A stretch of DNA of 64,000 nt, taken from positions 1,364,001 to 1,428,000 of the forward strand of contig BSNO01000003.1 of the NCBI GenBank assembly GCA_030160035.1, in the 5' to 3' direction. The notes beneath the pieces are model-generated. The model was given only the letters and a program-made list of their open reading frames with translations, was not told where the DNA came from and did not search any database. Shown piece by piece: positions 1-64,000 of the stretch; positions within the stretch are counted from its first letter, which is position 1, and each line of letters starts with the position of its first letter. This DNA comes from Rhizobium albus. Its GTDB lineage: Bacteria; Pseudomonadota; Alphaproteobacteria; Rhizobiales; Rhizobiaceae. Made by a program: the position numbers and the translations under genes.

Positions 1-291
1 TTCCGCTTCGGCCTCGGCAGCGAGCAGGGCCTGACGGTCGGCGAGCGGGATCTGGTAGTAGTCGGGATGAATTTCGGAGAAGGCGAGGAAGCCGTGGCGG
101 TTGCCGCCGTAGTCGACGAAGGCGGCCTGGAGTGACGGCTCTACGCGGGTGACCTTCGCGAGGTAGATATTGCCCCGCAGCTGCTTCTTATGCTGCGATT
201 CAAAATCGAATTCTTCTATGCGGCTGCCGCGAACGACAACGACACGCGTCTCTTCCTTGTGAGACGCGTCGATAAGCATTTTGTCTGCCAT
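1..291 (-). CDS. rne: Ribonuclease E/G, N-terminal part (runs off the window)
   Basis: Endoribonuclease of mRNA decay and rRNA processing, core of the degradosome. Only the first 97 codons are present; the rest lies left of base 1. The protein starts MADKMLIDASHKEETRVVVV, and the S1 RNA-binding domain begins near residue 35 with GNIYLAKVTRVEPSLQAAFV and GGNRHGFL, a pattern diagnostic of RNase E/G. The ATG at 291-289 matches the usual family start. It is divergent from the cell-wall amidase gene, with about 740 bp between the two starts. Identity is secure; RNase E rather than RNase G is inferred from the alphaproteobacterial N-terminus. Confidence 0.93.
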   Translation of the reverse strand, partial: MADKMLIDASHKEETRVVVVRGSRIEEFDFESQHKKQLRGNIYLAKVTRVEPSLQAAFVDYGGNRHGFLAFSEIHPDYYQIPLADRQALLAAEAEAE

Positions 292-1031
292 TGAACTTCT
301 GCTCCTCGGCAGCCGCGCAGCCGCGCGCCCGCCGCACCGTCAGGACACAAGGTCCGACGAAGAGGCGGGGCGACAGATTGCAGGGTGCCGGATGTCGATA
401 TTCTCGATCGATGACGCGGGGCGGAAGATTGGGTGTCGGCCAAAGCGCCGGTCGATGACCGCCTGCCTGTCCGCTCCACCGTTCCGAACCCGAATGTCAT
501 AAAGAAACCACGAGAATAATTGTTTCCTGAAAGGCCTCGTCGAGGCCGATGAAAATGCCCGATGCACAGGCGATGGGGTGGCCGATGGCCATTAACGAGA
601 CCCGGCGCAGCCGGGCGAACGCGATTCATGGTGAGGGAAATCGGGGCGGAAGGACGTCGGATGTACCCGGGTCGGCGCTACTGCGTTTTCGCCACAGTGT
701 CAGCCGCTGTCACGCCGGTCACTATCCCGTCATCGTCCCAATTCCTCTCTTTGCTTTTATGAATTCAAAGTTGATTAGGCAAGGAAATAAAAATGGGCGG
801 CAGGACGGGTTGAAGCGTCGGCTACGCCGAACAGCAAAGGTCCGGCGGTGGGAGCAGAGCGGCAGAAACGGGCCGTCAACCCTTCATTAACCATGTCGGC
901 GCAGTGTCGCAGCGCATATGGGCAGACGTTCCGGACTTGTGGTCCAGGCTCGCATCCTGCTAGCCCCATTGAAGCCACTGACATCCGCGACACGGCATCG
1001 TCTACGCCATGACCTGAGGAGGCAGACCGAG
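292..1031. other. 740-bp gene-free region between rne and the amidase gene
   Basis: No open frame here looks like a protein. On the minus strand this is the likely rne leader. It holds a short palindrome at 532-546 (GGCCTC, GTC, GAGGCC), AT-rich stretches near 500-530 and 745-800, and, nearer the amidase, a TCAA-N7-TTAACC CtrA-like motif at 876-892. Long structured 5' leaders that mediate feedback on RNase E are known in enterobacteria; whether this leader does the same is inference. I see no defined ncRNA. Confidence 0.5.
876..892. promoter_or_regulatory. Possible CtrA-binding site (imperfect)
   Basis: TCAA (876-879), seven bases, TTAACC (887-892): one mismatch to the alphaproteobacterial CtrA consensus TTAA-N7-TTAA. 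It lies about 140 bp upstream of the amidase ATG, and division-linked wall hydrolases are plausible CtrA targets. Short motifs like this also occur by chance. Confidence 0.3.
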
Positions 1032-2285
1032 ATGGACAGGACCCGAATGACCCGGTCTTTCTTGCGTGTGGTGGCCGCGATTTTGGCGTGTCTGACCATC
1101 CTGTCGCTGCCAGCCGCTGCTCAAGAGCGCGCCTCAGGGAGCCGTCATCTGGCTTTCGGCGCGCGTATCGCCGGCGACGAGTTGCGCACCCGCGTCGTCG
1201 TGGATTTCGAGACCGAACCTCAGTTCGAGGTGCATTACCTGAACGATCCCAAGCGGGTGATCATCGATCTGCCCGAGACGGTCTTCGCGTTCGACGAGGA
1301 TGCCCTGCCGCCGCGCGGCCTCTTCGAAATGATTCGCTATGGCGCCATGGGCCCTGGCCGATCGCGGATGGTGTTCACGGCCATCGGCCCCGTCGAGCTG
1401 GAGAACGCGATGGTCGAACCGCGCGAGGACGGCCGCGGCCATCGTTTCGTGTTCGACGCCGTCGCCACCAGCGATGAGGCATTCGCGTCGAATGTGCGCG
1501 GCCAGCAATGGCGCCAGGCAGGCGGCCCATCCGGAGCGCAGTCAGGCACGCAGGGTGTGACGGTCGGCGAGGGCGCAGGCGAGGCGCGCCCGTTCACCAT
1601 CGTTCTCGATCCCGGACATGGCGGCATCGATGCCGGTGCGAAGGGCCGAGCCGGTACGGACGAAAAGGACGTCACGCTTGCATTCGCCAAGGCGGTCGCG
1701 GCCGCTCTGGAGACGAGCGATGACATTCGGGTGGTGCTGACCCGTGACGACGACCGCTTCATCGCGCTTGGTGAACGTGTGCGCATTGCGCGCCAGCACA
1801 GTGCGGACCTGATGATGTCGATCCACGCCGATTCGATCAGACTGCCCGAAATCCGCGGCGCGACAGTCTACACCCTGTCTGACCGCGCCTCCGACGCCAT
1901 GGCGGCCGATCTCGCCCGTCGCGAAAACCGCGTGGACGAACTCGCCGGTGTCGCGACCGGCAGCGAAGATGAAGACGTGGTGGACATCCTGCTCGATCTG
2001 ACCAGGCGCGAAACCCAGGTCTTCTCGGTCGGTCTTGCCCGATCGGTCCTCGACAGGATGCGCGGGGAAATCCGGTTGATCAACAATCCGCATCGATTCG
2101 CGGGATTCTCCGTTCTGAGAGCTCCTGATGTGCCGTCGCTGCTGGTCGAACTTGGCTATCTGTCCAATGCAGAGGACGAGAAACTGCTGATCGACGAGGA
2201 GTGGCGCACCAAAACGGCGGGCCTCCTGGCGGATGCGATCAAATCCTTCCGAGCGCAGGTGTTCGCGGCTGCAAAAGATTTGTGA
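1032..2285 (+). CDS. N-acetylmuramoyl-L-alanine amidase (AMIN + Amidase_3)
   Basis: Periplasmic zinc amidase that cleaves the stem peptide from MurNAc, used in daughter-cell separation (AmiC-like). 417 aa. A signal peptide spans about residues 1-33 (hydrophobic stretch, then PAAAQE). An AMIN domain follows at about 40-140, then a low-complexity linker, then the catalytic domain from about 185. Zinc or catalytic residues sit in DPGHGGIDAG (His196), SIHADS (His265) and LLVELGYLSN (Glu373). The open frame extends upstream to 918, but the ATG at 1032 is preferred because AGGAGG lies about ten bases before it and the signal peptide begins there. It is followed by PBP1a on the same strand, a common wall-synthesis pairing in rhizobia. 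Confidence 0.93.
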   Translation: MDRTRMTRSFLRVVAAILACLTILSLPAAAQERASGSRHLAFGARIAGDELRTRVVVDFETEPQFEVHYLNDPKRVIIDLPETVFAFDEDALPPRGLFEMIRYGAMGPGRSRMVFTAIGPVELENAMVEPREDGRGHRFVFDAVATSDEAFASNVRGQQWRQAGGPSGAQSGTQGVTVGEGAGEARPFTIVLDPGHGGIDAGAKGRAGTDEKDVTLAFAKAVAAALETSDDIRVVLTRDDDRFIALGERVRIARQHSADLMMSIHADSIRLPEIRGATVYTLSDRASDAMAADLARRENRVDELAGVATGSEDEDVVDILLDLTRRETQVFSVGLARSVLDRMRGEIRLINNPHRFAGFSVLRAPDVPSLLVELGYLSNAEDEKLLIDEEWRTKTAGLLADAIKSFRAQVFAAAKDL

Positions 2286-2471
2286 ATGAAGCTGGGCCGC
2301 GATATGCTGTGGCCAACTGGAAACACGTTCCATCCATTCGGTTCGATAGCGACGTCTGAGGGGCCATAAGCCCTATTTTGCGCACATTCCGCGGGGTAGG
2401 TCGGGACAACGACATGCGCCGTTCGAATGGCAGCAGTCGAATGAGAAACGAACAGGCTCGGCAGACGCGAT

Positions 2472-4931
2472 ATGATCAGACTGATTGGCTATTTCTTCGG
2501 AATCGGCACCATTTTCGCCCTTATCGCCGCAGCCGCCGTCGCCTGGTACGTCGTCAACGTGACCGAGGACCTTCCGGACTACGAAGTTCTGGCGAACTAC
2601 GAGCCGCCCGTGACGACGCGGTTTCATGCCGCTTCGGGCGAGCTTATGGCCGAATATGCGCGCGAACGTCGGCTCTTCCTGCCGATCCAGGCCATTCCGG
2701 ATCGGGTAAAGGCAGCGTTTTTGTCCGCAGAAGACAAGAATTTCTACTCGCATCCCGGCATCGACCCCATCGGTCTTGCCCGCGCCATCGTAGTCAACGT
2801 GCAGAACCTCGGTTCGGGTCGGCGGCCGGTTGGTGCGTCCACGATCACGCAGCAGGTCGCCAAGAACTTCCTCCTGAGCGCCGATCAGACGATCGACCGC
2901 AAGGTCAAGGAAGCGATTCTCTCGTTTCGCATCGAGCAGGCCTATTCGAAGGACCGCATCCTCGAACTCTATTTGAACGAGATCTTCTTCGGCTACGGCG
3001 CCTACGGTATCGCCGGTGCGGCGCTGTCCTATTTCGACAAATCCGTGAATGAGCTGACGATCGCAGAAGCCGCCTATCTCGCAGCGTTGCCGAAAGCGCC
3101 TTCCAACTATCATCCCTTCCGGCAGACCGAGCGCGCCATCGAGCGCCGCGATTGGGTCGTCGATCGGATGCTCGAGAACGGCTATATCAGCGTGGAGGAA
3201 GCACGCGAGGCGAAGGCATCTCCGCTGGGTGTCGAGCCGTCCACCGGCAATTCCACGCTCTTTGCGTCCGATTATTTCGCCGAGGAAGTCCGTCGCCAGA
3301 TCATTTCACGCTACGGCCAGGATGCCCTCTACGAAGGTGGCCTTTCGGTCCGCACGACGCTGAACCCGCAGATGCAGATCGCCGCCCGCCAGGCGCTGCA
3401 CGACGGTCTGATTGCCTATGACGAAAGCCGCGGCTTCCGCGGCCCGGTCGATACGGTCGACATCTCGGGCGACTGGGGCGTCGCGATGGCGGAAATCAAC
3501 GAGTTGAGCGATGTTCCGGAATGGAAGCTCGGTGTCGTGCTCGAAGCGAATGACGCAGGTGCCACGATCGGTCTCAAGCCGCGCCCCACGGGCTCCGGCG
3601 AAGTCGGTGAGGATCGCGAGACGATCACGCTGCCGGCTGCCGGCATGGAGTGGGCCTACCGCATGAACATTGACGGACAGTCGTCCACCGCGCGCAGCCC
3701 GGCCGGCGTCCTCAATCCCGGCGACGTGGTGTTCGTCGAGGAGATGGATGGCGAGAATGCTGGCTGGCGCCTGCGCCAGCCGCCGGAAGTGCAGGGCGCG
3801 CTCGTCGCGATGGACCCGCATACCGGCCGCGTGCTTGCTCTGGCAGGGGGCTTTTCCTACGCCCAGTCGGAATTTAACCGCGCCACGCAGGCAATGCGCC
3901 AGCCCGGCTCGGCCTTCAAGCCGTTCGTGTACGCTGCAGCGCTCGACAATGGCTATACACCGGCGTCGGTGGTGATGGACGCGCCGATCGAAGTCGTCTC
4001 CGGCAACGAGATCTGGCGTCCGAAGAACTACGGTGGCGATGCGGCCGGACCTTCGACGCTCCGCCTCGGGATCGAGCGCTCGCGCAATCTCATGACCGTG
4101 CGCCTTGCCCAGGACATGGGCATGGATCTAGTCGCCGAGTATTCGGAGCGCTTCGGCATCTACGACAACCTCATGCCCTATCTGCCGATGTCGCTTGGCG
4201 CCGGCGAAACCACGGTGCTGAGGCTTGTCAGCGCCTATTCGGTCATCGCGAATGGCGGCAAGGCCATTGAGCCTTCGCTGATCGACCGCGTGCAGGATCG
4301 CTATGGACGGACTGTATTCCGTCACGAAGAGCGCGTGTGCGAGACCTGCGCTGCCAACGAATGGCAGGGCCAGGAAGAGCCGGTGATCGCCGATAACCGC
4401 CAGCAGGTGCTCGACCCGATGACGGCCTATCAGATGACCTCGATGCTGGAAGGCGTCGTGACCCGCGGAACAGCGGCGAGCGCCGTCAATCTCGGCCGTC
4501 CGACCGCTGGCAAGACGGGCACGACCAATGAAGAGCGCGATGCGTGGTTCGTCGGCTACACGCCCGACCTCGTGACCGGCGTCTACATGGGCTTCGACAA
4601 TCCGCGTCCGATGGGCCGTGGATCGACAGGCGGTGGGCTTGCTGCTCCGATCTTCAACGCGTTCATGAACGATGTGCTCGAAGGCGTGCCACCGGCCGAC
4701 TTCCGCATCCCCGAAGGCTTGAACCTCATTGCCATCGACCGCCGCACCGGCATGGCATCGAACGGGCAGGGCGGCGACGTGATCATGGAAGCATTCAAGC
4801 CGGGCACGGGCCCTGCTCAGGACTTCTTCGTCATCGGCAACCTGGACAGCTATCAGTCGAGCGAGGAGATCATCCAGTCCTCGCCACAGGCCAACCGTGC
4901 CGTGACCTCCGGTGCCGGCGGCCTTTACTGA
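2472..4931 (+). CDS. mrcA: Penicillin-binding protein 1A (class A)
   Basis: Bifunctional peptidoglycan synthase: glycosyltransferase (GT51) plus transpeptidase, anchored in the inner membrane. 819 aa. The N-terminal membrane anchor is about residues 4-28. The GT51 domain has the catalytic EDKNFYSHPG (Glu87), then STITQQVAKN, RKVKEA and ELYLNEIFFG. An OB-like insert lies between the two catalytic domains. The transpeptidase has the nucleophile in GSAFKPF (Ser480, Lys483), SRN, and KTGTT at 681-685. The length fits alphaproteobacterial PBP1a. The 186-bp gap from the amidase gene shows no gene or clear terminator, so co-transcription is possible. Confidence 0.96.
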   Translation: MIRLIGYFFGIGTIFALIAAAAVAWYVVNVTEDLPDYEVLANYEPPVTTRFHAASGELMAEYARERRLFLPIQAIPDRVKAAFLSAEDKNFYSHPGIDPIGLARAIVVNVQNLGSGRRPVGASTITQQVAKNFLLSADQTIDRKVKEAILSFRIEQAYSKDRILELYLNEIFFGYGAYGIAGAALSYFDKSVNELTIAEAAYLAALPKAPSNYHPFRQTERAIERRDWVVDRMLENGYISVEEAREAKASPLGVEPSTGNSTLFASDYFAEEVRRQIISRYGQDALYEGGLSVRTTLNPQMQIAARQALHDGLIAYDESRGFRGPVDTVDISGDWGVAMAEINELSDVPEWKLGVVLEANDAGATIGLKPRPTGSGEVGEDRETITLPAAGMEWAYRMNIDGQSSTARSPAGVLNPGDVVFVEEMDGENAGWRLRQPPEVQGALVAMDPHTGRVLALAGGFSYAQSEFNRATQAMRQPGSAFKPFVYAAALDNGYTPASVVMDAPIEVVSGNEIWRPKNYGGDAAGPSTLRLGIERSRNLMTVRLAQDMGMDLVAEYSERFGIYDNLMPYLPMSLGAGETTVLRLVSAYSVIANGGKAIEPSLIDRVQDRYGRTVFRHEERVCETCAANEWQGQEEPVIADNRQQVLDPMTAYQMTSMLEGVVTRGTAASAVNLGRPTAGKTGTTNEERDAWFVGYTPDLVTGVYMGFDNPRPMGRGSTGGGLAAPIFNAFMNDVLEGVPPADFRIPEGLNLIAIDRRTGMASNGQGGDVIMEAFKPGTGPAQDFFVIGNLDSYQSSEEIIQSSPQANRAVTSGAGGLY

Positions 4932-4973
4932 GCCGCCACGCGCAGTCCGGGTCAGTCTGTTGACCTGAAGACC

Positions 4974-5002
4974 TTTACAGGCCGGAGCCTCGTGACTAGG
5001 TT
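4974..5002 (+). promoter_or_regulatory. Possible sigma-70 promoter of prfB
   Basis: TTTACA (4974-4979), 17 bases, TAGGTT (4997-5002), about 50 bp before the prfB ATG. Spacing is optimal, but each hexamer is only a partial consensus match. Confidence 0.35.
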
Positions 5003-5052
5003 CCGGCCACGAAACGACAAATCCCAATCGACACGCAGGAAGAAGCACGCCA

Positions 5053-6181
5053 ATGCGCTCCGAAACCGCATCCGTCGTCGACGACATCAAGCAGGGGTTG
5101 GCCCTGCTGAGGAGGCATCTTTGACTGGGATCAATCCGTCAAACGCCTAGACTACCTCAATCACAAATCCGAAGACGCAGCCCTCTGGAACGATCCGATG
5201 GAAGCCCAGAAGTTGATGCGCGAGCGTCAGTCTCTGGAAGATTCCATCACCGGCATCCGGGCGCTCGAAACGTCGCTTGAAGACAATCTCGGTCTCATCG
5301 AACTCGGTGAGGAAGAGGGCGACGATGGCGTGGTGCGTGAGGCCGAGCAACTCCTTAAGGAGATGCGCGCCGAACTCGATCGACGCCAGATCGAAGCGCT
5401 GCTCGCCGGCGAGGCCGACAGCAACGACACCTACCTCGAAATTCACTCCGGCGCCGGCGGCACAGAGAGCCAGGACTGGGCGAACATGCTTTTGCGCATG
5501 TACACGCGCTGGGCCGAGCGGCGGAAGTTCAAGGTCGAGGTCATGGAAGTGCATGACGGCGAAGAAGCGGGCATCAAGTCCGCGACGCTGTTGATCAAGG
5601 GCCACAATGCCTATGGCTGGCTGAAAACCGAGTCGGGCGTGCATCGCCTCGTCCGTATATCGCCGTTCGACAGCCAGGCGCGCCGTCACACGTCGTTTTC
5701 GAGCGTCTGGGTCTATCCCGTCATCGACGATACGATCCAGATCGAGATCAACGAAAGCGACTGTCGCATCGATACCTATCGCTCGTCGGGCGCTGGCGGA
5801 CAGCACGTCAACACGACCGACTCGGCCGTGCGTATCACGCATATGCCGAGTGGCATCGTGGTGCAGTGCCAGCAGGAGCGCTCGCAGCACAAGAACCGCG
5901 AAAAAGCCTGGAACATGCTGCGCGCTCGTCTTTACGAAGCTGAGCTAAAGCGTCGGGAAGAAGCGGCAAGCGCCACCGAAGCGACGAAGACGGAGATCGG
6001 CTGGGGCCACCAGATCCGTTCTTACGTGCTGCAGCCTTACCAGCTGGTCAAGGATCTGCGCACCGGGGTGGAGAGCACCAACCCGCAGGAAGTGCTGGAT
6101 GGCTCGGTTGACGCCTTCATGGAAGCAGCGCTCGCGCATCGCGTCCATGGCGGCGACGAGACGATCGAAGACGTCGACTGA
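5053..6181 (+). CDS. prfB: Peptide chain release factor 2, with programmed +1 frameshift
   Basis: RF2 ends translation at UGA and UAA. The gene is in two frames. The ATG at 5053 opens 23 codons ending CAT CTT, then an in-frame TGA at 5122-5124. Reading resumes one base later at GAC (5123) and continues as [13 protein letters not shown] to the stop at 6181, giving 375 aa. The shift site has all elements known from E. coli: an internal AGGAGG three bases before CTT TGA C. The tripeptide anticodon SPF (in [15 protein letters not shown]) and the catalytic GGQ (in [14 protein letters not shown]) are intact. A naive call would begin at the ATG at 5198 and lose about 50 residues. The upstream GGAAG is a moderate ribosome-binding site. 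Confidence 0.96.
5111..5125 (+). promoter_or_regulatory. Programmed +1 ribosomal frameshift site of prfB
   Basis: AGGAGG, CAT, CTT, TGA, C: an internal Shine-Dalgarno three bases from the slippery CUU, then the UGA stop followed by C, a poor termination context. When RF2 is scarce, ribosomes pause at UGA and slip forward one base, which makes more RF2. Spacing and core match the E. coli paradigm. Confidence 0.95.
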
Positions 6182-6202
6182 ATATATCCTACTCGAACGG
6201 CG

Positions 6203-6721
6203 TCAGTTGCTGGCGCCGTTCAGCGTCAACTCGCCAAACTCGTCTACGAAGAGTTCGAGCATATCGGGCTCCGGCGCATTGGGCGCGTCCTTGATATAGA
6301 TGAAGGCAGCAAAACCCGGTGAGGCCGAAATGCCGGTCGAGTTTTCCGGCCGGATGTCGGTGATGTAGCCCGAGCGCTCGGTGACTTCAGTGATTTCGGT
6401 GGTTTCCAGAAGCTCGGGACCGTTTTCGGTCAATGCAACGCGCTGGAGATAGAGGCGCGAGCTGTTGTCTTCACTGCGGATCGCCAAAGCCCGATAATAG
6501 CCGCGCTGATCTGGTTCGGCGTCTGCCGGGGCCTCGGCCTCGCCTTCGGTGGTTTCCCCTGCCGCTTCGATCGTTTGCCAGAAGCCGCCGCTGACCACGA
6601 ACAGCAGGCGAGGTGAAAGACCTTCCGCCAGATCCGAGGGTTCCTGCGCAAACACGGCCATGGGTCCCGCAACTGCAAGAGCAACTGCCAGTGCCAGCGC
6701 GTGGATTGGTCGTTTCAACAT
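6203..6721 (-). CDS. Exported protein of unknown function
   Basis: 172 aa. I do not recognise a family. A signal peptide is clear (MLKRPIHALALAVALAVAGP, then AVFAQE). The mature part is acidic, with an early conserved-looking stretch LLFVVSGGFWQTIE, an Ala/Glu/Pro-rich linker at about residues 60-75, and a beta-rich C-terminal half (YYRALAIRSED, RLYLQRVALTENGPELLETTEI, FAAFIYIKDAP). The frame is open further upstream, but CAGGAGG sits 12 bases before the ATG at 6721; a GTG at 6724 is an alternative. Convergent with prfB (21-bp gap) and divergent from the DUF4168 gene. Confidence 0.7.
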   Translation of the reverse strand: MLKRPIHALALAVALAVAGPMAVFAQEPSDLAEGLSPRLLFVVSGGFWQTIEAAGETTEGEAEAPADAEPDQRGYYRALAIRSEDNSSRLYLQRVALTENGPELLETTEITEVTERSGYITDIRPENSTGISASPGFAAFIYIKDAPNAPEPDMLELFVDEFGELTLNGASN

Positions 6722-7046
6722 CACTGCTGGCATCCTCCTGAAGCGTCCAGTCTCCGGAAGATATGCTGCAATGATGACAGTTCTCAAGTCACGCGTCGTT
6801 AGCTGTTGTCGGAAGTAATTCGAGATACTGTTAAAGCTCCACTTCATCTTCGCGGGCGGTTGGGAAATTATTGTTTCCCGGATTGGCTGAACGTGACGGT
6901 CTGAGCGCCGTTTGTGGATGCCAACGGGTGGTTATGCGGGTCGCGGATCAATAGGTTGTTCAGTGTCGCTGTCGCTTCGCACTCAGTGCGTGCGGCACAA
7001 TTCTATCAAGTTGCTGATACGCGACGAGATGAAAGGGAACGACCTT
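6722..7046. other. 325-bp divergent promoter region
   Basis: Lies between an exported protein (minus) and the DUF4168 protein (plus). No gene seen. It holds a short perfect inverted repeat at 6862-6879 (GGGAAA, six bases, TTTCCC) and, at 6888-6912, TGAAC-N16-CGTT, one base off the EcfG general-stress promoter consensus and oriented toward the DUF4168 gene. Confidence 0.45.
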
Positions 7047-7460
7047 ATGATGATCAAAAGATATTCGATCATGGCGCTTGCAGCTGTAAGCTTGGCACTG
7101 CCAGCGACGGGCCTTGCCGTTGCACAGGAGGCGATGCCGGCGCAGCCTCAGACTGAGCAGCCCATGACTGAACAGTATTCCGACGAGACGCTTCGGTCTT
7201 TCGCGACAGCGTTCCTGCAGGTGGACGAAGTCAATCGCGAATACACGCCACGCCTGCAGGAGGCGACGACACCCGAAGAGCAGGAGCAGATCCAGGCGGA
7301 AGCCAGCCAGCAGATGGTGAGCATCGTCGAAGAGTCGGACGTCACGGTGCAGGAATACACGTCAATCATGCAGGCGGCCCAGGCCGATCCGGCTTTGGCC
7401 GAAAAGCTGACCCAGTACATCGGCGAAGCATCGGACGGCGCCCCGGCGCCGGCGCAATAA
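7047..7460 (+). CDS. DUF4168-like exported protein
   Basis: 137 aa. The signal peptide is MMIKRYSIMALAAVSLALPA, then AVAQE. The mature protein is a helical, Gln/Glu-rich domain: SDETLRSFATAFLQVDEVNR, EEQEQIQAEASQQMV, YTSIMQAAQADPALAEKL. That pattern of a helical repeat around a variable loop matches the DUF4168 family of small periplasmic proteins with no known function. The start at 7047 has AAAGGGAA at good spacing; the frame is open upstream to 6912 without coding character. A near-consensus EcfG motif about 135 bp upstream hints at stress control, which is unproven. Confidence 0.75.
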   Translation: MMIKRYSIMALAAVSLALPATGLAVAQEAMPAQPQTEQPMTEQYSDETLRSFATAFLQVDEVNREYTPRLQEATTPEEQEQIQAEASQQMVSIVEESDVTVQEYTSIMQAAQADPALAEKLTQYIGEASDGAPAPAQ

Positions 7461-7557
7461 CAACGACGGCCTCAAGAAAAGCGGGTCGAGTTTCGGTCCG
7501 AGGACTTCTCCCACTCGGGTCGTCGAGCGGCTGCCGGATACGTCCGGCGGCCGTTTT

Positions 7558-8193
7558 CTATGATCGAAGCGGGATGTCGATCGAGCCCACCCCGTCGATC
7601 ACGAACTGCACCGCAAGCGCTGCGAGAATGACGCCCAGCAATCGGGTAAGGATCATGCGGCCGGTGGCGCCCAGAAAGCGATCCAGCCGCTCGGCGACCA
7701 CCAGCGTGCCGAACAGGATCAGGACGCAAATGAGGATCACGCCGACGAGTTCGGCGCGCTCGATCGGTCCCTGAAAAGAGCCGGAAAGCAGGATGATCGC
7801 CGAAATCGCGCCTGGCCCCGCAACGAGTGGAATTGCCAGCGGAAAGACGGCGATGTTGGAGATATGGTCCTGCGTGATGGCGCGTTCCGCGGTTGTCTCG
7901 TGCCGCTCCTGCCGCTTCTCAAAAATCATCTCGAAGGCGATCCAGAAAAGAAGCAGCCCGCCAGCGATGCGGAAGGCGCCGAGCGTGATACCGAGCAGCG
8001 AGAGAATGGCGGAACCGGTGACGGCGAACAGGCTGAGGAGGACTGCGGCGATGATGCAGCCACGCAGCGCAACCTGAAAGCGCTGCGCCCTGTTCATGCC
8101 GTTGGTCAGGCCGAGAAAGATCGGCGCGAGACCCGGCGGATCGATGAGGACGATGATGGTCGCCAACGCATTGAGGAGAAGATCGTAGTTCAT
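7558..8193 (-). CDS. MarC family (UPF0056) integral membrane protein
   Basis: 211 aa with six predicted membrane helices. Family marks are the N-terminal LLLNALATIIVLIDPPGLAPIF-type segment (residues 5-26), FEKRQERHE in the central loop, and the second repeat FPLAIPLVAGPGAISAII. MarC proteins have no established substrate; the old multiple-antibiotic-resistance label was withdrawn for E. coli MarC. The ATG at 8193 fits the family start. It lies just downstream of gltA on the same strand but behind the strong gltA terminator, so it is probably transcribed separately. Confidence 0.9.
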   Translation of the reverse strand: MNYDLLLNALATIIVLIDPPGLAPIFLGLTNGMNRAQRFQVALRGCIIAAVLLSLFAVTGSAILSLLGITLGAFRIAGGLLLFWIAFEMIFEKRQERHETTAERAITQDHISNIAVFPLAIPLVAGPGAISAIILLSGSFQGPIERAELVGVILICVLILFGTLVVAERLDRFLGATGRMILTRLLGVILAALAVQFVIDGVGSIDIPLRS

Positions 8194-8208
8194 CGCGCGG
8201 CTCTCATC

Positions 8209-8247
8209 AAAAAAGAAAACGGCGGAAGCGCTGGATGCGCTCCCGCC
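8209..8247 (-). terminator. Rho-independent terminator of gltA
   Basis: On the minus strand an 11-bp GC-rich stem (arms 8237-8247 and 8221-8231, one mismatch) with a 5-base loop is followed by a T-rich run (8209-8219). It sits 25 bp after the gltA stop and overlaps the start region of the MarC gene. Confidence 0.88.
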
Positions 8248-8271
8248 GCCGATGGCAGTATCTTGGACGAC

Positions 8272-9561
8272 TTAGTTGCGCTTGGAAACCGGCACGTATT
8301 CGCGCTGAGCCTCGCCCGTATAAAGCTGACGCGGACGACCGATGCGCTGGGACGGATCCTCGATCATCTCGTTCCACTGAGCGATCCAGCCGACCGTACG
8401 TGCCAGCGCGAAGAGCACCGTGAACATCGTGGTGGGGAATCCGAGCGCCTTCAGGGTGATACCCGAATAGAAGTCGATGTTCGGATAGAGCTTCTTCTCG
8501 ACGAAATAGTCATCGGTGAGCGCGATGCGCTCCAGCTCCATGGCAACGTCGAGCAGCGGATCGTCTTTGATGCCAAGCTCGGCCAGAACCTCATGCGTCG
8601 TTTTCTGCATGATCTTGGCGCGCGGGTCATAGTTCTTGTAGACGCGGTGGCCAAAGCCCATCAAGCGGAACGGATCGTTCTTGTCCTTGGCGCGGGCGAT
8701 GAATTCCGGAATGCGATCGACCGAGCCGATTTCGCCGAGCATGTTGAGCGCAGCTTCGTTCGCGCCGCCATGTGCGGGGCCCCAGAGGCAGGCAATGCCA
8801 GCCGCGATGCAGGCGAACGGATTTGCACCCGACGAGCCGGCGAGGCGAACCGTGGAGGTCGATGCGTTCTGCTCGTGATCGGCATGCAGGATGAAGATGC
8901 GGTCCATGGCGCGCGACAGCACCGGATTGACCACATACTCCTCGCAGGGAACGGCAAAGCACATGCGCAGGAAGTTCGACGTGTAGTCGAGATCGTTCTT
9001 CGGGTACACGAAGGGCTGGCCGACGTGATACTTGAACGCCATCGCAGCGATCGTCGGCATCTTCGCAATCATGCGCAGGCTCGCGACCATGCGCTGGTGC
9101 GGATCGGTGATGTCGGTGGAGTCGTGGTAGAACGCGGACAGAGCGCCGACGACACCGCACATGATGGCCATGGGATGCGCATCGCGGCGGAAGCCGGTGA
9201 AGAAGCGCGACATCTGCTCATGGATCATCGTGTGATGGGTCACGCGATAATCGAAGTCTTCCTTCTGCGCCTTCGTCGGCAGTTCCCCGTAGAGAAGCAG
9301 GTAGCAGACTTCGAGGAAGTCGCCATGCTCGGCAAGCTGCTCGATCGGGTAACCGCGGTGCAGCAAGACACCTTCGTCGCCGTCGATATAGGTGATCTTG
9401 GATTCGCAAGAGGCGGTCGAGGTGAAGCCCGGATCATAGGTAAAGGCGCCGGTGTGCTTGTAGAGCGCGGCGATATCGTAGACTTCAGGGCCGATCGTCC
9501 CCTTGCGGACCGGAAAATCCACTTCCTTGCCATCCACGGTCAGTTTGGCGCTTTCAGTCAT
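8272..9561 (-). CDS. gltA: Citrate synthase (type II)
   Basis: Condenses acetyl-CoA with oxaloacetate at the entry to the TCA cycle; type II enzymes are hexameric and NADH-sensitive. 429 aa, the usual length. Seen: [19 protein letters not shown] near the N-terminus, the active-site region [20 protein letters not shown], and [14 protein letters not shown] carrying the catalytic His. The frame is open to 9657, but the ATG at 9561 matches the conserved start ([13 protein letters not shown]) and has GGGAAGGG upstream. It is followed by a strong terminator. Confidence 0.97.
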
Positions 9562-9754
9562 GTCGAACCCTTCCCAATCTCTCCGAAACATGAGCGCATT
9601 CGTCAGAAAGGCGCCCATGGCTGGCGAATTGCTATATGATTTCGCTGCACCTGCCAAGTTGTCGACAATCGAATTGTGCAGCGCCGCAATGTGTGCTTAG
9701 GCCAGCACTTGCGACGACAATGCTCTTGTCGATCAAGCAAGACGTTTCAATCGG

Positions 9755-11173
9755 TTAGCCGAGCTGATCGGCAATCCGACCGAGCGATTCCTCGCGGCCC
9801 AAAACTTTCAGAACATCGAACACGCCGGGCGAAACGGCCCGTCCCGTGAGTGCAGCGCGAAGAGGCTGGGCGACCTTGCCGAGCTTGAGTCCTTCGCGCT
9901 CCGCATAGGCGCGGACGGTCTCGTCCAGCGACTCGATTTCCCAGGACTGAAGCGCCTGCAGCTCAGGAAGAAGACCCTCGAGAACCGGGCGACCTTCGGC
10001 GAGAATCGCCGCCGCCTTTTCGTCGTTCTGCAGCGGGCGCTCGTCGAACAGGAAGCGCGCGCCATCGGCGAGCTCGACCAGCGTCTTTGCGCGCTCCTTC
10101 AGCCCCGGCATCACAGCCAGCAGTTGGGCGCGGCGCTCGTCCGTCATGCGGTCGATGAAATAGGCGCCGCCTTCCATCTCGGGAAGGATGGCGATCAGGC
10201 TGTCGACGAGCCGCGCGTCATCGGCCTGGCGGATATAGTGCCCGTTCAAGGCTTCGAGCTTCTTGATGTCGAACCGGGCGGCACCCTTGTTGATGTCCGA
10301 GACGTCGAACCACTCGATCATCTGCTCGGTCGACATGATCTCGTCATCGCCATGGCTCCAGCCGAGGCGCACGAGGTAGTTGGTGAGCGCTTCGGGCAGG
10401 AAACCCATCGCGCGGTAGGCTTCGGCACCGAGCGCGCCGTGGCGCTTGGAGAGCTTCGCGCCATCGGCGCCGTGGATCAGCGGAATATGAGCCATGGAGG
10501 GAATGTCCCAGCCCATTGCCTTGTAGATGATCGACTGGCGCGCGGCGTTCGTCAGGTGGTCGTCGCCGCGGATGATGTCGGTCACGCCCATGTCGTGGTC
10601 GTCGACGACGACCGCAAGCATATAGGTCGGATTGCCGTCCGAGCGCAGGATGATGAAATCGTCCAGATCGGCATTCGGAAAGCGCACATCGCCCTGCACC
10701 TTGTCGCGAACCAGCGTCTCGCCATCGCGCGGCGCCTTGATGCGGATGGCCGGGCTCACGCCTTCCGGTGCTTCGGAAGCATCGCGGTCGCGCCAGCGCC
10801 CATCGTAGCGCGGCGGCTTGCCGGCAGCCCGCTGTGCCTCGCGCATGGCATCCAATTCCTCAGCCGAGGCATAGCAATAATAGGCCTCGCCACGCTTCAC
10901 CAGTTCCTCGGCGATTTCGCGGTGGCGTGCGGCACGCTCGAATTGCGAGATCGGCTCGCCGTCCCAGGAGAGCCCCAGCCAGCTTAGCCCATCCAGAATG
11001 GCGTCGACGGCAGCATCGGTCGAGCGTGCGCGATCGGTGTCCTCGATGCGCAGCAGCATCTTGCCGCCCCGGTTCTGGGCGTAGAGCCAGTTGAACAGCG
11101 CCGTGCGCGCACCGCCGATGTGGAGGTATCCAGTGGGCGAGGGCGCGAAGCGGGTGACGATCCCTTCGGACAT
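9755..11173 (-). CDS. gltX: Glutamyl-tRNA synthetase (class I)
   Basis: Charges tRNA-Glu, and in many alphaproteobacteria also tRNA-Gln, which GatCAB then amidates. 472 aa. The HIGH region is [20 protein letters not shown] and the KMSKS variant is [19 protein letters not shown] and [14 protein letters not shown] are also typical. The ATG at 11173 ([13 protein letters not shown]) matches the family start; the frame is open to 11275 without coding character and the ribosome-binding site is weak. Divergent from comEC. Many alphaproteobacteria carry two gltX copies; only one is visible here. Confidence 0.96.
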
Positions 11174-11319
11174 GATCTTGAACCTGTAAGTGATGCTGGT
11201 TGAGCGACGATCGGGTCCCTTGAAGGCCGCATCGTCCTGTTGGCGGTGATCTAACACACGAGGGCGACAGCGCAAGGCTTGCGGTGTATCCTGGGGCCGG
11301 GCGAGGGGGCCCGACCAGG

Positions 11320-13872
11320 ATGGCGCATGCTGATGCTGAACGCGAGCCAGTGAATGGCTCCGCTTGCGAGCGGACTGCGTTTGCGTTCGACCCCGCCGAT
11401 CCTCACGCCGATCATGATCCGAACAAAGATTCTCGCCTCATCCCCAACACGTCTCGATCGTCGCGCCGACGCTGGTCGCATCGGAGCGTAAGGCAGGCAC
11501 TTGATGAGGAGCGAGGCCACGGCGCGCTGTTTCTGTGGGCCTCCGCCTTCTTCGCGACAGGTGCCGCGCTCTGGCGCATGCTGCCAAGCGATCCGCCGTT
11601 TGTCGCAACGCTTGGGCTCACCATCGCTGTGGGATTGGCCGCAGCACTCACGGCGAGCCGGCTGCGGAACGTGCTCGCCGCGCTGTGCCTGATCCTGGCC
11701 GGGCTCGCTTCCGCCGCGGCGGAGGCGGATCGGCGTGCCATCACCGTTCTGGACAGTCCCGTGGTCACGACCATCTCTGGCCGGGTGCTGTCGCGGGAAA
11801 TCGATGAGGAGGGTCGCTGGCGTTACCTCGTCGAAGTCCGGTCGACGCATGACCCGACGCTGCGCCGGCCGCCCGAACGGGTGCGGCTTCTGGCGCGCAG
11901 CAACCATCCCGATATCGAGATTGGTGCGTCGATCATCGGCCTGGCACGACTTGCGCCACCGTCCGGTCCCGCAATGCCCGGCACGTTCGATTTTGCCTTC
12001 AACTCCTATTTCGCCGGCATCGGCGCTTTCGGGTTTTTCTACGGCCCGCCCGGAATCATGCCCGGTGATCAGGCCGAAGAAAGCTACGCCGACCGGATCG
12101 CCCAATGGACGACTGAACTCCGCGAAACAATCGCGTTCCGGATCAAGGAGGTGATCCCAGGCGACGCGGGCGCCGTTGCAGCCGCAATGACCGTATCCGA
12201 CCGTCGGGCCATCTCCGAAGAGACCAATGAAGCCTTTCGCATTACGGGGCTTGCCCACATCCTGTCCATTTCCGGCCTGCACATGTCGCTGGCTGCAGCC
12301 CTTATGTTCACCGGATTGCGGCTCGGCTTTGCACTTGTTCCGGGCGCCGCCCAGGCCTGGCCGGTGAAGAAATTCGCAGCGCTCGGCGCCATCGGCACCT
12401 CCACCTTCTACCTGCTGATTTCCGGCGCCGTCATCTCCGCACAGCGCGCCTGGATCATGGTGGTCGTCATGCTGGTTGCGGTGCTGCTCGACCGGGCTGC
12501 GCTGACCATGCGCAATGTCGCGATCGCGGCCTTTCTCATCCTTCTCGTCACGCCGTCAGCGGTGACATCGCCCGGCTTCCAGATGTCTTTTGCAGCAACC
12601 GCTGCCCTCATTGCCGCCTATGGTGGCTGGGCAGCGCGTAACAGGAACAAGACGCCGGATTTCACGACCTCGAAGCAAGGCTTCGTCTGGCGCTGGACGT
12701 TGCTGATCGTCGGTCTGGCCGTGACATCGCTGATTGCCGGCGCGGCGACGGGGATCTTCTCGGCCCACCATTTCCACCGCATGTCGAGCTACGGGATGAT
12801 CGCCAACGTAATTGCGATGCCGGTCATCTCGGTCATCGTCATGCCATTCGGCACGCTTGCGCTGCTGACGATGCCATTCGGCCTCGATGCGATTTTCCTG
12901 ACGATCATGGGGCTGGGGTTGGAGGCGGTCATCGCCATCGGCCATCATGTCGCCGCCTATGGGGATGGTTTCGCCACGGGGAAGATCCCCGGAGCCGTTA
13001 CGGCGCTTCTGTCGCTGGCGCTGCTCATCCTGGTCTTCACACGAACATGGCTGCGAAGTGCCGCTTTGTTACCCGCGCTCGCAGCGGCCTTCATCATGAC
13101 GGCCGACCTGCGCGCCGACCGGCCTCTGCTGCTGATCGCCGAAGACGCTCGCCTGGCCGGAATCCTGCGCGAGGACGGCCTGGCGACCAACCGCGCGCGT
13201 CCGAGCAGTTTCATCTTCGATCAATGGGCGACGGCAACCCGGCTTGCGACCCATGTCCCGCCAATCGTTGTTGTCGATGCACAGGCAGACCTCCCGTCAG
13301 CCGAGACGCCTGTCGAGCCGGTCGAGGGCGATACCGAGATCGACCCCGCCATCGCCTATGGGACGATGCGCCGGGCTGTCCTCGACTTGGAAGACGGACA
13401 GATGGCAGGCGTGTTCCGATGCCGCCGCGGCGCGTTCTGCGTGGCCCGGCTGGAGAACGGAACCATCGTCGCCTGGCTGGAGGAACCGGCCTATGTCGGC
13501 CCTGCATGCGACATGGCCGATATCGCCATCATTCCGATACCGCTGACCCTGCGTGAATGCCGCTCCGGCGCGAAGCTCTTCACCGCCCGCACTTTGCGTG
13601 AAACCGGCGCGATCGCCGTCTACGCCGCGTCGATGGAGCAAGGCTTTGCGGCGAACGAGGCGCGTGCGTCAGGCACTGAACTTGGCGACGGGACCGGCCC
13701 AAAACCCGCATTCCGCTTCGAAGAGGCCGCCGGTCGCATGCGCGCTTGGACGCGACACCGCTACTATGACTGGAGAACGGGGAGCTTCGCCGAGCCCGGT
13801 CAGGGCAACGCCAATTCTACCATCTCGAGCACGAGCGGAGATGAAAGGGCCGGCACTGTCACCGATCAGTGA
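11320..13872 (+). CDS. comEC: ComEC/Rec2-family competence protein
   Basis: Inner-membrane channel family for uptake of single-stranded DNA. 850 aa. Helices near residues 50-120 precede a DUF4131-like soluble segment ([20 protein letters not shown]), then the Competence domain with [48 protein letters not shown] and the multi-helix core to about residue 610. The last 230 residues ([26 protein letters not shown]) sit where other ComECs carry a metallo-beta-lactamase domain, but no HxHxDH motif is visible. The start is uncertain: the ATG at 11320 is chosen, and a GTG at 11284 is possible. The 3' end overlaps the convergent lexA gene by 7 bp. Confidence 0.87.
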
Positions 13873-14597
13873 TAGCGCCGGATGAGACCCACGAGCTTGC
13901 CCTGTATCTTCACGCGATCCGGTCCGAAGATCCGTGTTTCATAGGCCGGATTGGCTGCTTCAAGCGCGACGGACGCTCCCTTGCGGCGGAAACGCTTCAA
14001 CGTCGCTTCCTCGTCATCGACAAGAGCCACGACGATGTCGCCTGGATTGGCTGTCGACGCATTCTTGATAATGACCGTATCGCCGTCGAAGATGCCGGCA
14101 TCGATCATCGAATCGCCTTTGACCTCAAGCGCGTAGTGCTCGCCCCCGCCCAGCATGTCCGGCGGGACCACGATGGAATGGGTGTTGTTCTGGATGGCGG
14201 AGATCGGCACACCCGCCGCGATGCGACCCATGACAGGCACGCTGATTGCGCTGTTGTCGTTGTCTCGCGGCATCTCGCTTTGACGGCGATCCGAAACAAC
14301 CTCCGGCTTCGGCGTCTTGCCCAGTGAGCCTTCGATGACGCTTGGCGAAAAACCCCGGCGCTGCGGCACGGCCGCGTTGTAGCTTTCCGGCAGCTTGATT
14401 ACTTCCAGTGCACGCGCGCGGTTCGGCAGGCGGCGAATGAAGCCGCGTTCCTCCAACGCGATGATCAGGCGATGGATCCCCGACTTGGACGCGAGATCGA
14501 GGGCTTCCTTCATCTCGTCGAAGGATGGCGGCACGCCGCTTTCCTTCAGGCGCTCATGGATGAAAAGAAGCAGTTCCTGCTGCTTACGCGTCAACAT
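13866..14597 (-). CDS. lexA: LexA repressor
   Basis: Master repressor of the SOS response; RecA filaments trigger its self-cleavage. 243 aa. The winged-helix DNA-binding domain is at 1-70 ([20 protein letters not shown]). A long variable linker is usual in alphaproteobacteria. The S24 peptidase part has the cleavage site Ala128-Gly129 in GRIAAGVP, the nucleophile Ser163 in KGDSMIDAG and the general base Lys201. The ATG at 14597 begins [10 protein letters not shown], the family start; the frame is open to 14645. Its promoter carries a canonical alphaproteobacterial SOS box, so it is autoregulated. Confidence 0.97.
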
Positions 14598-14638
14598 CGG
14601 CTGCTTGGGCCCCCGCTTGATCGGATGGAAACAAATGT

Positions 14639-14670
14639 GGAACACACTTTATCTGTTCCTTTTGTGTTCC
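14639..14670 (-). promoter_or_regulatory. SOS box (LexA operator) of lexA
   Basis: On the plus strand GTTC (14655-14658), seven bases, GTTC (14666-14669): an exact match to the alphaproteobacterial LexA operator GTTC-N7-GTTC. The half-sites extend to TGTTCC-N5-TGTTCC. A third half-site, GGAACA (14639-14644), makes an inverted repeat with the inner TGTTCC. The array is 40-75 bp upstream of the lexA start. Confidence 0.9.
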
Positions 14671-14692
14671 GCAAGTCCATCAGCAAACGAGG

Positions 14693-15910
14693 CTAAATCC
14701 GCCTTAGCAGGATCGCCCGTACAGTGTCGCCGGCCTTTGCCTCGGGGGCGAATGGCGGTCGAACGACCAGGCCATCGGCTTCGGCGAACACGCGCATCAT
14801 GGATGAGTCCTGCCGGGTGGCAGGCGTGGCGACGAGCGTTCCGTCGGGCCGCCGGTGCATCGCCGCGCGCAGATAATCCTGGCGCACGTCGTTTTCGGCG
14901 AGGTCTACGTCGAGGATCGCGTCGACCGCCTGCACATGATGGGTGCGGCCGGCGAGCTTCGCGATCAGAGGCGTCAGGAAGACGTGCGAGCAGACAAGGC
15001 TCGAGACAGGGTTTCCCGGTAGCCCGAGAACATGCATCGGGCCGATGCGGCCGCTCATCAGCGGCTTGCCGGGCCGCATGGCAATCTTCCAGAACTTCAG
15101 CTCCAGACCGTGCGATTCCAGCACCTTCCGAACGAGGTCGTGATCGCCAACCGAGGCGCCGCCAAGCGTCACCAGGATATCGGCGCCTGCCGCCTGAGCG
15201 GCGTCGATCGATCGGTTCAGGGCATCAAGCGTATCGGCGGCAATGCCGAGGTCGATCGGTTCGCCGCCCGCTTCTTTGACAATGGCGGCGACGCCAAAAC
15301 TGTTTGACGCGATGATCTGATCGCCGCGTGGATCGGCACCCGGCGGCACGAGCTCGTCGCCGGTCGCCAGAATGGCGACGCGCGGGCGCCGATGGACGGG
15401 CAGGGCGGGGAGGTTCATCGCTGCCGCCAGCGTCAGCCGGCCGGCATCGAGCATCGCCCCCTTGGCGATCACCGTCTCGCCACGATGGAAGTCGAGACCT
15501 GCACGCCGCACGAACCGCCCGGCCTGCACCGGCTCGACGACCTCGACGAGGCTTTTATCAAGCGGCCGTGCGTTTTCCTGGATGAGGATCGCGTCGGCTC
15601 CTTGAGGGACCGGTGCGCCGGTGAAGATGCGGACGGTCTCGCCGCGTCCGATGGCGCCCGTGAACCCGTGTCCGGCTGCCGATTCGCCGATGACCCTCAA
15701 CGTCGCACCTGGCTCTGCCGTATCCGCGGCGATCACGGCATAGCCATCCATGGCCGAGGCAGGAAACGGAGGCTGGTCGCGCATGGCGATCAGCGGCTCG
15801 GCAACGACCCGGCCCCATGCTTCATGGAGCGGAACGTGTTCGATATCGACAATCGGTCGGGCGTCGGCGAGAATCAGTTGGAGCGCATCGTCGACGGGAA
15901 GCAGCGCCAT
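14693..15910 (-). CDS. moeA: Molybdopterin molybdenumtransferase
   Basis: Inserts molybdate into adenylylated molybdopterin, the last step of Moco synthesis. 405 aa, four MoeA domains. Seen: PPFPASAMDGYAV near residue 45, IFTGAPVPQGADAI, ILATGDELVPPG, the MoCF-type core TLGGASVGDHDLVRKVL, and MRPGKPLMSG with GLPGNPVSSLV. The true start is the ATG at 15910, three bases after the moaC stop; the frame runs open to 16183 through moaC. Last gene of the trpD-trpC-moaC-moeA run. Confidence 0.95.
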   Translation of the reverse strand: MALLPVDDALQLILADARPIVDIEHVPLHEAWGRVVAEPLIAMRDQPPFPASAMDGYAVIAADTAEPGATLRVIGESAAGHGFTGAIGRGETVRIFTGAPVPQGADAILIQENARPLDKSLVEVVEPVQAGRFVRRAGLDFHRGETVIAKGAMLDAGRLTLAAAMNLPALPVHRRPRVAILATGDELVPPGADPRGDQIIASNSFGVAAIVKEAGGEPIDLGIAADTLDALNRSIDAAQAAGADILVTLGGASVGDHDLVRKVLESHGLELKFWKIAMRPGKPLMSGRIGPMHVLGLPGNPVSSLVCSHVFLTPLIAKLAGRTHHVQAVDAILDVDLAENDVRQDYLRAAMHRRPDGTLVATPATRQDSSMMRVFAEADGLVVRPPFAPEAKAGDTVRAILLRRI

Positions 15911-15912
15911 GA

Positions 15913-16416
15913 TCAGCGTGCCCCGTCGCTGCCCGGATGGTTCCAGTTGCCCGACTTGCCGCCGGTCTTGGAGAGCAGCCGGACGCCGGTGATTTCCATC
16001 GCCTTGTCGACGGCTTTTGCCATGTCGTAGAGGGTGAGGCAGGCGACCGAAACCGCCGTCAGCGCTTCCATCTCGACCCCCGTCTGACCCTTGAGGCGCG
16101 CCATGGCCTCGACGCGCAGGCCGGGCAGAGTGTCGACCGCCTCGATCGTGACCGCAACCTTGGTCAGCATCAGCGGATGGCAAAGCGGAATGAGGTCGGC
16201 CGTCCGCTTGGCGGCCATGATGCCAGCAATGCGCGCCGTGGCGATCACGTCGCCCTTTGCTGCGCCGCCTGACTGGATGAGCGCGAGCGTTTCCGGAGCC
16301 ATCTTCACAAAGCCTTCGGCGATCGCGATGCGCTCGGTCTCTGCCTTGCCGCCGACATCCACCATGGTGGCGCGCCCCTGTTCGTCGAGATGCGTGAGTC
16401 GCGCTTCGTCGCTCAT
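15913..16416 (-). CDS. moaC: Cyclic pyranopterin monophosphate synthase
   Basis: With MoaA, converts GTP to cyclic pyranopterin monophosphate, the first step of Moco synthesis. 167 aa, the family length. Seen: [18 protein letters not shown], the core [13 protein letters not shown], and [20 protein letters not shown] with the active-site KGQTGVEME and YDMAKAVDK. The ATG at 16416 overlaps the trpC stop by four bases (ATGA), which implies translational coupling. Confidence 0.96.
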
Positions 16417-17237
16417 TGCGCTGCTGCCCCGCTTTTGCCCGTCAGCAGCTTGCCTGTGAGCAGCGTCTCCGTCGCGCTGGTGACATCGTCGATGCGCATC
16501 AGGCTTTCGCCGACAAGGAACGTGCCGATGCCGGCGCGCTCGAGCCGCAGGCAATCCTCATGGGTGAAGATGCCGCTTTCGCCGACGAGGTGGCGGCCAG
16601 CGGCCATGGGTGCGAGCCGCTCGCTGTTGTCCAGCGACACCTCGAAGGTGCGCAGATTGCGGTTGTTGATGCCGATGAGCGGGGAACTCAGCGAAAGCGC
16701 GCGCTCCATTTCCGCCTCGTCATGCACCTCGACCAGCACGTCCATCCCGAGATCGACGGCCGTATCGTGAAGCTGAAGCGCCATCGCGTCATCGAGGCAA
16801 GCCATGATGACGAGGATGGCATCGGCGCCCATCGCGCGGGCTTCGTACACCTGGTACGGATCGAACAGAAAATCCTTGCGGATGACCGGCAGCGCCGTTG
16901 CGGAACGCGCAGCGATCAGAAATTCCGGCGCGCCCATGAACGATGGCGTGTCTGTCAAGATCGAGAGGCAAGCGGCGCCGCCCGCCTCATAGGCGCGCGC
17001 CAGTGCCGGCGGATCGAAATCGGCGCGAATGAGCCCCTTGGACGGGCTGGCCTTCTTGATCTCGGCGATCAGAGCGAAGTCCCCGCGAGCGCGTTTCGCT
17101 TCAAGCGCGGTCAGGAATCCGCGCGGCGCGTCAGCGTCCGAAGCCGCTGCCTTTACCTCCGCGAGCGGCCGAGCGGCCTTGGCGGCGGCGATTTCCTCGC
17201 GCTTATAGGCTTCGATGCGGGTCAGAATATCGCTCAA
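16413..17237 (-). CDS. trpC: Indole-3-glycerol phosphate synthase
   Basis: Closes CdRP to indole-3-glycerol phosphate in tryptophan synthesis. 274 aa TIM barrel. Seen: [63 protein letters not shown] and [13 protein letters not shown]. The start codon is TTG at 17237, supported by AAGGA upstream and by the conserved MSDIL start; no in-frame ATG exists nearby. The 3' end overlaps moaC. The trpDC-moaC-moeA order is common in rhizobia. Confidence 0.96.
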
Positions 17238-17271
17238 CGCCCCAATTCCTTCATATCAAGCCGGTTCGTCA

Positions 17272-18297
17272 TCATGCCGCGGCCGCGTGCCGCTGCGAAA
17301 CCGTCACGAGGCGCTCCAGCACCGCAAGTGCGGCACCGTCGTCGATCGATTTCGCCGCCAGCTCCAGTCCTTCCGCCACCGTCTCGGCGCGGCCGGCGAC
17401 CACCAGCGAGGCGCCGGCATTCAGAAGCGCGATCTCGCGATAGGCATCTTTCGAGCCGCGAAGAACAGCCTGCAAGGCCTTGGCATTGTGTGCGCCGTCA
17501 GCGCCCTTCAGCGCATCGATCGGCACGCGCTTCAGGCCGAGCTCTTCAGGCTCGATCGAGAAACGTCGGATCGAACCGTTTTCCAGCGCAACGACATCCG
17601 TTCGTCCAGTCGTCGTCATCTCGTCGAGACCGGCGCCATGGACGACCCAGACACGCTCCGAGCCGAGATCCTTCAGCACCTCGGCAAGCGGCTCCAGCCA
17701 TTCCGGGGCGAAAACGCCGAGCAACTGCCGCTTGGCGCCAGCGGGATTGGAGAGCGGGCCGAGCAGATTGAAGATCGTGCGGGTTCCGAGTTCCACGCGC
17801 GTCGGCCCCACATGACGCATCGCTGCATGGTGGGCAGGGGCGAACATGAAGCCGATGCCGGCTTCCTCGATACAAGCAGCAATGGCCGGCGCCTTGAGAT
17901 CGATCGCAACGCCGAGTGCCATCAGCGCGTCCGCAGCGCCGGATTTCGACGAGAGCGCGCGGTTGCCGTGCTTGGCGACGGGCACCCCGCATCCCGCGAC
18001 GATGAAGGCCGCGCAGGTGGAGACATTGTAGGTGCCGGTGCCGTCGCCACCGGTACCGACGATGTCGATCGCATCGGCCGGCGCCCCGACGGTCACCATC
18101 TTGCTGCGCATGGTCGTCACGGCGCCGACGATTTCGTCCACCGTTTCGCCGCGCACTCTGAGTGCCATCAGGAAACCACCGATCTGGCTCGGCGTGGCAT
18201 CGCCCGACATCATGATGTCGAACGCGGCCTTTGCGTCGTCGCGCGAGAGCGGGACACCGGACGCAGCCTTGGCGAGGTAGCTCTTCATGTCTGCCAT
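17272..18297 (-). CDS. trpD: Anthranilate phosphoribosyltransferase
   Basis: Transfers phosphoribose from PRPP to anthranilate. 341 aa. Seen: the PRPP-binding loop [60 protein letters not shown] and [11 protein letters not shown]. The ATG at 18297 agrees with the conserved start. The PpiD-like gene ends 26 bp upstream on the same strand, so one transcript may run from it through moeA. Confidence 0.96.
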
Positions 18298-18322
18298 TAC
18301 GGCACCCCCCGATGTCGCGTCT

Positions 18323-20203
18323 TTAGAAACCGAGCGCCTGCGTGCCGAGCTGCTGGTTGATCCGCACCGGATATTCCGCCTGCAGGCGGGTCACGAGCTG
18401 ATCGAGCAGGTCATCGCCGCCGCTGCGGGCGATGGCGGTCCGTTCCTGATCGGAGATCGCATTCGATGCGGAAATCGCCACTTCGTTGACGCGCATGACG
18501 ATCTCGCCGGCGCCATTCGCGGCTGGCGCGGTTGCCACGTGCCCACCGGGGCCCGCAAAGGCTGCCGCGATGGCCTCAGGCCCGAAGGTGGCGTTCTCGC
18601 TGTCGCGCTGCAGATTGTATTCGGTGCGCACAGTCGCCCCGAGTTCCGTTGCGATCTCGGCAAGAGGCGTGCCGTCGGCTGCGGAAGCGCGAAGCTCTTC
18701 GGCGCGTGCAGCGAGCGCTGCAGCGCGTTGATCCGCTTGCCAGTCGGCGACCACGTCGTCACGCACTTCGTCCAGCGTGCGGTCGCGTGCTTCTTCGATG
18801 TCCAGGACCTCGAAGAACAGATAGCCATCGGAGCCGAGATTGATCGGCTGCGTCTCGATACCGATGTCGGTGTCGAAGGCCTGGGCCAAAAGATCGCGCG
18901 ACTGTGGCAGATCGCTCAGCACGTCGCCTTCGGGCGTGCGACCCGAGCGGTCGACCGCTTCGATCACAACCGGTGTCAGCTGTTGCTCGCGCGCGGCATC
19001 CTGCACCGACAGGCCGCCGGCGCGGGCGTCTTCATAGGCGTTGAAGACATCGAACAGCGTCTGTGACGCTTCCGCCATGGCGAGATCCTCGCGGATCTCC
19101 GCTTCGACATCTTCGAATGCGGTCTCCTCGCCACCCTCGATCGCGGCAACGCGCAGAATGACCGGGCCAAAGGGACCGTCGACGACGTCGGTAACACCAC
19201 CTGCTTCGTCCACGGCAAATGCCGCTTCCGCCAGCGCCGCGTTCGTCATCTGGTTTTGCGCGAACGTGCCGATGCGCACATCTGCGGCAGTGCGGCCGGC
19301 TTCGGCGACCACGTCGTCGAATGAAGTGCCTTCTGCCAACGCCGCTGCCGCGGCTTCCGCCGCCTCGCGGTTCGGGAAAACGAGCTGATCCAGCGTGCGC
19401 TGTTCGACGCTCGTATAACGCTCGGGATTGTTGTCGAATTCGGCGCGCACCACTTCGGCATCAATGCCGTCCGGGTCGGCGATGTCGCTTGCCGTCAGCG
19501 TCACATAGGCGATGCTGCGATATTCCGGAGCTGTGTATCGGCTGCCATTGTCTTCGAAATAGGCGGCAAGCTCTTCATCCGACGGTTCACCGATCGGATC
19601 GATCATGCTCTCGTCGACGATTAGGTAGTCCACGGTGCGTGTCTCGGCGCGATGGCGGCCGAAGGCATCGAGCATTGTGTCGGGCAGTTCGAAACCGTCG
19701 GCCAGGGCTTCCACGACCTGCGTGCGGACGGCGACCTGCTGGCGATTGCGGATATAGTCATCCTCGCTCATGCCGACATTGCGCAGCACGGCGGCAAAGT
19801 TCTGGCGGCTGAACTGGCCATTGATGCCTTGAAAAGCCGGATCCGCCGCGATGAGACCAGCCAGTCGGTCCTCCGAAAGCCCGAGCTGCATGTTGCGCGC
19901 CTGCTCGTCCAGCGCTGCGCCGGCGACCAGCTGAGAATAGACCTGATTCTCGATGCCGAAGGCGCGTGCTTGTTCCGTCGTGATGCGGGTGCCGAACTGC
20001 TGCGACAGCAGGGAGAGCTGGCGATCATAGGCAAGCCGGAATTCAAGCGCCGACACTTCGGTTTCGCCGACCGAAACGACGGTGTCGCCACCGCCCGAGA
20101 ACATCGATCCGCTGACGCCCCAGACCGCGAAGGACGCGACGAGCAGGAAGAACAGGCCTTTGGCGACCCAGGTCTGGGCGCCCCTTCGCAGCATTGTCAG
20201 CAT
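18323..20203 (-). CDS. ppiD: PpiD/SurA-type membrane-anchored peptidyl-prolyl isomerase
   Basis: Periplasmic folding factor tethered to the inner membrane near the Sec translocon. 626 aa. A single N-terminal anchor at about residues 15-33 ([20 protein letters not shown]) is followed by a SurA_N-like chaperone domain at about 40-190, and by a degenerate parvulin-type rotamase region around 240-370 ([37 protein letters not shown]). The C-terminal third is acidic and unassigned. This layout is standard for rhizobial PpiD homologues. Isomerase activity cannot be judged from sequence. Divergent from tpiA. Confidence 0.87.
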
Positions 20204-20375
20204 GTCTTACCCGTTCGTCCTCTTGCTTTCACGCGGATGCGCGCTGTTCTAACCGCGTTGATGCGGCACGTAAATGCCGTATCGTGGGCGCTTCTGCCCA
20301 TGCGTTCGTTTGATTTTCGAGGCCAGTCTGGTAGCTACGGCCAGCGAATAAAGTTGAAGAAGGTGGACACGCACA

Positions 20376-21140
20376 ATGACACCCGGCATCAGGCCACTCG
20401 TGGCCGGTAATTGGAAGATGAACGGCCTTCGCGACAATCTCGGCGAGCTGAAGGCGATCATCGACGGCGTGGACACGCCTTCGCTGGAGATGATCGATAC
20501 CCTCATCTGCCCGCCGGTGACGCTCGTCTACGTGGCCACTGCGCTCGTCGAAGACAGCGAACTTGCCATTGGCGCACAGGATTGCCACTGGAATGCGTTC
20601 GGTGCGCATACCGGCGACATTTCCGCCGAGATGATTGCCGATTGCCTGGCGACGCATGTGATCGTCGGCCATTCGGAACGCCGTGCGGACCACGGCGAGG
20701 ACGACGCAACGGTGGCGCGCAAGGCAGAAGCCGCCTGGGACGCCGGCCTGGTGGCCATCATCTGCATCGGTGAGACGGAAGCGGAGCGGAAGTCGGGCGA
20801 GACGCTGGCCGTTCTTGGCCGTCAACTGGCCGGTTCGGTGCCGGATGGGGCCGAGGCGGAGATGACGATCATCGCCTATGAGCCCGTCTGGGCCATCGGA
20901 ACCGGGCTGACGCCGACGGCCGACGATGTGGCGGAGGCGCACGCGTTCATTCGTGAGACGCTTGTCGGCCGCTTCGACGACGAGGGCGCCGCGATGCGCA
21001 TTCTCTATGGCGGCTCGGTCAAGCCATCGAACGCGCGTGAACTGATGGCCGTCCACAATGTCGATGGCGCGCTCGTCGGCGGCGCGAGCTTGAAAGCCGA
21101 TGATTTCCTCGCCATCTGTGCCGCGTACAACGATATCTGA
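20376..21140 (+). CDS. tpiA: Triosephosphate isomerase
   Basis: Interconverts DHAP and glyceraldehyde-3-phosphate. 254 aa. Seen: [10 protein letters not shown] (catalytic Asn and Lys), [10 protein letters not shown] (catalytic His), [15 protein letters not shown] (catalytic Glu, flexible loop 6) and [12 protein letters not shown]. The ATG at 20376 is the conserved start. secG follows on the same strand after about 117 bp, the usual tpiA-secG-pyrG order. Confidence 0.97.
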
Positions 21141-21257
21141 CCACGCATCGTTGCGATGCGCTCGAAATGATGGCTTCGGGGTTGGAAATGCAGCAGCTCT
21201 CGTGTAGAGGGGCCGCTGATTTTCCGACCATTGCCGCCTTTTGGCAGGACCCCCAAT

Positions 21258-21797
21258 ATGCAGACCGTCTTGATCGTCATCCATCTCATGATCGTGCTCG
21301 CGCTCGTCGCGGTCGTGCTTGTCCAACGTTCCGAAGGGGGCGGCCTGGGGATCGGCGGCGGTGGCGGCAACATGATGGCGTCGCGGTCTTCGGGCAATGC
21401 GCTGACGCGGATCACCGGCATCCTGGCTTTGGCCTTCTTCGTCACATCGCTGACGCTCGGCATTCTTGCCCGATACGAGCAGGGACCTTCCAGCATTCTC
21501 GATCGAATCGAAGGCCAGACTGAAGGCACCGGCCAGGGCATTCTCGATCAGCTCGGCGGCCCGGCTCCGCAGACAGAGACCGCGCCGGACGGCGAGAGCG
21601 ATATTCCGTCTCTGCCTTCCAGTGATCCCGCGCCGCAGACGCAGGCTCCGGCAACCGATGCACCTGCGACTGACGCACCGGCTGCCGTGGACGAGGCACC
21701 TGCCGCAACCGACGCTGCACCGGCGGCTCCCGCAGGCACCGACGCGCCGGCAGCCGAAGATGCGCCCGCACCGAATACGGTCCCGACAGGCCAGTAA
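21258..21797 (+). CDS. secG: Protein translocase subunit SecG
   Basis: Small subunit of the SecYEG channel. The core is two membrane helices (about residues 3-22 and 50-70) around the conserved loop VLVQRSEGGGLGIGGGGG and NALTRITGILA. 179 aa, far longer than the 75-110 residues of enteric SecG, because of a C-terminal extension of about 100 residues rich in Ala, Pro, Thr and Asp (repeated ATDAPA/TDAPAA units). Such tails are common in alphaproteobacterial SecG. The ATG at 21258 is preferred over 21231 because the helix starts directly after it. A strong terminator follows. Confidence 0.93.
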   Translation: MQTVLIVIHLMIVLALVAVVLVQRSEGGGLGIGGGGGNMMASRSSGNALTRITGILALAFFVTSLTLGILARYEQGPSSILDRIEGQTEGTGQGILDQLGGPAPQTETAPDGESDIPSLPSSDPAPQTQAPATDAPATDAPAAVDEAPAATDAAPAAPAGTDAPAAEDAPAPNTVPTGQ

Positions 21798-21817
21798 CAG
21801 CGGCCACGATATGCAGG

Positions 21818-21849
21818 ATGCGGCGCCCGGTCTGGCGCCGCATTTTTTT
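21818..21849 (+). terminator. Rho-independent terminator after secG
   Basis: A perfect 10-bp stem (ATGCGGCGCC, 21818-21827, against GGCGCCGCAT, 21834-21843), a 6-base loop and a run of seven T ending at 21849. It separates tpiA-secG from pyrG. Confidence 0.95.
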
Positions 21850-21940
21850 GTGCGGAATGGTGCCCGACGCAGGCAGCAGTCCACAGAAATTGGTTCCCGG
21901 TCTGCACTTTCGGCTGGTGGAATCGCAGGTGAGAGACTAA

Positions 21941-23581
<1,641 letters not shown>

Positions 23582-23654
23582 ACGGTGTGGGCGACGGCGG
23601 GACGTGCTGTCTTGACCGTTGCCACGATCGGGTCCGGGCGCTAGAAGCCCGGCC

Positions 23655-24548
23655 ATGATCGCATCTTCGCAAACCACCCGTCCGCTCGACCATCTGGTCC
23701 TTCCTGTCTCCGATCTCGCAACGGCGCGCAGCCGCTACGAGGCGCTTGGCTTCACGGTCGCGCCGCGTGGTGAGCACCCGTTCGGCACCGAAAACGCCTG
23801 CGTCTTTTTCAAGGGCGGCACATTCCTCGAGCCTTTGGCCGTCGCCGACCGCGAGATCGCCGAGCGTGAGGCGCGGGCCGGCAACGTGTTCGTCGGCCGC
23901 GACCAGGCGTACAGGTTCCGCCGTGGACAGGACGGCTTCTCCGCCATCGTGATGGGCAGCGAAGACGCCGACCGCGACGATGCCGCGTTTGCCGAAGCGG
24001 GGCTGTCTGCCGGGGGGATGCTCAGCTTCTCGCGCAAGTTCAAGACACCGGCCGGTGAGGAAGGCGAGGCGGCGTTCAAGCTCTCCTTCGCGGCCGATCC
24101 GCGAGCGCCGGATGCTTATTTCTTCACCTGCCAGCGCATCAACGTGCCGGCTGTGGACCGCACGGCGCTGGAGAACCATGCCAACGGCGTGGTCGGCATG
24201 CGCGAGATCATCGCGGTCGAGGAAAACCCCTCCGATTTTCAGTATCTGCTGCAGGAAATCGCCGGCACGCGCGACATCGATGCGCATTCCTTTGGAATTT
24301 CCGCCGATGCCGCCAATGCGCGGCTTTCCATTCTGACGCCGGCGGGACTCGAAGCCTATTTCGGCGCAAAAGTCGAAGGCCGCGAGCGCGGCATCCACCT
24401 CACTGCGATCATTTTCACCGTAGCAGATCTCTCCGCATGCCAGGCGCAGATCGCCCGGTCCGGCATCGCAACCCGCACATCCGGCAACCGGCTGATCGTC
24501 GACCGCGCAGCCGGGCAGGGTGCGATCTTCATCTTCGAGGAGGCGTAA
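23655..24548 (+). CDS. VOC / glyoxalase-like domain protein
   Basis: 297 aa. The vicinal-oxygen-chelate fold is recognisable from LDHLVLPVSDLATARSRYEALGF-type sequence at about residues 12-34 and a second half-module near 230-295 (IHLTAIIFTVADL, RLIVDRAAGQGAIFIFEE). It resembles the Glyoxalase_3 group. The substrate is unknown. The ATG at 23655 is chosen because the VOC fold begins right after it; the ribosome-binding site is weak. It sits tightly between pyrG and kdsA, with only 3 bp to kdsA, so it is probably co-transcribed with kdsA. Confidence 0.82.
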   Translation: MIASSQTTRPLDHLVLPVSDLATARSRYEALGFTVAPRGEHPFGTENACVFFKGGTFLEPLAVADREIAEREARAGNVFVGRDQAYRFRRGQDGFSAIVMGSEDADRDDAAFAEAGLSAGGMLSFSRKFKTPAGEEGEAAFKLSFAADPRAPDAYFFTCQRINVPAVDRTALENHANGVVGMREIIAVEENPSDFQYLLQEIAGTRDIDAHSFGISADAANARLSILTPAGLEAYFGAKVEGRERGIHLTAIIFTVADLSACQAQIARSGIATRTSGNRLIVDRAAGQGAIFIFEEA

Positions 24549-24551
24549 ACC

Positions 24552-25391
24552 ATGGCAAGTCCCGCGAGCATCGTGAACGCCGGCAAAGTCGCGTTCCACA
24601 ATTCCGGCCCGCTCAGCCTGATCGCCGGCCCCTGCCAGATGGAAAGCCGCGACCATGCCTTCGAACTGGCCGGGCAGTTGAAGACGCTCTGCGCGGAGCT
24701 CGGAATCGGCCTCGTCTACAAATCATCCTTCGACAAGGCGAACCGCACGTCGCTCAGCGGCAAGCGCGGCATCGGCCTAGAAAAGAGCGTTGAAGTCTTT
24801 GCCGACATCAAGCGAGAATTCGATCTTCCCGTTTTGACCGACATTCACACCGAAGAGCAGTGCGCCGTCGTCGGCGAAGTGGTCGATATCCTGCAGATCC
24901 CGGCCTTCCTGTGCCGCCAGACGGACCTGCTGATCGCGGCTGCCAACACCGGCCGTGTCGTCAACATCAAGAAGGGCCAGTTCCTCGCGCCCTGGGACAT
25001 GAAGAATGTGCTCGCCAAGGTGACGGAGAGCGGCAATCTGAACGTCCTTCTGACCGAGCGCGGCGCTTCCTTCGGCTACAACACGCTCGTTTCCGACATG
25101 CGTTCGCTGCCGATCATGGCCTCGCTCGGCGCGCCGGTCGTCTTCGATGCGACGCATTCGGTCCAGCAGCCGGGCGGGCAGGGTGGCTCATCGGGTGGCC
25201 AGCGCGAATTCGTGGAAACGCTCGCACGCGCAGCAGTCGCAGTCGGCGTCGCCGGTGTGTTCATCGAGACGCATGAAGACCCAGACAACGCCCCGTCCGA
25301 CGGCCCGAACATGGTGCCGATCAAGGACATGCGGCGCCTGCTGGAGACCTTGATGGCCTTCGATGCCGTGGCTAAAGGAGCACAGCATTAG
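24552..25391 (+). CDS. kdsA: 3-deoxy-8-phosphooctulonate synthase (KDO-8-P synthase)
   Basis: Condenses PEP with arabinose-5-phosphate to make KDO for the lipopolysaccharide core. 279 aa. Seen: [61 protein letters not shown] and the C-terminal [18 protein letters not shown]. The stop codon TAG (25389-25391) is also the first three bases of a structured repeat element. The order pyrG, VOC, kdsA, eno is rhizobial. Confidence 0.97.
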
Positions 25392-25496
25392 AGCGTTTCC
25401 CGGTGAAGTGGATATCGGTTCACCGTTCGGAAACGCGACAAATCAAAAACCTAAAGTGATTGAGCGCTTCGCAGATAAGCGTATTCACTTTAGACG
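25389..25496. repeat. Two-hairpin intergenic repeat, copy 1
   Basis: About 105 bp with a near-identical partner at 56687-56791. Hairpin A (25393-25436): outer arms GCGTTTCC and GGAAACGC, inner arms GGTGAA and TTCACC. Hairpin B (25451-25493): 9-bp arms CTAAAGTGA and TCACTTTAG around GAGCG-CTTCG. It starts TAGAGCG, whose TAG is the kdsA stop codon. It resembles the short palindromic repeats (Bru-RS type) spread through Brucella and rhizobial intergenic regions; that assignment is from memory. Confidence 0.85.
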
Positions 25497-25548
25497 ATCA
25501 AAATCTTGCCGGGATCATAATCGTTAATTGTGCGTTTCGTGGTCAGGT

Positions 25549-25581
25549 GCCGGCCGGGAACTTTTCATTCCTTTGGCCGGC
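25549..25581 (+). promoter_or_regulatory. Leader hairpin of the DUF992 gene
   Basis: GCCGGCC (25549-25555) and GGCCGGC (25575-25581) form a perfect 7-bp stem, with GGAA and TTCC able to extend it inside. It ends 22 bp before the start codon of the DUF992 gene, just ahead of its AAAGGAG ribosome-binding site. Possible mRNA stability or translation control. Confidence 0.4.
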
Positions 25582-25603
25582 GCTTCCCATAAAGGAGACG
25601 TCA

Positions 25604-26140
25604 ATGAAAAAAATCATCGCCAGCGCAGTGCTGGGATCAGTCGCGCTCGCAGGCGGCTCGATCGCTCATGCTGCCGACATCGCCCCGGTCTATCAGCCAG
25701 CTCCGGTCGTTTATCAGGATGCCGGCCCGCGTGATGGCGTCCGCGTCGGCTACCTCGATTGCGGCATCGGAAGCGGTGTGGGCTACGTGCTCGGCTCGGC
25801 CAAGTCGGTCGATTGCGTATTCCGCCCGGCTGCCGGTGCAGCCCCGACGGATGCCTATACCGGCACGATCCGCAAGCTGGGCGTCGATCTCGGCTTCACC
25901 ACGAACCAGCGCATGATCTGGGCCGTCGTTGCCCCGACTGCCGGTTATCATCAGGGTTCGCTCGGTGGGCTCTATAAGGGTCTCACGGCCGAAGCCACGG
26001 TGGGCGCAGGCGTCGGCACCAACGTGCTCGTCGGCGGCACGTCCGGTTCCGTCCAACTGCAGACCGTCAGCGTTACCGGCCAGCTCGGCCTCAACGTCGC
26101 CGCTGCCGGCACGTCGATGACGCTCAACCCGGTCAACTGA
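25604..26140 (+). CDS. DUF992 family exported protein
   Basis: 178 aa. The signal peptide is MKKIIASAVLGSVALAGGSI followed by AHAAD. The mature protein fits DUF992: VGYLDCGIGSGVGYVLGSAK, CVFRPA, YTGTIRKLGVDLGFTTN, the glycine-rich GGLYKGLTAEATVGAGVGTN and LQTVSVTGQLGLNVAAAGTS. The two Cys may form a disulfide. Function unknown; the beta-strand-rich glycine pattern suggests a small barrel. The ATG at 25604 is fixed by AAAGGAG seven bases upstream and the signal peptide; the frame is open to 25460. Confidence 0.88.
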   Translation: MKKIIASAVLGSVALAGGSIAHAADIAPVYQPAPVVYQDAGPRDGVRVGYLDCGIGSGVGYVLGSAKSVDCVFRPAAGAAPTDAYTGTIRKLGVDLGFTTNQRMIWAVVAPTAGYHQGSLGGLYKGLTAEATVGAGVGTNVLVGGTSGSVQLQTVSVTGQLGLNVAAAGTSMTLNPVN

Positions 26141-26154
26141 CCAGATCACTGATG

Positions 26155-26200
26155 GGCCTTCGCGAGCACCGATCGCGAAGGCCTGCCTCCATTGCCTTTT
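26155..26200 (+). terminator. Terminator after the DUF992 gene
   Basis: A perfect 11-bp stem GGCCTTCGCGA / TCGCGAAGGCC (26155-26165 and 26173-26183) with a 7-base loop. The T-rich tract comes about 12 bases after the stem, so this is less canonical than the secG terminator. Confidence 0.65.
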
Positions 26201-26254
26201 TCCCCCCATCCATTAAGACGGCGCGCGGACACCCTCCTTTGGTCTTCCCTTTGA

Positions 26255-27541
<1,287 letters not shown>

Positions 27542-27554
27542 GCCTCTGAAGCAC

Positions 27555-27590
27555 ATGCTTAAGGGGCGGTGCTAACCGTCTCTTAAGCAT
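27555..27590 (+). terminator. Hairpin after eno
   Basis: A perfect 9-bp stem ATGCTTAAG / CTTAAGCAT (27555-27563, 27582-27590) with an inner CGGT/ACCG stem inside the 18-base loop. No T-run follows, so it may be a weak or Rho-assisted terminator or a 3'-end stabiliser ahead of ftsB. Confidence 0.45.
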
Positions 27591-27649
27591 GATCGTGCCA
27601 AGACTATGAACGTCGTCAGTTGCCCTGCGGGGCTATGGGTAGCGCGTTC

Positions 27650-27958
27650 ATGTCGACACGACAGAAGAGAAAATCGAAGCTTTCACGGCTGATCATTCCA
27701 GCCGTTGCGATCTCGTTCTTTGCCTATTTCGGTTTCCATGCGGTCCATGGTGCCTATGGCCTCAACGCCAAGATGCACCTGGAGCACCGCGCCATGGAGC
27801 TGCGGGCGCAGTTGACCGAGATCGTTGCCGAACGCGAGGCGCTTGAAAAGCGCGTCGCACTCCTCGACAACACGACGCTCGAGCGCGACATGCTCGACGA
27901 GCGCGCGCGGGACCTCCTGAACGTCGCGCGCCCGGACGAAATCGTCATCTACCGTTGA
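27650..27958 (+). CDS. ftsB: Septum formation initiator FtsB-like protein
   Basis: Small bitopic division protein of the FtsQLB complex (DivIC family). 102 aa. A basic N-terminus (STRQKRKSKLSR) precedes one membrane helix at about 14-34 (LIIPAVAISFFAYFGFHAVH), then a coiled coil at about 45-80 (MELRAQLTEIVAEREALEKR) and the conserved LERDMLDERARDLLNVARPDEIV-type tail. The ATG at 27650 is preferred as the usual family start, with 27635 as alternative. In Sinorhizobium, as I recall, this gene sits between eno and pdhA; here pdhA is 24 kb away. Confidence 0.9.
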   Translation: MSTRQKRKSKLSRLIIPAVAISFFAYFGFHAVHGAYGLNAKMHLEHRAMELRAQLTEIVAEREALEKRVALLDNTTLERDMLDERARDLLNVARPDEIVIYR

Positions 27959-27973
27959 TCGTCAAAGACTTAG

Positions 27974-28016
27974 CTGCACAAAAAAGGGCGCTCCGTGAGC
28001 GCCCTTTTTTGTGCAG
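27974..28016. terminator. Bidirectional terminator between ftsB and the lytic transglycosylase gene
   Basis: A perfect 20-bp inverted repeat with a 3-base loop (27974-27993, CGT, 27997-28016). The core stem GGGCGCTC/GAGCGCCC is flanked by A6 and T6, so it works as a Rho-independent terminator on both strands for two convergent genes. Confidence 0.96.
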
Positions 28017-28031
28017 GTCATCGTGATGGCG

Positions 28032-28610
28032 TCACGCGCGACCGCAGGCGCGCATCTGGTTGGCGTAGGTCTGTGCCATTTGCGCTGCCCGGTCCGCACC
28101 GCGCAAAGCGATCGAACTGTTGCGCCATGAGCCGCGGGAGTAGCCGCCATGGCCGGAATAATAGGCGAGATAGAGGTTGCGCATGTCGTTGAGCGCGATG
28201 CCGTTCCGCTGGTGGCTCTGATGGTGGTACCAGGCAACGAACGTCACGGCGTCGCCGAAATTCGTCCGCCGGGCCGACCAGCGGCCGGTTTTGGCCTGAT
28301 ATTCCGACCACGTGCCGTCAAGCGCCTGCGAATAGCCATAGGCGGTGGAGGCGCGCTTTCCCGGAATGATACCGAGATGCCATTTGCGCGGCGGGCGGGC
28401 ACGGGCTCTGAAGCTTGATTCTGTGTTGATGGTGGCCATCAGGATCGGGACGGGGACACCATATTGACGCTCGGCGGCTTTGGCCTGTCGATACCAGTTG
28501 CCGACCAAGCCGTCGCGCTGGTCGAATACCGCACAAACATTGTTCGTCTGCGTTGGCGGGCTCGCGCAGCCGGCAAGAACCAGCATGGCGATGAGTAGCA
28601 TGGCACGCAT
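28032..28610 (-). CDS. Lytic-transglycosylase-like lipoprotein (SLT/GEWL fold)
   Basis: 192 aa. A lipoprotein signal MRAMLLIAMLVLAGCASPP has the lipobox LAGC (Cys15). The domain resembles goose-type/SLT lytic transglycosylases: VPVPILMATINTESSFRARA carries the likely catalytic Glu, then TAYGYSQALDGTWSEYQ and MRNLYLAYYSGHGGYSRGSW. Expected role: cleaving glycan strands from the outer-membrane face of the periplasm. The ATG at 28610 has GAGG eight bases upstream; 28628 is possible. Convergent with ftsB across the perfect terminator. Confidence 0.85.
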   Translation of the reverse strand: MRAMLLIAMLVLAGCASPPTQTNNVCAVFDQRDGLVGNWYRQAKAAERQYGVPVPILMATINTESSFRARARPPRKWHLGIIPGKRASTAYGYSQALDGTWSEYQAKTGRWSARRTNFGDAVTFVAWYHHQSHQRNGIALNDMRNLYLAYYSGHGGYSRGSWRNSSIALRGADRAAQMAQTYANQMRACGRA

Positions 28611-28695
28611 AACAATAACCTCATGCAATCAAGCACGAGTCATTGCTTAAAATTGTAAGGATCCCGTTAACGATGCTGGTTGAAGACGATTCACG

Positions 28696-28782
28696 CTACG
28701 ACCGGGGACCCGGCCGCGCGCGCTTGCGACGAAAATACTCAAGCGCCTTCTTGAAGATGAATGCGTAGATCAGTTTTTTCAT
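28696..28782 (-). CDS. Possible 28-residue basic small protein
   Basis: ATG at 28782-28780, stop TAG at 28698-28696. AAGGAG sits at ideal distance (seven bases) before the ATG. The peptide starts MKKLIYAFIFKKALEYFRRK and ends in an Arg/Pro-rich tail. The first half could form an amphipathic helix, the second is strongly cationic, so membrane or RNA contact is possible. It lies alone in the 270-bp gap between the lytic-transglycosylase lipoprotein and metC, both on the same strand. I do not recognise a family. The strong ribosome-binding site is the best evidence; conservation is untested. Confidence 0.55.
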   Translation of the reverse strand: MKKLIYAFIFKKALEYFRRKRARPGPRS

Positions 28783-28881
28783 ATGCCGCTCCTTCAGCGC
28801 TCTGGTTGTCGCCGCTAAATGCGGGACGGGCACATGCAGTTCCGCTGAACAGGGCTTATTTGCGGTAATTTTCGCACAGAA

Positions 28882-30063
28882 TCATGCGCTAGCCGCTGCC
28901 GCCAAGCCCCGCTCGATGTCAGCGATCAAATCTGCGGCGTCTTCGAGGCCGATCTGCAGACGGATGACAGGCCCCTCCTTGGGCGCCTTCGCCACGGTGC
29001 GGTCGGATAGATTGGCGACGACGGCAAGGCTTTCATAGCCACCCCAGGAATAGCCGAGGCCGAAGATCCTTAGCGCATCGAGAAATGCATGCGCCTTTGC
29101 TTTGTGCTGATGAGCGTCGGGACAATCGAGCACAATTGAGAAGAGCCCGCTCGCCCCACAGAAATCGCGCTTCCAGAGATCATGCCCGGGAAAACTCGGT
29201 AGCGCTGGATGCAGCACACGCGCGACGCCGGCCTTGCCTTCCAGGCCTTCCGCAAGGGCAAGGGCGGTTTTCTGGTGCCGCTCGAGGCGCACGCCCATCG
29301 TACGCAAACCGCGCAGGATGGTGTAGCAGTCGTCCGGAGCGGCGCAGACGCCCATGGCGAACAGCGTGTCTTTCAGCTGCGGGAAGCAGCGCTCATTGGC
29401 GGAAACTGTGCCCAGCAGCACGTCGGAATGTCCGCTCGGATATTTGGTCGCCGCATGGATCGAGATGTCGACGCCGAAATCCAGCGGCCGGAAGAAGAGG
29501 GGGGTCGCCCAGGTGTTGTCCATCATGACGATGGCGCCAGCGGCGTGCGCCGCTTTGGCGATCGCCGGAATGTCCTGCATTTCGAAGGTGTTCGAACCGG
29601 GCGATTCCGTCAGAACCACTTTGGTGTTCGATTTCATGACGGTCGCGATATCGGCGCCGAGCGACGGATCGTAATACTCCACCTCGATGCCGAGCCGCTT
29701 GAGCATCGTGTCGGCGAAATGCCGCGTTGGGAAATAGACGGAATCGACGATCAGGACGTGGTCGCCCGCCGAGAGGAATGCGAGCAGTGGAATGCTGACG
29801 GCGGCGAGCCCGGACGGCACGAGAATGGTACCCGCCGATCCTTCGAGCTCATCGATAGCGGCTGCCAGCGCATCGGTGGTCGGCGTTCCCTTGGTTCCGT
29901 AGGTATATTGCTGGTCGCGGCGCTCCATGCGATCCGCGTTTGGGAACAGCACGGTGGACGCGCGCACCACCGGCGGATTGACGAAGCCGAAGAAGTCCTT
30001 TGGATCGTTTCCCATATGCGCGAGCCGGGTGTTGATGCCGTGGCTTTTGTCTTCGGTTGTCAC
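28882..30063 (-). CDS. metC: Cystathionine beta-lyase (Cys/Met PLP family)
   Basis: PLP enzyme that cleaves cystathionine to homocysteine, pyruvate and ammonia. 393 aa. Seen: the fold-type I core GTKGTPTTDALAAAIDELEG, LVPSGLAAVSIPLLAFL, VMMDNTWATPLFFRPLDFGV, and the PLP lysine region SIHAATKYPSGHSDVLLG; the C-terminal SWGGYESLAV is typical of MetC. The open frame reaches an ATG at 30159, but GTG at 30063 with AGGGA seven bases upstream gives the family length and start (VTTEDKSHGINTRLAHMG). Divergent from aapJ, a common rhizobial arrangement. Confidence 0.92.
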   Translation of the reverse strand: MTTEDKSHGINTRLAHMGNDPKDFFGFVNPPVVRASTVLFPNADRMERRDQQYTYGTKGTPTTDALAAAIDELEGSAGTILVPSGLAAVSIPLLAFLSAGDHVLIVDSVYFPTRHFADTMLKRLGIEVEYYDPSLGADIATVMKSNTKVVLTESPGSNTFEMQDIPAIAKAAHAAGAIVMMDNTWATPLFFRPLDFGVDISIHAATKYPSGHSDVLLGTVSANERCFPQLKDTLFAMGVCAAPDDCYTILRGLRTMGVRLERHQKTALALAEGLEGKAGVARVLHPALPSFPGHDLWKRDFCGASGLFSIVLDCPDAHQHKAKAHAFLDALRIFGLGYSWGGYESLAVVANLSDRTVAKAPKEGPVIRLQIGLEDAADLIADIERGLAAAASA

Positions 30064-30227
30064 GTCTTTATCCCTATCGCCGGTTTGCCAGCCCAAATCG
30101 GGCGCCACACTATTCAGGCCGTGGCGGAAAACCAATGGCGAACTGGCATTTGCACACATTCGCGCGAGTTGCTCCTAAAACAGGCGCCTAAAGAAAATCA
30201 CTGCCTCCTATTTCTGCACAACGGGTC

Positions 30228-30264
30228 TTGACCCCTCCGCTGTTTCGGAATGTGATGGCATTCC
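30228..30264 (+). promoter_or_regulatory. Possible aapJ promoter with an overlapping dyad
   Basis: TTGACC (30228-30233), 17 bases, TGTGAT (30251-30256). The -10 region lies in a perfect inverted repeat GGAATG-N6-CATTCC (30247-30264), placed like an operator. Amino-acid transporters of this type are nitrogen-controlled in rhizobia; the regulator here is unknown. Confidence 0.3.
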
Positions 30265-30362
30265 CAAATTCGATCTGTGGCTGGGGTTAGCGATCAAAGC
30301 GCTTCGAATGGTCGGCAGTCGGGGTTGGGGAGTGCAGAGGGCAACAATCAAAAGGTATAACG

Positions 30363-31382
30363 ATGACAAAGATCATTCTGTCGGCCGTGGCTGGCGCAGC
30401 CGCCCTGACCTTGGGCGCGCATGCAGCTTCGGCGCAGACGCTGGAGGCCGTAAAAGCCAAGGGCTACATCCAGTGCGGCGTTTCCACGGGTCTGGCTGGT
30501 TTTTCCAACACCGACGACGCTGGTGAATGGACCGGCCTCGACGTCGACTTCTGCCGCGCAATGGCCGCTGCGATTTTCGATGACCCGGAAGCCGTCCGCT
30601 TCTCGCCGCTGTCCGCCGTCGAGCGCTTCACGGCGCTGCAGTCGGGCGAAATCGACGTGCTTTCGCGCAACACGACCTGGACCATGAGCCGCGACACGGC
30701 TCTCGGCCTGAACTTCGTCGGCGTGACCTTCTACGATGGTCAGGGCTTCATGGTTCCTGCCGAACTCAACGTCGATTCCGCCCTGCAGCTGTCGGGCGCA
30801 TCTGTCTGCGTTCAGTCCGGTACCACGACCGAGCTCAACCTGACCGACTACTTCAGCGCCAACAACATGGAATACAATCCGGTTGTCTTCGAAGGCCTGG
30901 AAGAGGTCAACGCCGCCTACAATGCAGGCCGTTGCGATGTCTACACGACCGACAGCTCGGGCCTCTATGCGATCCGTCTGACGCTCGACAATCCGGATGA
31001 CCACGTCGTTCTGCCAGAGCTGATCTCGAAAGAGCCGCTCGGACCTGCCGTTCGTCGCGGTGACGACCAGTGGTTCGGTATTGCCAAGTGGGTCTATTAC
31101 GGCCTGGTTTACGCTGAAGAGCTCGGCATCTCCTCGGAAAACCTCGAGGAAATGCTTGCTTCGGAAAACCCGGACGTTCGTCGCGCGCTTGGTGGTGACG
31201 GCACGTTCGGCGCCGACATGGGCCTCGAGAACGATTGGCTCGTCAAGATTGTCCGCCACGTCGGCAATTACGGCGAAGTCTTCGAGCGCAACGTCGGTGC
31301 GGACTCCCCGCTCCAGATCGAGCGTGGTCTGAACGCGCTCTACACGGATGGCGGTCTGCAGTACGGCATGCCGATCCGCTAA
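30363..31382 (+). CDS. aapJ: General L-amino acid ABC transporter, periplasmic binding protein
   Basis: Captures a broad range of L-amino acids for the AapQMP permease. 339 aa. The signal peptide is MTKIILSAVAGAAALTLGAH then AASAQ. The binding-protein fold shows KGYIQCGVSTGLAGFSNTDD, WTGLDVDFCRAMAAAIF, LSRNTTWTMSRDTALGLNFV, CDVYTTDSSGLYAIRL and the Trp-rich KWVYYGLVYAEELG. A stable hairpin lies between it and aapQ. The ribosome-binding site AAAAGG precedes the ATG. Confidence 0.97.
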   Translation: MTKIILSAVAGAAALTLGAHAASAQTLEAVKAKGYIQCGVSTGLAGFSNTDDAGEWTGLDVDFCRAMAAAIFDDPEAVRFSPLSAVERFTALQSGEIDVLSRNTTWTMSRDTALGLNFVGVTFYDGQGFMVPAELNVDSALQLSGASVCVQSGTTTELNLTDYFSANNMEYNPVVFEGLEEVNAAYNAGRCDVYTTDSSGLYAIRLTLDNPDDHVVLPELISKEPLGPAVRRGDDQWFGIAKWVYYGLVYAEELGISSENLEEMLASENPDVRRALGGDGTFGADMGLENDWLVKIVRHVGNYGEVFERNVGADSPLQIERGLNALYTDGGLQYGMPIR

Positions 31383-31397
31383 GACCGGAACCAGCTC

Positions 31398-31435
31398 AGC
31401 GGTTCCGCGGTATCAAAGCCGCGGAACCGCTTTTG
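31398..31435 (+). terminator. Intercistronic hairpin between aapJ and aapQ
   Basis: A perfect 13-bp stem AGCGGTTCCGCGG / CCGCGGAACCGCT (31398-31410, 31419-31431), 8-base loop, then TTTT. Expected to act as a partial terminator or 3' barrier to exonuclease, so that the binding protein is made in excess over the permease. Confidence 0.75.
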
Positions 31436-31607
31436 GCATCAGGATAGGGTTGTGGGTCTGTACGATGAGAGTGCAGCCTGCTTCACTTCCTGTGTTTGTA
31501 TTGGTGGATCAACCTGGCGACGATTGCGTCGAGCAAGGTCGAAACGCTGAAGAGTCGGTCTTCGGACAAACCTGTTGCCTCCGGCACGCAGCGGGAAGCG
31601 AGACACA

Positions 31608-32807
31608 ATGACAATTGCGACTATCGATTCCAGTGCATCGCAGCCTGCACGCGCATCTCTGTTCTACGATCCTGTCATTCGCGGGGTCGTCTTTCAGGTG
31701 CTTTTGGCGCTGTTCATTATTTATCTGGTCTATTCTGGTGTCACCAACGCAGCCAACAACCTGGCGCGGGCTGGCATCGCCACGGGTTTCGGATTTCTCA
31801 ACAATCGTGCGGGTTTTGATATCGGCCAGTCGCTAATTCCCTACACGGCAAATTCCACCTATCGACAGGCTTTCTTCGTCGGCTTGACGAATACGATCTT
31901 CGTCGCCGCGATCGGCATTTTCTTCGCCACCATCCTCGGTTTCATCGTTGGCATTGCGCGGCTTTCCAAGAACTTCCTCGTCCGCAAGGTCGCTGAAGTC
32001 TATGTCGAGACGCTGCGCAACATACCGCTGCTGTTGCAACTGTTGTTCTGGTACAAGGCTGTCCTGTCGGCGCTGCCGGCGCCGCGTGGCTCGATCGAGA
32101 TGTTCAACAGCTCGGTCTTCCTGAACAATCGCGGCCTGATCATGCCGCAATATCTCGCGGAGGCTGGCGCCTCGATCTTCTACGCCTCGATCGCCATCGG
32201 CATTGCGGTCGCAGTCGTGATCGCGCGCTGGGCCAAGAAGCGCCAGATGGCCACCGGCCAGATTTTCCCGACGATCCGCGTTGCGCTGGGCCTGATCATC
32301 GGTGTGCCGCTCGTCGTGCTCTTCGTCTTGGGTGTTCCTTTCACGGCAGAATATCCCGAGCTGTCGGGCTTCAACTTCCGCGGCGGCACCACGATCCGCC
32401 CCGAATTCATGGCGTTGTTGCTCGGATTGTCGCTTTACACAGCGGCATTCATCGCCGAAATCGTGCGTGCTGGCATTCTCGCCGTGTCAAAGGGCCAGAC
32501 CGAGGCGGCGTTTTCGCTGGGCCTGCGTCCCAACACCACGATGCGTCTCGTCATCATTCCGCAGGCGCTTCGCGTCATCATCCCACCGCTGACCAGCCAG
32601 TATCTGAACCTGACGAAGAACTCGTCGCTGGCCATTGCCGTCGGCTATCCCGACCTCGTCTCGGTCTTCTCGGGTACGGTCGCGAACCAGACGGGGCAGG
32701 CGGTGGAGGTGATTTCGATCACCATGATCGTCTACCTGACACTGTCGTTGCTGACATCGGCCTTCATGAACTGGTTCAACTCGCGCGTCGCGCTGGTCGA
32801 ACGCTGA
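31608..32807 (+). CDS. aapQ: General L-amino acid ABC transporter permease
   Basis: Inner-membrane subunit. 399 aa, long for the HisMQ family because of an extended N-terminal part and a periplasmic loop. The permease core begins at about residue 90 ([20 protein letters not shown]) with [11 protein letters not shown]-type sequence [19 protein letters not shown]; the cytoplasmic EAA loop is [20 protein letters not shown] and the end is [20 protein letters not shown]. The ATG at 31608 has GGGAAG upstream; the frame is open to 31575. aapM follows after 19 bp. Confidence 0.95.
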
Positions 32808-32826
32808 TTGGCGAGGGGGAAAAATC

Positions 32827-33978
32827 ATGTCTGACACCCACGCAGAAACCGATGTCGCGACCACGAGGCTCGCATTCGTTCGAGATGACTTCCTCAAAAG
32901 TGAAGCCCCACCGGTGCGCGAAGGCGGTTTCGGCCACTGGCTGAAAGTCAATCTCTTCGCAACCCCGAAGGATACCATCCTGACGATCCTGATGGCCCTG
33001 TTCCTGGCCTGGATCCTGCCGCCGCTCTTCAACTGGGCATTTTTCAGCGCGGTCTGGGATGGTTCGAACCGCGAGGCTTGCCTGGGTGAAGGGCAGGGAG
33101 CGTGCTGGGCCTTTGTGGACGCCAAGTTCGGCCAGTTCATGTATGGCCGCTACCCGATCGATGAGCGCTGGCGCGTGGACCTGACGGCGATCCTCTTGAT
33201 TGTCTCGCTCGTTCCGTTGGCCATCCCGTCCGTTCCGTACAAGAAGTTCAATGCGATCTTCCTGCTGGTGATTTTTCCGATCATCGCGTTCATCTTGCTG
33301 ACCGGCCAGTTCGGCCTGCCGCCGGTGCGCACCGATCTGTGGGGCGGTCTCTTGGTGACGCTCGTCGTTGCTATCGTCGGCATCGTCGTGTCGCTGCCGC
33401 TCGGCGTCTTGCTCGCGCTCGGGCGCCGGTCGCATCTGCCCTTCGTCAAATATGCGTCGATCGTCTTCATCGAGTTCTGGCGCGGCGTTCCGCTCATCAC
33501 GATCCTGTTCATGTCGTCGGTGATGCTGCCGCTGTTCCTGCCCGACGGCGTGACATTCGATAAGCTGTTGCGAGCACTGGTGGGCGTAGCCTTCTTCGCA
33601 TCCGCCTATATGGCCGAAGTCATTCGCGGCGGGCTTCAAGCGATCCCCAAGGGTCAGTATGAGGCGGCTGATGCGATGGGCCTGTCCTACTGGCAGAAGA
33701 TGCGCCTCATCATTCTGCCGCAGGCGCTGACGCTCGTCATTCCAGGCATCGTGAATACGTTCATCGGCCTATTTAAGGACACGAGCCTCGTTCTGATCAT
33801 CGGTATCTTCGATCTGCTCGGTATCGTGCAGTTGAATTTCGCCGATCCCAATTGGGCCGCGCCGCAAACCGCGATCACGGGCTTTGCCTTTGCGGCACTC
33901 GTCTATTTCATTTTCTGTTTCGGCATGTCGAAATACTCGCTCTACATGGAGCGCCGCCTCGACACGAGCCACCGGTAA
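32827..33978 (+). CDS. aapM: General L-amino acid ABC transporter permease
   Basis: Second permease subunit, partner of AapQ. 383 aa. An N-terminal cytoplasmic stretch of about 50 residues is followed by eight or so helices. Seen: [37 protein letters not shown], the EAA loop [40 protein letters not shown] and [17 protein letters not shown]. The gene is spaced 19 bp from aapQ and 18 bp from aapP. Confidence 0.95.
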
Positions 33979-33996
33979 CCTCGAAGGGCATTCATC

Positions 33997-34785
33997 ATGG
34001 CTGAACCAGCTACCCAGGAATTCGACGCGAGCAAGTTGAAAGTCTCCGACACCGATGTCGCCATCGACATCGTCGGCATGAACAAGTGGTACGGCGATTT
34101 CCATGTCCTGCGCGATATCAATCTGCGCGTCATGCGTGGCGAACGGATCGTCGTTGCCGGACCCTCCGGTTCGGGCAAATCCACGATGATACGGTGCATC
34201 AACCGTCTGGAAGAGCACCAAAAGGGCAAGATCGTCGTCGACGGCATCGAACTCACGAACGATTTGAAGAAGATCGATGAAGTTCGCCGCGAAGTCGGCA
34301 TGGTGTTTCAGCACTTCAATCTGTTCCCGCATCTGACGATTCTCGAGAACTGCACGCTCGCGCCGATCTGGGTGCGCAAGATGCCGAAGAAGAAGGCTGA
34401 CGAGATCGCGATGCACTATCTCGAGCGCGTCAAGATCCCCGAGCAGGCAAACAAATATCCGGGCCAGCTTTCAGGCGGCCAGCAGCAGCGCGTCGCCATC
34501 GCACGGTCGCTGTGTATGAACCCGCGCATCATGCTGTTCGATGAGCCGACTTCGGCGCTCGATCCAGAAATGATCAAGGAAGTGCTCGACACGATGGTGA
34601 GCCTTGCCGAAGAAGGCATGACCATGATCTGCGTCACGCACGAAATGGGCTTCGCCCGCCAGGTCGCCAACCGCGTGATCTTCATGGACCAGGGACAGAT
34701 CGTCGAGCAGAACGCACCGGCGGAGTTCTTCGACAATCCGCAGCACGAGCGCACCAAGCTCTTCCTGAGCCAGATCCTGCACTAG
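33997..34785 (+). CDS. aapP: General L-amino acid ABC transporter ATP-binding protein
   Basis: Cytoplasmic ATPase that powers AapQM. 262 aa. Walker A is GPSGSGKST, the Q-loop is [13 protein letters not shown], the signature is [15 protein letters not shown], Walker B is [12 protein letters not shown] and the switch His lies in CVTHEMGFA. It belongs to the polar amino acid group. Last gene of aapJQMP; a hairpin at 34794-34821 closes the operon. Confidence 0.97.
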
Positions 34786-34793
34786 TGAAAATT

Positions 34794-34821
34794 GCGCGCA
34801 TTGTCCTTGGACGATGCGCGC
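34794..34821 (+). terminator. Hairpin after aapP
   Basis: Arms GCGCGCATTGTCC (34794-34806) and GGACGATGCGCGC (34809-34821) pair with one wobble. No T-run follows. It lies between two convergent genes and probably marks or protects the aap 3' end. Confidence 0.5.
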
Positions 34822-34849
34822 CGCTTGCCCCAGCTGAAAATCGCCGCCG

Positions 34850-36016
34850 TCACTCGATGGAGCGGTCGCCGTAGAGCCAGTCGAAATCGCCCGCCAGATC
34901 GTCGGGCTTGCGCAGGGCCAGCACGATATCTCGCCCGAGCCTGATCGGGCCTCGCGCATGATAGGCGAAGCGATTGAAGGCAGCGCGCCGGGCGACCTTG
35001 TCGATGCGCGGACGCCGGGCGGCGATGAAAGCAGCGACACCGGCATCGATATCATCGCCTGCCACATGTGAGGCCAAGGCATAGGCATCTTCGATCGCCA
35101 TGGCTGCGCCTTGTGCGGCGTAGGGTGGCATCGCATGTGCGGCATCACCGATCAGCACCAGGCGCCCGGCGCCCCAGTACTGCCCCGACAATCCATGGAT
35201 CGGCCAGCGGCCGTTCATGTCGGCACGATCGAAGAGCCCGGTCAGCCGTGAGGGCCACCGGCTGAAAGCCTGGCTCAGCTCGTGACGCGCAGCGTCGTTG
35301 CCGGACCAGTTCGCTTCCATCGCCGCGCCGTGGGTGATGGCCACGAGAGTGACCGTGCCGCGCGACTTCAGCGGGTAGGCGACGAGATGCGTCTGCGGAG
35401 CGATGAAGGCGCTGAGCCTGTCCGGATCGAAGAGAGAGCCGATCGCCTCGCGTGGCAAGGTCATGCGCCAGGCGATCTGCCCGGTGAAGGGCGCTTTGGC
35501 GGGACCACCCGCACTTGCGCGCATTCTGGACCAGACACCATCGGCGCCGACCACTAGATCGGGCATCCGCCCGCTTCGCGCCTCGATGTCATGGCGCACC
35601 GCCTCAACACCCGCGCCCTCGATCCGGACATCCAGATGCAACTCGATCGAAGGGTGATCCAGAACAGCCTGATGGAGAACCGATTGCAGGTCCGCCCGGT
35701 GAATGACTGCATAGGGCGCACCCCACCGTTCACGCGCCTTCGCGCCGGCCGGTACTTGCGCCACATGGCGGCCTGTCAGGCCGGAGACGAGGTCGATCGA
35801 AGGTGGCTCATGCCATTTGTCAGCCAGTTGTTCGACAAGGCCGAGCCGGTCCAGAAGCCGGCTCGCGTTCGGCGAGAGCTGAAGACCGGCGCCAACTTCA
35901 GCCAGTTCGACAGCCTGCTCGTAGATGGAGACGGTAAGGCCCTTGCCGGCCAGCGCCAGTGCTGAGGTCAGCCCGGCAATGCCGGCTCCGACAATGGCTG
36001 CATGGCGCTGGGTCAC
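34850..36016 (-). CDS. FAD-dependent aromatic monooxygenase-like protein
   Basis: 388 aa flavoprotein of the PHBH/salicylate-hydroxylase group. The N-terminal dinucleotide fold is AAIVGAGIAGLTSALALAGK; the second FAD motif is DLVVGADGVWSRMR (DG motif) and the third is GRLVLIGDAAHAMPPYAAQG (GD motif, typical of hydroxylases). GLQLSPNASRLLDRLG is typical of salicylate and 6-hydroxynicotinate hydroxylases, but the substrate cannot be named. The start appears to be GTG at 36016, with no good ribosome-binding site. Convergent with aapP; the zinc-finger gene ends 15 bp upstream. Confidence 0.85.
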   Translation of the reverse strand: MTQRHAAIVGAGIAGLTSALALAGKGLTVSIYEQAVELAEVGAGLQLSPNASRLLDRLGLVEQLADKWHEPPSIDLVSGLTGRHVAQVPAGAKARERWGAPYAVIHRADLQSVLHQAVLDHPSIELHLDVRIEGAGVEAVRHDIEARSGRMPDLVVGADGVWSRMRASAGGPAKAPFTGQIAWRMTLPREAIGSLFDPDRLSAFIAPQTHLVAYPLKSRGTVTLVAITHGAAMEANWSGNDAARHELSQAFSRWPSRLTGLFDRADMNGRWPIHGLSGQYWGAGRLVLIGDAAHAMPPYAAQGAAMAIEDAYALASHVAGDDIDAGVAAFIAARRPRIDKVARRAAFNRFAYHARGPIRLGRDIVLALRKPDDLAGDFDWLYGDRSIE

Positions 36017-36031
36017 GAAAACGCCGCCGCT

Positions 36032-36277
36032 TCAGGCGGCCTGGCGGTCGTAGCTGCAGCCTGCGGGCTTCGTTTCCGTAGCGCCAAGAGCCGGGTTGAA
36101 ACGGTAGAGCGTCGAGCAGTACGGACAGACCTTTTCGTTGTCGTCGCCCATGTCTAGGAATTCGTGCGGATGGTCGAAAGGCGGCGTTGCGCCCACGCAC
36201 ATGAATTCTTTCACCCCGATTTCCACGACGGCATGTCCATCGTCGTTCTGGAAGTGGGGAATGCCGTGGCCAGCCAT
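36032..36277 (-). CDS. zf-CHCC zinc-finger domain protein
   Basis: 81 aa. Contains the zf-CHCC pattern: EFMCVGATPPFDHPHEF (Cys, His) and KVCPYCSTLYRF (CPYC). The same domain makes up the complex I subunit NDUFS6, and stand-alone alphaproteobacterial proteins are its likely bacterial relatives, so a link to respiratory complex I is possible but unproven. CGGAGC precedes the ATG. It probably shares a transcript with the flavin monooxygenase gene downstream and is divergent from the alpha/beta hydrolase pair. Confidence 0.85.
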   Translation of the reverse strand: MAGHGIPHFQNDDGHAVVEIGVKEFMCVGATPPFDHPHEFLDMGDDNEKVCPYCSTLYRFNPALGATETKPAGCSYDRQAA

Positions 36278-36436
36278 GTTCTGCTCCGTTTGTCGGTTCT
36301 TGCGCGCGCCGGACCATACAAAGGCCTAGGCGGAAAGTGTAGCCGTTTCTCACGCGAAAGCCGCGGCTGTCGTCGCGCAAGGTCTTCCGGTCGGCCGGGT
36401 CTGCCTCTAGTGTGCCGCGCAACAAAGAGGACCCGC

Positions 36437-37219
36437 ATGAATCTCGACAAGAAGCAGATGCATCACTTTCGATCTGGCGATCTCACCATAGCCTATCTCG
36501 ATGAAGGGCCGCGTGAGGGTGCACCCGTTCTCCTCATCCACGGCTTCGCATCGACCGCCCATGTCAATTGGGTCTATCCGGGATGGGTGAAGACGCTGAC
36601 TGAGGCCGGCTATCGCGCCATTGCGCTCGACAATCGCGGGCATGGGGAAAGCGACAAGCCGCATGATCCAAGCGCCTATACGGCCTCGATCATGGCGGGT
36701 GACGGGCTGGCTCTGCTCGATCACCTGGAGATCGAACGAGCTCATGTGTTCGGCTATTCCATGGGTGCGCGCAATTCCGCGTTTCTTGCGCACCACGCGC
36801 CGGAGCGGGTGAATCGGCTCGTTCTCGGCGGCCTTGCGGCGGGGTTGGTCAAGGGCGTTGGCGACTGGACGCCGATTGCCGACGCGCTCTTGGCCGACAG
36901 CATCGACGTGGTGACGCACGCGCGCGGGCGCATGTTCAGGGCGTTTGCCGAACAGACGAAGAGCGATCGAAAGGCTCTCGCCGCCTGCATCACCTCGCGC
37001 GAGGAACTGAAGCCCGAGCAGTTGTCACGCCTGACGATGCCGGTGCTCGTCGGCGTTGGTACCAAGGACGATATCGCCGGCTCTCCGGAGGAGCTTGTCG
37101 CCATGCTTCCCAATGCACGCGGCGTCGATATTCCGAACCGCGACCATATGCTCGCGGTGGGCGACAAGGTGTTCAAAGCCGCCGTTCTGGATTTCCTTAC
37201 GGAAGAAGACTCGGTTTGA
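36437..37219 (+). CDS. Alpha/beta hydrolase
   Basis: 260 aa. The hydrolase fold shows VLLIHGFASTAHVNW (oxyanion-hole HG), IALDNRGHGESDKPHD, the nucleophile elbow VFGYSMGARNSAF (Ser in GYSMG), and a late His in NRDHMLAVGDKVF. The substrate is unknown. The ATG at 36437 has GAGG upstream; the frame is open to 36164 across the divergent promoter without coding character. Its stop overlaps the start of a second alpha/beta hydrolase by four bases, so the pair is translationally coupled. Confidence 0.87.
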   Translation: MNLDKKQMHHFRSGDLTIAYLDEGPREGAPVLLIHGFASTAHVNWVYPGWVKTLTEAGYRAIALDNRGHGESDKPHDPSAYTASIMAGDGLALLDHLEIERAHVFGYSMGARNSAFLAHHAPERVNRLVLGGLAAGLVKGVGDWTPIADALLADSIDVVTHARGRMFRAFAEQTKSDRKALAACITSREELKPEQLSRLTMPVLVGVGTKDDIAGSPEELVAMLPNARGVDIPNRDHMLAVGDKVFKAAVLDFLTEEDSV

Positions 37220-38097
37220 AGACGATTGCGTTTGAAGGCGTCGAGGGCAATCGCATCGTCGCCGACCTCTACGAGCCCAGTGCCAAATCTGCTCATTCGC
37301 CCGTCCTCCTCGTTCATGGCGGCGGGCAGACGCGGCATGCCTGGCGCGGCACGGCGCGTGCATTGGCCAACGCCGGCTTCACCGCAATCGCTATGGACCA
37401 GCGCGGCCATGGTGACAGCGCCTGGGTCGGCTCCAAGGCCTACGCCTTCTATGATTTCGCCGCCGACCTTGCGGCCGTGTGCCGGGACATCGAGCAAAAG
37501 CATGGTCGGCGTCCGATCGTGGTCGGTGCATCGCTTGGCGGGCTTGCTTCGCTGCTGGCGGAGGGCAGGGCGGATCATGATCTGCTCGGTGGCCTCGTCC
37601 TCGTCGACGTGACCCCGCGCATGGATCCCGACGGAATTCGACGCATCCACGGCTTCATGGGCGAGCGCATGGGCGAAGGGTTTGCGACGCTCGAGGAGGC
37701 AGCCGCCGCCATCAGCGCTTATCTGCCCGCGCGACGCAAACCGGCGTCCCTGTCCGGGCTCGCAAAGAACCTGCGACGCGGCGACGACGGACGATATCGC
37801 TGGCACTGGGACCCGGCCTTCATGGCTGGTCCGCGCCCGGTGAATTTCGAACGCCCATCTGTGGAGGCCGAACTGGATCTGATCGTTGCGAAGCTCAAGG
37901 TGCCGATGCTGCTCGTTCGCGGTCGCCAATCGGAGCTGGTCACGGAGGAGGCGGTCGCGGAATTCCTCAAGGCCGTGCCGCATGCGCGCTATGTCGACGT
38001 TCTGGGAGCGGGACACATGGTTGCCGGCGACAGAAACGATGCGTTCACCGATGCGGTGATCGGCTTTTTGCTGGAAGAAGCGGCGGTTGCGTCGTAA
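37216..38097 (+). CDS. Alpha/beta hydrolase, second of a coupled pair
   Basis: 293 aa. Seen: VLLVHGGGQTRHAWRGTARA, AIAMDQRGHGDSAW, the nucleophile elbow IVVGASLGGLASLL (GASLG) and the C-terminal His in VLGAGHMVAGDRNDAF. Start is TTG at 37216, overlapping the previous stop as TTGA, with GGAAGAAG upstream. It is not a recent duplicate of its neighbour: the nucleophile elbow and lid regions differ clearly. The substrate is unknown; similar proteins are often annotated as peroxidase- or lactonase-like hydrolases. Confidence 0.85.
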   Translation: MKTIAFEGVEGNRIVADLYEPSAKSAHSPVLLVHGGGQTRHAWRGTARALANAGFTAIAMDQRGHGDSAWVGSKAYAFYDFAADLAAVCRDIEQKHGRRPIVVGASLGGLASLLAEGRADHDLLGGLVLVDVTPRMDPDGIRRIHGFMGERMGEGFATLEEAAAAISAYLPARRKPASLSGLAKNLRRGDDGRYRWHWDPAFMAGPRPVNFERPSVEAELDLIVAKLKVPMLLVRGRQSELVTEEAVAEFLKAVPHARYVDVLGAGHMVAGDRNDAFTDAVIGFLLEEAAVAS

Positions 38098-38266
38098 TCT
38101 GCATCCAAGCGGGCGATGCGATAAGCGACATCTCCGAGATGCGTGGGCAGCTTTCAGCGAACGCAAAAATTTCATCTTGAATCTGCATAGTACCAACACC
38201 CCATTTAAGTCAGGCGATCAGTCCACTATGTTTGCGGCTGGAGCCACTTTGCGAGAGGAGCCGTCC

Positions 38267-39088
38267 ATGGCTGCGCGCAGCGATGCGAAACTGACCGACA
38301 ACCTCAAGGTCATGGACCCGATCTGGAACGCGATCCGCCAGGAAGCCGAAGAGGCGTCCGTCAACGAGCCCGTTCTTTCAGGCTTTCTCTACAGCACCAT
38401 CCTCAATGCCCGCAGTCTTGAGGAGGCGGTGATCCACCGGATTTCCGAGCGCCTCGACCATGCGGACGTGCCAGCCAGCGTGATCCGGCAAGCATTTCTC
38501 GAAATGCGCGACGATTGGCGGGAGTGGGAATCCTGGCTGCGGGTCGACATCCAGGCCGTGTATGATCGCGATCCCGCCTGCGACCGGTTCATCGAGCCCG
38601 TTCTCTATTTCAAAGGCTTCCACGCCATCCAGACGCACCGGCTGGCTCATTGGCTCTGGACCAAGGGGCGCCGTGATTTTGCGCTTTATCTGCAAAGCCG
38701 CTCGTCCGCTGTCTTCCAGACGGACATCAATCCGGCTGCTCCCTTCGGCAAGGGCATCTTCCTGGATCACGCGACCGGTCTCGTTGTCGGCGCGACGGCC
38801 CGCGTCGGCGACAACGTCTCTATCCTGCAGGGCGTGACGCTTGGCGGTACCGGTAAGCAGGGCGGCGATCGCCACCCGAAGATCGAAAACGGCGTGCTCA
38901 TCGGCGCCGGCGCGAAGATCCTCGGCAACATCGTCATCGGCCATTGCTCGCGCATCGCCGCCGGCTCGGTGGTGCTGAAGCCGGTGCCGGCAAATTCCAC
39001 CGTCGCCGGAGTTCCGGCCCGCGTCATCGGAAGTGCTGGTTGCGACGAGCCGTCGCGCGCGATGGACCAGCTGCTCGGCTCCATCTAA
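38267..39088 (+). CDS. cysE: Serine O-acetyltransferase
   Basis: Acetylates serine to O-acetylserine, the first step of cysteine synthesis. 273 aa. The N-terminal helical domain (DPIWNAIRQEAEEASVNEPV, FLYSTILN) is followed by the left-handed beta-helix of hexapeptide repeats, with FLDHATGLVVGATARVGDNV (catalytic His), GVTLGGTGKQGGDRHPKI and GAGAKILGNIVIG. The C-terminus could bind cysteine for feedback. The ATG at 38267 has AGGAG six bases upstream; 38228 is an alternative. Confidence 0.95.
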   Translation: MAARSDAKLTDNLKVMDPIWNAIRQEAEEASVNEPVLSGFLYSTILNARSLEEAVIHRISERLDHADVPASVIRQAFLEMRDDWREWESWLRVDIQAVYDRDPACDRFIEPVLYFKGFHAIQTHRLAHWLWTKGRRDFALYLQSRSSAVFQTDINPAAPFGKGIFLDHATGLVVGATARVGDNVSILQGVTLGGTGKQGGDRHPKIENGVLIGAGAKILGNIVIGHCSRIAAGSVVLKPVPANSTVAGVPARVIGSAGCDEPSRAMDQLLGSI

Positions 39089-39274
39089 GAGTGCTTTTCG
39101 GCAATCCGGGTTTACAGCCCGGCTTGCCGCATGCGACAAGCGCTCCGGTTCACGACCGGCACTGCAATGACGTGATTTGCAGCCGGTTCCATCATCTGTA
39201 AACTCCGGTCCGTATTGCGCCGCGCTTATTTGCGGGCGACGATATCGCACCGACCGCAAGCCACGGAGCCTCCA

Positions 39275-39478
39275 TTGAAGCCCGACGAAATCCGCAAGCT
39301 AGAGGCCTATTTCAAGCGCACCTTCAACGACCGCATGCAGGTCAAGGCGCGTCCGCGAAAGGACGACTCCGCCGAGGTCTATATCGGTGACGAGTTCCTG
39401 GGCGTCGTTTTCCGCGACGACGAAGACGGCGATCTTTCCTTCAATTTCTCGATGGCGATCCTCGACGTCGATCTGTGA
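39275..39478 (+). CDS. DUF3126 family small protein
   Basis: 67 aa. Starts at TTG 39275 with GGAG seven bases upstream. The family core is visible: KPDEIRKLEAYFKRTFN, VKARPRKDDSAEVYIGDEFL and the end SFNFSMAILDVDL. The family is alphaproteobacterial, acidic, and of unknown function, usually beside cysE as here. The frame is open to 39215 but only this start gives the family length. Confidence 0.85.
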   Translation: MKPDEIRKLEAYFKRTFNDRMQVKARPRKDDSAEVYIGDEFLGVVFRDDEDGDLSFNFSMAILDVDL

Positions 39479-39530
39479 TCAAGGACTGATCCGTGCCGGT
39501 CGTAAGACCGATCGTGCGGCTGATCCGATC

Positions 39531-40271
39531 TCAATCCTGCAGTGCGACATCCAGATATTGGCGCACTGCCTCCTCCACCGATTGCCATTCCGGCAGGAGT
39601 GCCGCTGGGAACCGGTAGAGCACCGATGTGTCGCTGCCGACCAGAATGTCGCGCTGGCAAGCCGTTGTGGTGAGGCCGAAACTGGACGCATCCGTGTCGT
39701 CCAGGCAGCGAACGACATAAGGGGCGGCAGTCGCCTTGCTCTCCACGTACAAAAGTTCGCCCGCATAGCCGGTCACATGCGTCAGCCTGTGGACGGAAAG
39801 TCCCGACGGGCCAGGTTCTGCTGCTCCTTCGACCAGGTGGCTGTAGATCGGCGCATAGCGGCCGGACATGTCCTTCGACATGATCTGCGGTGTGAGCGAC
39901 ACGAAGATGACCGCGCTGGTTCCGTCGACCGCGTTGAAGGCATCGCGCGTCTCTGCGGAATAGCCCTGCATGTCCGGCCAGCGGAAGTAGAGATCAAGAC
40001 TCGCTTTGGGACCTGCGTGGCGCTGGTTCTCGAAACGGATGACATTGGCCGGCAGATCGAAGACGTCCTCACCGATCGTCGAGCGAAACAGCTCGGTCGA
40101 TGTGGAGTGGCCGGCCATGGCGATGCGTTCGCCCACCCACCGCCCGCCGACAGCCGCCGCGGCCGACAGCGCCGCAAAAGCGGCGACGCCGAGCATCAAC
40201 CGTGTCACGAGTCGCGAGGTGATGATCGGCTCGAAGCGTTCGCCTTCATGTCTGGTCTGATCGTATGCCAT
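39531..40271 (-). CDS. Membrane-anchored periplasmic protein of unknown function
   Basis: 246 aa. A cytoplasmic stretch with many charged residues (about 1-25) precedes one membrane helix at about 28-48 (MLGVAAFAALSAAAAVGGRW). The periplasmic part has DLPANVIRFENQRHAG, LDLYFRWPDMQGYS and HLTHVTG-like RLTHVTGYAGELLYVES, with two Cys (VRCLDD, TACQRD). No catalytic motif is recognised. The ATG at 40271 is preferred over 40349 because conserved-looking sequence begins there. A perfect TTAA-N7-TTAAC box lies about 85 bp upstream. Confidence 0.72.
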   Translation of the reverse strand: MAYDQTRHEGERFEPIITSRLVTRLMLGVAAFAALSAAAAVGGRWVGERIAMAGHSTSTELFRSTIGEDVFDLPANVIRFENQRHAGPKASLDLYFRWPDMQGYSAETRDAFNAVDGTSAVIFVSLTPQIMSKDMSGRYAPIYSHLVEGAAEPGPSGLSVHRLTHVTGYAGELLYVESKATAAPYVVRCLDDTDASSFGLTTTACQRDILVGSDTSVLYRFPAALLPEWQSVEEAVRQYLDVALQD

Positions 40272-40354
40272 GATGCCTCTCTGGCGCATCTGATCGCCGC
40301 AACGAATCGACGAAGCGAGATGCGAAGCGGGCTTTAAGGCTTGCGCCAACAGGG

Positions 40355-40370
40355 TTAACCCGTTCTTAAC
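40355..40370. promoter_or_regulatory. Predicted CtrA-binding site
   Basis: TTAA (40355-40358), seven bases, TTAAC (40366-40370): exact match to the CtrA consensus TTAA-N7-TTAAC, in the divergent promoter between the anchored protein (minus) and the gamma-carbonic-anhydrase-like gene (plus). CtrA is the essential cell-cycle regulator of Hyphomicrobiales. Confidence 0.6.
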
Positions 40371-40399
40371 GCGAAGAGCTGATTTGGGAGGATGATGGA

Positions 40400-40927
40400 T
40401 TGGCGCTTTATCGACTGGACGAGAGAGAACCAGCGCTGCCCGACGGTTTTCATTGGATCGCGGCTTCAGCGGAAGTCATCGGCGCTGTGGAGATCGGCGA
40501 GGATGTCGGCATATGGTTCAACGCGGTTCTGCGCGGCGACAACGAGTTCATTCGCGTCGGACGGAGCTCCAACATTCAGGAAAACTGCGTCCTCCACACC
40601 GATATGGGCTTTCCCTTGAGCATCGGGGAAGGTTGCACCATCGGGCATAAGGCGATGCTGCATGGCTGCACGATCGGCGACAACAGCCTGATCGGAATGG
40701 GCGCCACGGTCTTGAACGGCGCGGTGATCGGCAAGAACTGCCTCATTGGCGCCGGGGCACTCGTGACCGAACGCAAGATCATCCCGGACAATTCCATGGT
40801 GCTGGGCTCGCCCGGCAAAGTGGTTCGTGAACTGGATGAGACCGCAATCACGATGCTGCGGCTTTCGGCTGCCCACTACATCGACAATGCCAAGCGTTTT
40901 GCTGCCGGTCTCGTGCGCATCGACTAA
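40400..40927 (+). CDS. Gamma-carbonic-anhydrase-like hexapeptide protein
   Basis: 175 aa left-handed beta-helix protein (YrdA/PaaY-like). Seen: [18 protein letters not shown], the three presumed zinc His in [27 protein letters not shown], and [20 protein letters not shown]. Real carbonic anhydrase activity is uncertain in this subgroup. The start appears to be TTG at 40400 with GGGAGG eight bases upstream; an ATG at 40392 is in another frame. Confidence 0.87.
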
Positions 40928-40964
40928 AAGAAAAAAAGCCGGCACTCCTTTTTGGAGCGCCGGC
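40928..40964 (-). terminator. Terminator of the BTLCP gene
   Basis: On the minus strand a stem of GCCGGC plus CTCC/GGAG with one internal mismatch (40938-40964) is followed by seven T and more T-rich sequence, ending against the stop codon of the convergent gamma-carbonic-anhydrase-like gene. Confidence 0.85.
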
Positions 40965-41011
40965 CAGAGAGACCCGTGCACGGGGAAGCGGGACGGGTCT
41001 TAGGGATTGGA

Positions 41012-41623
41012 CTAGCGCACGGCGCCGACAGCCATTGGATTGCGGTTGTCGTCGATCTTGTTCCAGCGGCCGGCATGGTTGCCTGCCTGGCGCTTGAGAT
41101 AAGTGTATTCCGTGTCGGACCAGAGCATGACGCGCTCACGCATGTTGTCCAGAATGAAGTCGCCATGGTCGGTGGTGACCGTCAGCACGGCATGGCCGGA
41201 ACCGTCCGGCTGCAGGACGACGGTGATCAGCAGATGTTCAGCGGAAAAGCCGCGCTCAATCAGCATGCGGCGCTTGAGCAGAGCGTAGTCCTCGCAGTCG
41301 CCAACGCTGGTCGGGAAGTCCCAGTACTCCTCGACGCCGTAGATCTCCTGATCCGTCAGCGGAATGATTGTCCGGTTCACTGTCGCGTTGACATGCAGCA
41401 TGTCGGCCCACGCTTGGCGGGTCAGCTGCGCCGGTGCGCCGGTGACGCCCGAAGTCGCCTGGCATTCCTGCGGCAGGCGCAGGCAGAATTCGTGATGGCC
41501 AATCGGCTGGCTCGTGGCGCCGGTTGTGACCATGTTGAGCGAGGCTGCGCCTGCACTGTTCTGTCCCAGAATGGCACCCGTCAGAGCGATTGCCGCGAAG
41601 ATTGCTTTTTGCATTTTGTTCAT
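41012..41623 (-). CDS. Bacterial transglutaminase-like cysteine proteinase (BTLCP, C93)
   Basis: 203 aa, exported: signal peptide at about 1-26 (AIFAAIALTGAILGQNSAGA). The triad is visible: Cys110 in SVGDCEDYALLKR, His144 in GSGHAVLTV and Asp159 in DFILDN, with TDQEIYGVEEYWDFP before the Cys. Family members in other bacteria process periplasmic or surface proteins (LapG is a distant relative). The substrate here is unknown; no LapD- or LapA-like gene is in the window, so a LapG role is not supported. Confidence 0.88.
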   Translation of the reverse strand: MNKMQKAIFAAIALTGAILGQNSAGAASLNMVTTGATSQPIGHHEFCLRLPQECQATSGVTGAPAQLTRQAWADMLHVNATVNRTIIPLTDQEIYGVEEYWDFPTSVGDCEDYALLKRRMLIERGFSAEHLLITVVLQPDGSGHAVLTVTTDHGDFILDNMRERVMLWSDTEYTYLKRQAGNHAGRWNKIDDNRNPMAVGAVR

Positions 41624-41813
41624 TGGTTGCTTCCCCGTGTTGGGAAGACATTGCCACGAACAATTTTAGATCACGCAAAATAGCGGAGTAGAGTTAAGTA
41701 CAAATGCGATGTTATGCGTCAAGAAATCCGAAACTATACTATACCGCATTTTATCGATTGACGAACAACTTTCTTAACCATCGAAATCCCGGAGTTCTCG
41801 CGTTTGCAGCACG

Positions 41814-41847
41814 AAAAAGGCCGCCTCGCGTAGAGCGAGGCGGCCTT
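41814..41847 (-). terminator. Terminator of the PilZ gene
   Basis: A perfect 13-bp stem AAGGCCGCCTCGC / GCGAGGCGGCCTT (41817-41829, 41835-41847) with a 5-base loop. On the minus strand it is followed by T-rich sequence; on the plus strand TTGTCTTGTTTT follows, so it may also act in reverse. Confidence 0.85.
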
Positions 41848-41915
41848 GTCTTGTTTTGGTGCAGCGACTGTTCTGGCCAAAAAAATGGCTTGTTATGGGC
41901 CAGGGGCCGGAAAAA

Positions 41916-42527
41916 TTATCCGAGATAATTTCGCAATGCTTCGGGCGGTTGAACGCGCACGAACTCCATGGCTACGCCTTCCTGGAAGTGGCGCACCACG
42001 CGGCCGCGCATCGTGCCGAGCGTCAGCGGCGTACCTAGGGCAGGTCGTACGTCGATCTCGATTGCGGCGCCGGAAAGCGACAAATCGATCACGCGGCACG
42101 CATAGCGACGGCCGTCTTCTAGAAGGATTTCGGAACGCGCACTGCGCGGCGTATAGCGTTCATGGCGACGATCTTCTGGCAGGGCAAGTTCGTGCTTGTT
42201 GGCAAGCCATGTCAGCTGCGCCGCCAGCTTCTCCCGCTTGCGCTGCGTCGCGTTGAGCGTGATGGAAAAGCCGCGCCCATCCGCCTCCACCACACGGCCC
42301 TCGATACGTCCGATGTGATCGAGGTAAGCCACGATCCGCTCGTTGACTTTGGGCCGCGCGGTGCATTGAAACACCACATCACCCGGCGACATTTCCGCCG
42401 CAACGCAATCGAACTCGGAAAAATCCGCGCACATGAGGCGACCGGGCAGGTTGACGGTCACGCTCTGGAAGCGTCGATCGCCGGATGCAGTCGGGGCGCT
42501 TGGCGCCTTTTCGAGGACGAATGACAT
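41916..42527 (-). CDS. PilZ domain protein
   Basis: 203 aa, cytoplasmic. The C-terminal half (about residues 115-200) is a PilZ domain: RRHERYTPRS carries the RxxxR arginines and CRVIDLSLSGAAIEIDVRP the D-x-S-x-x-G motif, so c-di-GMP binding is likely. The N-terminal half (FQSVTVNLPGRLMCADFSEF, FQCTARPKVNERIVAYLDHI) looks like a divergent second PilZ-like barrel without the arginines. The ATG at 42527 has AAGGGG upstream. No diguanylate cyclase or flagellar gene is nearby, so the target process is unknown. Confidence 0.85.
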   Translation of the reverse strand: MSFVLEKAPSAPTASGDRRFQSVTVNLPGRLMCADFSEFDCVAAEMSPGDVVFQCTARPKVNERIVAYLDHIGRIEGRVVEADGRGFSITLNATQRKREKLAAQLTWLANKHELALPEDRRHERYTPRSARSEILLEDGRRYACRVIDLSLSGAAIEIDVRPALGTPLTLGTMRGRVVRHFQEGVAMEFVRVQPPEALRNYLG

Positions 42528-42778
42528 GGTGCCCCTTGGCATAAGCAGGATCTTGTCCCCAAGGTTAGGCCATATCTGTTAACAACCGGTAATATTCGCC
42601 AGTCGTCGTCGTGTAAAAATGGCGCATTGCGCGTCCGGCGCGGGCTTTGTGCACGTTGTGCGTGCAAGGTGCCTTGGCCTCATTCGATTGACTTTGAGCG
42701 CTCACCGTCCCACCTCTGAACCGACGCCGATGCCGCCGAAGCGGCTCTGGCCGGACGCGGCGCAGGAGTGATAAATCC

Positions 42779-43525
42779 ATGACCAACGACAATGGCAGTG
42801 AGGCGCCCGGAGAACCGTTCGGCGCAGCGCCCGAGCCTGAGCGGCGTTCCGAACCGGTCTTCAATCTGCCCCGTGTCGTGGTTGTGGCACTCGGCCTGCT
42901 CTGGGCGATCCATCTGATCCGTGTCGGGCTTCTGGGCCGCATCCAGGATCTGGGGTTGCTGCTGGAAACGGCGTTCATTCCGTTGCGATACGCCGTTCCT
43001 TTGACGGATCAGTCACCCGCATGGCTCTGGTCACCCGTCACCTATTCGCTGCTCCATGGCAGCTTTGCCCATATCATCGTGAACTCATTGTGGCTGGTTG
43101 CGTTCGGAGCGATCGTGGCGCGACGGATCGGCACGACGCGCTTCGTCTTGTTCTGGGTCGCGTCGGCCGTGGCTGCCGTCGCGTTGCATCTCGCCGTCCA
43201 TTGGGGAGACGACGTGCCCGTCATCGGCGCGTCCGGTGTCGTTTCCGGCCTCATGGGTGCGGCGGCGCGGTTTGCCTTTCCGCAGAGCGGCCGCTTCAGG
43301 CGTGAAAAGGCGCACTTCCTGCCGCGACTGTCGGTGGTGGAATCGCTGAGCAACCGGACTGTCCTCGTCTATGTGGGGCTCTGGTTCGGCATCAACGCCT
43401 TGGCCGCCTTCGGCTTCGGGTCGGACCCGACTGGCACGACCCAGATCGCATGGGAGGCACATATCGGGGGATTCCTGTTCGGCTTTCTCGGCTTCGCCTT
43501 CTTTGATCGTCGTTCCTGGGCCTGA
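42779..43525 (+). CDS. Rhomboid-family intramembrane serine protease
   Basis: 248 aa, six or seven helices. The catalytic dyad is visible: Ser152 in VIGASGVVSG and His228 in WEAHIGGFLFG. The oxyanion-side HGSFAHIIVNSLWL (His and Asn) is also intact. An acidic and Pro-rich cytoplasmic leader of about 28 residues precedes the first helix. The substrate is unknown. The CBS-pair gene follows on the same strand after 115 bp. Confidence 0.9.
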   Translation: MTNDNGSEAPGEPFGAAPEPERRSEPVFNLPRVVVVALGLLWAIHLIRVGLLGRIQDLGLLLETAFIPLRYAVPLTDQSPAWLWSPVTYSLLHGSFAHIIVNSLWLVAFGAIVARRIGTTRFVLFWVASAVAAVALHLAVHWGDDVPVIGASGVVSGLMGAAARFAFPQSGRFRREKAHFLPRLSVVESLSNRTVLVYVGLWFGINALAAFGFGSDPTGTTQIAWEAHIGGFLFGFLGFAFFDRRSWA

Positions 43526-43640
43526 CCATCGGCACCCCAAGGTCCTGCTTGAAAAACTTCTGCCGCCGCCGCACGATGCGCCGCGAGGGTGCTCGGATGG
43601 GTGGGGAAATTGCGTCGAGCCGCGGCATGTGGAGGAAGAG

Positions 43641-44069
43641 ATGACAGTCAGGACCATATTGGATGAGAAGGGACGCAACGTGACCACGGTCGGTCGCGAA
43701 ACGACCCTCATGGAAGCCGCGCGCGTGCTGACGCAGCAGAAGATCGGCGCGGTCGTCGTCGTCGATCCGGATCGTCACATTCTCGGCATTCTGTCCGAAC
43801 GCGATATCGTGCGCGCCATCGCCGAACGTGGCAGCGACGTCATGGATCAGGACGTTGCAAGCGTCATGACGCGCAAAGTGGTTCAATGTCGCGAAGAGAG
43901 TTCCATCAATGAGGTGATGGAGATCATGACCAATGGCCGCTTCCGCCATCTGCCGGTTGCGGTCGACGGCAGGCTGTCCGGCATCATATCCATCGGCGAC
44001 GTTGTGCGACGGCGCATTCAGGATGTCGAGCGTGAGGCGGAAGACATGAAGGCCTATATCGCAAGCTGA
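43641..44069 (+). CDS. CBS-pair domain protein
   Basis: 142 aa, two CBS modules: LMEAARVLTQQKIGAVVVVD with GILSERDIVRAIAERG, and ASVMTRKVVQCREES with NEVMEIMTNGRFRHLPV and GIISIGDVVRRRI. Such stand-alone CBS pairs bind adenine nucleotides and act as energy or redox sensors for partner enzymes; no partner is obvious here. GGAGG precedes the ATG at 43641. Confidence 0.9.
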   Translation: MTVRTILDEKGRNVTTVGRETTLMEAARVLTQQKIGAVVVVDPDRHILGILSERDIVRAIAERGSDVMDQDVASVMTRKVVQCREESSINEVMEIMTNGRFRHLPVAVDGRLSGIISIGDVVRRRIQDVEREAEDMKAYIAS

Positions 44070-44073
44070 TTGC

Positions 44074-45417
44074 TCACGCCTCGCTGGCTGGAAGCTCCAG
44101 CGTGGCCAGAAGGCCGCTGCCGGCGGCGCGTTCAAGCGTGAGCGTGCCGCCATAGAGACGCGCCAGGTCGTCGACGATTGAAAGGCCAAGGCCGCTGCCG
44201 GGCTTGCTTTCGTCGAAGCGCACGCCACGCGACGTCGCAGCTTGAAGAGCATCTTCCGCAAGCCCCGGACCGTCATCCCGGATCGATATGGTGATGCGAC
44301 CGCCATCCACCGGTCTGGCCGTCACCAGAACCGATTTCGATGCCCATTTGCAGGCATTGTCGATCAGGTTTCCGAGCATCTCGTCAAGATCCTGTCGCTC
44401 GCCGGCGAAGGTCGGTTGGCCGTCGATGTCGACCTGCAGGGATAGGTGACGATCGGCGTGAATGCCGCGGAATACCGGCAGCAGATCCGAGATTGCTTCG
44501 CTGACCGAGACCCGCGCACCGAGCACGCCGTGCGACGCCGCCGAACGGGCACGCCGTAGATGGTGGCCGATCAGCCGGTTCATCTGCTCCGTCGCATCGA
44601 GCAGGACAGCATCGTCGGCATTGCTTGCCGACTGGAGCCGGTTGCTCAAGACCGATAGCGGTGTCTTCAGGCCATGAGCGAGGTTGCCTACGTGGGTTCG
44701 CGCGCGGTCGATCACCGTTTTGTTGTGGGCAAGCAGCGCGTTGATCTCGGACGCGACGGGCGCGATCTCGACATAAGGCTGATCGGGCAGACGCTCCTTG
44801 TCGCCACGCCGCACGGCGGCAAGGTCCCGCCCGAGCTTGGCGAGCGGCTGCAATCCGAAATGCACCTGAAGCCCGATTGCGATCGCGATTCCGGCGGCAA
44901 GCAAAGCAAGCGACAGGACGAGCGGCTGAACGATGGTCGCCACTTCGTCCTCGATCAGGTCCGCAGGCATGGCGACCACGACCCTCAGCCGGCGCGTGCC
45001 ACCCGGCGCCGTGAAATCGCGCTCCTGCTTGCGGATGATTGCCCCGTTGGGCCCTGGTTCCGTGCGGGTCGTGATCGTGCCATCCGGTTCGGCGACCGCG
45101 ACGCCAAGCTCGACATCCCAGAGAGAACGGGAGCGCGACAGGACACCATTTTCGTCATTGACCTGCCAGTACCAGCCGGAAAGCGGTCGATCGAAGCGAG
45201 GATCGACCACGGAATTGGCGATGACCACGTTTCCCTGCTCGTCGAACTCGGTGCCGGACATGACGGCGATCATCGTAGCCTGCAACTGCGCATCCGCGTT
45301 GCGTTCGACGAATTGGCGCAGCAGTGCCGAAATGAAGAGCCCCGCGATCAGGATCGCAACAGTCGTCCAGACCAGCGCCAGGCCGACAAGACGCAGTTTC
45401 AGCGATCGTCGCGCCAT
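44074..45417 (-). CDS. Sensor histidine kinase
   Basis: 447 aa membrane kinase. Two helices (about 12-34 and 161-185) flank a periplasmic sensor of about 125 residues (GWYWQVNDENGVLSRSRSLW, as in PhoQ-like sensors). A HAMP-like linker is followed by a HisKA region with His248 in GNLAHGLKTPLSVL, and an HATPase with N-box LGNLIDNACKWA, G1 DDGPGLAED and G2 GSGLGLSIV. It follows the response regulator by one base. The trio resembles rhizobial FeuP/FeuQ (PhoP/PhoQ-like) systems; the signal is unknown. Confidence 0.92.
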   Translation of the reverse strand: MARRSLKLRLVGLALVWTTVAILIAGLFISALLRQFVERNADAQLQATMIAVMSGTEFDEQGNVVIANSVVDPRFDRPLSGWYWQVNDENGVLSRSRSLWDVELGVAVAEPDGTITTRTEPGPNGAIIRKQERDFTAPGGTRRLRVVVAMPADLIEDEVATIVQPLVLSLALLAAGIAIAIGLQVHFGLQPLAKLGRDLAAVRRGDKERLPDQPYVEIAPVASEINALLAHNKTVIDRARTHVGNLAHGLKTPLSVLSNRLQSASNADDAVLLDATEQMNRLIGHHLRRARSAASHGVLGARVSVSEAISDLLPVFRGIHADRHLSLQVDIDGQPTFAGERQDLDEMLGNLIDNACKWASKSVLVTARPVDGGRITISIRDDGPGLAEDALQAATSRGVRFDESKPGSGLGLSIVDDLARLYGGTLTLERAAGSGLLATLELPASEA

Positions 45418-45418
45418 A

Positions 45419-46087
45419 TCAGGCGTCCGTAGGCGCGGAGAGGCGATATCCCTGGCCGCGGATCGTCTCGATCATATTGCGACCGATCTTGCGCCGCAGC
45501 CGGCCGATGATCACTTCGATCGAATTGAAGTCGCGATCCGTATCGCGCTCATAAAGATGTTCGCTCAGTTCGGTGCGCGTGATCGGGCGTTCCGCGTGGT
45601 GGATCAGGTAGGACAGCATCCGCGTCTCGAACGCCGTAAGCTTCAGCGGCAGACCATCGAGCGTGATGATGGCGAGTTGCGTGTCGAGCACCAGCGGACC
45701 GCAGGTCAGTTCGCTCGTTGCATGGCCTGCCGCGCGCCGCACAATGCTGCGGCAGCGCACGACGACTTCTTCCATGCGGAAGGGTTTGACGACGTAGTCG
45801 TCGGCACCGGCGCGAAAGCCGCGGACCTTTTCGGACCAGTCGTCGCGCGCCGTCAGGATCAGAACCGGCATCAAGCGCTTGCCGCGTCGCCAGCTCGTCA
45901 GGACCGAGATGCCATCCATCTTGGGCAGTCCGAGATCCAGCACGACCACATCATAGGTTTCGGTCATACCGAGGAATTCGGCCGCTTCGCCATCATGCGA
46001 CGTATCGACCGCAAAGCCGGCTGCGGTCAGCGCCTCGGCGAGCTGGGCAGCGATGCGCTCATCGTCTTCCACCACAAGCGCTCTCAT
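45419..46087 (-). CDS. OmpR/PhoP-family response regulator
   Basis: 222 aa. The receiver has the acidic pocket VVEDDE, phospho-acceptor Asp51 in VVLDLGLPKMDGI, Thr in LILTARDD and Lys in VVKPFRMEE. The winged helix (about 125-220) has the recognition region NSIEVIIGRLRRKIG and IRGQGYRLSAP. Its start overlaps the upstream PepSY gene as ATGA. Sequence and partners look close to FeuP of Sinorhizobium and Brucella, but an exact orthologue call needs a tree. Confidence 0.93.
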   Translation of the reverse strand: MRALVVEDDERIAAQLAEALTAAGFAVDTSHDGEAAEFLGMTETYDVVVLDLGLPKMDGISVLTSWRRGKRLMPVLILTARDDWSEKVRGFRAGADDYVVKPFRMEEVVVRCRSIVRRAAGHATSELTCGPLVLDTQLAIITLDGLPLKLTAFETRMLSYLIHHAERPITRTELSEHLYERDTDRDFNSIEVIIGRLRRKIGRNMIETIRGQGYRLSAPTDA

Positions 46088-46464
46088 GGGCGTCGCCTCG
46101 CATCCACCAAACCGCGGCCGTCGGCCTCCAATATGGCACCGTCGCGTCCGTCGACACGGATCCGCAGAATGTCGCCGCGTGGCGTCAGCATGCGCAAGGC
46201 ATAGACGATATCGGTGCGCTCATGCGGCCTTCCGGTATCGAGCACGGCTTCGATGACCGTTCCCTCGAACCGCTCCTGGGCGCGCTCCATAGCTTCAGCG
46301 ATGGATATGGTCGCGCCTTGAGACTGGGCGAGGATCGTCGGCGCGATCGGGTTTGCCGCTACGGACGTGGTGCCCATGATCGCGATACCTGAGGCAACGA
46401 CAAGTGCGAGCAAGACAGGTCGCTTGAGCCCTTTTGGAGAAGAAGGAATAACATCGGTCATCAT
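46084..46464 (-). CDS. Exported single-PepSY protein, first gene of the two-component operon
   Basis: 126 aa. Residues about 15-37 form a signal peptide or anchor (RPVLLALVVASGIAIMGTTS). The PepSY unit is ISIAEAMERAQERFEGTVIE with YALRMLTPRGDILRIRVDG and a C-terminal EADGRGL. PepSY proteins often bind or inhibit periplasmic partners. Encoded first in the operon and coupled to the regulator, it may restrain the kinase, as the small periplasmic FeuN does for FeuPQ in Sinorhizobium; that is inference. Confidence 0.82.
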   Translation of the reverse strand: MMTDVIPSSPKGLKRPVLLALVVASGIAIMGTTSVAANPIAPTILAQSQGATISIAEAMERAQERFEGTVIEAVLDTGRPHERTDIVYALRMLTPRGDILRIRVDGRDGAILEADGRGLVDARRRP

Positions 46465-46603
46465 GACCGCATGTATAGCGCTTCATCTTGAATGGAAGTT
46501 GAACCATGCGGTTGCGGTCTCGTTCAGGCCAGATGACCTAAAAGAAGGGCAAGTCGAAACGCAGTCTTTCAAACCGTTTGCGGCATCAGCAAAGGAACTG
46601 ACC

Positions 46604-47584
46604 ATGAAACGCATGCCGAACCCCATTCTTCCAATGCTCGTCGCAGCCGCGTCCCTCCCGTTCGCTGGCACTGTCGCGTTCGCGCAGACGGTGTCGATCG
46701 ATCAGCTCGGCAACTCCGCTGGCATGAACATCCAAGGCGAGGTCAGCGACGTGTTCGGCAATCGTTTCGTGCTCGATGACGGCACGGGACGGGTCCTCGT
46801 CGAGATGGGGCCGGAGCGCGGTCAGGAATACGACATTCGTGCCGGCGAACGGCTTACTGTCTTTGGCGAACCGGATGGCGATGGTTTCGACGCGTTCCGA
46901 ATCGTGCGCGAAGACGGTAGCGAGATCGAGGTACGCAGCGCCGATGGTCCGCCGCCATGGGGCAATGCTGAGCGTCGTCCTGCGTCAGACGGCGCGCCTG
47001 CAGGCCAGGAAGATGTTCAGCAGATTGTTTCCATGCTCGAGGCCGCGGGTCTGACAGACGTCCGTCTCGACGAGCGCAAAGGCCGCCACTATGAATTCGA
47101 GACCCGCGACGCGGACGGCCGGGAGGTCGACATCGATGTTTTCTTCGACGGGCAGATCAAGAAGATCGATGTCGAAAGCGACAGGGCGGCGCCAACCGTG
47201 GACCTGACGACGTTTTTGCCGGAGGCCATCCGCGCCGCAGTTGCCGAGCGCGGCATCGTCGACCTTCGGGAGTATGACGTGAAGCGCAACCATGCCGAAG
47301 TGGATGGTTATGATGCCGAAGGACGCGAGATCGAAATGGAGATCGCCGCCGACGGACGCATTCTCAAAGTCGAGATCGACGATGATCAGGTGCGCGCTCC
47401 ACAACCAAGCGTCGATGAAAGCACTCTGCGGACGGCTGTCGAGGCCGGCGGCTATGCATGGGGCGGCGACGTTGAGCGCAAGCCGCGCCATTTCGAGGTG
47501 AGCGCCGTGAACCCGGAGGGTGAAACGGTCATGCTGCACGTGGATCTGAACGGCGAAATCTACAAGGAACAGCTTCGGCGCTGA
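46604..47584 (+). CDS. Exported protein with an OB-like domain and three PepSY-like repeats
   Basis: 326 aa. The signal peptide is at about 1-28 (ILPMLVAAASLPFAGTVAFA). Residues about 35-105 look like an OB-fold (GEVSDVFGNRFVLDDGTGRV, YDIRAGERLTVFGEPDGDGF). Three PepSY-like repeats follow: near 134-190 (GLTDVRLDERKGRHYEFETR), 195-255 (GIVDLREYDVKRNHAEVDGY) and 265-325 (GGYAWGGDVERKPRHFEVSA). It is divergent from the PepSY/regulator/kinase operon across 140 bp, so it is a likely regulon member. AAAGGA precedes the ATG at 46604; the frame is open to 46367. Confidence 0.82.
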   Translation: MKRMPNPILPMLVAAASLPFAGTVAFAQTVSIDQLGNSAGMNIQGEVSDVFGNRFVLDDGTGRVLVEMGPERGQEYDIRAGERLTVFGEPDGDGFDAFRIVREDGSEIEVRSADGPPPWGNAERRPASDGAPAGQEDVQQIVSMLEAAGLTDVRLDERKGRHYEFETRDADGREVDIDVFFDGQIKKIDVESDRAAPTVDLTTFLPEAIRAAVAERGIVDLREYDVKRNHAEVDGYDAEGREIEMEIAADGRILKVEIDDDQVRAPQPSVDESTLRTAVEAGGYAWGGDVERKPRHFEVSAVNPEGETVMLHVDLNGEIYKEQLRR

Positions 47585-47917
47585 ACGTGGTATCCGGAAG
47601 ATCGAAGATCGAAGCCGGCGGTTCGTGATGGACCGCCGGCTTCTTTCGTTTGGGACGCAACCCGGGAAACGTCCCCGCTGGGCGCTGTGCAACTTGCCTG
47701 ATGGGGAGGTGCCGTGTAGCTTTCGCGCCGTCGGGTGGCGCTTGCCCGTTCAAGAGAGCGCGATCAATCACGGCCCAAGCGGTCGCTGGCAGTCGGTTCG
47801 GCGCGGGGAGCGCGCTTGAGAGCGGCGGCATATGGAGGAATCGGGCGGCGGCGCGTCGCCTGTGTTTGCAGCAGAAAAACGCGGGCGAGAGACCCGTCAT
47901 GTGGAGGAGATAAAACG
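47585..47917 (+). other. 333-bp intergenic region before the TAXI-TRAP operon
   Basis: Holds the terminator of the PepSY-repeat gene at its left end (47611-47651). The remaining 265 bp are GC-rich and must contain the promoter of the TAXI binding-protein gene, but I see no convincing promoter, small ORF or ncRNA. The frame of the next gene is open from 47735 without coding character. Confidence 0.5.
47611..47651 (+). terminator. Terminator after the PepSY-repeat gene
   Basis: Perfect 12-bp stem GAAGCCGGCGGT / ACCGCCGGCTTC (47611-47622, 47632-47643), 9-base loop, then TTTCGTTT. Confidence 0.85.
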
Positions 47918-48874
47918 ATGTCGAAACTGATGAAGAAGGCTGTCCTTGGCGGGATGGTCCTGGCAATCGGTGCATTTCCGGGCGCCGCAAGCGCGCAGCA
48001 GTTCATCAACGTGCTGACCGGCGGCACGTCGGGGGTCTATTATCCCCTGGGCGTTGCGATGTCCGAGATCTACGGCGACAACATCGAAGGCGTTCGGACC
48101 CAGGTCCAGGCCACCAAGGCATCGGTCGAGAACCTCAATCTCCTTGAACAGGGCAGAGGCGAGATCGGTTTCTCGCTCGGCGATTCCCTCGTCATGGGCT
48201 GGGAAGGCAACGAGGAGGCCGGCTTCCGTGCACCTCTGCAGAAGCTGCGCCGTGTTGCAGCGATCTACCCGAACTATCTCCAGCTCGTCGCGACGGCTGA
48301 TTCCGGCATCACGACGCTCGCCGATCTGGAAGGCCGTACCCTGTCGGTCGGCGCACCGGCTTCAGGCACGGAGTTGAACACCCGCGCCATTCTTGGCGCC
48401 GCCGACATGACCTACGAGGATCTCGGTCAGGTCCAGTATCTGCCTTTCGCCGAATCCGTCGAACTGATGAAGAACCGTCAGCTGGATGCGACGCTGCAGT
48501 CGGCTGGTCTCGGTGTCGCATCGATCCAGGATCTGTCCACGACCAACCCAACGACGATCGTCGAAATTCCAGCAGAACTGGTGGAATCGATTGGTGCCCC
48601 TTATGCACCGGCCATCATCCCGGCGGGCACCTATGAGGGCCAGGATGAAGACGTGGAGACGGCCTCGGTCATTAATTACCTCGTGACGCATGAAGATGTG
48701 GATGAGGAAACCGTCTACCAGATGACCAAGCTGCTCTTCGAGAACCTCGATCGGATGGAGTCTGCGCATTCGGCCGCCGCCGCGATCGACATCCAGAACG
48801 CCGTGGATGAAAATCCTGTGCCGCTGCATCCGGGTGCAGAGCGCTACTACCGCGAGCAGGGCCTCATCGACTGA
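47918..48874 (+). CDS. TAXI-family TRAP transporter solute-binding protein
   Basis: Periplasmic binding protein of a TRAP transporter. 318 aa. Signal peptide at about 1-29 (AVLGGMVLAIGAFPGAASAQ). The TAXI signature is FINVLTGGTSGVYYPLGVAM, then ATKASVENLNLLEQGRGEIG, FSLGDSLVMGW, LRRVAAIYPNYLQLVA and TLSVGAPASGTELNTRAILG. TAXI ligands are mostly unknown; a few members bind glutamate or other dicarboxylates. GGAGGAG precedes the ATG at 47918. The fused permease gene follows after 135 bp. Confidence 0.93.
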   Translation: MSKLMKKAVLGGMVLAIGAFPGAASAQQFINVLTGGTSGVYYPLGVAMSEIYGDNIEGVRTQVQATKASVENLNLLEQGRGEIGFSLGDSLVMGWEGNEEAGFRAPLQKLRRVAAIYPNYLQLVATADSGITTLADLEGRTLSVGAPASGTELNTRAILGAADMTYEDLGQVQYLPFAESVELMKNRQLDATLQSAGLGVASIQDLSTTNPTTIVEIPAELVESIGAPYAPAIIPAGTYEGQDEDVETASVINYLVTHEDVDEETVYQMTKLLFENLDRMESAHSAAAAIDIQNAVDENPVPLHPGAERYYREQGLID

Positions 48875-49009
48875 CATGTCGACGAAATTGCTATGAAACC
48901 GATCCAGCGTCCCGGGCTTCCCCGGGGCGCTGATTACGTATCGACCCACAGAATGAAGCGGCTCGGCGGCGCTTTCGTCGCCTGGAAGACGTTCAGCGAG
49001 TAATAGACC

Positions 49010-51142
49010 ATGACATCCACCGATCGCGACTTGCCCTTGCAGGCGGAACTCCAGGCACCGCACGAAGCTTCCGAAGCCGAGCACGGTCTGCCCAGTGGGT
49101 TCGGTCATGGATTGGAAGGGCGTATCGTCTTCCTGATCGCCATTGCCTTCTCGGTTTTTCAATTGTGGTTCGCGGCTTACCACTCATTGCCCAGCCAGAC
49201 GGTTCGTGCGCTGCATGTCGGCTTCGTGCTGCTGCTCGGCTTCTCGCTCATCGCCAGCCTCAAGGGTGGCCCGCTGCCGCTGCGCATCGCGCTTTGGAGC
49301 GCCGGCATCTTGGGCTTTCTGACCGGCGTCTACCATTTCGTCTTCTACGAAGATCTCATTCTTCGCGAAGGCGGCTGGCTGATCACGCAGGACCTCGTCG
49401 TCGGCACGATCATGATCGTCCTCGTTTTCGAAGCGACGCGTCGCCTGATGGGGATCGCGCTCCCGATCATTGCTGGCATCTTCCTGCTCTATGGCCTCTC
49501 CGGCCAATACTTCCCCGGCGTGCTTGCCCATCGCGGTTACGGCTTCGACCAGATCATCGGACATCTCGGCTTCGGCACAGAGGGCATCTACGGCACGCCG
49601 GTTTACGTCTCGGCGACCTACATTTTCCTGTTCATCCTTTTCGGCTCGTTCCTCGAGCGGGCGGGGATGATCAAGCTGTTCACGGATGTCTCGCTTGGCA
49701 TGGTCGGGCACACGCGCGGCGGACCGGCGAAGGTGGCCGTGGTATCCTCGGGCTTCATGGGCACGATTTCCGGCTCCGGCGTCGCCAACGTCGTCACGAC
49801 TGGCCAGTTCACCATCCCGCTGATGAAACGCTTCGGCTACAAGCCGGCCTTTGCCGGCGGCGTCGAAGCCGTGTCCTCCATGGGTGGGCAGATCATGCCC
49901 CCGGTCATGGGCGCCGTCGCCTTCATCATGGCCGAGACACTCAACATCCCCTATCGTGAGGTGGTCATCGCCGCGATCATTCCGGCAGCCCTCTATTTCT
50001 TCTCGGCCTTCTGGATGGTGCATCTGGAAGCCGGCAAGCGCGGTCTGGTCGGCATGAGGCCTGACCAACTGCCGAGCGCCATCGGCGCGCTGCGGGCAGG
50101 ATGGTACCTGATCATTCCCCTGGCGGCACTCGTCTATCTGCTGTTCACGGGCTACACGCCGCTCTTTGCCGGCACGATGGGTCTCGCCCTTACGGCTGTC
50201 CTCATCCTCGGCGGCGCCATCGCGCGCGGGCTGCCCGGCCAGGCGATCCGCTTTCTGTTCTGGATCCTGCTCGGCCTGCTCTGCGCCGCGTTCTTTCAAT
50301 ATGGCGTCAACGTCATCATCACCACGATCGCCGTGCTCATCGCCGTCAATGCCTTCGTCAAGGGCGGTCGGCAGACGCTCGCCGATTGCCGCGACGCTCT
50401 GGCCGACGGTGCCAAGAATGCCCTGCCGGTCGCGATCGCCTGCGCCATGGTCGGCGTCATCATCGGCATCCTCACCCTAACCGGTTCGGCCTCGACCTTC
50501 GCATCCTTCATCGTCCGCATTGGTGAGACGAACCTTTTCCTGTCGCTCGTTCTGACGATGATCACCTGTCTCATCCTCGGCATGGGCATCCCGACGATCC
50601 CGAACTACATCATCACGTCGTCCATCGCCGGCCCGGCGCTGTTGGAGCTCGGCGTTCCGCTGCTCGTCAGCCACATGTTCGTGTTCTATTTCGGCATCCT
50701 TGCCGACCTGACGCCGCCGGTCGCACTCGCTGCCTTCGCCGCAGCTCCGATTGCCAAGGAGTCAGGCATGAAGATCGGCATGCAGGCGGTGAAGATCGCG
50801 CTCGCAGGCTTCGTCATCCCCTTCATGGCGGTCTATACCCCAGCGCTCATGATGCAGGATGGCGGCCCGCTCGCCGAAGCGATCGGCTTCTGGCCGGCCG
50901 TTGCCTACATCGTCTTCAAGACCGTAATCTCCATTTCGCTCTGGGGGGCTGCGGCGATCGGCTTCATGTTCGCACCGCTTGCCTGGTGGGAACGGCTGCT
51001 GGCGACAGCCGCCGCCTTCTCGCTCGTTCTGGCTATGCCGATCACCGATGAAGTGGGCTTCGCGCTCGCTGCCCTGTTCCTGGCTCTGCAATGGTGGCGC
51101 GGCCGCAGGGGCCGCGAGCAGGCCACCGTCGCCGGCGAATGA
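49010..51142 (+). CDS. TRAP transporter permease, fused small and large subunits
   Basis: 710 aa, about 17 helices. The first 170 residues correspond to the small DctQ-type subunit and the rest to the DctM-type subunit, as usual for TAXI systems. Seen: GSFLERAGMIKLFTDVSLGM, GGPAKVAVVSSGFMGTISGS, VEAVSSMGGQIMPPVMGAVA, LTGSASTFASFIV, LGMGIPTIPNYIITSS and ADLTPPVALAAFAAAPIAK. The stop overlaps the DUF1850 start by four bases. Confidence 0.94.
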   Translation: MTSTDRDLPLQAELQAPHEASEAEHGLPSGFGHGLEGRIVFLIAIAFSVFQLWFAAYHSLPSQTVRALHVGFVLLLGFSLIASLKGGPLPLRIALWSAGILGFLTGVYHFVFYEDLILREGGWLITQDLVVGTIMIVLVFEATRRLMGIALPIIAGIFLLYGLSGQYFPGVLAHRGYGFDQIIGHLGFGTEGIYGTPVYVSATYIFLFILFGSFLERAGMIKLFTDVSLGMVGHTRGGPAKVAVVSSGFMGTISGSGVANVVTTGQFTIPLMKRFGYKPAFAGGVEAVSSMGGQIMPPVMGAVAFIMAETLNIPYREVVIAAIIPAALYFFSAFWMVHLEAGKRGLVGMRPDQLPSAIGALRAGWYLIIPLAALVYLLFTGYTPLFAGTMGLALTAVLILGGAIARGLPGQAIRFLFWILLGLLCAAFFQYGVNVIITTIAVLIAVNAFVKGGRQTLADCRDALADGAKNALPVAIACAMVGVIIGILTLTGSASTFASFIVRIGETNLFLSLVLTMITCLILGMGIPTIPNYIITSSIAGPALLELGVPLLVSHMFVFYFGILADLTPPVALAAFAAAPIAKESGMKIGMQAVKIALAGFVIPFMAVYTPALMMQDGGPLAEAIGFWPAVAYIVFKTVISISLWGAAAIGFMFAPLAWWERLLATAAAFSLVLAMPITDEVGFALAALFLALQWWRGRRGREQATVAGE

Positions 51143-51531
51143 GCCTCTGCCTGAGCGCGGCGGGCAAAACCGTCGCGCTCGCGCTCGAAGCATTCTCCCT
51201 CGTCTGGACGCACTCGGTGGAAAAGACCGAATGGCGCGAGGAGTGGCGCATCGCCGATGGCCTGTTGGTCATCGAGCGTGCGCATGTTCAGGGCACGGGT
51301 GCCGGAATGGAGATTCCAGCCGGTGCGCAGTTGATCGATGGGGCATGGGTCTACGAGCCCGACCTGCCACCCCGGCCGTCCGTGATCTTCTCGGATGCAG
51401 GGCAGGGCAGCGACTGGCAGATATGCGCCATGGACAGTTGCCGCGCGATGGGCACGCTTCTGCCTGTCTCCGGCACCACCCTGGAAATGAAGGCCTGCAA
51501 TGGACTTGGTCAGCCGCTGTTTGAGGACTGA
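51139..51531 (+). CDS. DUF1850 protein of the TAXI-TRAP operon
   Basis: 130 aa. Typical DUF1850 sequence: LSLVWTHSVEKTEWREEW-like FSLVWTHSVEKTEWREEWRI, ERAHVQGTGAGMEIPAG and QLIDGAWVYEPDLPP. DUF1850 genes are regular companions of TAXI-TRAP permeases with no assigned role. The start overlaps the permease stop as ATGA. Two Cys flank a short segment near the C-terminus (ICAMDSCRAMG). The last 22 bp overlap a small minus-strand ORF. Confidence 0.88.
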   Translation: MSLCLSAAGKTVALALEAFSLVWTHSVEKTEWREEWRIADGLLVIERAHVQGTGAGMEIPAGAQLIDGAWVYEPDLPPRPSVIFSDAGQGSDWQICAMDSCRAMGTLLPVSGTTLEMKACNGLGQPLFED

Positions 51532-51731
51532 CAGCCGACCCCGCGTTCGAGCGCCACGGCGCGTAGAACCTTCCTCAAGCGAAACCGCTCGAACGGCACC
51601 GGCGCACTGCGATAGCGTGCGGTGAGAAGGTCCTCGTCGAGCTCATCGATCGCGGCTCGAATATCGTCGTTGCTCACTGCCTGATCATCAACCAGAAAGC
51701 GCACCATCTTATCGAAGCTGTCCGACGTCAT
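51510..51731 (-). CDS. Hypothetical small protein
   Basis: 73 aa, not recognised. Composition is protein-like: MTSDSFDKMVRFLVDDQAVS, DDIRAAIDELDEDLLTARYR, then a basic segment FERFRLRKVLRAVALERGVG. TTGGAG sits six bases before the ATG at 51731; an ATG at 51749 is an alternative. It overlaps the 3' end of the DUF1850 gene by 22 bp in antisense, so the true end or reality of the gene needs conservation evidence. Confidence 0.5.
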   Translation of the reverse strand: MTSDSFDKMVRFLVDDQAVSNDDIRAAIDELDEDLLTARYRSAPVPFERFRLRKVLRAVALERGVGCQSSNSG

Positions 51732-51952
51732 GTCGATCTCCAAAGGCATGAGGTTATGCCCCCGAACTCGCTAAAATGGCAGAACTCCAGCGCTTATAAA
51801 GCCGGCTTCCCCAATGCTCTCGGGAGACGGCTAACGAGTGCTTGTCGTCTGTACCATTTTCGGCCACCGGCAAGCCCGGGTAACGGCTTGGAATGCTCCG
51901 CGCATAGTGCGCCGCACCATCTCCTTGTGCGCCGCAATGACCGCAATGCAGC

Positions 51953-51975
51953 AATTAACACGAAACAAGTTAATT
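51953..51975. promoter_or_regulatory. Operator-like dyad upstream of pdhA
   Basis: AATTAAC (51953-51959), nine bases, GTTAATT (51969-51975): a perfect 7-bp inverted repeat about 60 bp before the predicted -35 box. The binding protein is unknown. Confidence 0.4.
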
Positions 51976-52034
51976 TCGGAAAACGTTCGTCTTTTCAGTC
52001 ACTTCCGCTGCATTGAAGCTATGCATTTGCGCTG

Positions 52035-52063
52035 TTGCTGGTCCTTTCGCTTTGGCATAGGTT
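52035..52063 (+). promoter_or_regulatory. Probable pdhA promoter
   Basis: TTGCTG (52035-52040), 17 bases, TAGGTT (52058-52063), placing transcription start near 52070 and giving a short leader to the ATG at 52098. The -10 hexamer equals that proposed for prfB. Confidence 0.45.
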
Positions 52064-52097
52064 CGGTGTAACGAAATGCGTCTCAGGGAGGAAATGC

Positions 52098-53186
52098 ATG
52101 GCCACGCGCAAGCCCGCGTCAACGGCTGCACGCCGTACGTCATCTGCCCGCACATCCGCATCCGTTCGCCAGCAGACGAAGAAGTCGTCACCTGTCGGAC
52201 AGATCATCGCGCCTCCGGCGCCGGAGGAGTTCACCAAGGAGCGTGAACTGCAGGCCTACAACGACATGCTGCTGATCCGGCGTTTCGAAGAGAAGGCCGG
52301 GCAGCTCTACGGCATGGGCTTCATCGGCGGCTTCTGCCACCTCTACATCGGTCAGGAAGCTGTCGTCATCGGTATGCAGATGGCGCTGAAAGAGGGCGAC
52401 CAGGTCATCACGGGCTACCGTGACCATGGTCACATGCTCGCCACCGGCATGAGCCCGCGCGGCGTCATGGCCGAACTGACCGGCCGCCGGGATGGTTACT
52501 CCCGCGGCAAGGGCGGCTCCATGCACATGTTCTCCAAGGAGAAGGGCTTTTACGGCGGTCACGGCATCGTCGGCGGCCAGGTTTCGCTCGGCACCGGGCT
52601 TGCCTTTGCGAACAGCTACCGTGGCAACGACAACATCTCACTGACCTATTTCGGTGACGGCGCGGCCAACCAGGGCCAGGTCTACGAAAGCTTCAACATG
52701 GCGGCGCTCTGGAAGCTGCCCGTCGTCTACATCGTCGAAAACAACCGTTACGCTATGGGCACATCGGTATCGCGCGCTTCGGCCCAGACCGATTTCTCGC
52801 AGCGCGGCGCATCGTTCAACATCCCAGGTATTCAGGTGGACGGCATGGACGTGCGCGCGGTCAAGGCCGCCGGCGACCTCGCCGCCGAGCACTGCCGTTC
52901 GGGCAAGGGCCCGATCATTCTGGAAATGCTGACCTACCGGTACCGCGGCCACTCCATGTCGGACCCTGCGAAATACCGCACCAAGGACGAAGTGCAGAAA
53001 ATGCGCTCCGAGCAGGACCCGATCGAGCAGGTGCGCAAGCGGATCCTCGACAATGCATGGGCGAGCGAAGACGAACTGAAGGCGATGGATAAGAAGATCC
53101 GCGACATCGTGGCCGATAGCGCCGATTTCGCGCAGTCAAATCCAGAGCCGGATCCGTCCGAGCTTTACACCAACATCCTCATCTAA
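52098..53186 (+). CDS. pdhA: Pyruvate dehydrogenase E1 component, alpha subunit
   Basis: Thiamine-diphosphate enzyme that decarboxylates pyruvate, with PdhB. 362 aa. A basic, Ser/Thr/Ala-rich N-terminal tail of about 40 residues is followed by LLIRRFEEKAGQLYGMGFIG, YRDHGHMLATGM, GKGGSMHMFS and the ThDP motif YFGDGAANQGQVYESFNMAA; the phosphorylation-loop region RYRGHSMSDPAKYR is present. AGGGAGG precedes the ATG at 52098; the frame is open to 52035. First gene of pdhA-pdhB-pdhC-SGNH-lpd. Confidence 0.97.
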   Translation: MATRKPASTAARRTSSARTSASVRQQTKKSSPVGQIIAPPAPEEFTKERELQAYNDMLLIRRFEEKAGQLYGMGFIGGFCHLYIGQEAVVIGMQMALKEGDQVITGYRDHGHMLATGMSPRGVMAELTGRRDGYSRGKGGSMHMFSKEKGFYGGHGIVGGQVSLGTGLAFANSYRGNDNISLTYFGDGAANQGQVYESFNMAALWKLPVVYIVENNRYAMGTSVSRASAQTDFSQRGASFNIPGIQVDGMDVRAVKAAGDLAAEHCRSGKGPIILEMLTYRYRGHSMSDPAKYRTKDEVQKMRSEQDPIEQVRKRILDNAWASEDELKAMDKKIRDIVADSADFAQSNPEPDPSELYTNILI

Positions 53187-53201
53187 GGTTGGGAGCCGCC
53201 C

Positions 53202-54611
53202 ATGTCTGTTGAAATTCTGATGCCGGCGCTGTCCCCGACGATGGAAGAGGGCACGCTGTCGAAATGGTTGAAAAAGGAAGGCGATACGGTCACCGCCGGT
53301 GACGTCATCGCCGAGATCGAGACCGATAAGGCGACGATGGAAGTCGAAGCCGTCGACGAAGGCACGATCGCCAAGATCGTCGTTCCGGAAGGCACCGAGA
53401 ACGTCAAGGTGAACGCCGTCATCGCGATCCTCGCGGAAGAAGGCGAAGACGCGTCGGCCGCCGCGTCCGGTGGTGACCAGAAGGCAGAAGCCGAAGCGTC
53501 CGCGGAAGCCGAAGCTCCCAAGGAAGAGCCGAAAGGTGAAGCCGAGGGCTCCAAGGACAGCGGCAAGGTTCCGGCCCAGCCCAAGGTCGAAGCGCAGTCC
53601 GATCCGGATATTCCGGAAGGCACCGAAATGGTATCGACGACGGTGCGAGAAGCACTCCGCGACGCCATGGCTGAGGAGATGCGCCGCGACAAGGACGTCT
53701 TCATCATGGGTGAAGAAGTCGCCGAATATCAGGGCGCCTACAAGATCACGCAGGGCCTGCTGGACGAGTTCGGCGCCAAGCGCGTGGTCGATACGCCGAT
53801 CACGGAGCATGGCTTTGCCGGCGTCGGCGTCGGTGCGGCCATGTCGGGTCTGAAGCCGATCGTCGAATTCATGACGTTCAACTTCGCCATGCAGGCGATC
53901 GACCACATCGTGAACTCGGCTGCCAAGACCCTTTACATGGCCGGTGGCCAGATGGGTGCGCCGATCGTCTTCCGTGGACCGAACGGCGCGGCAGCGCGCG
54001 TCGGTGCCCAGCACTCGCAGTGCTATGCCGCATGGTACGGACACATCCCGGGCCTCAAGGTCGTCATGCCTTACACGGCAGCCGACGCCAAGGGCCTGCT
54101 CAAGGCCGCTATTCGGGATCCCAACCCGATCATCTTCCTCGAAAACGAAATCCTTTACGGCCAGAGCTTCGACGTCCCGAAGATGGACGATTTCGTGTTG
54201 CCGATCGGCAAGGCCCGGATTCACAAGAAGGGCACGGACGTCACGATCGTCTCCTTCGGCATCGGCATGACCTACGCGGTCAAGGCTATGGACGAACTGG
54301 CCGGCATTGGCATCGATGTCGAGCTCATCGATCTTCGTACGATCCGCCCGATGGACCTGCCGACCGTCATCGAGTCCGTGAAGAAGACCGGCCGTCTGGT
54401 CACCGTGGAAGAGGGGTTCCCGCAATCTTCCGTGGGCACCGAGATTGCCACGCGCGTGATGCAGCAGGCATTCGATTATCTTGACGCGCCGATCATCACG
54501 ATCGCCGGCAAGGACGTGCCGATGCCTTACGCCGCCAACCTGGAAAAACTCGCGCTGCCGAATGTCCAGGAAGTCGTCGATGCTGTGAAAGCCGTGACTT
54601 ACAAAGCCTGA
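53202..54611 (+). CDS. pdhB: Pyruvate dehydrogenase E1 component, beta subunit with lipoyl domain
   Basis: 469 aa, about 140 longer than a plain E1-beta because of an N-terminal lipoyl domain (1-80, lipoyl-lysine Lys43 in [10 protein letters not shown]) and an Ala/Glu/Lys-rich linker (about 81-140). The E1-beta part starts at [20 protein letters not shown], with [16 protein letters not shown]-like [40 protein letters not shown] and [16 protein letters not shown]. The lipoyl-E1-beta fusion is known from Sinorhizobium and other alphaproteobacteria. It begins 15 bp after pdhA. Confidence 0.97.
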
Positions 54612-54624
54612 GGGAGGGCAAGAG

Positions 54625-56040
54625 ATGCCGATCAACATCACGATGCCCGCGCTCTCTCCCACGATGGAAGAGGGCAATCTCGCAAAATGGCTGGTGAAGG
54701 AGGGAGACAAGGTCTCCTCCGGTGACGTCATCGCGGAGATCGAAACCGACAAGGCGACGATGGAAGTCGAAGCCGTCGACGAAGGCACGGTCGCAAAGCT
54801 CGTTGTGCCGGCCGGTACAGAAGGCGTGAAGGTCAACGCCGTCATCGCCATCCTCGCCGAAGAAGGTGAAGACGCCGCTGCCGCTGCCAAGGGCGGTGAT
54901 GGTAGCAAAGATGCTGAAGCAGCTTCAAAAGCCCCTCATCCTGAGCCTGTCGAAGGGCGAGGGGATGAAGGGCAAGATCGGGCCACCCCCGCCCTTCGAC
55001 AAGCTCAGGGTGAGGGTGGATCGACGACCGAGCAAGCAAAGCCGGTCGCCGACCAGGCGCCCGCTGCGGCTACGCCGGCACCGAAGAAAGACGGTGAGCG
55101 CATTTTCGCATCGCCGCTCGCCCGTCGCCTCGCCAAGGAAAGCGGCCTCGACCTCACCGCTGTCTCGGGCTCCGGTCCGAAAGGCCGCATCGTGAAAGCC
55201 GATATCGAGGCAGCCGCCAAGGGTGGCGCGCCGAAGGCAGCGGCAAGCGCGGCGCAGGCTCAGTCCACATCGGCCACCGCACCAGCGCCGATGGCGAAAG
55301 GCGCCAGCGACGAGCAGGTTCTCAAGAACTTCGCTGAAGGCTCCTACGAGCTCGTCCCGCATGACGGCATGCGCAAGACCATCGCCAAGCGGCTGGTCGA
55401 GTCCAAGCAGACCGTCCCGCACTTCTACGTATCGGTCGATTGCGAGCTTGATGCGCTTCTGGCGTTACGCAAGCAGTTGAACGACGCCGCACCGGTTCGG
55501 GACGACAAGCCCGCCTACAAGCTTTCGGTCAACGATCTGGTGATCAAGGCGCTCGCTCTGGCGCTCCGAGACGTGCCGGACGCGAACGTGTCCTGGACCG
55601 AAAGCGCGATGGTCAAGCACAAGCACGCCGATGTCGGCGTTGCCGTGTCGATCCCGGGTGGCCTGATCACGCCAATCATCCGCAAGGCCGAGGAGAAGTC
55701 GCTGTCTGCGATCTCGAACGAGATGAAGGATCTCGGTAAGCGCGCCCGTGACCGCAAGCTGAAGCCGGAAGAGTACCAGGGCGGAACGTCGGCGGTCTCC
55801 AACATGGGCATGATGGGCGTCAAGAACTTCTCCGCCGTCATCAACCCGCCGCATGCCACCATCCTTGCGGTTGGCGCTGGTGAGAAGCGGCCGGTCGTGA
55901 AGAAAGGCGAGCTGGCGATTGCGGAGGTCATGACGGTCACGCTCTCGACCGACCACCGCTGCGTCGATGGCGCGCTCGGAGCCGAACTGATCGGTGCCTT
56001 CAAGCGCTACATCGAAAACCCGATGGGAATGCTGGTCTAG
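54625..56040 (+). CDS. pdhC: Pyruvate dehydrogenase E2 component (dihydrolipoamide acetyltransferase)
   Basis: Core of the PDH complex (also called aceF). 471 aa. One lipoyl domain at 1-80 (Lys43), a linker, a peripheral-subunit-binding domain at about 157-195 ([34 protein letters not shown]), and the catalytic domain from about 240 with the active-site [13 protein letters not shown]. Residues about 104-131 of the linker ([24 protein letters not shown]) are encoded by a palindromic repeat at 54934-55015 inserted in frame. The rest is canonical and intact. 13 bp from pdhB. Confidence 0.97.
54934..55015 (+). repeat. Palindromic repeat inserted in frame within pdhC
   Basis: Two 31-base arms (54934-54964 and 54985-55015) are inverted copies with 27 of 31 positions matching, separated by 20 bases. 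Each arm contains the core TGTCGAAGGGCG or its complement CGCCCTTCGACA. I recall this core as part of a palindrome family abundant between genes in many alphaproteobacteria, which gives PEPVEGRG and LRQAQGE peptides when translated. Here it adds about 28 residues to a flexible linker. Confidence 0.85.
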
Positions 56041-56050
56041 GGACGGTTTG

Positions 56051-56689
56051 ATGAAAACCATCCTCTGCTTCGGCGATTCCCTCACCTGGGGCACCGATGC
56101 CGCCACGGGCGGTCGGCATGACTATGCCGATCGCTGGCCGTCCTCGTTGAAGGCGCATCTCGGTGGTGAGATCGATGTCATCGCCGAGGGGCTTGGCGGC
56201 CGCACGACGGCTTACGACGATCCGACGGCTCTTGCCGAACGGGCAGGGACCAAGATCCTGCCGACGCTTCTCTCGAGCCACGAGCCGATCGATCTCGTCA
56301 TCATCATGCTCGGCACCAACGATCTGAAAGCGAAGGTCGCCGGCCGCGCCATCGATGCGATGCTCGGCATGGAGCGCCTGGTGGAGCAGGTGAAGCATCA
56401 CACTTGGCGCCCACTCTACGATGCGCCGGAAGTCCTGATCGTCGCGCCGCCGATCATTTGCGAGACCGCCGATCCGATCTTCTCGGCGATGTACAGCGGC
56501 GCGATTGAACAGTCCGAGATGCTTGGGTCTTTCTACGCCGATCTCGCAGACGAAATGGGCTGCGGCTTTTTCGATGCATCGTCGGTCGCCGTGACGACCC
56601 CGATCGACGGCGTGCATCTCGATGCAGACAACACACGCGCCATAGGCAAGGGCATAGCGCCGATCGTCCGGGTCATGCTCGGGATCTAG
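56051..56689 (+). CDS. SGNH/GDSL-type hydrolase (arylesterase-like)
   Basis: 212 aa. SGNH blocks: block I CFGDSLTWGTDA (nucleophile Ser), block II Gly in EGLGGRTT, block III LGTNDLK (Asn) and block V DGVHLDADNT (Asp and His). Similar proteins are called arylesterases or TAP-like lysophospholipases; the natural substrate is unknown. It lies between pdhC and lpd, as in Sinorhizobium, so it is part of the pdh transcript. Its stop codon TAG is the first triplet of the copy-2 repeat. Confidence 0.88.
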   Translation: MKTILCFGDSLTWGTDAATGGRHDYADRWPSSLKAHLGGEIDVIAEGLGGRTTAYDDPTALAERAGTKILPTLLSSHEPIDLVIIMLGTNDLKAKVAGRAIDAMLGMERLVEQVKHHTWRPLYDAPEVLIVAPPIICETADPIFSAMYSGAIEQSEMLGSFYADLADEMGCGFFDASSVAVTTPIDGVHLDADNTRAIGKGIAPIVRVMLGI

Positions 56690-56791
56690 AGCGTTTCCAG
56701 GTGAAGTGGAGACCGGTTCACCGTTCGGAAACGCGACAAAAGAAAAGCTTGGAGTATTTGAGCGATTCGAAGAGAAGCGAAATTACTCCAA
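56687..56791. repeat. Two-hairpin intergenic repeat, copy 2
   Basis: Partner of 25389-25496. Hairpin A (56691-56734) has the same outer and inner arms (GCGTTTCC/GGAAACGC, GGTGAA/TTCACC) and is almost identical. Hairpin B (56749-56791) has arms TTGGAGTA and TACTCCAA where copy 1 has CTAAAGTG and CACTTTAG: four base pairs changed on both sides, so pairing is kept. It begins with TAGAGCG, giving the SGNH gene its stop, and lies inside the pdh operon. Confidence 0.87.
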
Positions 56792-56792
56792 A

Positions 56793-56810
56793 GCGTTTCC
56801 AGGTGAAGTG
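56793..56810 (+). repeat. Partial third copy of the repeat, in the lpd leader
   Basis: GCGTTTCCAGGTGAAGTG repeats the first arm of copy 2 exactly, directly after hairpin B and 15 bp before the lpd start codon. Together with copy 2 it could form a competing pairing with the GGAAACGC arm, close to the lpd ribosome-binding site. Confidence 0.75.
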
Positions 56811-56824
56811 AGAAGGATAGGGAC

Positions 56825-58270
56825 ATGGCCGAAAGCTACGACGTCATCATCATCGGTTCGGGCCCCGGCGGCTACGTCACCGCAATCCGCTCTGCTCAGC
56901 TGGGCTTCAAGACGGCGATCGTCGAGCGCGAGCATCTGGGCGGCATCTGCCTGAATTGGGGCTGCATCCCGACCAAGGCGCTTCTGCGCTCGGCCGAAAT
57001 CCTCGATCACGCCAACCACGCCAAGGATTACGGCCTGACGCTGGAAGGCAAGATGACCGCCAAGGTGGAGGACGTGGTCAAGCGCTCCCGTGGCGTCTCG
57101 CTGCGTCTCAATGGCGGCGTCGGCTTCCTGATGAAGAAGAACAAGATCGACGTCATCTGGGGCGAAGCCGAACTGACAAAGCCCGGCGAGATCAAGGTCT
57201 CGGCGATGAAGAAGAAGCCAGTCGAGCCTCAGCCGCCGGTGCCCAAGGGCACGAAGGGTGAGGGGACCTACACCGCCAAGCACATCATCCTGGCGACCGG
57301 CGCACGGCCCCGCACGCTGCCCGGCATCGAGCCTGACGGCAAGCTGATCTGGACCTATTTCGAGGCCATGGTGCCGCAGGAGATGCCGAAATCGTTGCTG
57401 GTCATGGGCTCTGGCGCCATCGGCATCGAATTCGCATCATTCTACCGGTCGATGGGCGTCGACGTCACTGTCGTCGAATTGATGCCGAATATCATGCCGG
57501 TGGAGGATGTGGAGATTTCGGCCATAGCCCGCAAGGCGCTCGAAAAGCGCGGCATGAAGATTATCACCGAGGCGAAGGTCAGCAAGGTCGACAAGGCTGC
57601 CAATTCGGTCACGGCCCATATCGAGACCAAGGATGGCAAAACCCAGACGATCACCGCCGACCGTCTCATCTCGGCCGTTGGTGTTCAGGGCAACATCGAA
57701 AATCTCGGGCTCGAAAAGCTTGGCGTGAAGACCGACCGCGGCTGCGTGGTCACCGACGGCTACGGCAAGACCAATGTCGCCGGGCTATATGCGATCGGAG
57801 ACGTTGCAGGGCCGCCGATGCTCGCCCATAAGGCCGAGCATGAAGGCGTGATCTGCATCGAGAAGATCGCGGGCGTCCCAGGCGTGCATGCCATGGACAA
57901 GAACAAGATTCCGGGTTGCACCTATTGCCACCCGCAGGTTGCGTCGGTCGGCCTGACGGAAGCCAAGGCCAAGGAAGCCGGTCGCGATGTCCGCGTCGGT
58001 CGCTTCCAGTTCGCGGCCAACGGCAAGGCGATTGCGCTCGGTGAAGACAATGGGCTGATCAAGACGATCTTCGACAAGAAGACCGGCGAACTTCTCGGTG
58101 CCCATATGGTCGGTGCGGAAGTGACGGAGCTCATCCAGGGTTTTGTGGTCGCCATGAACCTTGAGACCACCGAAGAGGATCTCATGCACACGATCTTCCC
58201 GCATCCGACGCTGTCGGAAATGATGAAGGAAAGCGTGCTCGACGCCTATGGCCGTGTTTTAAACGCCTGA
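56825..58270 (+). CDS. lpd: Dihydrolipoamide dehydrogenase (E3)
   Basis: Reoxidises the lipoyl groups of PDH with NAD. 481 aa flavoprotein. Seen: the FAD motif DVIIIGSGPGGYVTAIRSAQ, the redox-active disulfide GGICLNWGCIPTKALL, the NAD motif LLVMGSGAIGIEFASFYRSM, the second FAD motif GLYAIGDVAGPPMLAHKAEH and the C-terminal catalytic His in IFPHPTLSEMM. A Lys/Pro-rich insert near 120-142 is normal for the alphaproteobacterial PDH-type E3. The leader carries the structured repeat. Confidence 0.96.
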   Translation: MAESYDVIIIGSGPGGYVTAIRSAQLGFKTAIVEREHLGGICLNWGCIPTKALLRSAEILDHANHAKDYGLTLEGKMTAKVEDVVKRSRGVSLRLNGGVGFLMKKNKIDVIWGEAELTKPGEIKVSAMKKKPVEPQPPVPKGTKGEGTYTAKHIILATGARPRTLPGIEPDGKLIWTYFEAMVPQEMPKSLLVMGSGAIGIEFASFYRSMGVDVTVVELMPNIMPVEDVEISAIARKALEKRGMKIITEAKVSKVDKAANSVTAHIETKDGKTQTITADRLISAVGVQGNIENLGLEKLGVKTDRGCVVTDGYGKTNVAGLYAIGDVAGPPMLAHKAEHEGVICIEKIAGVPGVHAMDKNKIPGCTYCHPQVASVGLTEAKAKEAGRDVRVGRFQFAANGKAIALGEDNGLIKTIFDKKTGELLGAHMVGAEVTELIQGFVVAMNLETTEEDLMHTIFPHPTLSEMMKESVLDAYGRVLNA

Positions 58271-58309
58271 TCCACGTCTGCCGGTCCATCAGCAAATTCG
58301 AAGACACCG

Positions 58310-58335
58310 GGAACCGCGAGGGCCTTTGTAACGTT
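58310..58335 (+). promoter_or_regulatory. EcfG (general stress sigma factor) promoter
   Basis: GGAAC (58310-58314), 17 bases, CGTT (58332-58335): exact match to the EcfG/RpoE2 consensus GGAAC-N16/17-CGTT, about 40 bp before the GlsB-type gene and in the right orientation. Confidence 0.75.
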
Positions 58336-58375
58336 TTAAGCCCGACTTCTAATTGATGGAAAAGGAGATGGGGTC

Positions 58376-58630
58376 ATGGATCTGAACGGCATGGGACTGC
58401 TGGGCGCAATTATCGTCGGCGGCATCGCGGGTTGGCTCGCGGAAAAGTTCATGAAGAGCAATCACGGCGTCTTCATGAATATCATTCTCGGCATCATCGG
58501 TGCCGCGCTGCTGAACTTCCTGCTGAGCGTACTCGGCATCTACACCGGCACCGGCGTTCTGATCTACTTGATCGTTGGCTTCATCGGCGCTTGCATCCTG
58601 ATCGCTCTCGGTCGCGCCATCAGGCGATAA
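58376..58630 (+). CDS. GlsB/YeaQ/YmgE-family membrane protein
   Basis: 84 aa with three short membrane helices. Typical glycine-rich pattern: GLLGAIIVGGIAGWLAEKFM, NIILGIIGAALLNFLL and LIYLIVGFIGACILIALGRA. The common label transglycosylase-associated protein is historical; members are small stress-induced membrane proteins of unknown mechanism. The exact EcfG-type promoter directly upstream supports general-stress control. GGAG precedes the ATG; a strong terminator follows. Confidence 0.92.
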   Translation: MDLNGMGLLGAIIVGGIAGWLAEKFMKSNHGVFMNIILGIIGAALLNFLLSVLGIYTGTGVLIYLIVGFIGACILIALGRAIRR

Positions 58631-58655
58631 TCGATCGCAAGCAATGCTTTGAGAC

Positions 58656-58690
58656 AAGGCCGCCATGCAGATGGCGGCCTTACTTTTTTC
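58656..58690 (+). terminator. Rho-independent terminator after the GlsB-type gene
   Basis: Perfect 11-bp stem AAGGCCGCCAT / ATGGCGGCCTT (58656-58666, 58671-58681), GCAG loop, then TACTTTTTT. It isolates the stress gene from lipA. Confidence 0.95.
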
Positions 58691-58754
58691 TCGTCGACCG
58701 ACTATAACCGCTCCATCTAATTCATCGCGCGCCAAACCGCGTTCTGGAGCATTC

Positions 58755-59723
58755 ATGGTTACAGTGCTGGACACCATCGCCGAAGCAAAGCAGCGTCCGC
58801 GGCACCCGGAAAAGGCGCATCGGCCGGATACGGAAATCGCCCGCAAGCCGGAATGGATCCGCGTCAAGGCGCCCACTTCCCAAGGATATCGCGAAACGCG
58901 CGAATTGGTGAAGTCGCACAACCTGGTCACGGTCTGCGAAGAGGCCGGCTGTCCCAATATCGGCGAATGCTGGGACAAGAAGCACGCGACGTTCATGATC
59001 ATGGGCGAGATCTGCACCCGTGCCTGCGCGTTCTGCAACGTCGCGACCGGCATGCCGAATGCGCTCGATCCCCATGAGCCGGAAAATGTCGGTCTTGCCG
59101 TCGCGAAGATGGGCCTGAACCACGTGGTGATCACGTCGGTCGATCGCGACGATCTTGCAGATGGCGGCGCCCAGCATTTCGTCGAGGTGATCCACGCAAT
59201 TCGGCGTCACGCGCACGGAACGACGATCGAGATTCTTACGCCGGATTTCCTGCGCAAGCCGGGTGCCCTGGAAGCTGTGGTCGCGGCGCGGCCCGATGTC
59301 TTCAACCACAATCTGGAGACCGTTGCCTCGAACTATCTGACGGTCAGACCGGGTGCCCGCTATTTCCACTCGATCCGCCTGCTGCAACGGGTGAAGGAAC
59401 TCGACCCAACGATCTTCACCAAGTCCGGCATCATGGTGGGTCTCGGCGAAGAACGGAACGAAGTGCTGCAGTTGATGGACGATCTGCGCACCGCCGATGT
59501 CGATTTCATCACCATCGGCCAGTATCTGCAGCCGAGCCGAAAGCATCATCGGGTCGTCAGCTTCGTGACGCCGGACGAATTCAAGTCCTATGAGACCGTC
59601 GCCTATTCAAAGGGCTTCCTGATGGTGTCGGCCAGCCCGCTGACCCGTTCCTCGCATCATGCGGGCGACGATTTTGCCCGGCTTCGTGCAGCGCGCGAAA
59701 AGAAGCTCGCGCTGGCATCCTGA
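58755..59723 (+). CDS. lipA: Lipoyl synthase
   Basis: Radical SAM enzyme that inserts two sulfurs into octanoyl chains, making the lipoyl groups carried by PdhB and PdhC encoded just upstream. 322 aa. The auxiliary cluster is [12 protein letters not shown], the radical SAM cluster is [10 protein letters not shown] (CxxxCxxC), and the C-terminal serine ligand lies in [12 protein letters not shown]. Also [16 protein letters not shown]. The ATG at 58755 has TGGAG upstream; the frame is open to 58665 through the terminator. Confidence 0.97.
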
Positions 59724-59835
59724 ACGCGCTCTCGACGCCGTGTCGGCCTTTCCGGGTCGACATGGCGCGATGAGCTCTTATCTATGGGAAAATCGTCTTT
59801 TCCTGAAGCGGCACTGCCGCCAACCGCCGTGATTT

Positions 59836-60303
59836 ATGCCTCAGTTCGAAACAACCCGCCACGTGAACCACTCCGCAAGCGACATGTTCGCACTCGTTGC
59901 CGATGTCGAGCGCTATCCCGAATTCCTGCCGCTTTGCGAAAGCCTCACAGTGCGCTCGCGCAAGGAGGGCGAGGACGGCAAGGAGCTGCTCGTTGCCGAC
60001 ATGGCGGTAGGCTATAAGGCCATTCGCGAGACGTTTGCGAGCCAGGTCGTCTTGCGCCCGGCCGAAAATCGCATCGACGTGAAGTATATCGACGGCCCGT
60101 TCCGGTATCTCGACAACCGCTGGACGTTTGAGGACAAAGGCCAGGACAACTGCGCCGTGCACTTCTTCATCGACTACCAGTTCCGCAACCGCATGCTGGG
60201 CATGCTGATGGGTACAATGTTCGATCGCGCCTTCCGCACATTTGCAGAAGCATTCGAGCGCCGGGCCGACGAGATTTACGGCCGGCGCAAGCAGACGGGC
60301 TGA
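59836..60303 (+). CDS. Coq10/RatA-like START-domain protein
   Basis: 155 aa, one START-like domain: FETTRHVNHSASDMFALVAD, VERYPEFLPLCESLTV, IRETFASQVVLRP, DGPFRYLDNRWTFE and NRMLGMLMGTMFDRAF. Homologues are annotated either as ubiquinone-binding Coq10 or as RatA, an E. coli ribosome-association toxin. In alphaproteobacteria next to lipA, a coenzyme Q chaperone role is the better guess. There is no RatB-like partner, so the toxin label is not supported. Confidence 0.87.
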   Translation: MPQFETTRHVNHSASDMFALVADVERYPEFLPLCESLTVRSRKEGEDGKELLVADMAVGYKAIRETFASQVVLRPAENRIDVKYIDGPFRYLDNRWTFEDKGQDNCAVHFFIDYQFRNRMLGMLMGTMFDRAFRTFAEAFERRADEIYGRRKQTG

Positions 60304-60315
60304 TCTTTCAAGCGG

Positions 60316-60744
60316 TCAGAGCGCTGCGCGGATCTTCTCCGCATTGGCTTTCAGGACGTCCGGATCTTCCATGGTTCCCGTGTGCGGCTTCAGCGCAACG
60401 CCGTCGAAGCGGGGGATTACGTGGACATGAAGATGGAAAACCACCTGGCCGCCGGCGCTCTCGTTGAACTGCTGAATGGTCACGCCATCCGCATTGAAGG
60501 CCGTTTTCACGGCGCGGGCCAGCTTCTGCACGGTGGCCATCACATGCGAGAGATCGTTGGGCTCGACATCCAGAATGTTGCGTGACGGAGCCTTGGGCAG
60601 GACGAGGCAGTGGCCGTCACCGCGCGGCATGATGTCCATGAAGGCAAGCGTGTGCTCGTCCTCGTAGACGCGATGGGCCGGCAGTTCGCCGCGCAGGATC
60701 TTGGCGAAGATGTTGGCGTCGTCATAAGCCGCAGGCGTGGTCAT
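60316..60744 (-). CDS. HIT-family protein
   Basis: 142 aa. Histidine-triad nucleotide hydrolase family: FAKILRGELPAHRVYEDEHT at the start, LVLPKAPSRNILDVEP and the triad region GGQVVFHLHVHVIPRF (HxHxH). Such proteins cleave adenosine phosphoramidates. The ATG at 60744 has GGAG upstream. Convergent with the Coq10-like gene, only 12 bp between stops. Confidence 0.92.
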   Translation of the reverse strand: MTTPAAYDDANIFAKILRGELPAHRVYEDEHTLAFMDIMPRGDGHCLVLPKAPSRNILDVEPNDLSHVMATVQKLARAVKTAFNADGVTIQQFNESAGGQVVFHLHVHVIPRFDGVALKPHTGTMEDPDVLKANAEKIRAAL

Positions 60745-60838
60745 TGTCAGGTCTCCGTAGGTTGCGTCCATGTGCGGAATTGTCGGCCGGCCCGTCAAGT
60801 CTCAGCCTTTGCAGCGCCCGGAAATGCCGATCAGGACT

Positions 60839-61168
60839 TCAGTGCCCGACCGTCCGCGAAAAGAGATTGACGATCAGAACACCGGCGATGATCAGCGCAA
60901 GACCGATCACGGCCGGAAGATCGAGCCGCTGCCCGAACGCGAAATAGCCGATCGCCGCAATCAGCACGATGCCTGTGCCGGACCACAGCGCATAGACGAT
61001 CCCGACGGGCATCGTCTTCAGCGTCAGCGACAGGAAAAAGAACGCGATGCTGTAACCGCCGATGGTCACGAGCGAAGGCCACAGCCGCGTGAAGCCTTCC
61101 GACAGCTTGAGCGCGGACGTGGCAATCACCTCGAAGATGACGGCGACGACGAGGTAGACGTAAACCAT
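60839..61168 (-). CDS. Small multidrug resistance (SMR) family transporter
   Basis: 109 aa, four helices. The essential membrane Glu13 is in VAVIFEVIATSALKLSEGFT; also FFFLSLTLKTMPVGIVYALW, SGTGIVLIAAIGY and FGQRLDLPAVIGLALIIAGV. It resembles EmrE/SugE-type proteins that export quaternary cations or guanidinium; the subtype cannot be set from sequence alone. Confidence 0.93.
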   Translation of the reverse strand: MVYVYLVVAVIFEVIATSALKLSEGFTRLWPSLVTIGGYSIAFFFLSLTLKTMPVGIVYALWSGTGIVLIAAIGYFAFGQRLDLPAVIGLALIIAGVLIVNLFSRTVGH

Positions 61169-61236
61169 GGGGCTGCTTTCGGGCGCGTGGGGCGACGGGT
61201 CTCCCGTCTAGCCCGTCGGGCGGGCGAAAGCGAGCG

Positions 61237-62445
61237 TCATGCCTTCTTGAAGGGCCCGTGTTCGGTGAGGATCGCGCCGATCTGGTCGACTTCGCGGCGT
61301 TCCTGCTCGAGATAGTCGGCAACCGCACGCTTCAGCCCCGGATGGGCAATGTAATGGGCGGAGTGGGTCGTAACCGGCAGATAGCCGCGTGCGAGCTTGT
61401 GTTCCCCTTGCGCGCCGGCTTCGACGCGAGGCAGGCCGCGTTCGATCGCGAAATTAATGGCCTGATGGTAGCAGACCTCGAAATGCAGAAAGGGATGATC
61501 CTCGATGCAACCCCAGTGCCTGCCGAAGACGCAGTCGTCGCCGATGAAGTTGATCGCACCGGCGATGTATCGTCCCTCTCGCTTGGCCATCACAAGCAGG
61601 ATGTCGTCTGCCATCGTTTCGCCGATCAGGCTGAAGAAGGCACGGTTGAGATAGGGCCGGCCCCATTTGCGTGCGCCGGTATCGATATAGAAGCCGTAGA
61701 ACGCATCCCATTGCGCTTCAGTGATCGATGCGCCCGTGAGGCGCTCGATTGAGATGCCGTTTTCCACGGCCTGCTGCCGTTCGCGCCTGAGCGCCTTGCG
61801 TTTGCGTGACGCCAGCGTGGTGAGGAAATCGTCGTAGCTGGCATAGGATTCGTTGTGGAAATGAAACTGCTGGTCGGTCCGGTGCAGAAAGCCGGTCTCC
61901 TCGAAGATCGGCATCTCGCCTTCTGGAATGAAGGTAATGTGCGCCGATGAGATCCCGAGCCGGTCCGTCAGGGCGATGAGACCCTGCGCCAGTGCGGTCT
62001 GCACGATCGGCCGACGCGTATCGGCAGGCGCCAGAAGACGAGGACCTGTCGCAGGCGTGAAGGGGATCGAAGCCTGCAGCTTGGGATAATATTCACCGCC
62101 GGCACGCTCGAATGCATCCGCCCAGCCGTGATCGAAGACATATTCACCCTGGCTGTGGCTCTTGAGGTAAGCCGGCACGGCGCCGCAAAGTGTGCCGTCC
62201 GGGTCCTTCAGCATCAAATGGCGCGGCAGCCAACCTGTCTTGGCGGCGACTGAGCCGGATCGTTCGAGCGCGGACAGGAAGTCGTAAGAGAGAAACGGAT
62301 TGTAGGGAATGGTCGCTATCGCGCTGGCCCGCGTCGTTCCGGCGAGCTTGTCCCAGCTTGAGCGCTCGATGTCGGCCATCGACGACGCCACTTCGATCGT
62401 GAACTCGATCTGGCCGCGATCTTCAGCAGCGTCTCCGGCAGTCAT
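61237..62445 (-). CDS. FemAB-like / GNAT-fold acyltransferase family (DUF482)
   Basis: 402 aa. Family features: WDKLAGTTRASAIATIPYNP with FLSYDFLSALERSGSVAAKT, then LCGAVPAYLKSHSQGEYVFD, a tandem GNAT-like fold, and the end EAGAQGEHKLARGYLPVTTH. Annotated elsewhere as peptidogalycan biosynthesis or N-acetyltransferase; no substrate is proven. The ATG at 62445 is preferred because GGGGA lies six bases before it; an ATG at 62457 lacks a ribosome-binding site. Confidence 0.88.
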   Translation of the reverse strand: MTAGDAAEDRGQIEFTIEVASSMADIERSSWDKLAGTTRASAIATIPYNPFLSYDFLSALERSGSVAAKTGWLPRHLMLKDPDGTLCGAVPAYLKSHSQGEYVFDHGWADAFERAGGEYYPKLQASIPFTPATGPRLLAPADTRRPIVQTALAQGLIALTDRLGISSAHITFIPEGEMPIFEETGFLHRTDQQFHFHNESYASYDDFLTTLASRKRKALRRERQQAVENGISIERLTGASITEAQWDAFYGFYIDTGARKWGRPYLNRAFFSLIGETMADDILLVMAKREGRYIAGAINFIGDDCVFGRHWGCIEDHPFLHFEVCYHQAINFAIERGLPRVEAGAQGEHKLARGYLPVTTHSAHYIAHPGLKRAVADYLEQERREVDQIGAILTEHGPFKKA

Positions 62446-62508
62446 CGCATTCCCCATATTCGCACGTGCGAGAAAGGTAGTGCGCCGCCTGGAGATTTTA
62501 AGGCCTGC

Positions 62509-63240
62509 CTAGCTTGGCGATGACGCCACGCTGCGCGGATCGAAACCCTCGAAGGTGATCTGATCCGCATGGCGCATGCTGTGATGAAGCGCCGCTTCGT
62601 CGCGCACCGTCCAGGTGATGACCGGCTTGCCGCTTTCCCGCACGCCATCGATGAACGGGTTCGGCAGATGGAACGCGCAATAGGATACGAAATCGAGCCC
62701 AAGCCGCATCGCATCCTCGTGCCGTTGCAGGTCTTCGGTTCGCTGGCCTTCGGCTGTCAGGCCAAGCGGGTAGGGGCATTCGAGCGCCTTCAGATCCCGG
62801 AGAAGCCAGTGGTCGAACGACATAAGGGCGACTGGTCCGTCGTAGCCTTCGAGGTCTTCGAGAACCGCTCCGGCGAAATCGTCGTCGTCACCTTCGCAGC
62901 CTTTCAGCTCCACGACGAGCGGAACACGTCCGGCGACAAGCGCCAGCAACTGCTTGAACGTCGGGATCCGCTCCCTTGTGCCCCCCACGGTCAAGAGCGC
63001 CAGCTCCGTCGAAAGCCTGTCGCGGGTCCGCCCGGGCAGGCTGCAAAGCCGCTCCAGCGTATCGTCATGAAAAACGACCGGAACGCCGTCTGCGGCGAGA
63101 TGGAGGTCGCACTCGATGGCAAAGCCGGCCTCCACCGCCCGCTCGAATGCGGCAAGCGTATTTTCCCAGACGGTGCGGTTGAGGTCGTGATAGCCGCGAT
63201 GGGCGATGGGATGTTCAGTCAGCCAGGCAAGCGTCTGCAT
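62509..63240 (-). CDS. Glycerophosphodiester phosphodiesterase family protein
   Basis: 243 aa TIM barrel. Seen: IAHRGYHDLNRTVWENT (first catalytic His), FAIECDLHLAADGVPVVFHD (metal-binding Glu-x-Asp and second His) and PLVVELKG (metal Glu). No signal peptide, so it is probably cytoplasmic. It may release glycerol-3-phosphate from phospholipid head groups. Same strand as the RidA and FemAB-like genes, with short gaps. Confidence 0.92.
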   Translation of the reverse strand: MQTLAWLTEHPIAHRGYHDLNRTVWENTLAAFERAVEAGFAIECDLHLAADGVPVVFHDDTLERLCSLPGRTRDRLSTELALLTVGGTRERIPTFKQLLALVAGRVPLVVELKGCEGDDDDFAGAVLEDLEGYDGPVALMSFDHWLLRDLKALECPYPLGLTAEGQRTEDLQRHEDAMRLGLDFVSYCAFHLPNPFIDGVRESGKPVITWTVRDEAALHHSMRHADQITFEGFDPRSVASSPS

Positions 63241-63270
63241 TGGTGTTCTGCGGCTCGTCGTTGAGAGAAA

Positions 63271-63738
63271 TCAGGCGATCTGGAAGATGGCGTCGACCTC
63301 GACGGCCGCATTGAGCGGCAGCGAGGCCGTGCCGACCGCGGCACGCGCGTGCTTGCCCTTGTCTCCGAGGATTGCTGCAAAAAGATCGGACGCGCCGTTG
63401 ACGACGAGGTGCTGCTCGACGAAGTCCGGCGTCGAAGCGACATAGCCCGTAATCCGAATTAGCTGCACGATCCGCTCCAGATCACCACCGAGCGCCGACT
63501 TTGCCTGTGCCAGAACGTTGATGGCGCAAAGCTCGGCTGCCGCCTGGCCCGCCAGCACCTTGTGATCGTGGCCGAGATGGCCCGTATAGGCGAGATGCCC
63601 GTTCTCCAGGGGCAGTTGGCCGGAAATGTAGAGCATGTCTCCAGCGATCACCCAAGCGACGTAATTGGCAGCTGGAGCAGCCGCCTGCGGAAGATCGATC
63701 CCGCGTTCGGCAAGTCGCTCGGCAATCGTGTTGGCCAT
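63271..63738 (-). CDS. RidA-family protein
   Basis: 155 aa. YjgF/RidA fold: YVAWVIAGDMLYISGQLPLE, TGHLGHDHKVLAGQAAAELC, and the substrate-pocket Arg in IRITGYVASTPDF; the end is SLPLNAAVEVDAIFQIA. Classical RidA deaminates reactive enamines made by PLP enzymes, but this longer subgroup is not the archetype and its role is uncertain. Divergent from eipB. Confidence 0.92.
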   Translation of the reverse strand: MANTIAERLAERGIDLPQAAAPAANYVAWVIAGDMLYISGQLPLENGHLAYTGHLGHDHKVLAGQAAAELCAINVLAQAKSALGGDLERIVQLIRITGYVASTPDFVEQHLVVNGASDLFAAILGDKGKHARAAVGTASLPLNAAVEVDAIFQIA

Positions 63739-63853
63739 GAAGATACACCCGTTTTTCTGCGCCTAAGATGTCTTATCGGGGCACGGCGTCAAGCGCCTCG
63801 CTTTTGCCCCGAGGCATCCTGTAACATGTGTCAGGTTTTGCTAGGAGACATGA

Positions 63854-64000
63854 ATGTTGGGATTTGCCGGTCGTATGGCATTTGGATCAGCTGCGGCACT
63901 CGCGGGGCTGCTTTCAACCACTGCGCTCAGCATGGCGCAGCCGGCAGGCGCCGCAGCGCTCGTTCCGCATCGCGCCGTCTATGATCTGGAACTCGCCAAT
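63854..64000 (+). CDS. eipB: EipB-like (DUF1849) periplasmic protein, N-terminal part
   Basis: Only 49 codons are present before the window ends. AGGAG lies six bases upstream of the ATG. A signal peptide (MLGFAGRMAFGSAAALAGLL, ending near AQPAGA) is followed by ALVPHRAVYDLELAN, the conserved start of the DUF1849/EipB domain. EipB in Brucella is a periplasmic beta-spiral protein needed for envelope integrity. The call rests on this short stretch and the RidA neighbour. Confidence 0.7.
   Translation, partial: MLGFAGRMAFGSAAALAGLLSTTALSMAQPAGAAALVPHRAVYDLELAN

Follow-up and report, generated by a model that had tools for sequence, protein, structure and literature searches.

The pdhC gene and the palindrome in its linker

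The window analysed here is a 64,000-nt stretch of Rhizobium albus DNA (contig BSNO01000003.1, positions 1,364,001 to 1,428,000), and it carries a pdhC gene whose 471-codon product matches the NCBIfam model TIGR01349 with an E value of 4.9e-176, above the cut-off. The linker between the first two domains of the encoded E2 protein contains a palindromic dimer. The features, numbered from the first letter of the window, are as follows.

54625..56040, plus strand: pdhC, E2 dihydrolipoamide acetyltransferase of the pyruvate dehydrogenase complex, 471 aa (open reading frame, TIGR01349, Pfam domains, E2 relatives in the PDB)
54634..54855, plus strand: lipoyl domain, residues 4-77 (PF00364, Biotin_lipoyl, E 2.3e-20)
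54856..55101, plus strand: interdomain linker, residues 78-159, mostly predicted disordered (interval between Pfam domains; pLDDT)
54932..55020, no strand assigned: whole dimer element (homology to an in-frame uvrB copy in the same genome, 86.5% identity over 89 nt, ungapped, 41 nt exact)
54934..54962, plus strand: palindrome unit 1, 29 nt, in frame (core match at 54941-54956; unit definition and pair counts)
54963..54986, no strand assigned: spacer separating the two units (direct reading; within the homology to the uvrB copy)
54987..55015, minus strand: palindrome unit 2, 29 nt, with the plus-strand frame LRQAQGEG (core match at 54993-55008, minus strand)
55102..55209, plus strand: E3-binding domain, residues 160-195 (PF02817, E3_binding, E 1.8e-17)
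55342..56034, plus strand: catalytic acyltransferase domain, residues 240-470 (PF00198, E 9.5e-83)

One inverted repeat is found between 54800 and 55200. Its arms, at 54933-54963 and 54986-55016, are 31 nt each, 90% complementary and 22 nt apart, so that the original prediction, made from the sequence alone, had the arm length right and the span, given as 82 bp, slightly too short at 84 nt (54933-55016). As it had also stated, the repeat lies wholly inside the pdhC reading frame, keeps that frame, and separates the lipoyl domain from the E3-binding domain. The frame is open throughout, and the predicted insert-derived segment of PdhC comprises residues 104-132. An AlphaFold model built on a shallow 16-sequence alignment (mean pLDDT 70.9, pTM 0.50) places residues 91-158 below a pLDDT of 50; the linker is thus predicted to be disordered, which lends support to the earlier suggestion that the repeat is tolerated in a flexible linker.

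An 86-nt stretch covering the dimer folds far better than its shuffled versions, both as DNA (z -7.2) and as RNA (-65.1 kcal/mol, z -7.9), with none of 200 shuffles as good in either case. Single arms fold no better than shuffles as DNA (z -0.40 to -0.47) and weakly better as RNA (z -1.8 to -1.9). A known RNA family was considered for the region and rejected: the ten Rfam matches in 54400-55500 all fall under their gathering scores (best E 1.5e-5, 33 of 97 bits), the pattern expected of a long hairpin. Hairpin elements that ribosomes bypass are known from some mitochondria, and the strong predicted hairpin could mean that this segment is present in the mRNA and absent from the protein; since the frame is open through the segment, plain reading suffices, and we regard such a bypass as very improbable.

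A dispersed family of 29-nt hairpins

Each arm of the repeat is itself an imperfect 29-nt palindrome with a consensus near CCTCATSCTGAGCYTGTCGAAGSATGAGG. Its core, CTGAGCNTGTCGAAGG, has 12 exact matches at eight loci of this genome, the reversed-pattern control giving none; allowing one mismatch, there are 18 matches here and four and six in two genomes of the same genus (G001 and G002, respectively). These dispersed copies, together with a second dimer in uvrB, are consistent with the "mobile-type" repeat originally proposed. They also refute the idea that the palindrome arose by drift in a low-complexity linker. PdhC linkers are GC-rich and repetitive, and codon shuffles of them yield many weak inverted repeats, but the shuffle tests and the copies elsewhere in the genome leave chance a negligible probability.

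To describe the unit, 42 loci (12 from this genome and 30 from genomes G267, G259, G071 and G243) were gathered by an exact 15-letter core with one free letter and gave 32 distinct units. Because collection by an exact core fixes the core columns, these are uninformative, including the tandem G.A mismatch that all 32 units carry. As drawn, the stem comprises 8 by 8 positions around a 5-nt loop. The first stem pair is A-T in 12 of the 32 units and the second T-A in 25, while pair 7-23 is C-G in 21, G-C in eight, G-T in two and A-T in one. On the unit alignment, 87.2% of the cells of this hairpin are paired, compared with 77.3% after shuffling and 33.8-55.0% when the structure is slid along the alignment. 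Two-sided changes occupy 31 cells (14.0 in shuffles) and the covariation score is 0.321 (0.176 in shuffles), values that none of 500 shuffles reached; less striking is the number of pairs changed on both sides, seven against 5.0, which 33 of 500 shuffles equalled. Outside the stem, columns 1-4 form standard pairs with columns 29-26 in 23, 23, 29 and 22 of the 32 units. Most units start with CCTC, C4-G26 being paired within CCTC...GAGG-type ends in 19 of 32, and some of those from G071 start with GTTC. The loop can be given as 5 nt, of CYTGT type and closed by a single G-C pair, but when single units are folded the open loop is predicted to be larger. This genome also has related units whose stem carries a GG/CC exchange (CCTCATGGT...ACCACGAGG). 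Dimers differ in orientation, minus/plus pairs 30-60 nt apart being common in G259 and G243 and plus/minus pairs occurring in G071 and in pdhC.

Two of the eight loci in this genome, pdhC and the C-terminal tail of uvrB, hold in-frame intragenic units. The other six were placed outside genes, four of them between convergent gene ends (L031, L032, L033 and L038), gene calls at the repeat loci being open reading frames with a codon-position GC bias, made without annotation. An open frame overlaps the units at L036 and L041, and was taken as a chance frame at the former and as lying upstream of the true start at the latter. At L041 (G000:C4:721080-721741), four palindrome units surround a small gene, one of them in the open frame before the likely start codon; from a motif recognised by eye, the gene presumably belongs with the GIY-YIG type. 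Two core units, at L031 and L038, bear GTCGG ends instead of CCTC and adjoin a different, CTCCCCC-rich palindrome.

The uvrB tail (G000:C1:1401594-1403240; L034 and L183) contains four in-frame repeat-derived stretches, and two of them together make up a copy of the pdhC dimer. The frame through the pdhC dimer ends ...LRQAQGEGG, and that of uvrB reads PHGEPVEPRG...LRQAQGEGG. By the gapless match listed above, the pdhC dimer and the first uvrB dimer are the same element. The uvrB genes of G001 and G002 are without these repeat-derived segments, and in G002 a core lies about 50 nt after the end of the uvrB match. Related units are also seen in uvrB tails of other genera (L192 and L204). UvrB tails were considered as a statistical hotspot, and this was not established: among the 28 of 33 loci that could be parsed, inverted repeats scoring at least 12 occur in two tails (0.3 expected) and those scoring at least 13 in none, and the evidence there consists of the repeat units themselves.

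The PdhC and UvrB loci contain nine units found by pattern, two each at L001 and L071, three at L183, and one each at L192 and L204. All nine are read in the unit frame that gives PH(P/G)E or Q(A/D)E, although by direct reading two of the three frames on each strand of the unit are open. This use of one frame, in perhaps seven independent events, is suggestive of selection against the other frames and is not proof of it.

Of 240 genomes sampled from the class, which is Alphaproteobacteria as judged from the named PdhC matches, 33 contain the core, this genome among them, with 1 to 89 copies each. The transposase search covered the Y1_Tnp family (PF01797), which has no match in this genome and is found in 53 of the 240; by hand count, it occurs in 8 of the 33 genomes with the core and in 45 of the 207 without it, which amounts to no association, and the two genomes richest in cores, G267 and G259, lack it. 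A REP driven by a RAYT transposase is accordingly unsupported here. Carriage of the element by plasmids or phages was likewise tried and rejected. A similar unit occurs in 22 of 72,556 plasmid records (40 places), with no annotated feature at the best place in 20 of these and no annotation at all in the other two, the plasmid gene table being incomplete. Phages gave 22 records, the matches listed being 19-24 nt long at E 0.6, and the 32-aa peptide had a single tblastn match to plasmids, at E 6.

The closest published kind, compared by description rather than by family consensus sequences, appears to be the CGTC REPs (Di Nocera, De Gregorio, Rocco 2013, PMC3733652). In the portions of that report considered here, these are mostly alphaproteobacterial short hairpins, often dimers and mostly head-to-head, with an unpaired CGTC, TGTC or CCTC tag, a stem of 8-9 bp that begins with an A paired to a T, a loop of 4-5 nt and a short unpaired tail, mostly CCA; no dedicated transposase is described as known for them. 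Our unit resembles them in its CCTC tag variant, its dimers, its host group and the lack of an associated transposase, Y1_Tnp being the one class searched. It differs in that the CCTC/GAGG ends pair in most units, that there is no unpaired CCA tail, and that the stem holds a tandem G.A mismatch. Because of the paired ends and the mismatch, we do not file the unit as a CGTC REP, although it behaves like one.

The same portions of PMC3733652 report intragenic CGTC REPs from a number of species, including a case in uvrB of R. conorii, and place the Rickettsia elements RPE-4 and RPE-6 in the CGTC REP superfamily. The parallel originally drawn with Rickettsia palindromic elements thereby gains weight, within the limit that our unit has only part of the traits of that superfamily. 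The likeness lies in in-frame palindromic inserts in unrelated genes, here pdhC and uvrB at two of eight loci; Rickettsia is another genus with another lifestyle, and the comparison rests on insertion behaviour, not on RPE sequence. GTAG REPs with RAYT transposases likewise form dispersed hairpin units and dimers, but direct reading of 54925-55025 finds neither GTAG nor CTAC, and the genome has no Y1_Tnp. Intragenic ERIC and MITE elements are, in the part of PMC10969869 considered, small mobile repeats capable of in-frame fusions; the pdhC element differs from them in that neither a target duplication nor a transposase link is seen. That part of PMC10969869 describes the frequency of in-frame fusion in Rickettsia as unusually high and a similar mechanism in other prokaryotes as conceivable. 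PMC12306157 and PMC5082802, as far as considered, describe other REPs. Among the papers listed by literature searches on intragenic palindromes in connection with pdhC, uvrB, Mesorhizobium or linkers, none reports the pdhC case, and those listed for the sequence itself are, by their titles, on other subjects, the intragenic-REP supplement of PMC3733652 lying outside their coverage.

Probable gain of the dimer and loss of native linker

PdhC was found in all 60 genomes searched, our own included. The proteins of G001 and G002, the only congeners compared, are 93% identical to it, have 457 codons each and lack the element. When the element is left out of the alignment of pdhC DNA with these two genes, a 42-nt gap remains within 6 nt of the junction. 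The congener linkers are just 14 codons shorter because pdhC of the present genome lacks about 42 nt of native linker next to the insert, so that the addition of about 28 residues originally predicted comes down to a net gain of 14 codons. Alignment with the congeners reveals no clean empty site and no target duplication. Since, moreover, the uvrB homology spans 89 nt, the length of the element need not be a multiple of three. Either gain of the element was accompanied by loss of native linker, or linker length changed independently.

The exact core occurs in 1 of 110 PdhC loci (30 from the 60-genome search, including our own, and 80 from a named-locus scan), and this one is the locus described here. 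The description of the peptide as foreign to E2 linkers thus agrees with its absence from both congeners and the absence of the core from the other 109 loci, and for the same reason the linker is not the sequence common to all relatives that would have spoken against an insertion. The pdhC repeat is a real, lineage-specific, in-frame REP-like dimer in a predicted disordered linker.

A diverged array at L036 is present in all three species, and the repeat family is therefore older than the pdhC insert. This age, together with the fact that palindromes are generally known to be lost by deletion, could also suit a dimer that was ancestral in the linker and was deleted by both G001 and G002. However, such a history needs two losses, and the Lys/Glu/Pro linkers of the two congeners align together; the core is missing from the remaining PdhC loci, and the uvrB segments are likewise absent from the uvrB genes of the same two species. 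We consider an ancestral dimer decidedly unlikely.

We propose instead, with a probability of about 85%, that a REP-like dimer was copied into the linker codons of pdhC in the lineage of this species, where it replaced native linker and was tolerated by the disordered region. Two copies of the 29-nt imperfect hairpin of the dispersed family, in opposite orientation, would have been copied together, taking the place of about 42 nt of native Lys/Glu/Pro-rich linker and leaving the frame intact, and the gene would then have been read through the dimer to give residues 104-132. Gain rather than loss is the direction we infer, from the absence of the element in the only two congeners compared. The copying itself may have occurred by mobilisation in trans; alternatively, one palindrome may have served as the source for another through ectopic gene conversion or template switching, with which the loss of neighbouring linker is in keeping. 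We propose that the insert could survive because the disordered E2 linker freely tolerates changes of length and sequence, and because the kept frame would encode a hydrophilic, Pro/Glu/Gln/Gly-rich peptide. Neutral tolerance is the most likely reason for this survival, and the insert-bearing PdhC is probably translated and functional.

Palindromes in other E2 linkers and genes

Inverted repeats scoring at least 12 are found in 6 of the 110 PdhC linkers, against 0.57 expected from codon shuffles, and in none of 110 catalytic-domain stretches of equal length; the excess fades at lower scores (at least 9: 24 seen, 16.7 expected). In the 80 named loci, which are the best matches of one scan and not a random sample, inverted repeats scoring at least 13 number 6 in 14,343 bases of linker, 14 in 644,011 bases of other coding DNA, none in the 97,194 bases of the rest of pdhC and 12 in 60,866 intergenic bases. 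Linkers are thus about 19-fold denser than other coding DNA (Poisson P 1e-6, or 3e-4 if the three Mesorhizobium cases among the six, which may be non-independent, count as one). They are not clearly denser than intergenic DNA (6 seen, 2.8 expected, P 0.07), and so resemble permissive sites more than a demonstrated special target.

In a Pseudolabrys MAG, the PdhC linker (L071:3463-3562) contains a dimer of a larger-loop relative of our unit, read in the same unit frame. This palindrome has 67 matches on 38 contigs (counted by hand) of its own genome; as palindromes match both strands, the places are fewer than the matches. In the Rhizobium albus genome it hits the middle unit of the uvrB insert (E 1.5e-5) and, at chance level, one further place. 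The PdhC linker of a Hyphomicrobiales MAG (L082) has a similar peptide, PHPEE...VSKDE, and the L071 query gave two weak matches in that MAG's own genome (E 0.036). Linker palindromes also occur at the PdhC loci L063, L067 and L054.

A further linker palindrome, in Mesorhizobium, has 94 matches in the genome of L077 and 121 in that of L047, both strands being counted. Native linker was replaced again in L047: where it has the palindrome, its close relatives L046 (414 of 460 aligned residues identical to L047) and L092 (419 of 454) carry a KAEAPK linker of the native kind. In the genome of L047, Mesorhizobium AR07 (NZ_CP080525.1), all five full-length matches of a 120-nt query lie in frame inside genes (L224-L227 besides L047): one each in pdhC, in the gene of another E2 whose lipoyl domain differs and in that of a PcrA-like helicase, and two in glyS. 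The helicase insert starts from residue 328, after the best PF00580 stretch (90-322). The two glyS inserts lie on either side of the better of two PF02092 stretches (379-680): the first, from residue 336, stops just short of it, and the second, from residue 687, sits between it and DALR_1 (761-857). The ten units share a single frame relative to the unit, giving ISP(L/P)(E/V)GEM or ISP(S/T)(R/G)GEIG, although two to five of the six frames of the unit cores are open.

Because the query came from a coding copy, the coding form is favoured among these matches. Twenty further selected AR07 places of the repeat are differently built, their spacers differing in length and sequence from those of the coding form; five (L231, L234, L235, L238 and L240) have outer blocks of the coding form and a longer middle. 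In eight of the twenty a frame is open through the entire stretch analysed, and that of L236, one of the eight, reads into a CobN match (E 1.5e-8). The differently built dimer at L236 may lie in frame in cobN. At L242, the dimer precedes the likely start of an HMGL-like gene.

Might the hairpin or its peptide be useful, for example by slowing ribosomes between the lipoyl and E3-binding domains and so allowing sequential folding? The very stable predicted mRNA hairpin between these domains would suit such a role, as would the recurrence of palindromes in E2 linkers and the single unit frame shared by all nine pattern-found PdhC and UvrB units. Yet both congeners do without the dimer, different lineages carry different palindromes, and inserts also occur in UvrB, GlyS and a helicase with no evident common function, while the choice of frame is explicable by the worse peptides that the other open frames would give. 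A selected function is therefore unlikely, and tolerated copying of a REP-like dimer into the linker is the reading we retain.

More tentatively, and with rather less than even confidence, we suggest a wider pattern: Hyphomicrobiales would carry frame-keeping palindromic dimers that often live in proteins, as a counterpart of the Rickettsia elements; the E2 linker would be a site into which palindromes of different families have inserted independently; and the compact AR07 dimer would be full-length solely inside genes, in one unit frame. The recurrence of palindromes in E2 linkers is more interesting than the single pdhC case. Rickettsia is the best-known source of in-frame palindromic repeats, and intragenic copies have been reported from other species as well. 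In the present data, separate lineages have acquired at least two clearly distinct repeated palindromes in the same protein linker, or three if the larger-loop kind is counted on its own; in both cases that can be viewed through close relatives, native linker was replaced. Palindromic repeats thus seem able to become parts of proteins, and linker palindromes offer a countable natural experiment on how this happens, one that bears on how REPs without a known transposase move and on whether the added peptide is merely tolerated.

At L115:8495-8726 of Sphingomonas sp. Leaf208, two large adjacent inverted repeats, one with CGTC-tagged ends, lie in a doubtful coding frame. The Mesorhizobium E2s at L077, L079 and L224 differ from that of L047 in their lipoyl domain, share its palindromic linker and have a very similar catalytic domain, as if E2 domains had been exchanged at the linker. 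Since the two AR07 E2s with different lipoyl domains share a palindromic linker, such linkers may serve as junctions for E2 domain swapping. In the Mesorhizobium sophorae E2 (L077:5001-6413), the linker between the E3-binding and catalytic domains also looks, by eye, repeat-derived (SPIEGGVSAKRTEEGA...PPLKGEG).
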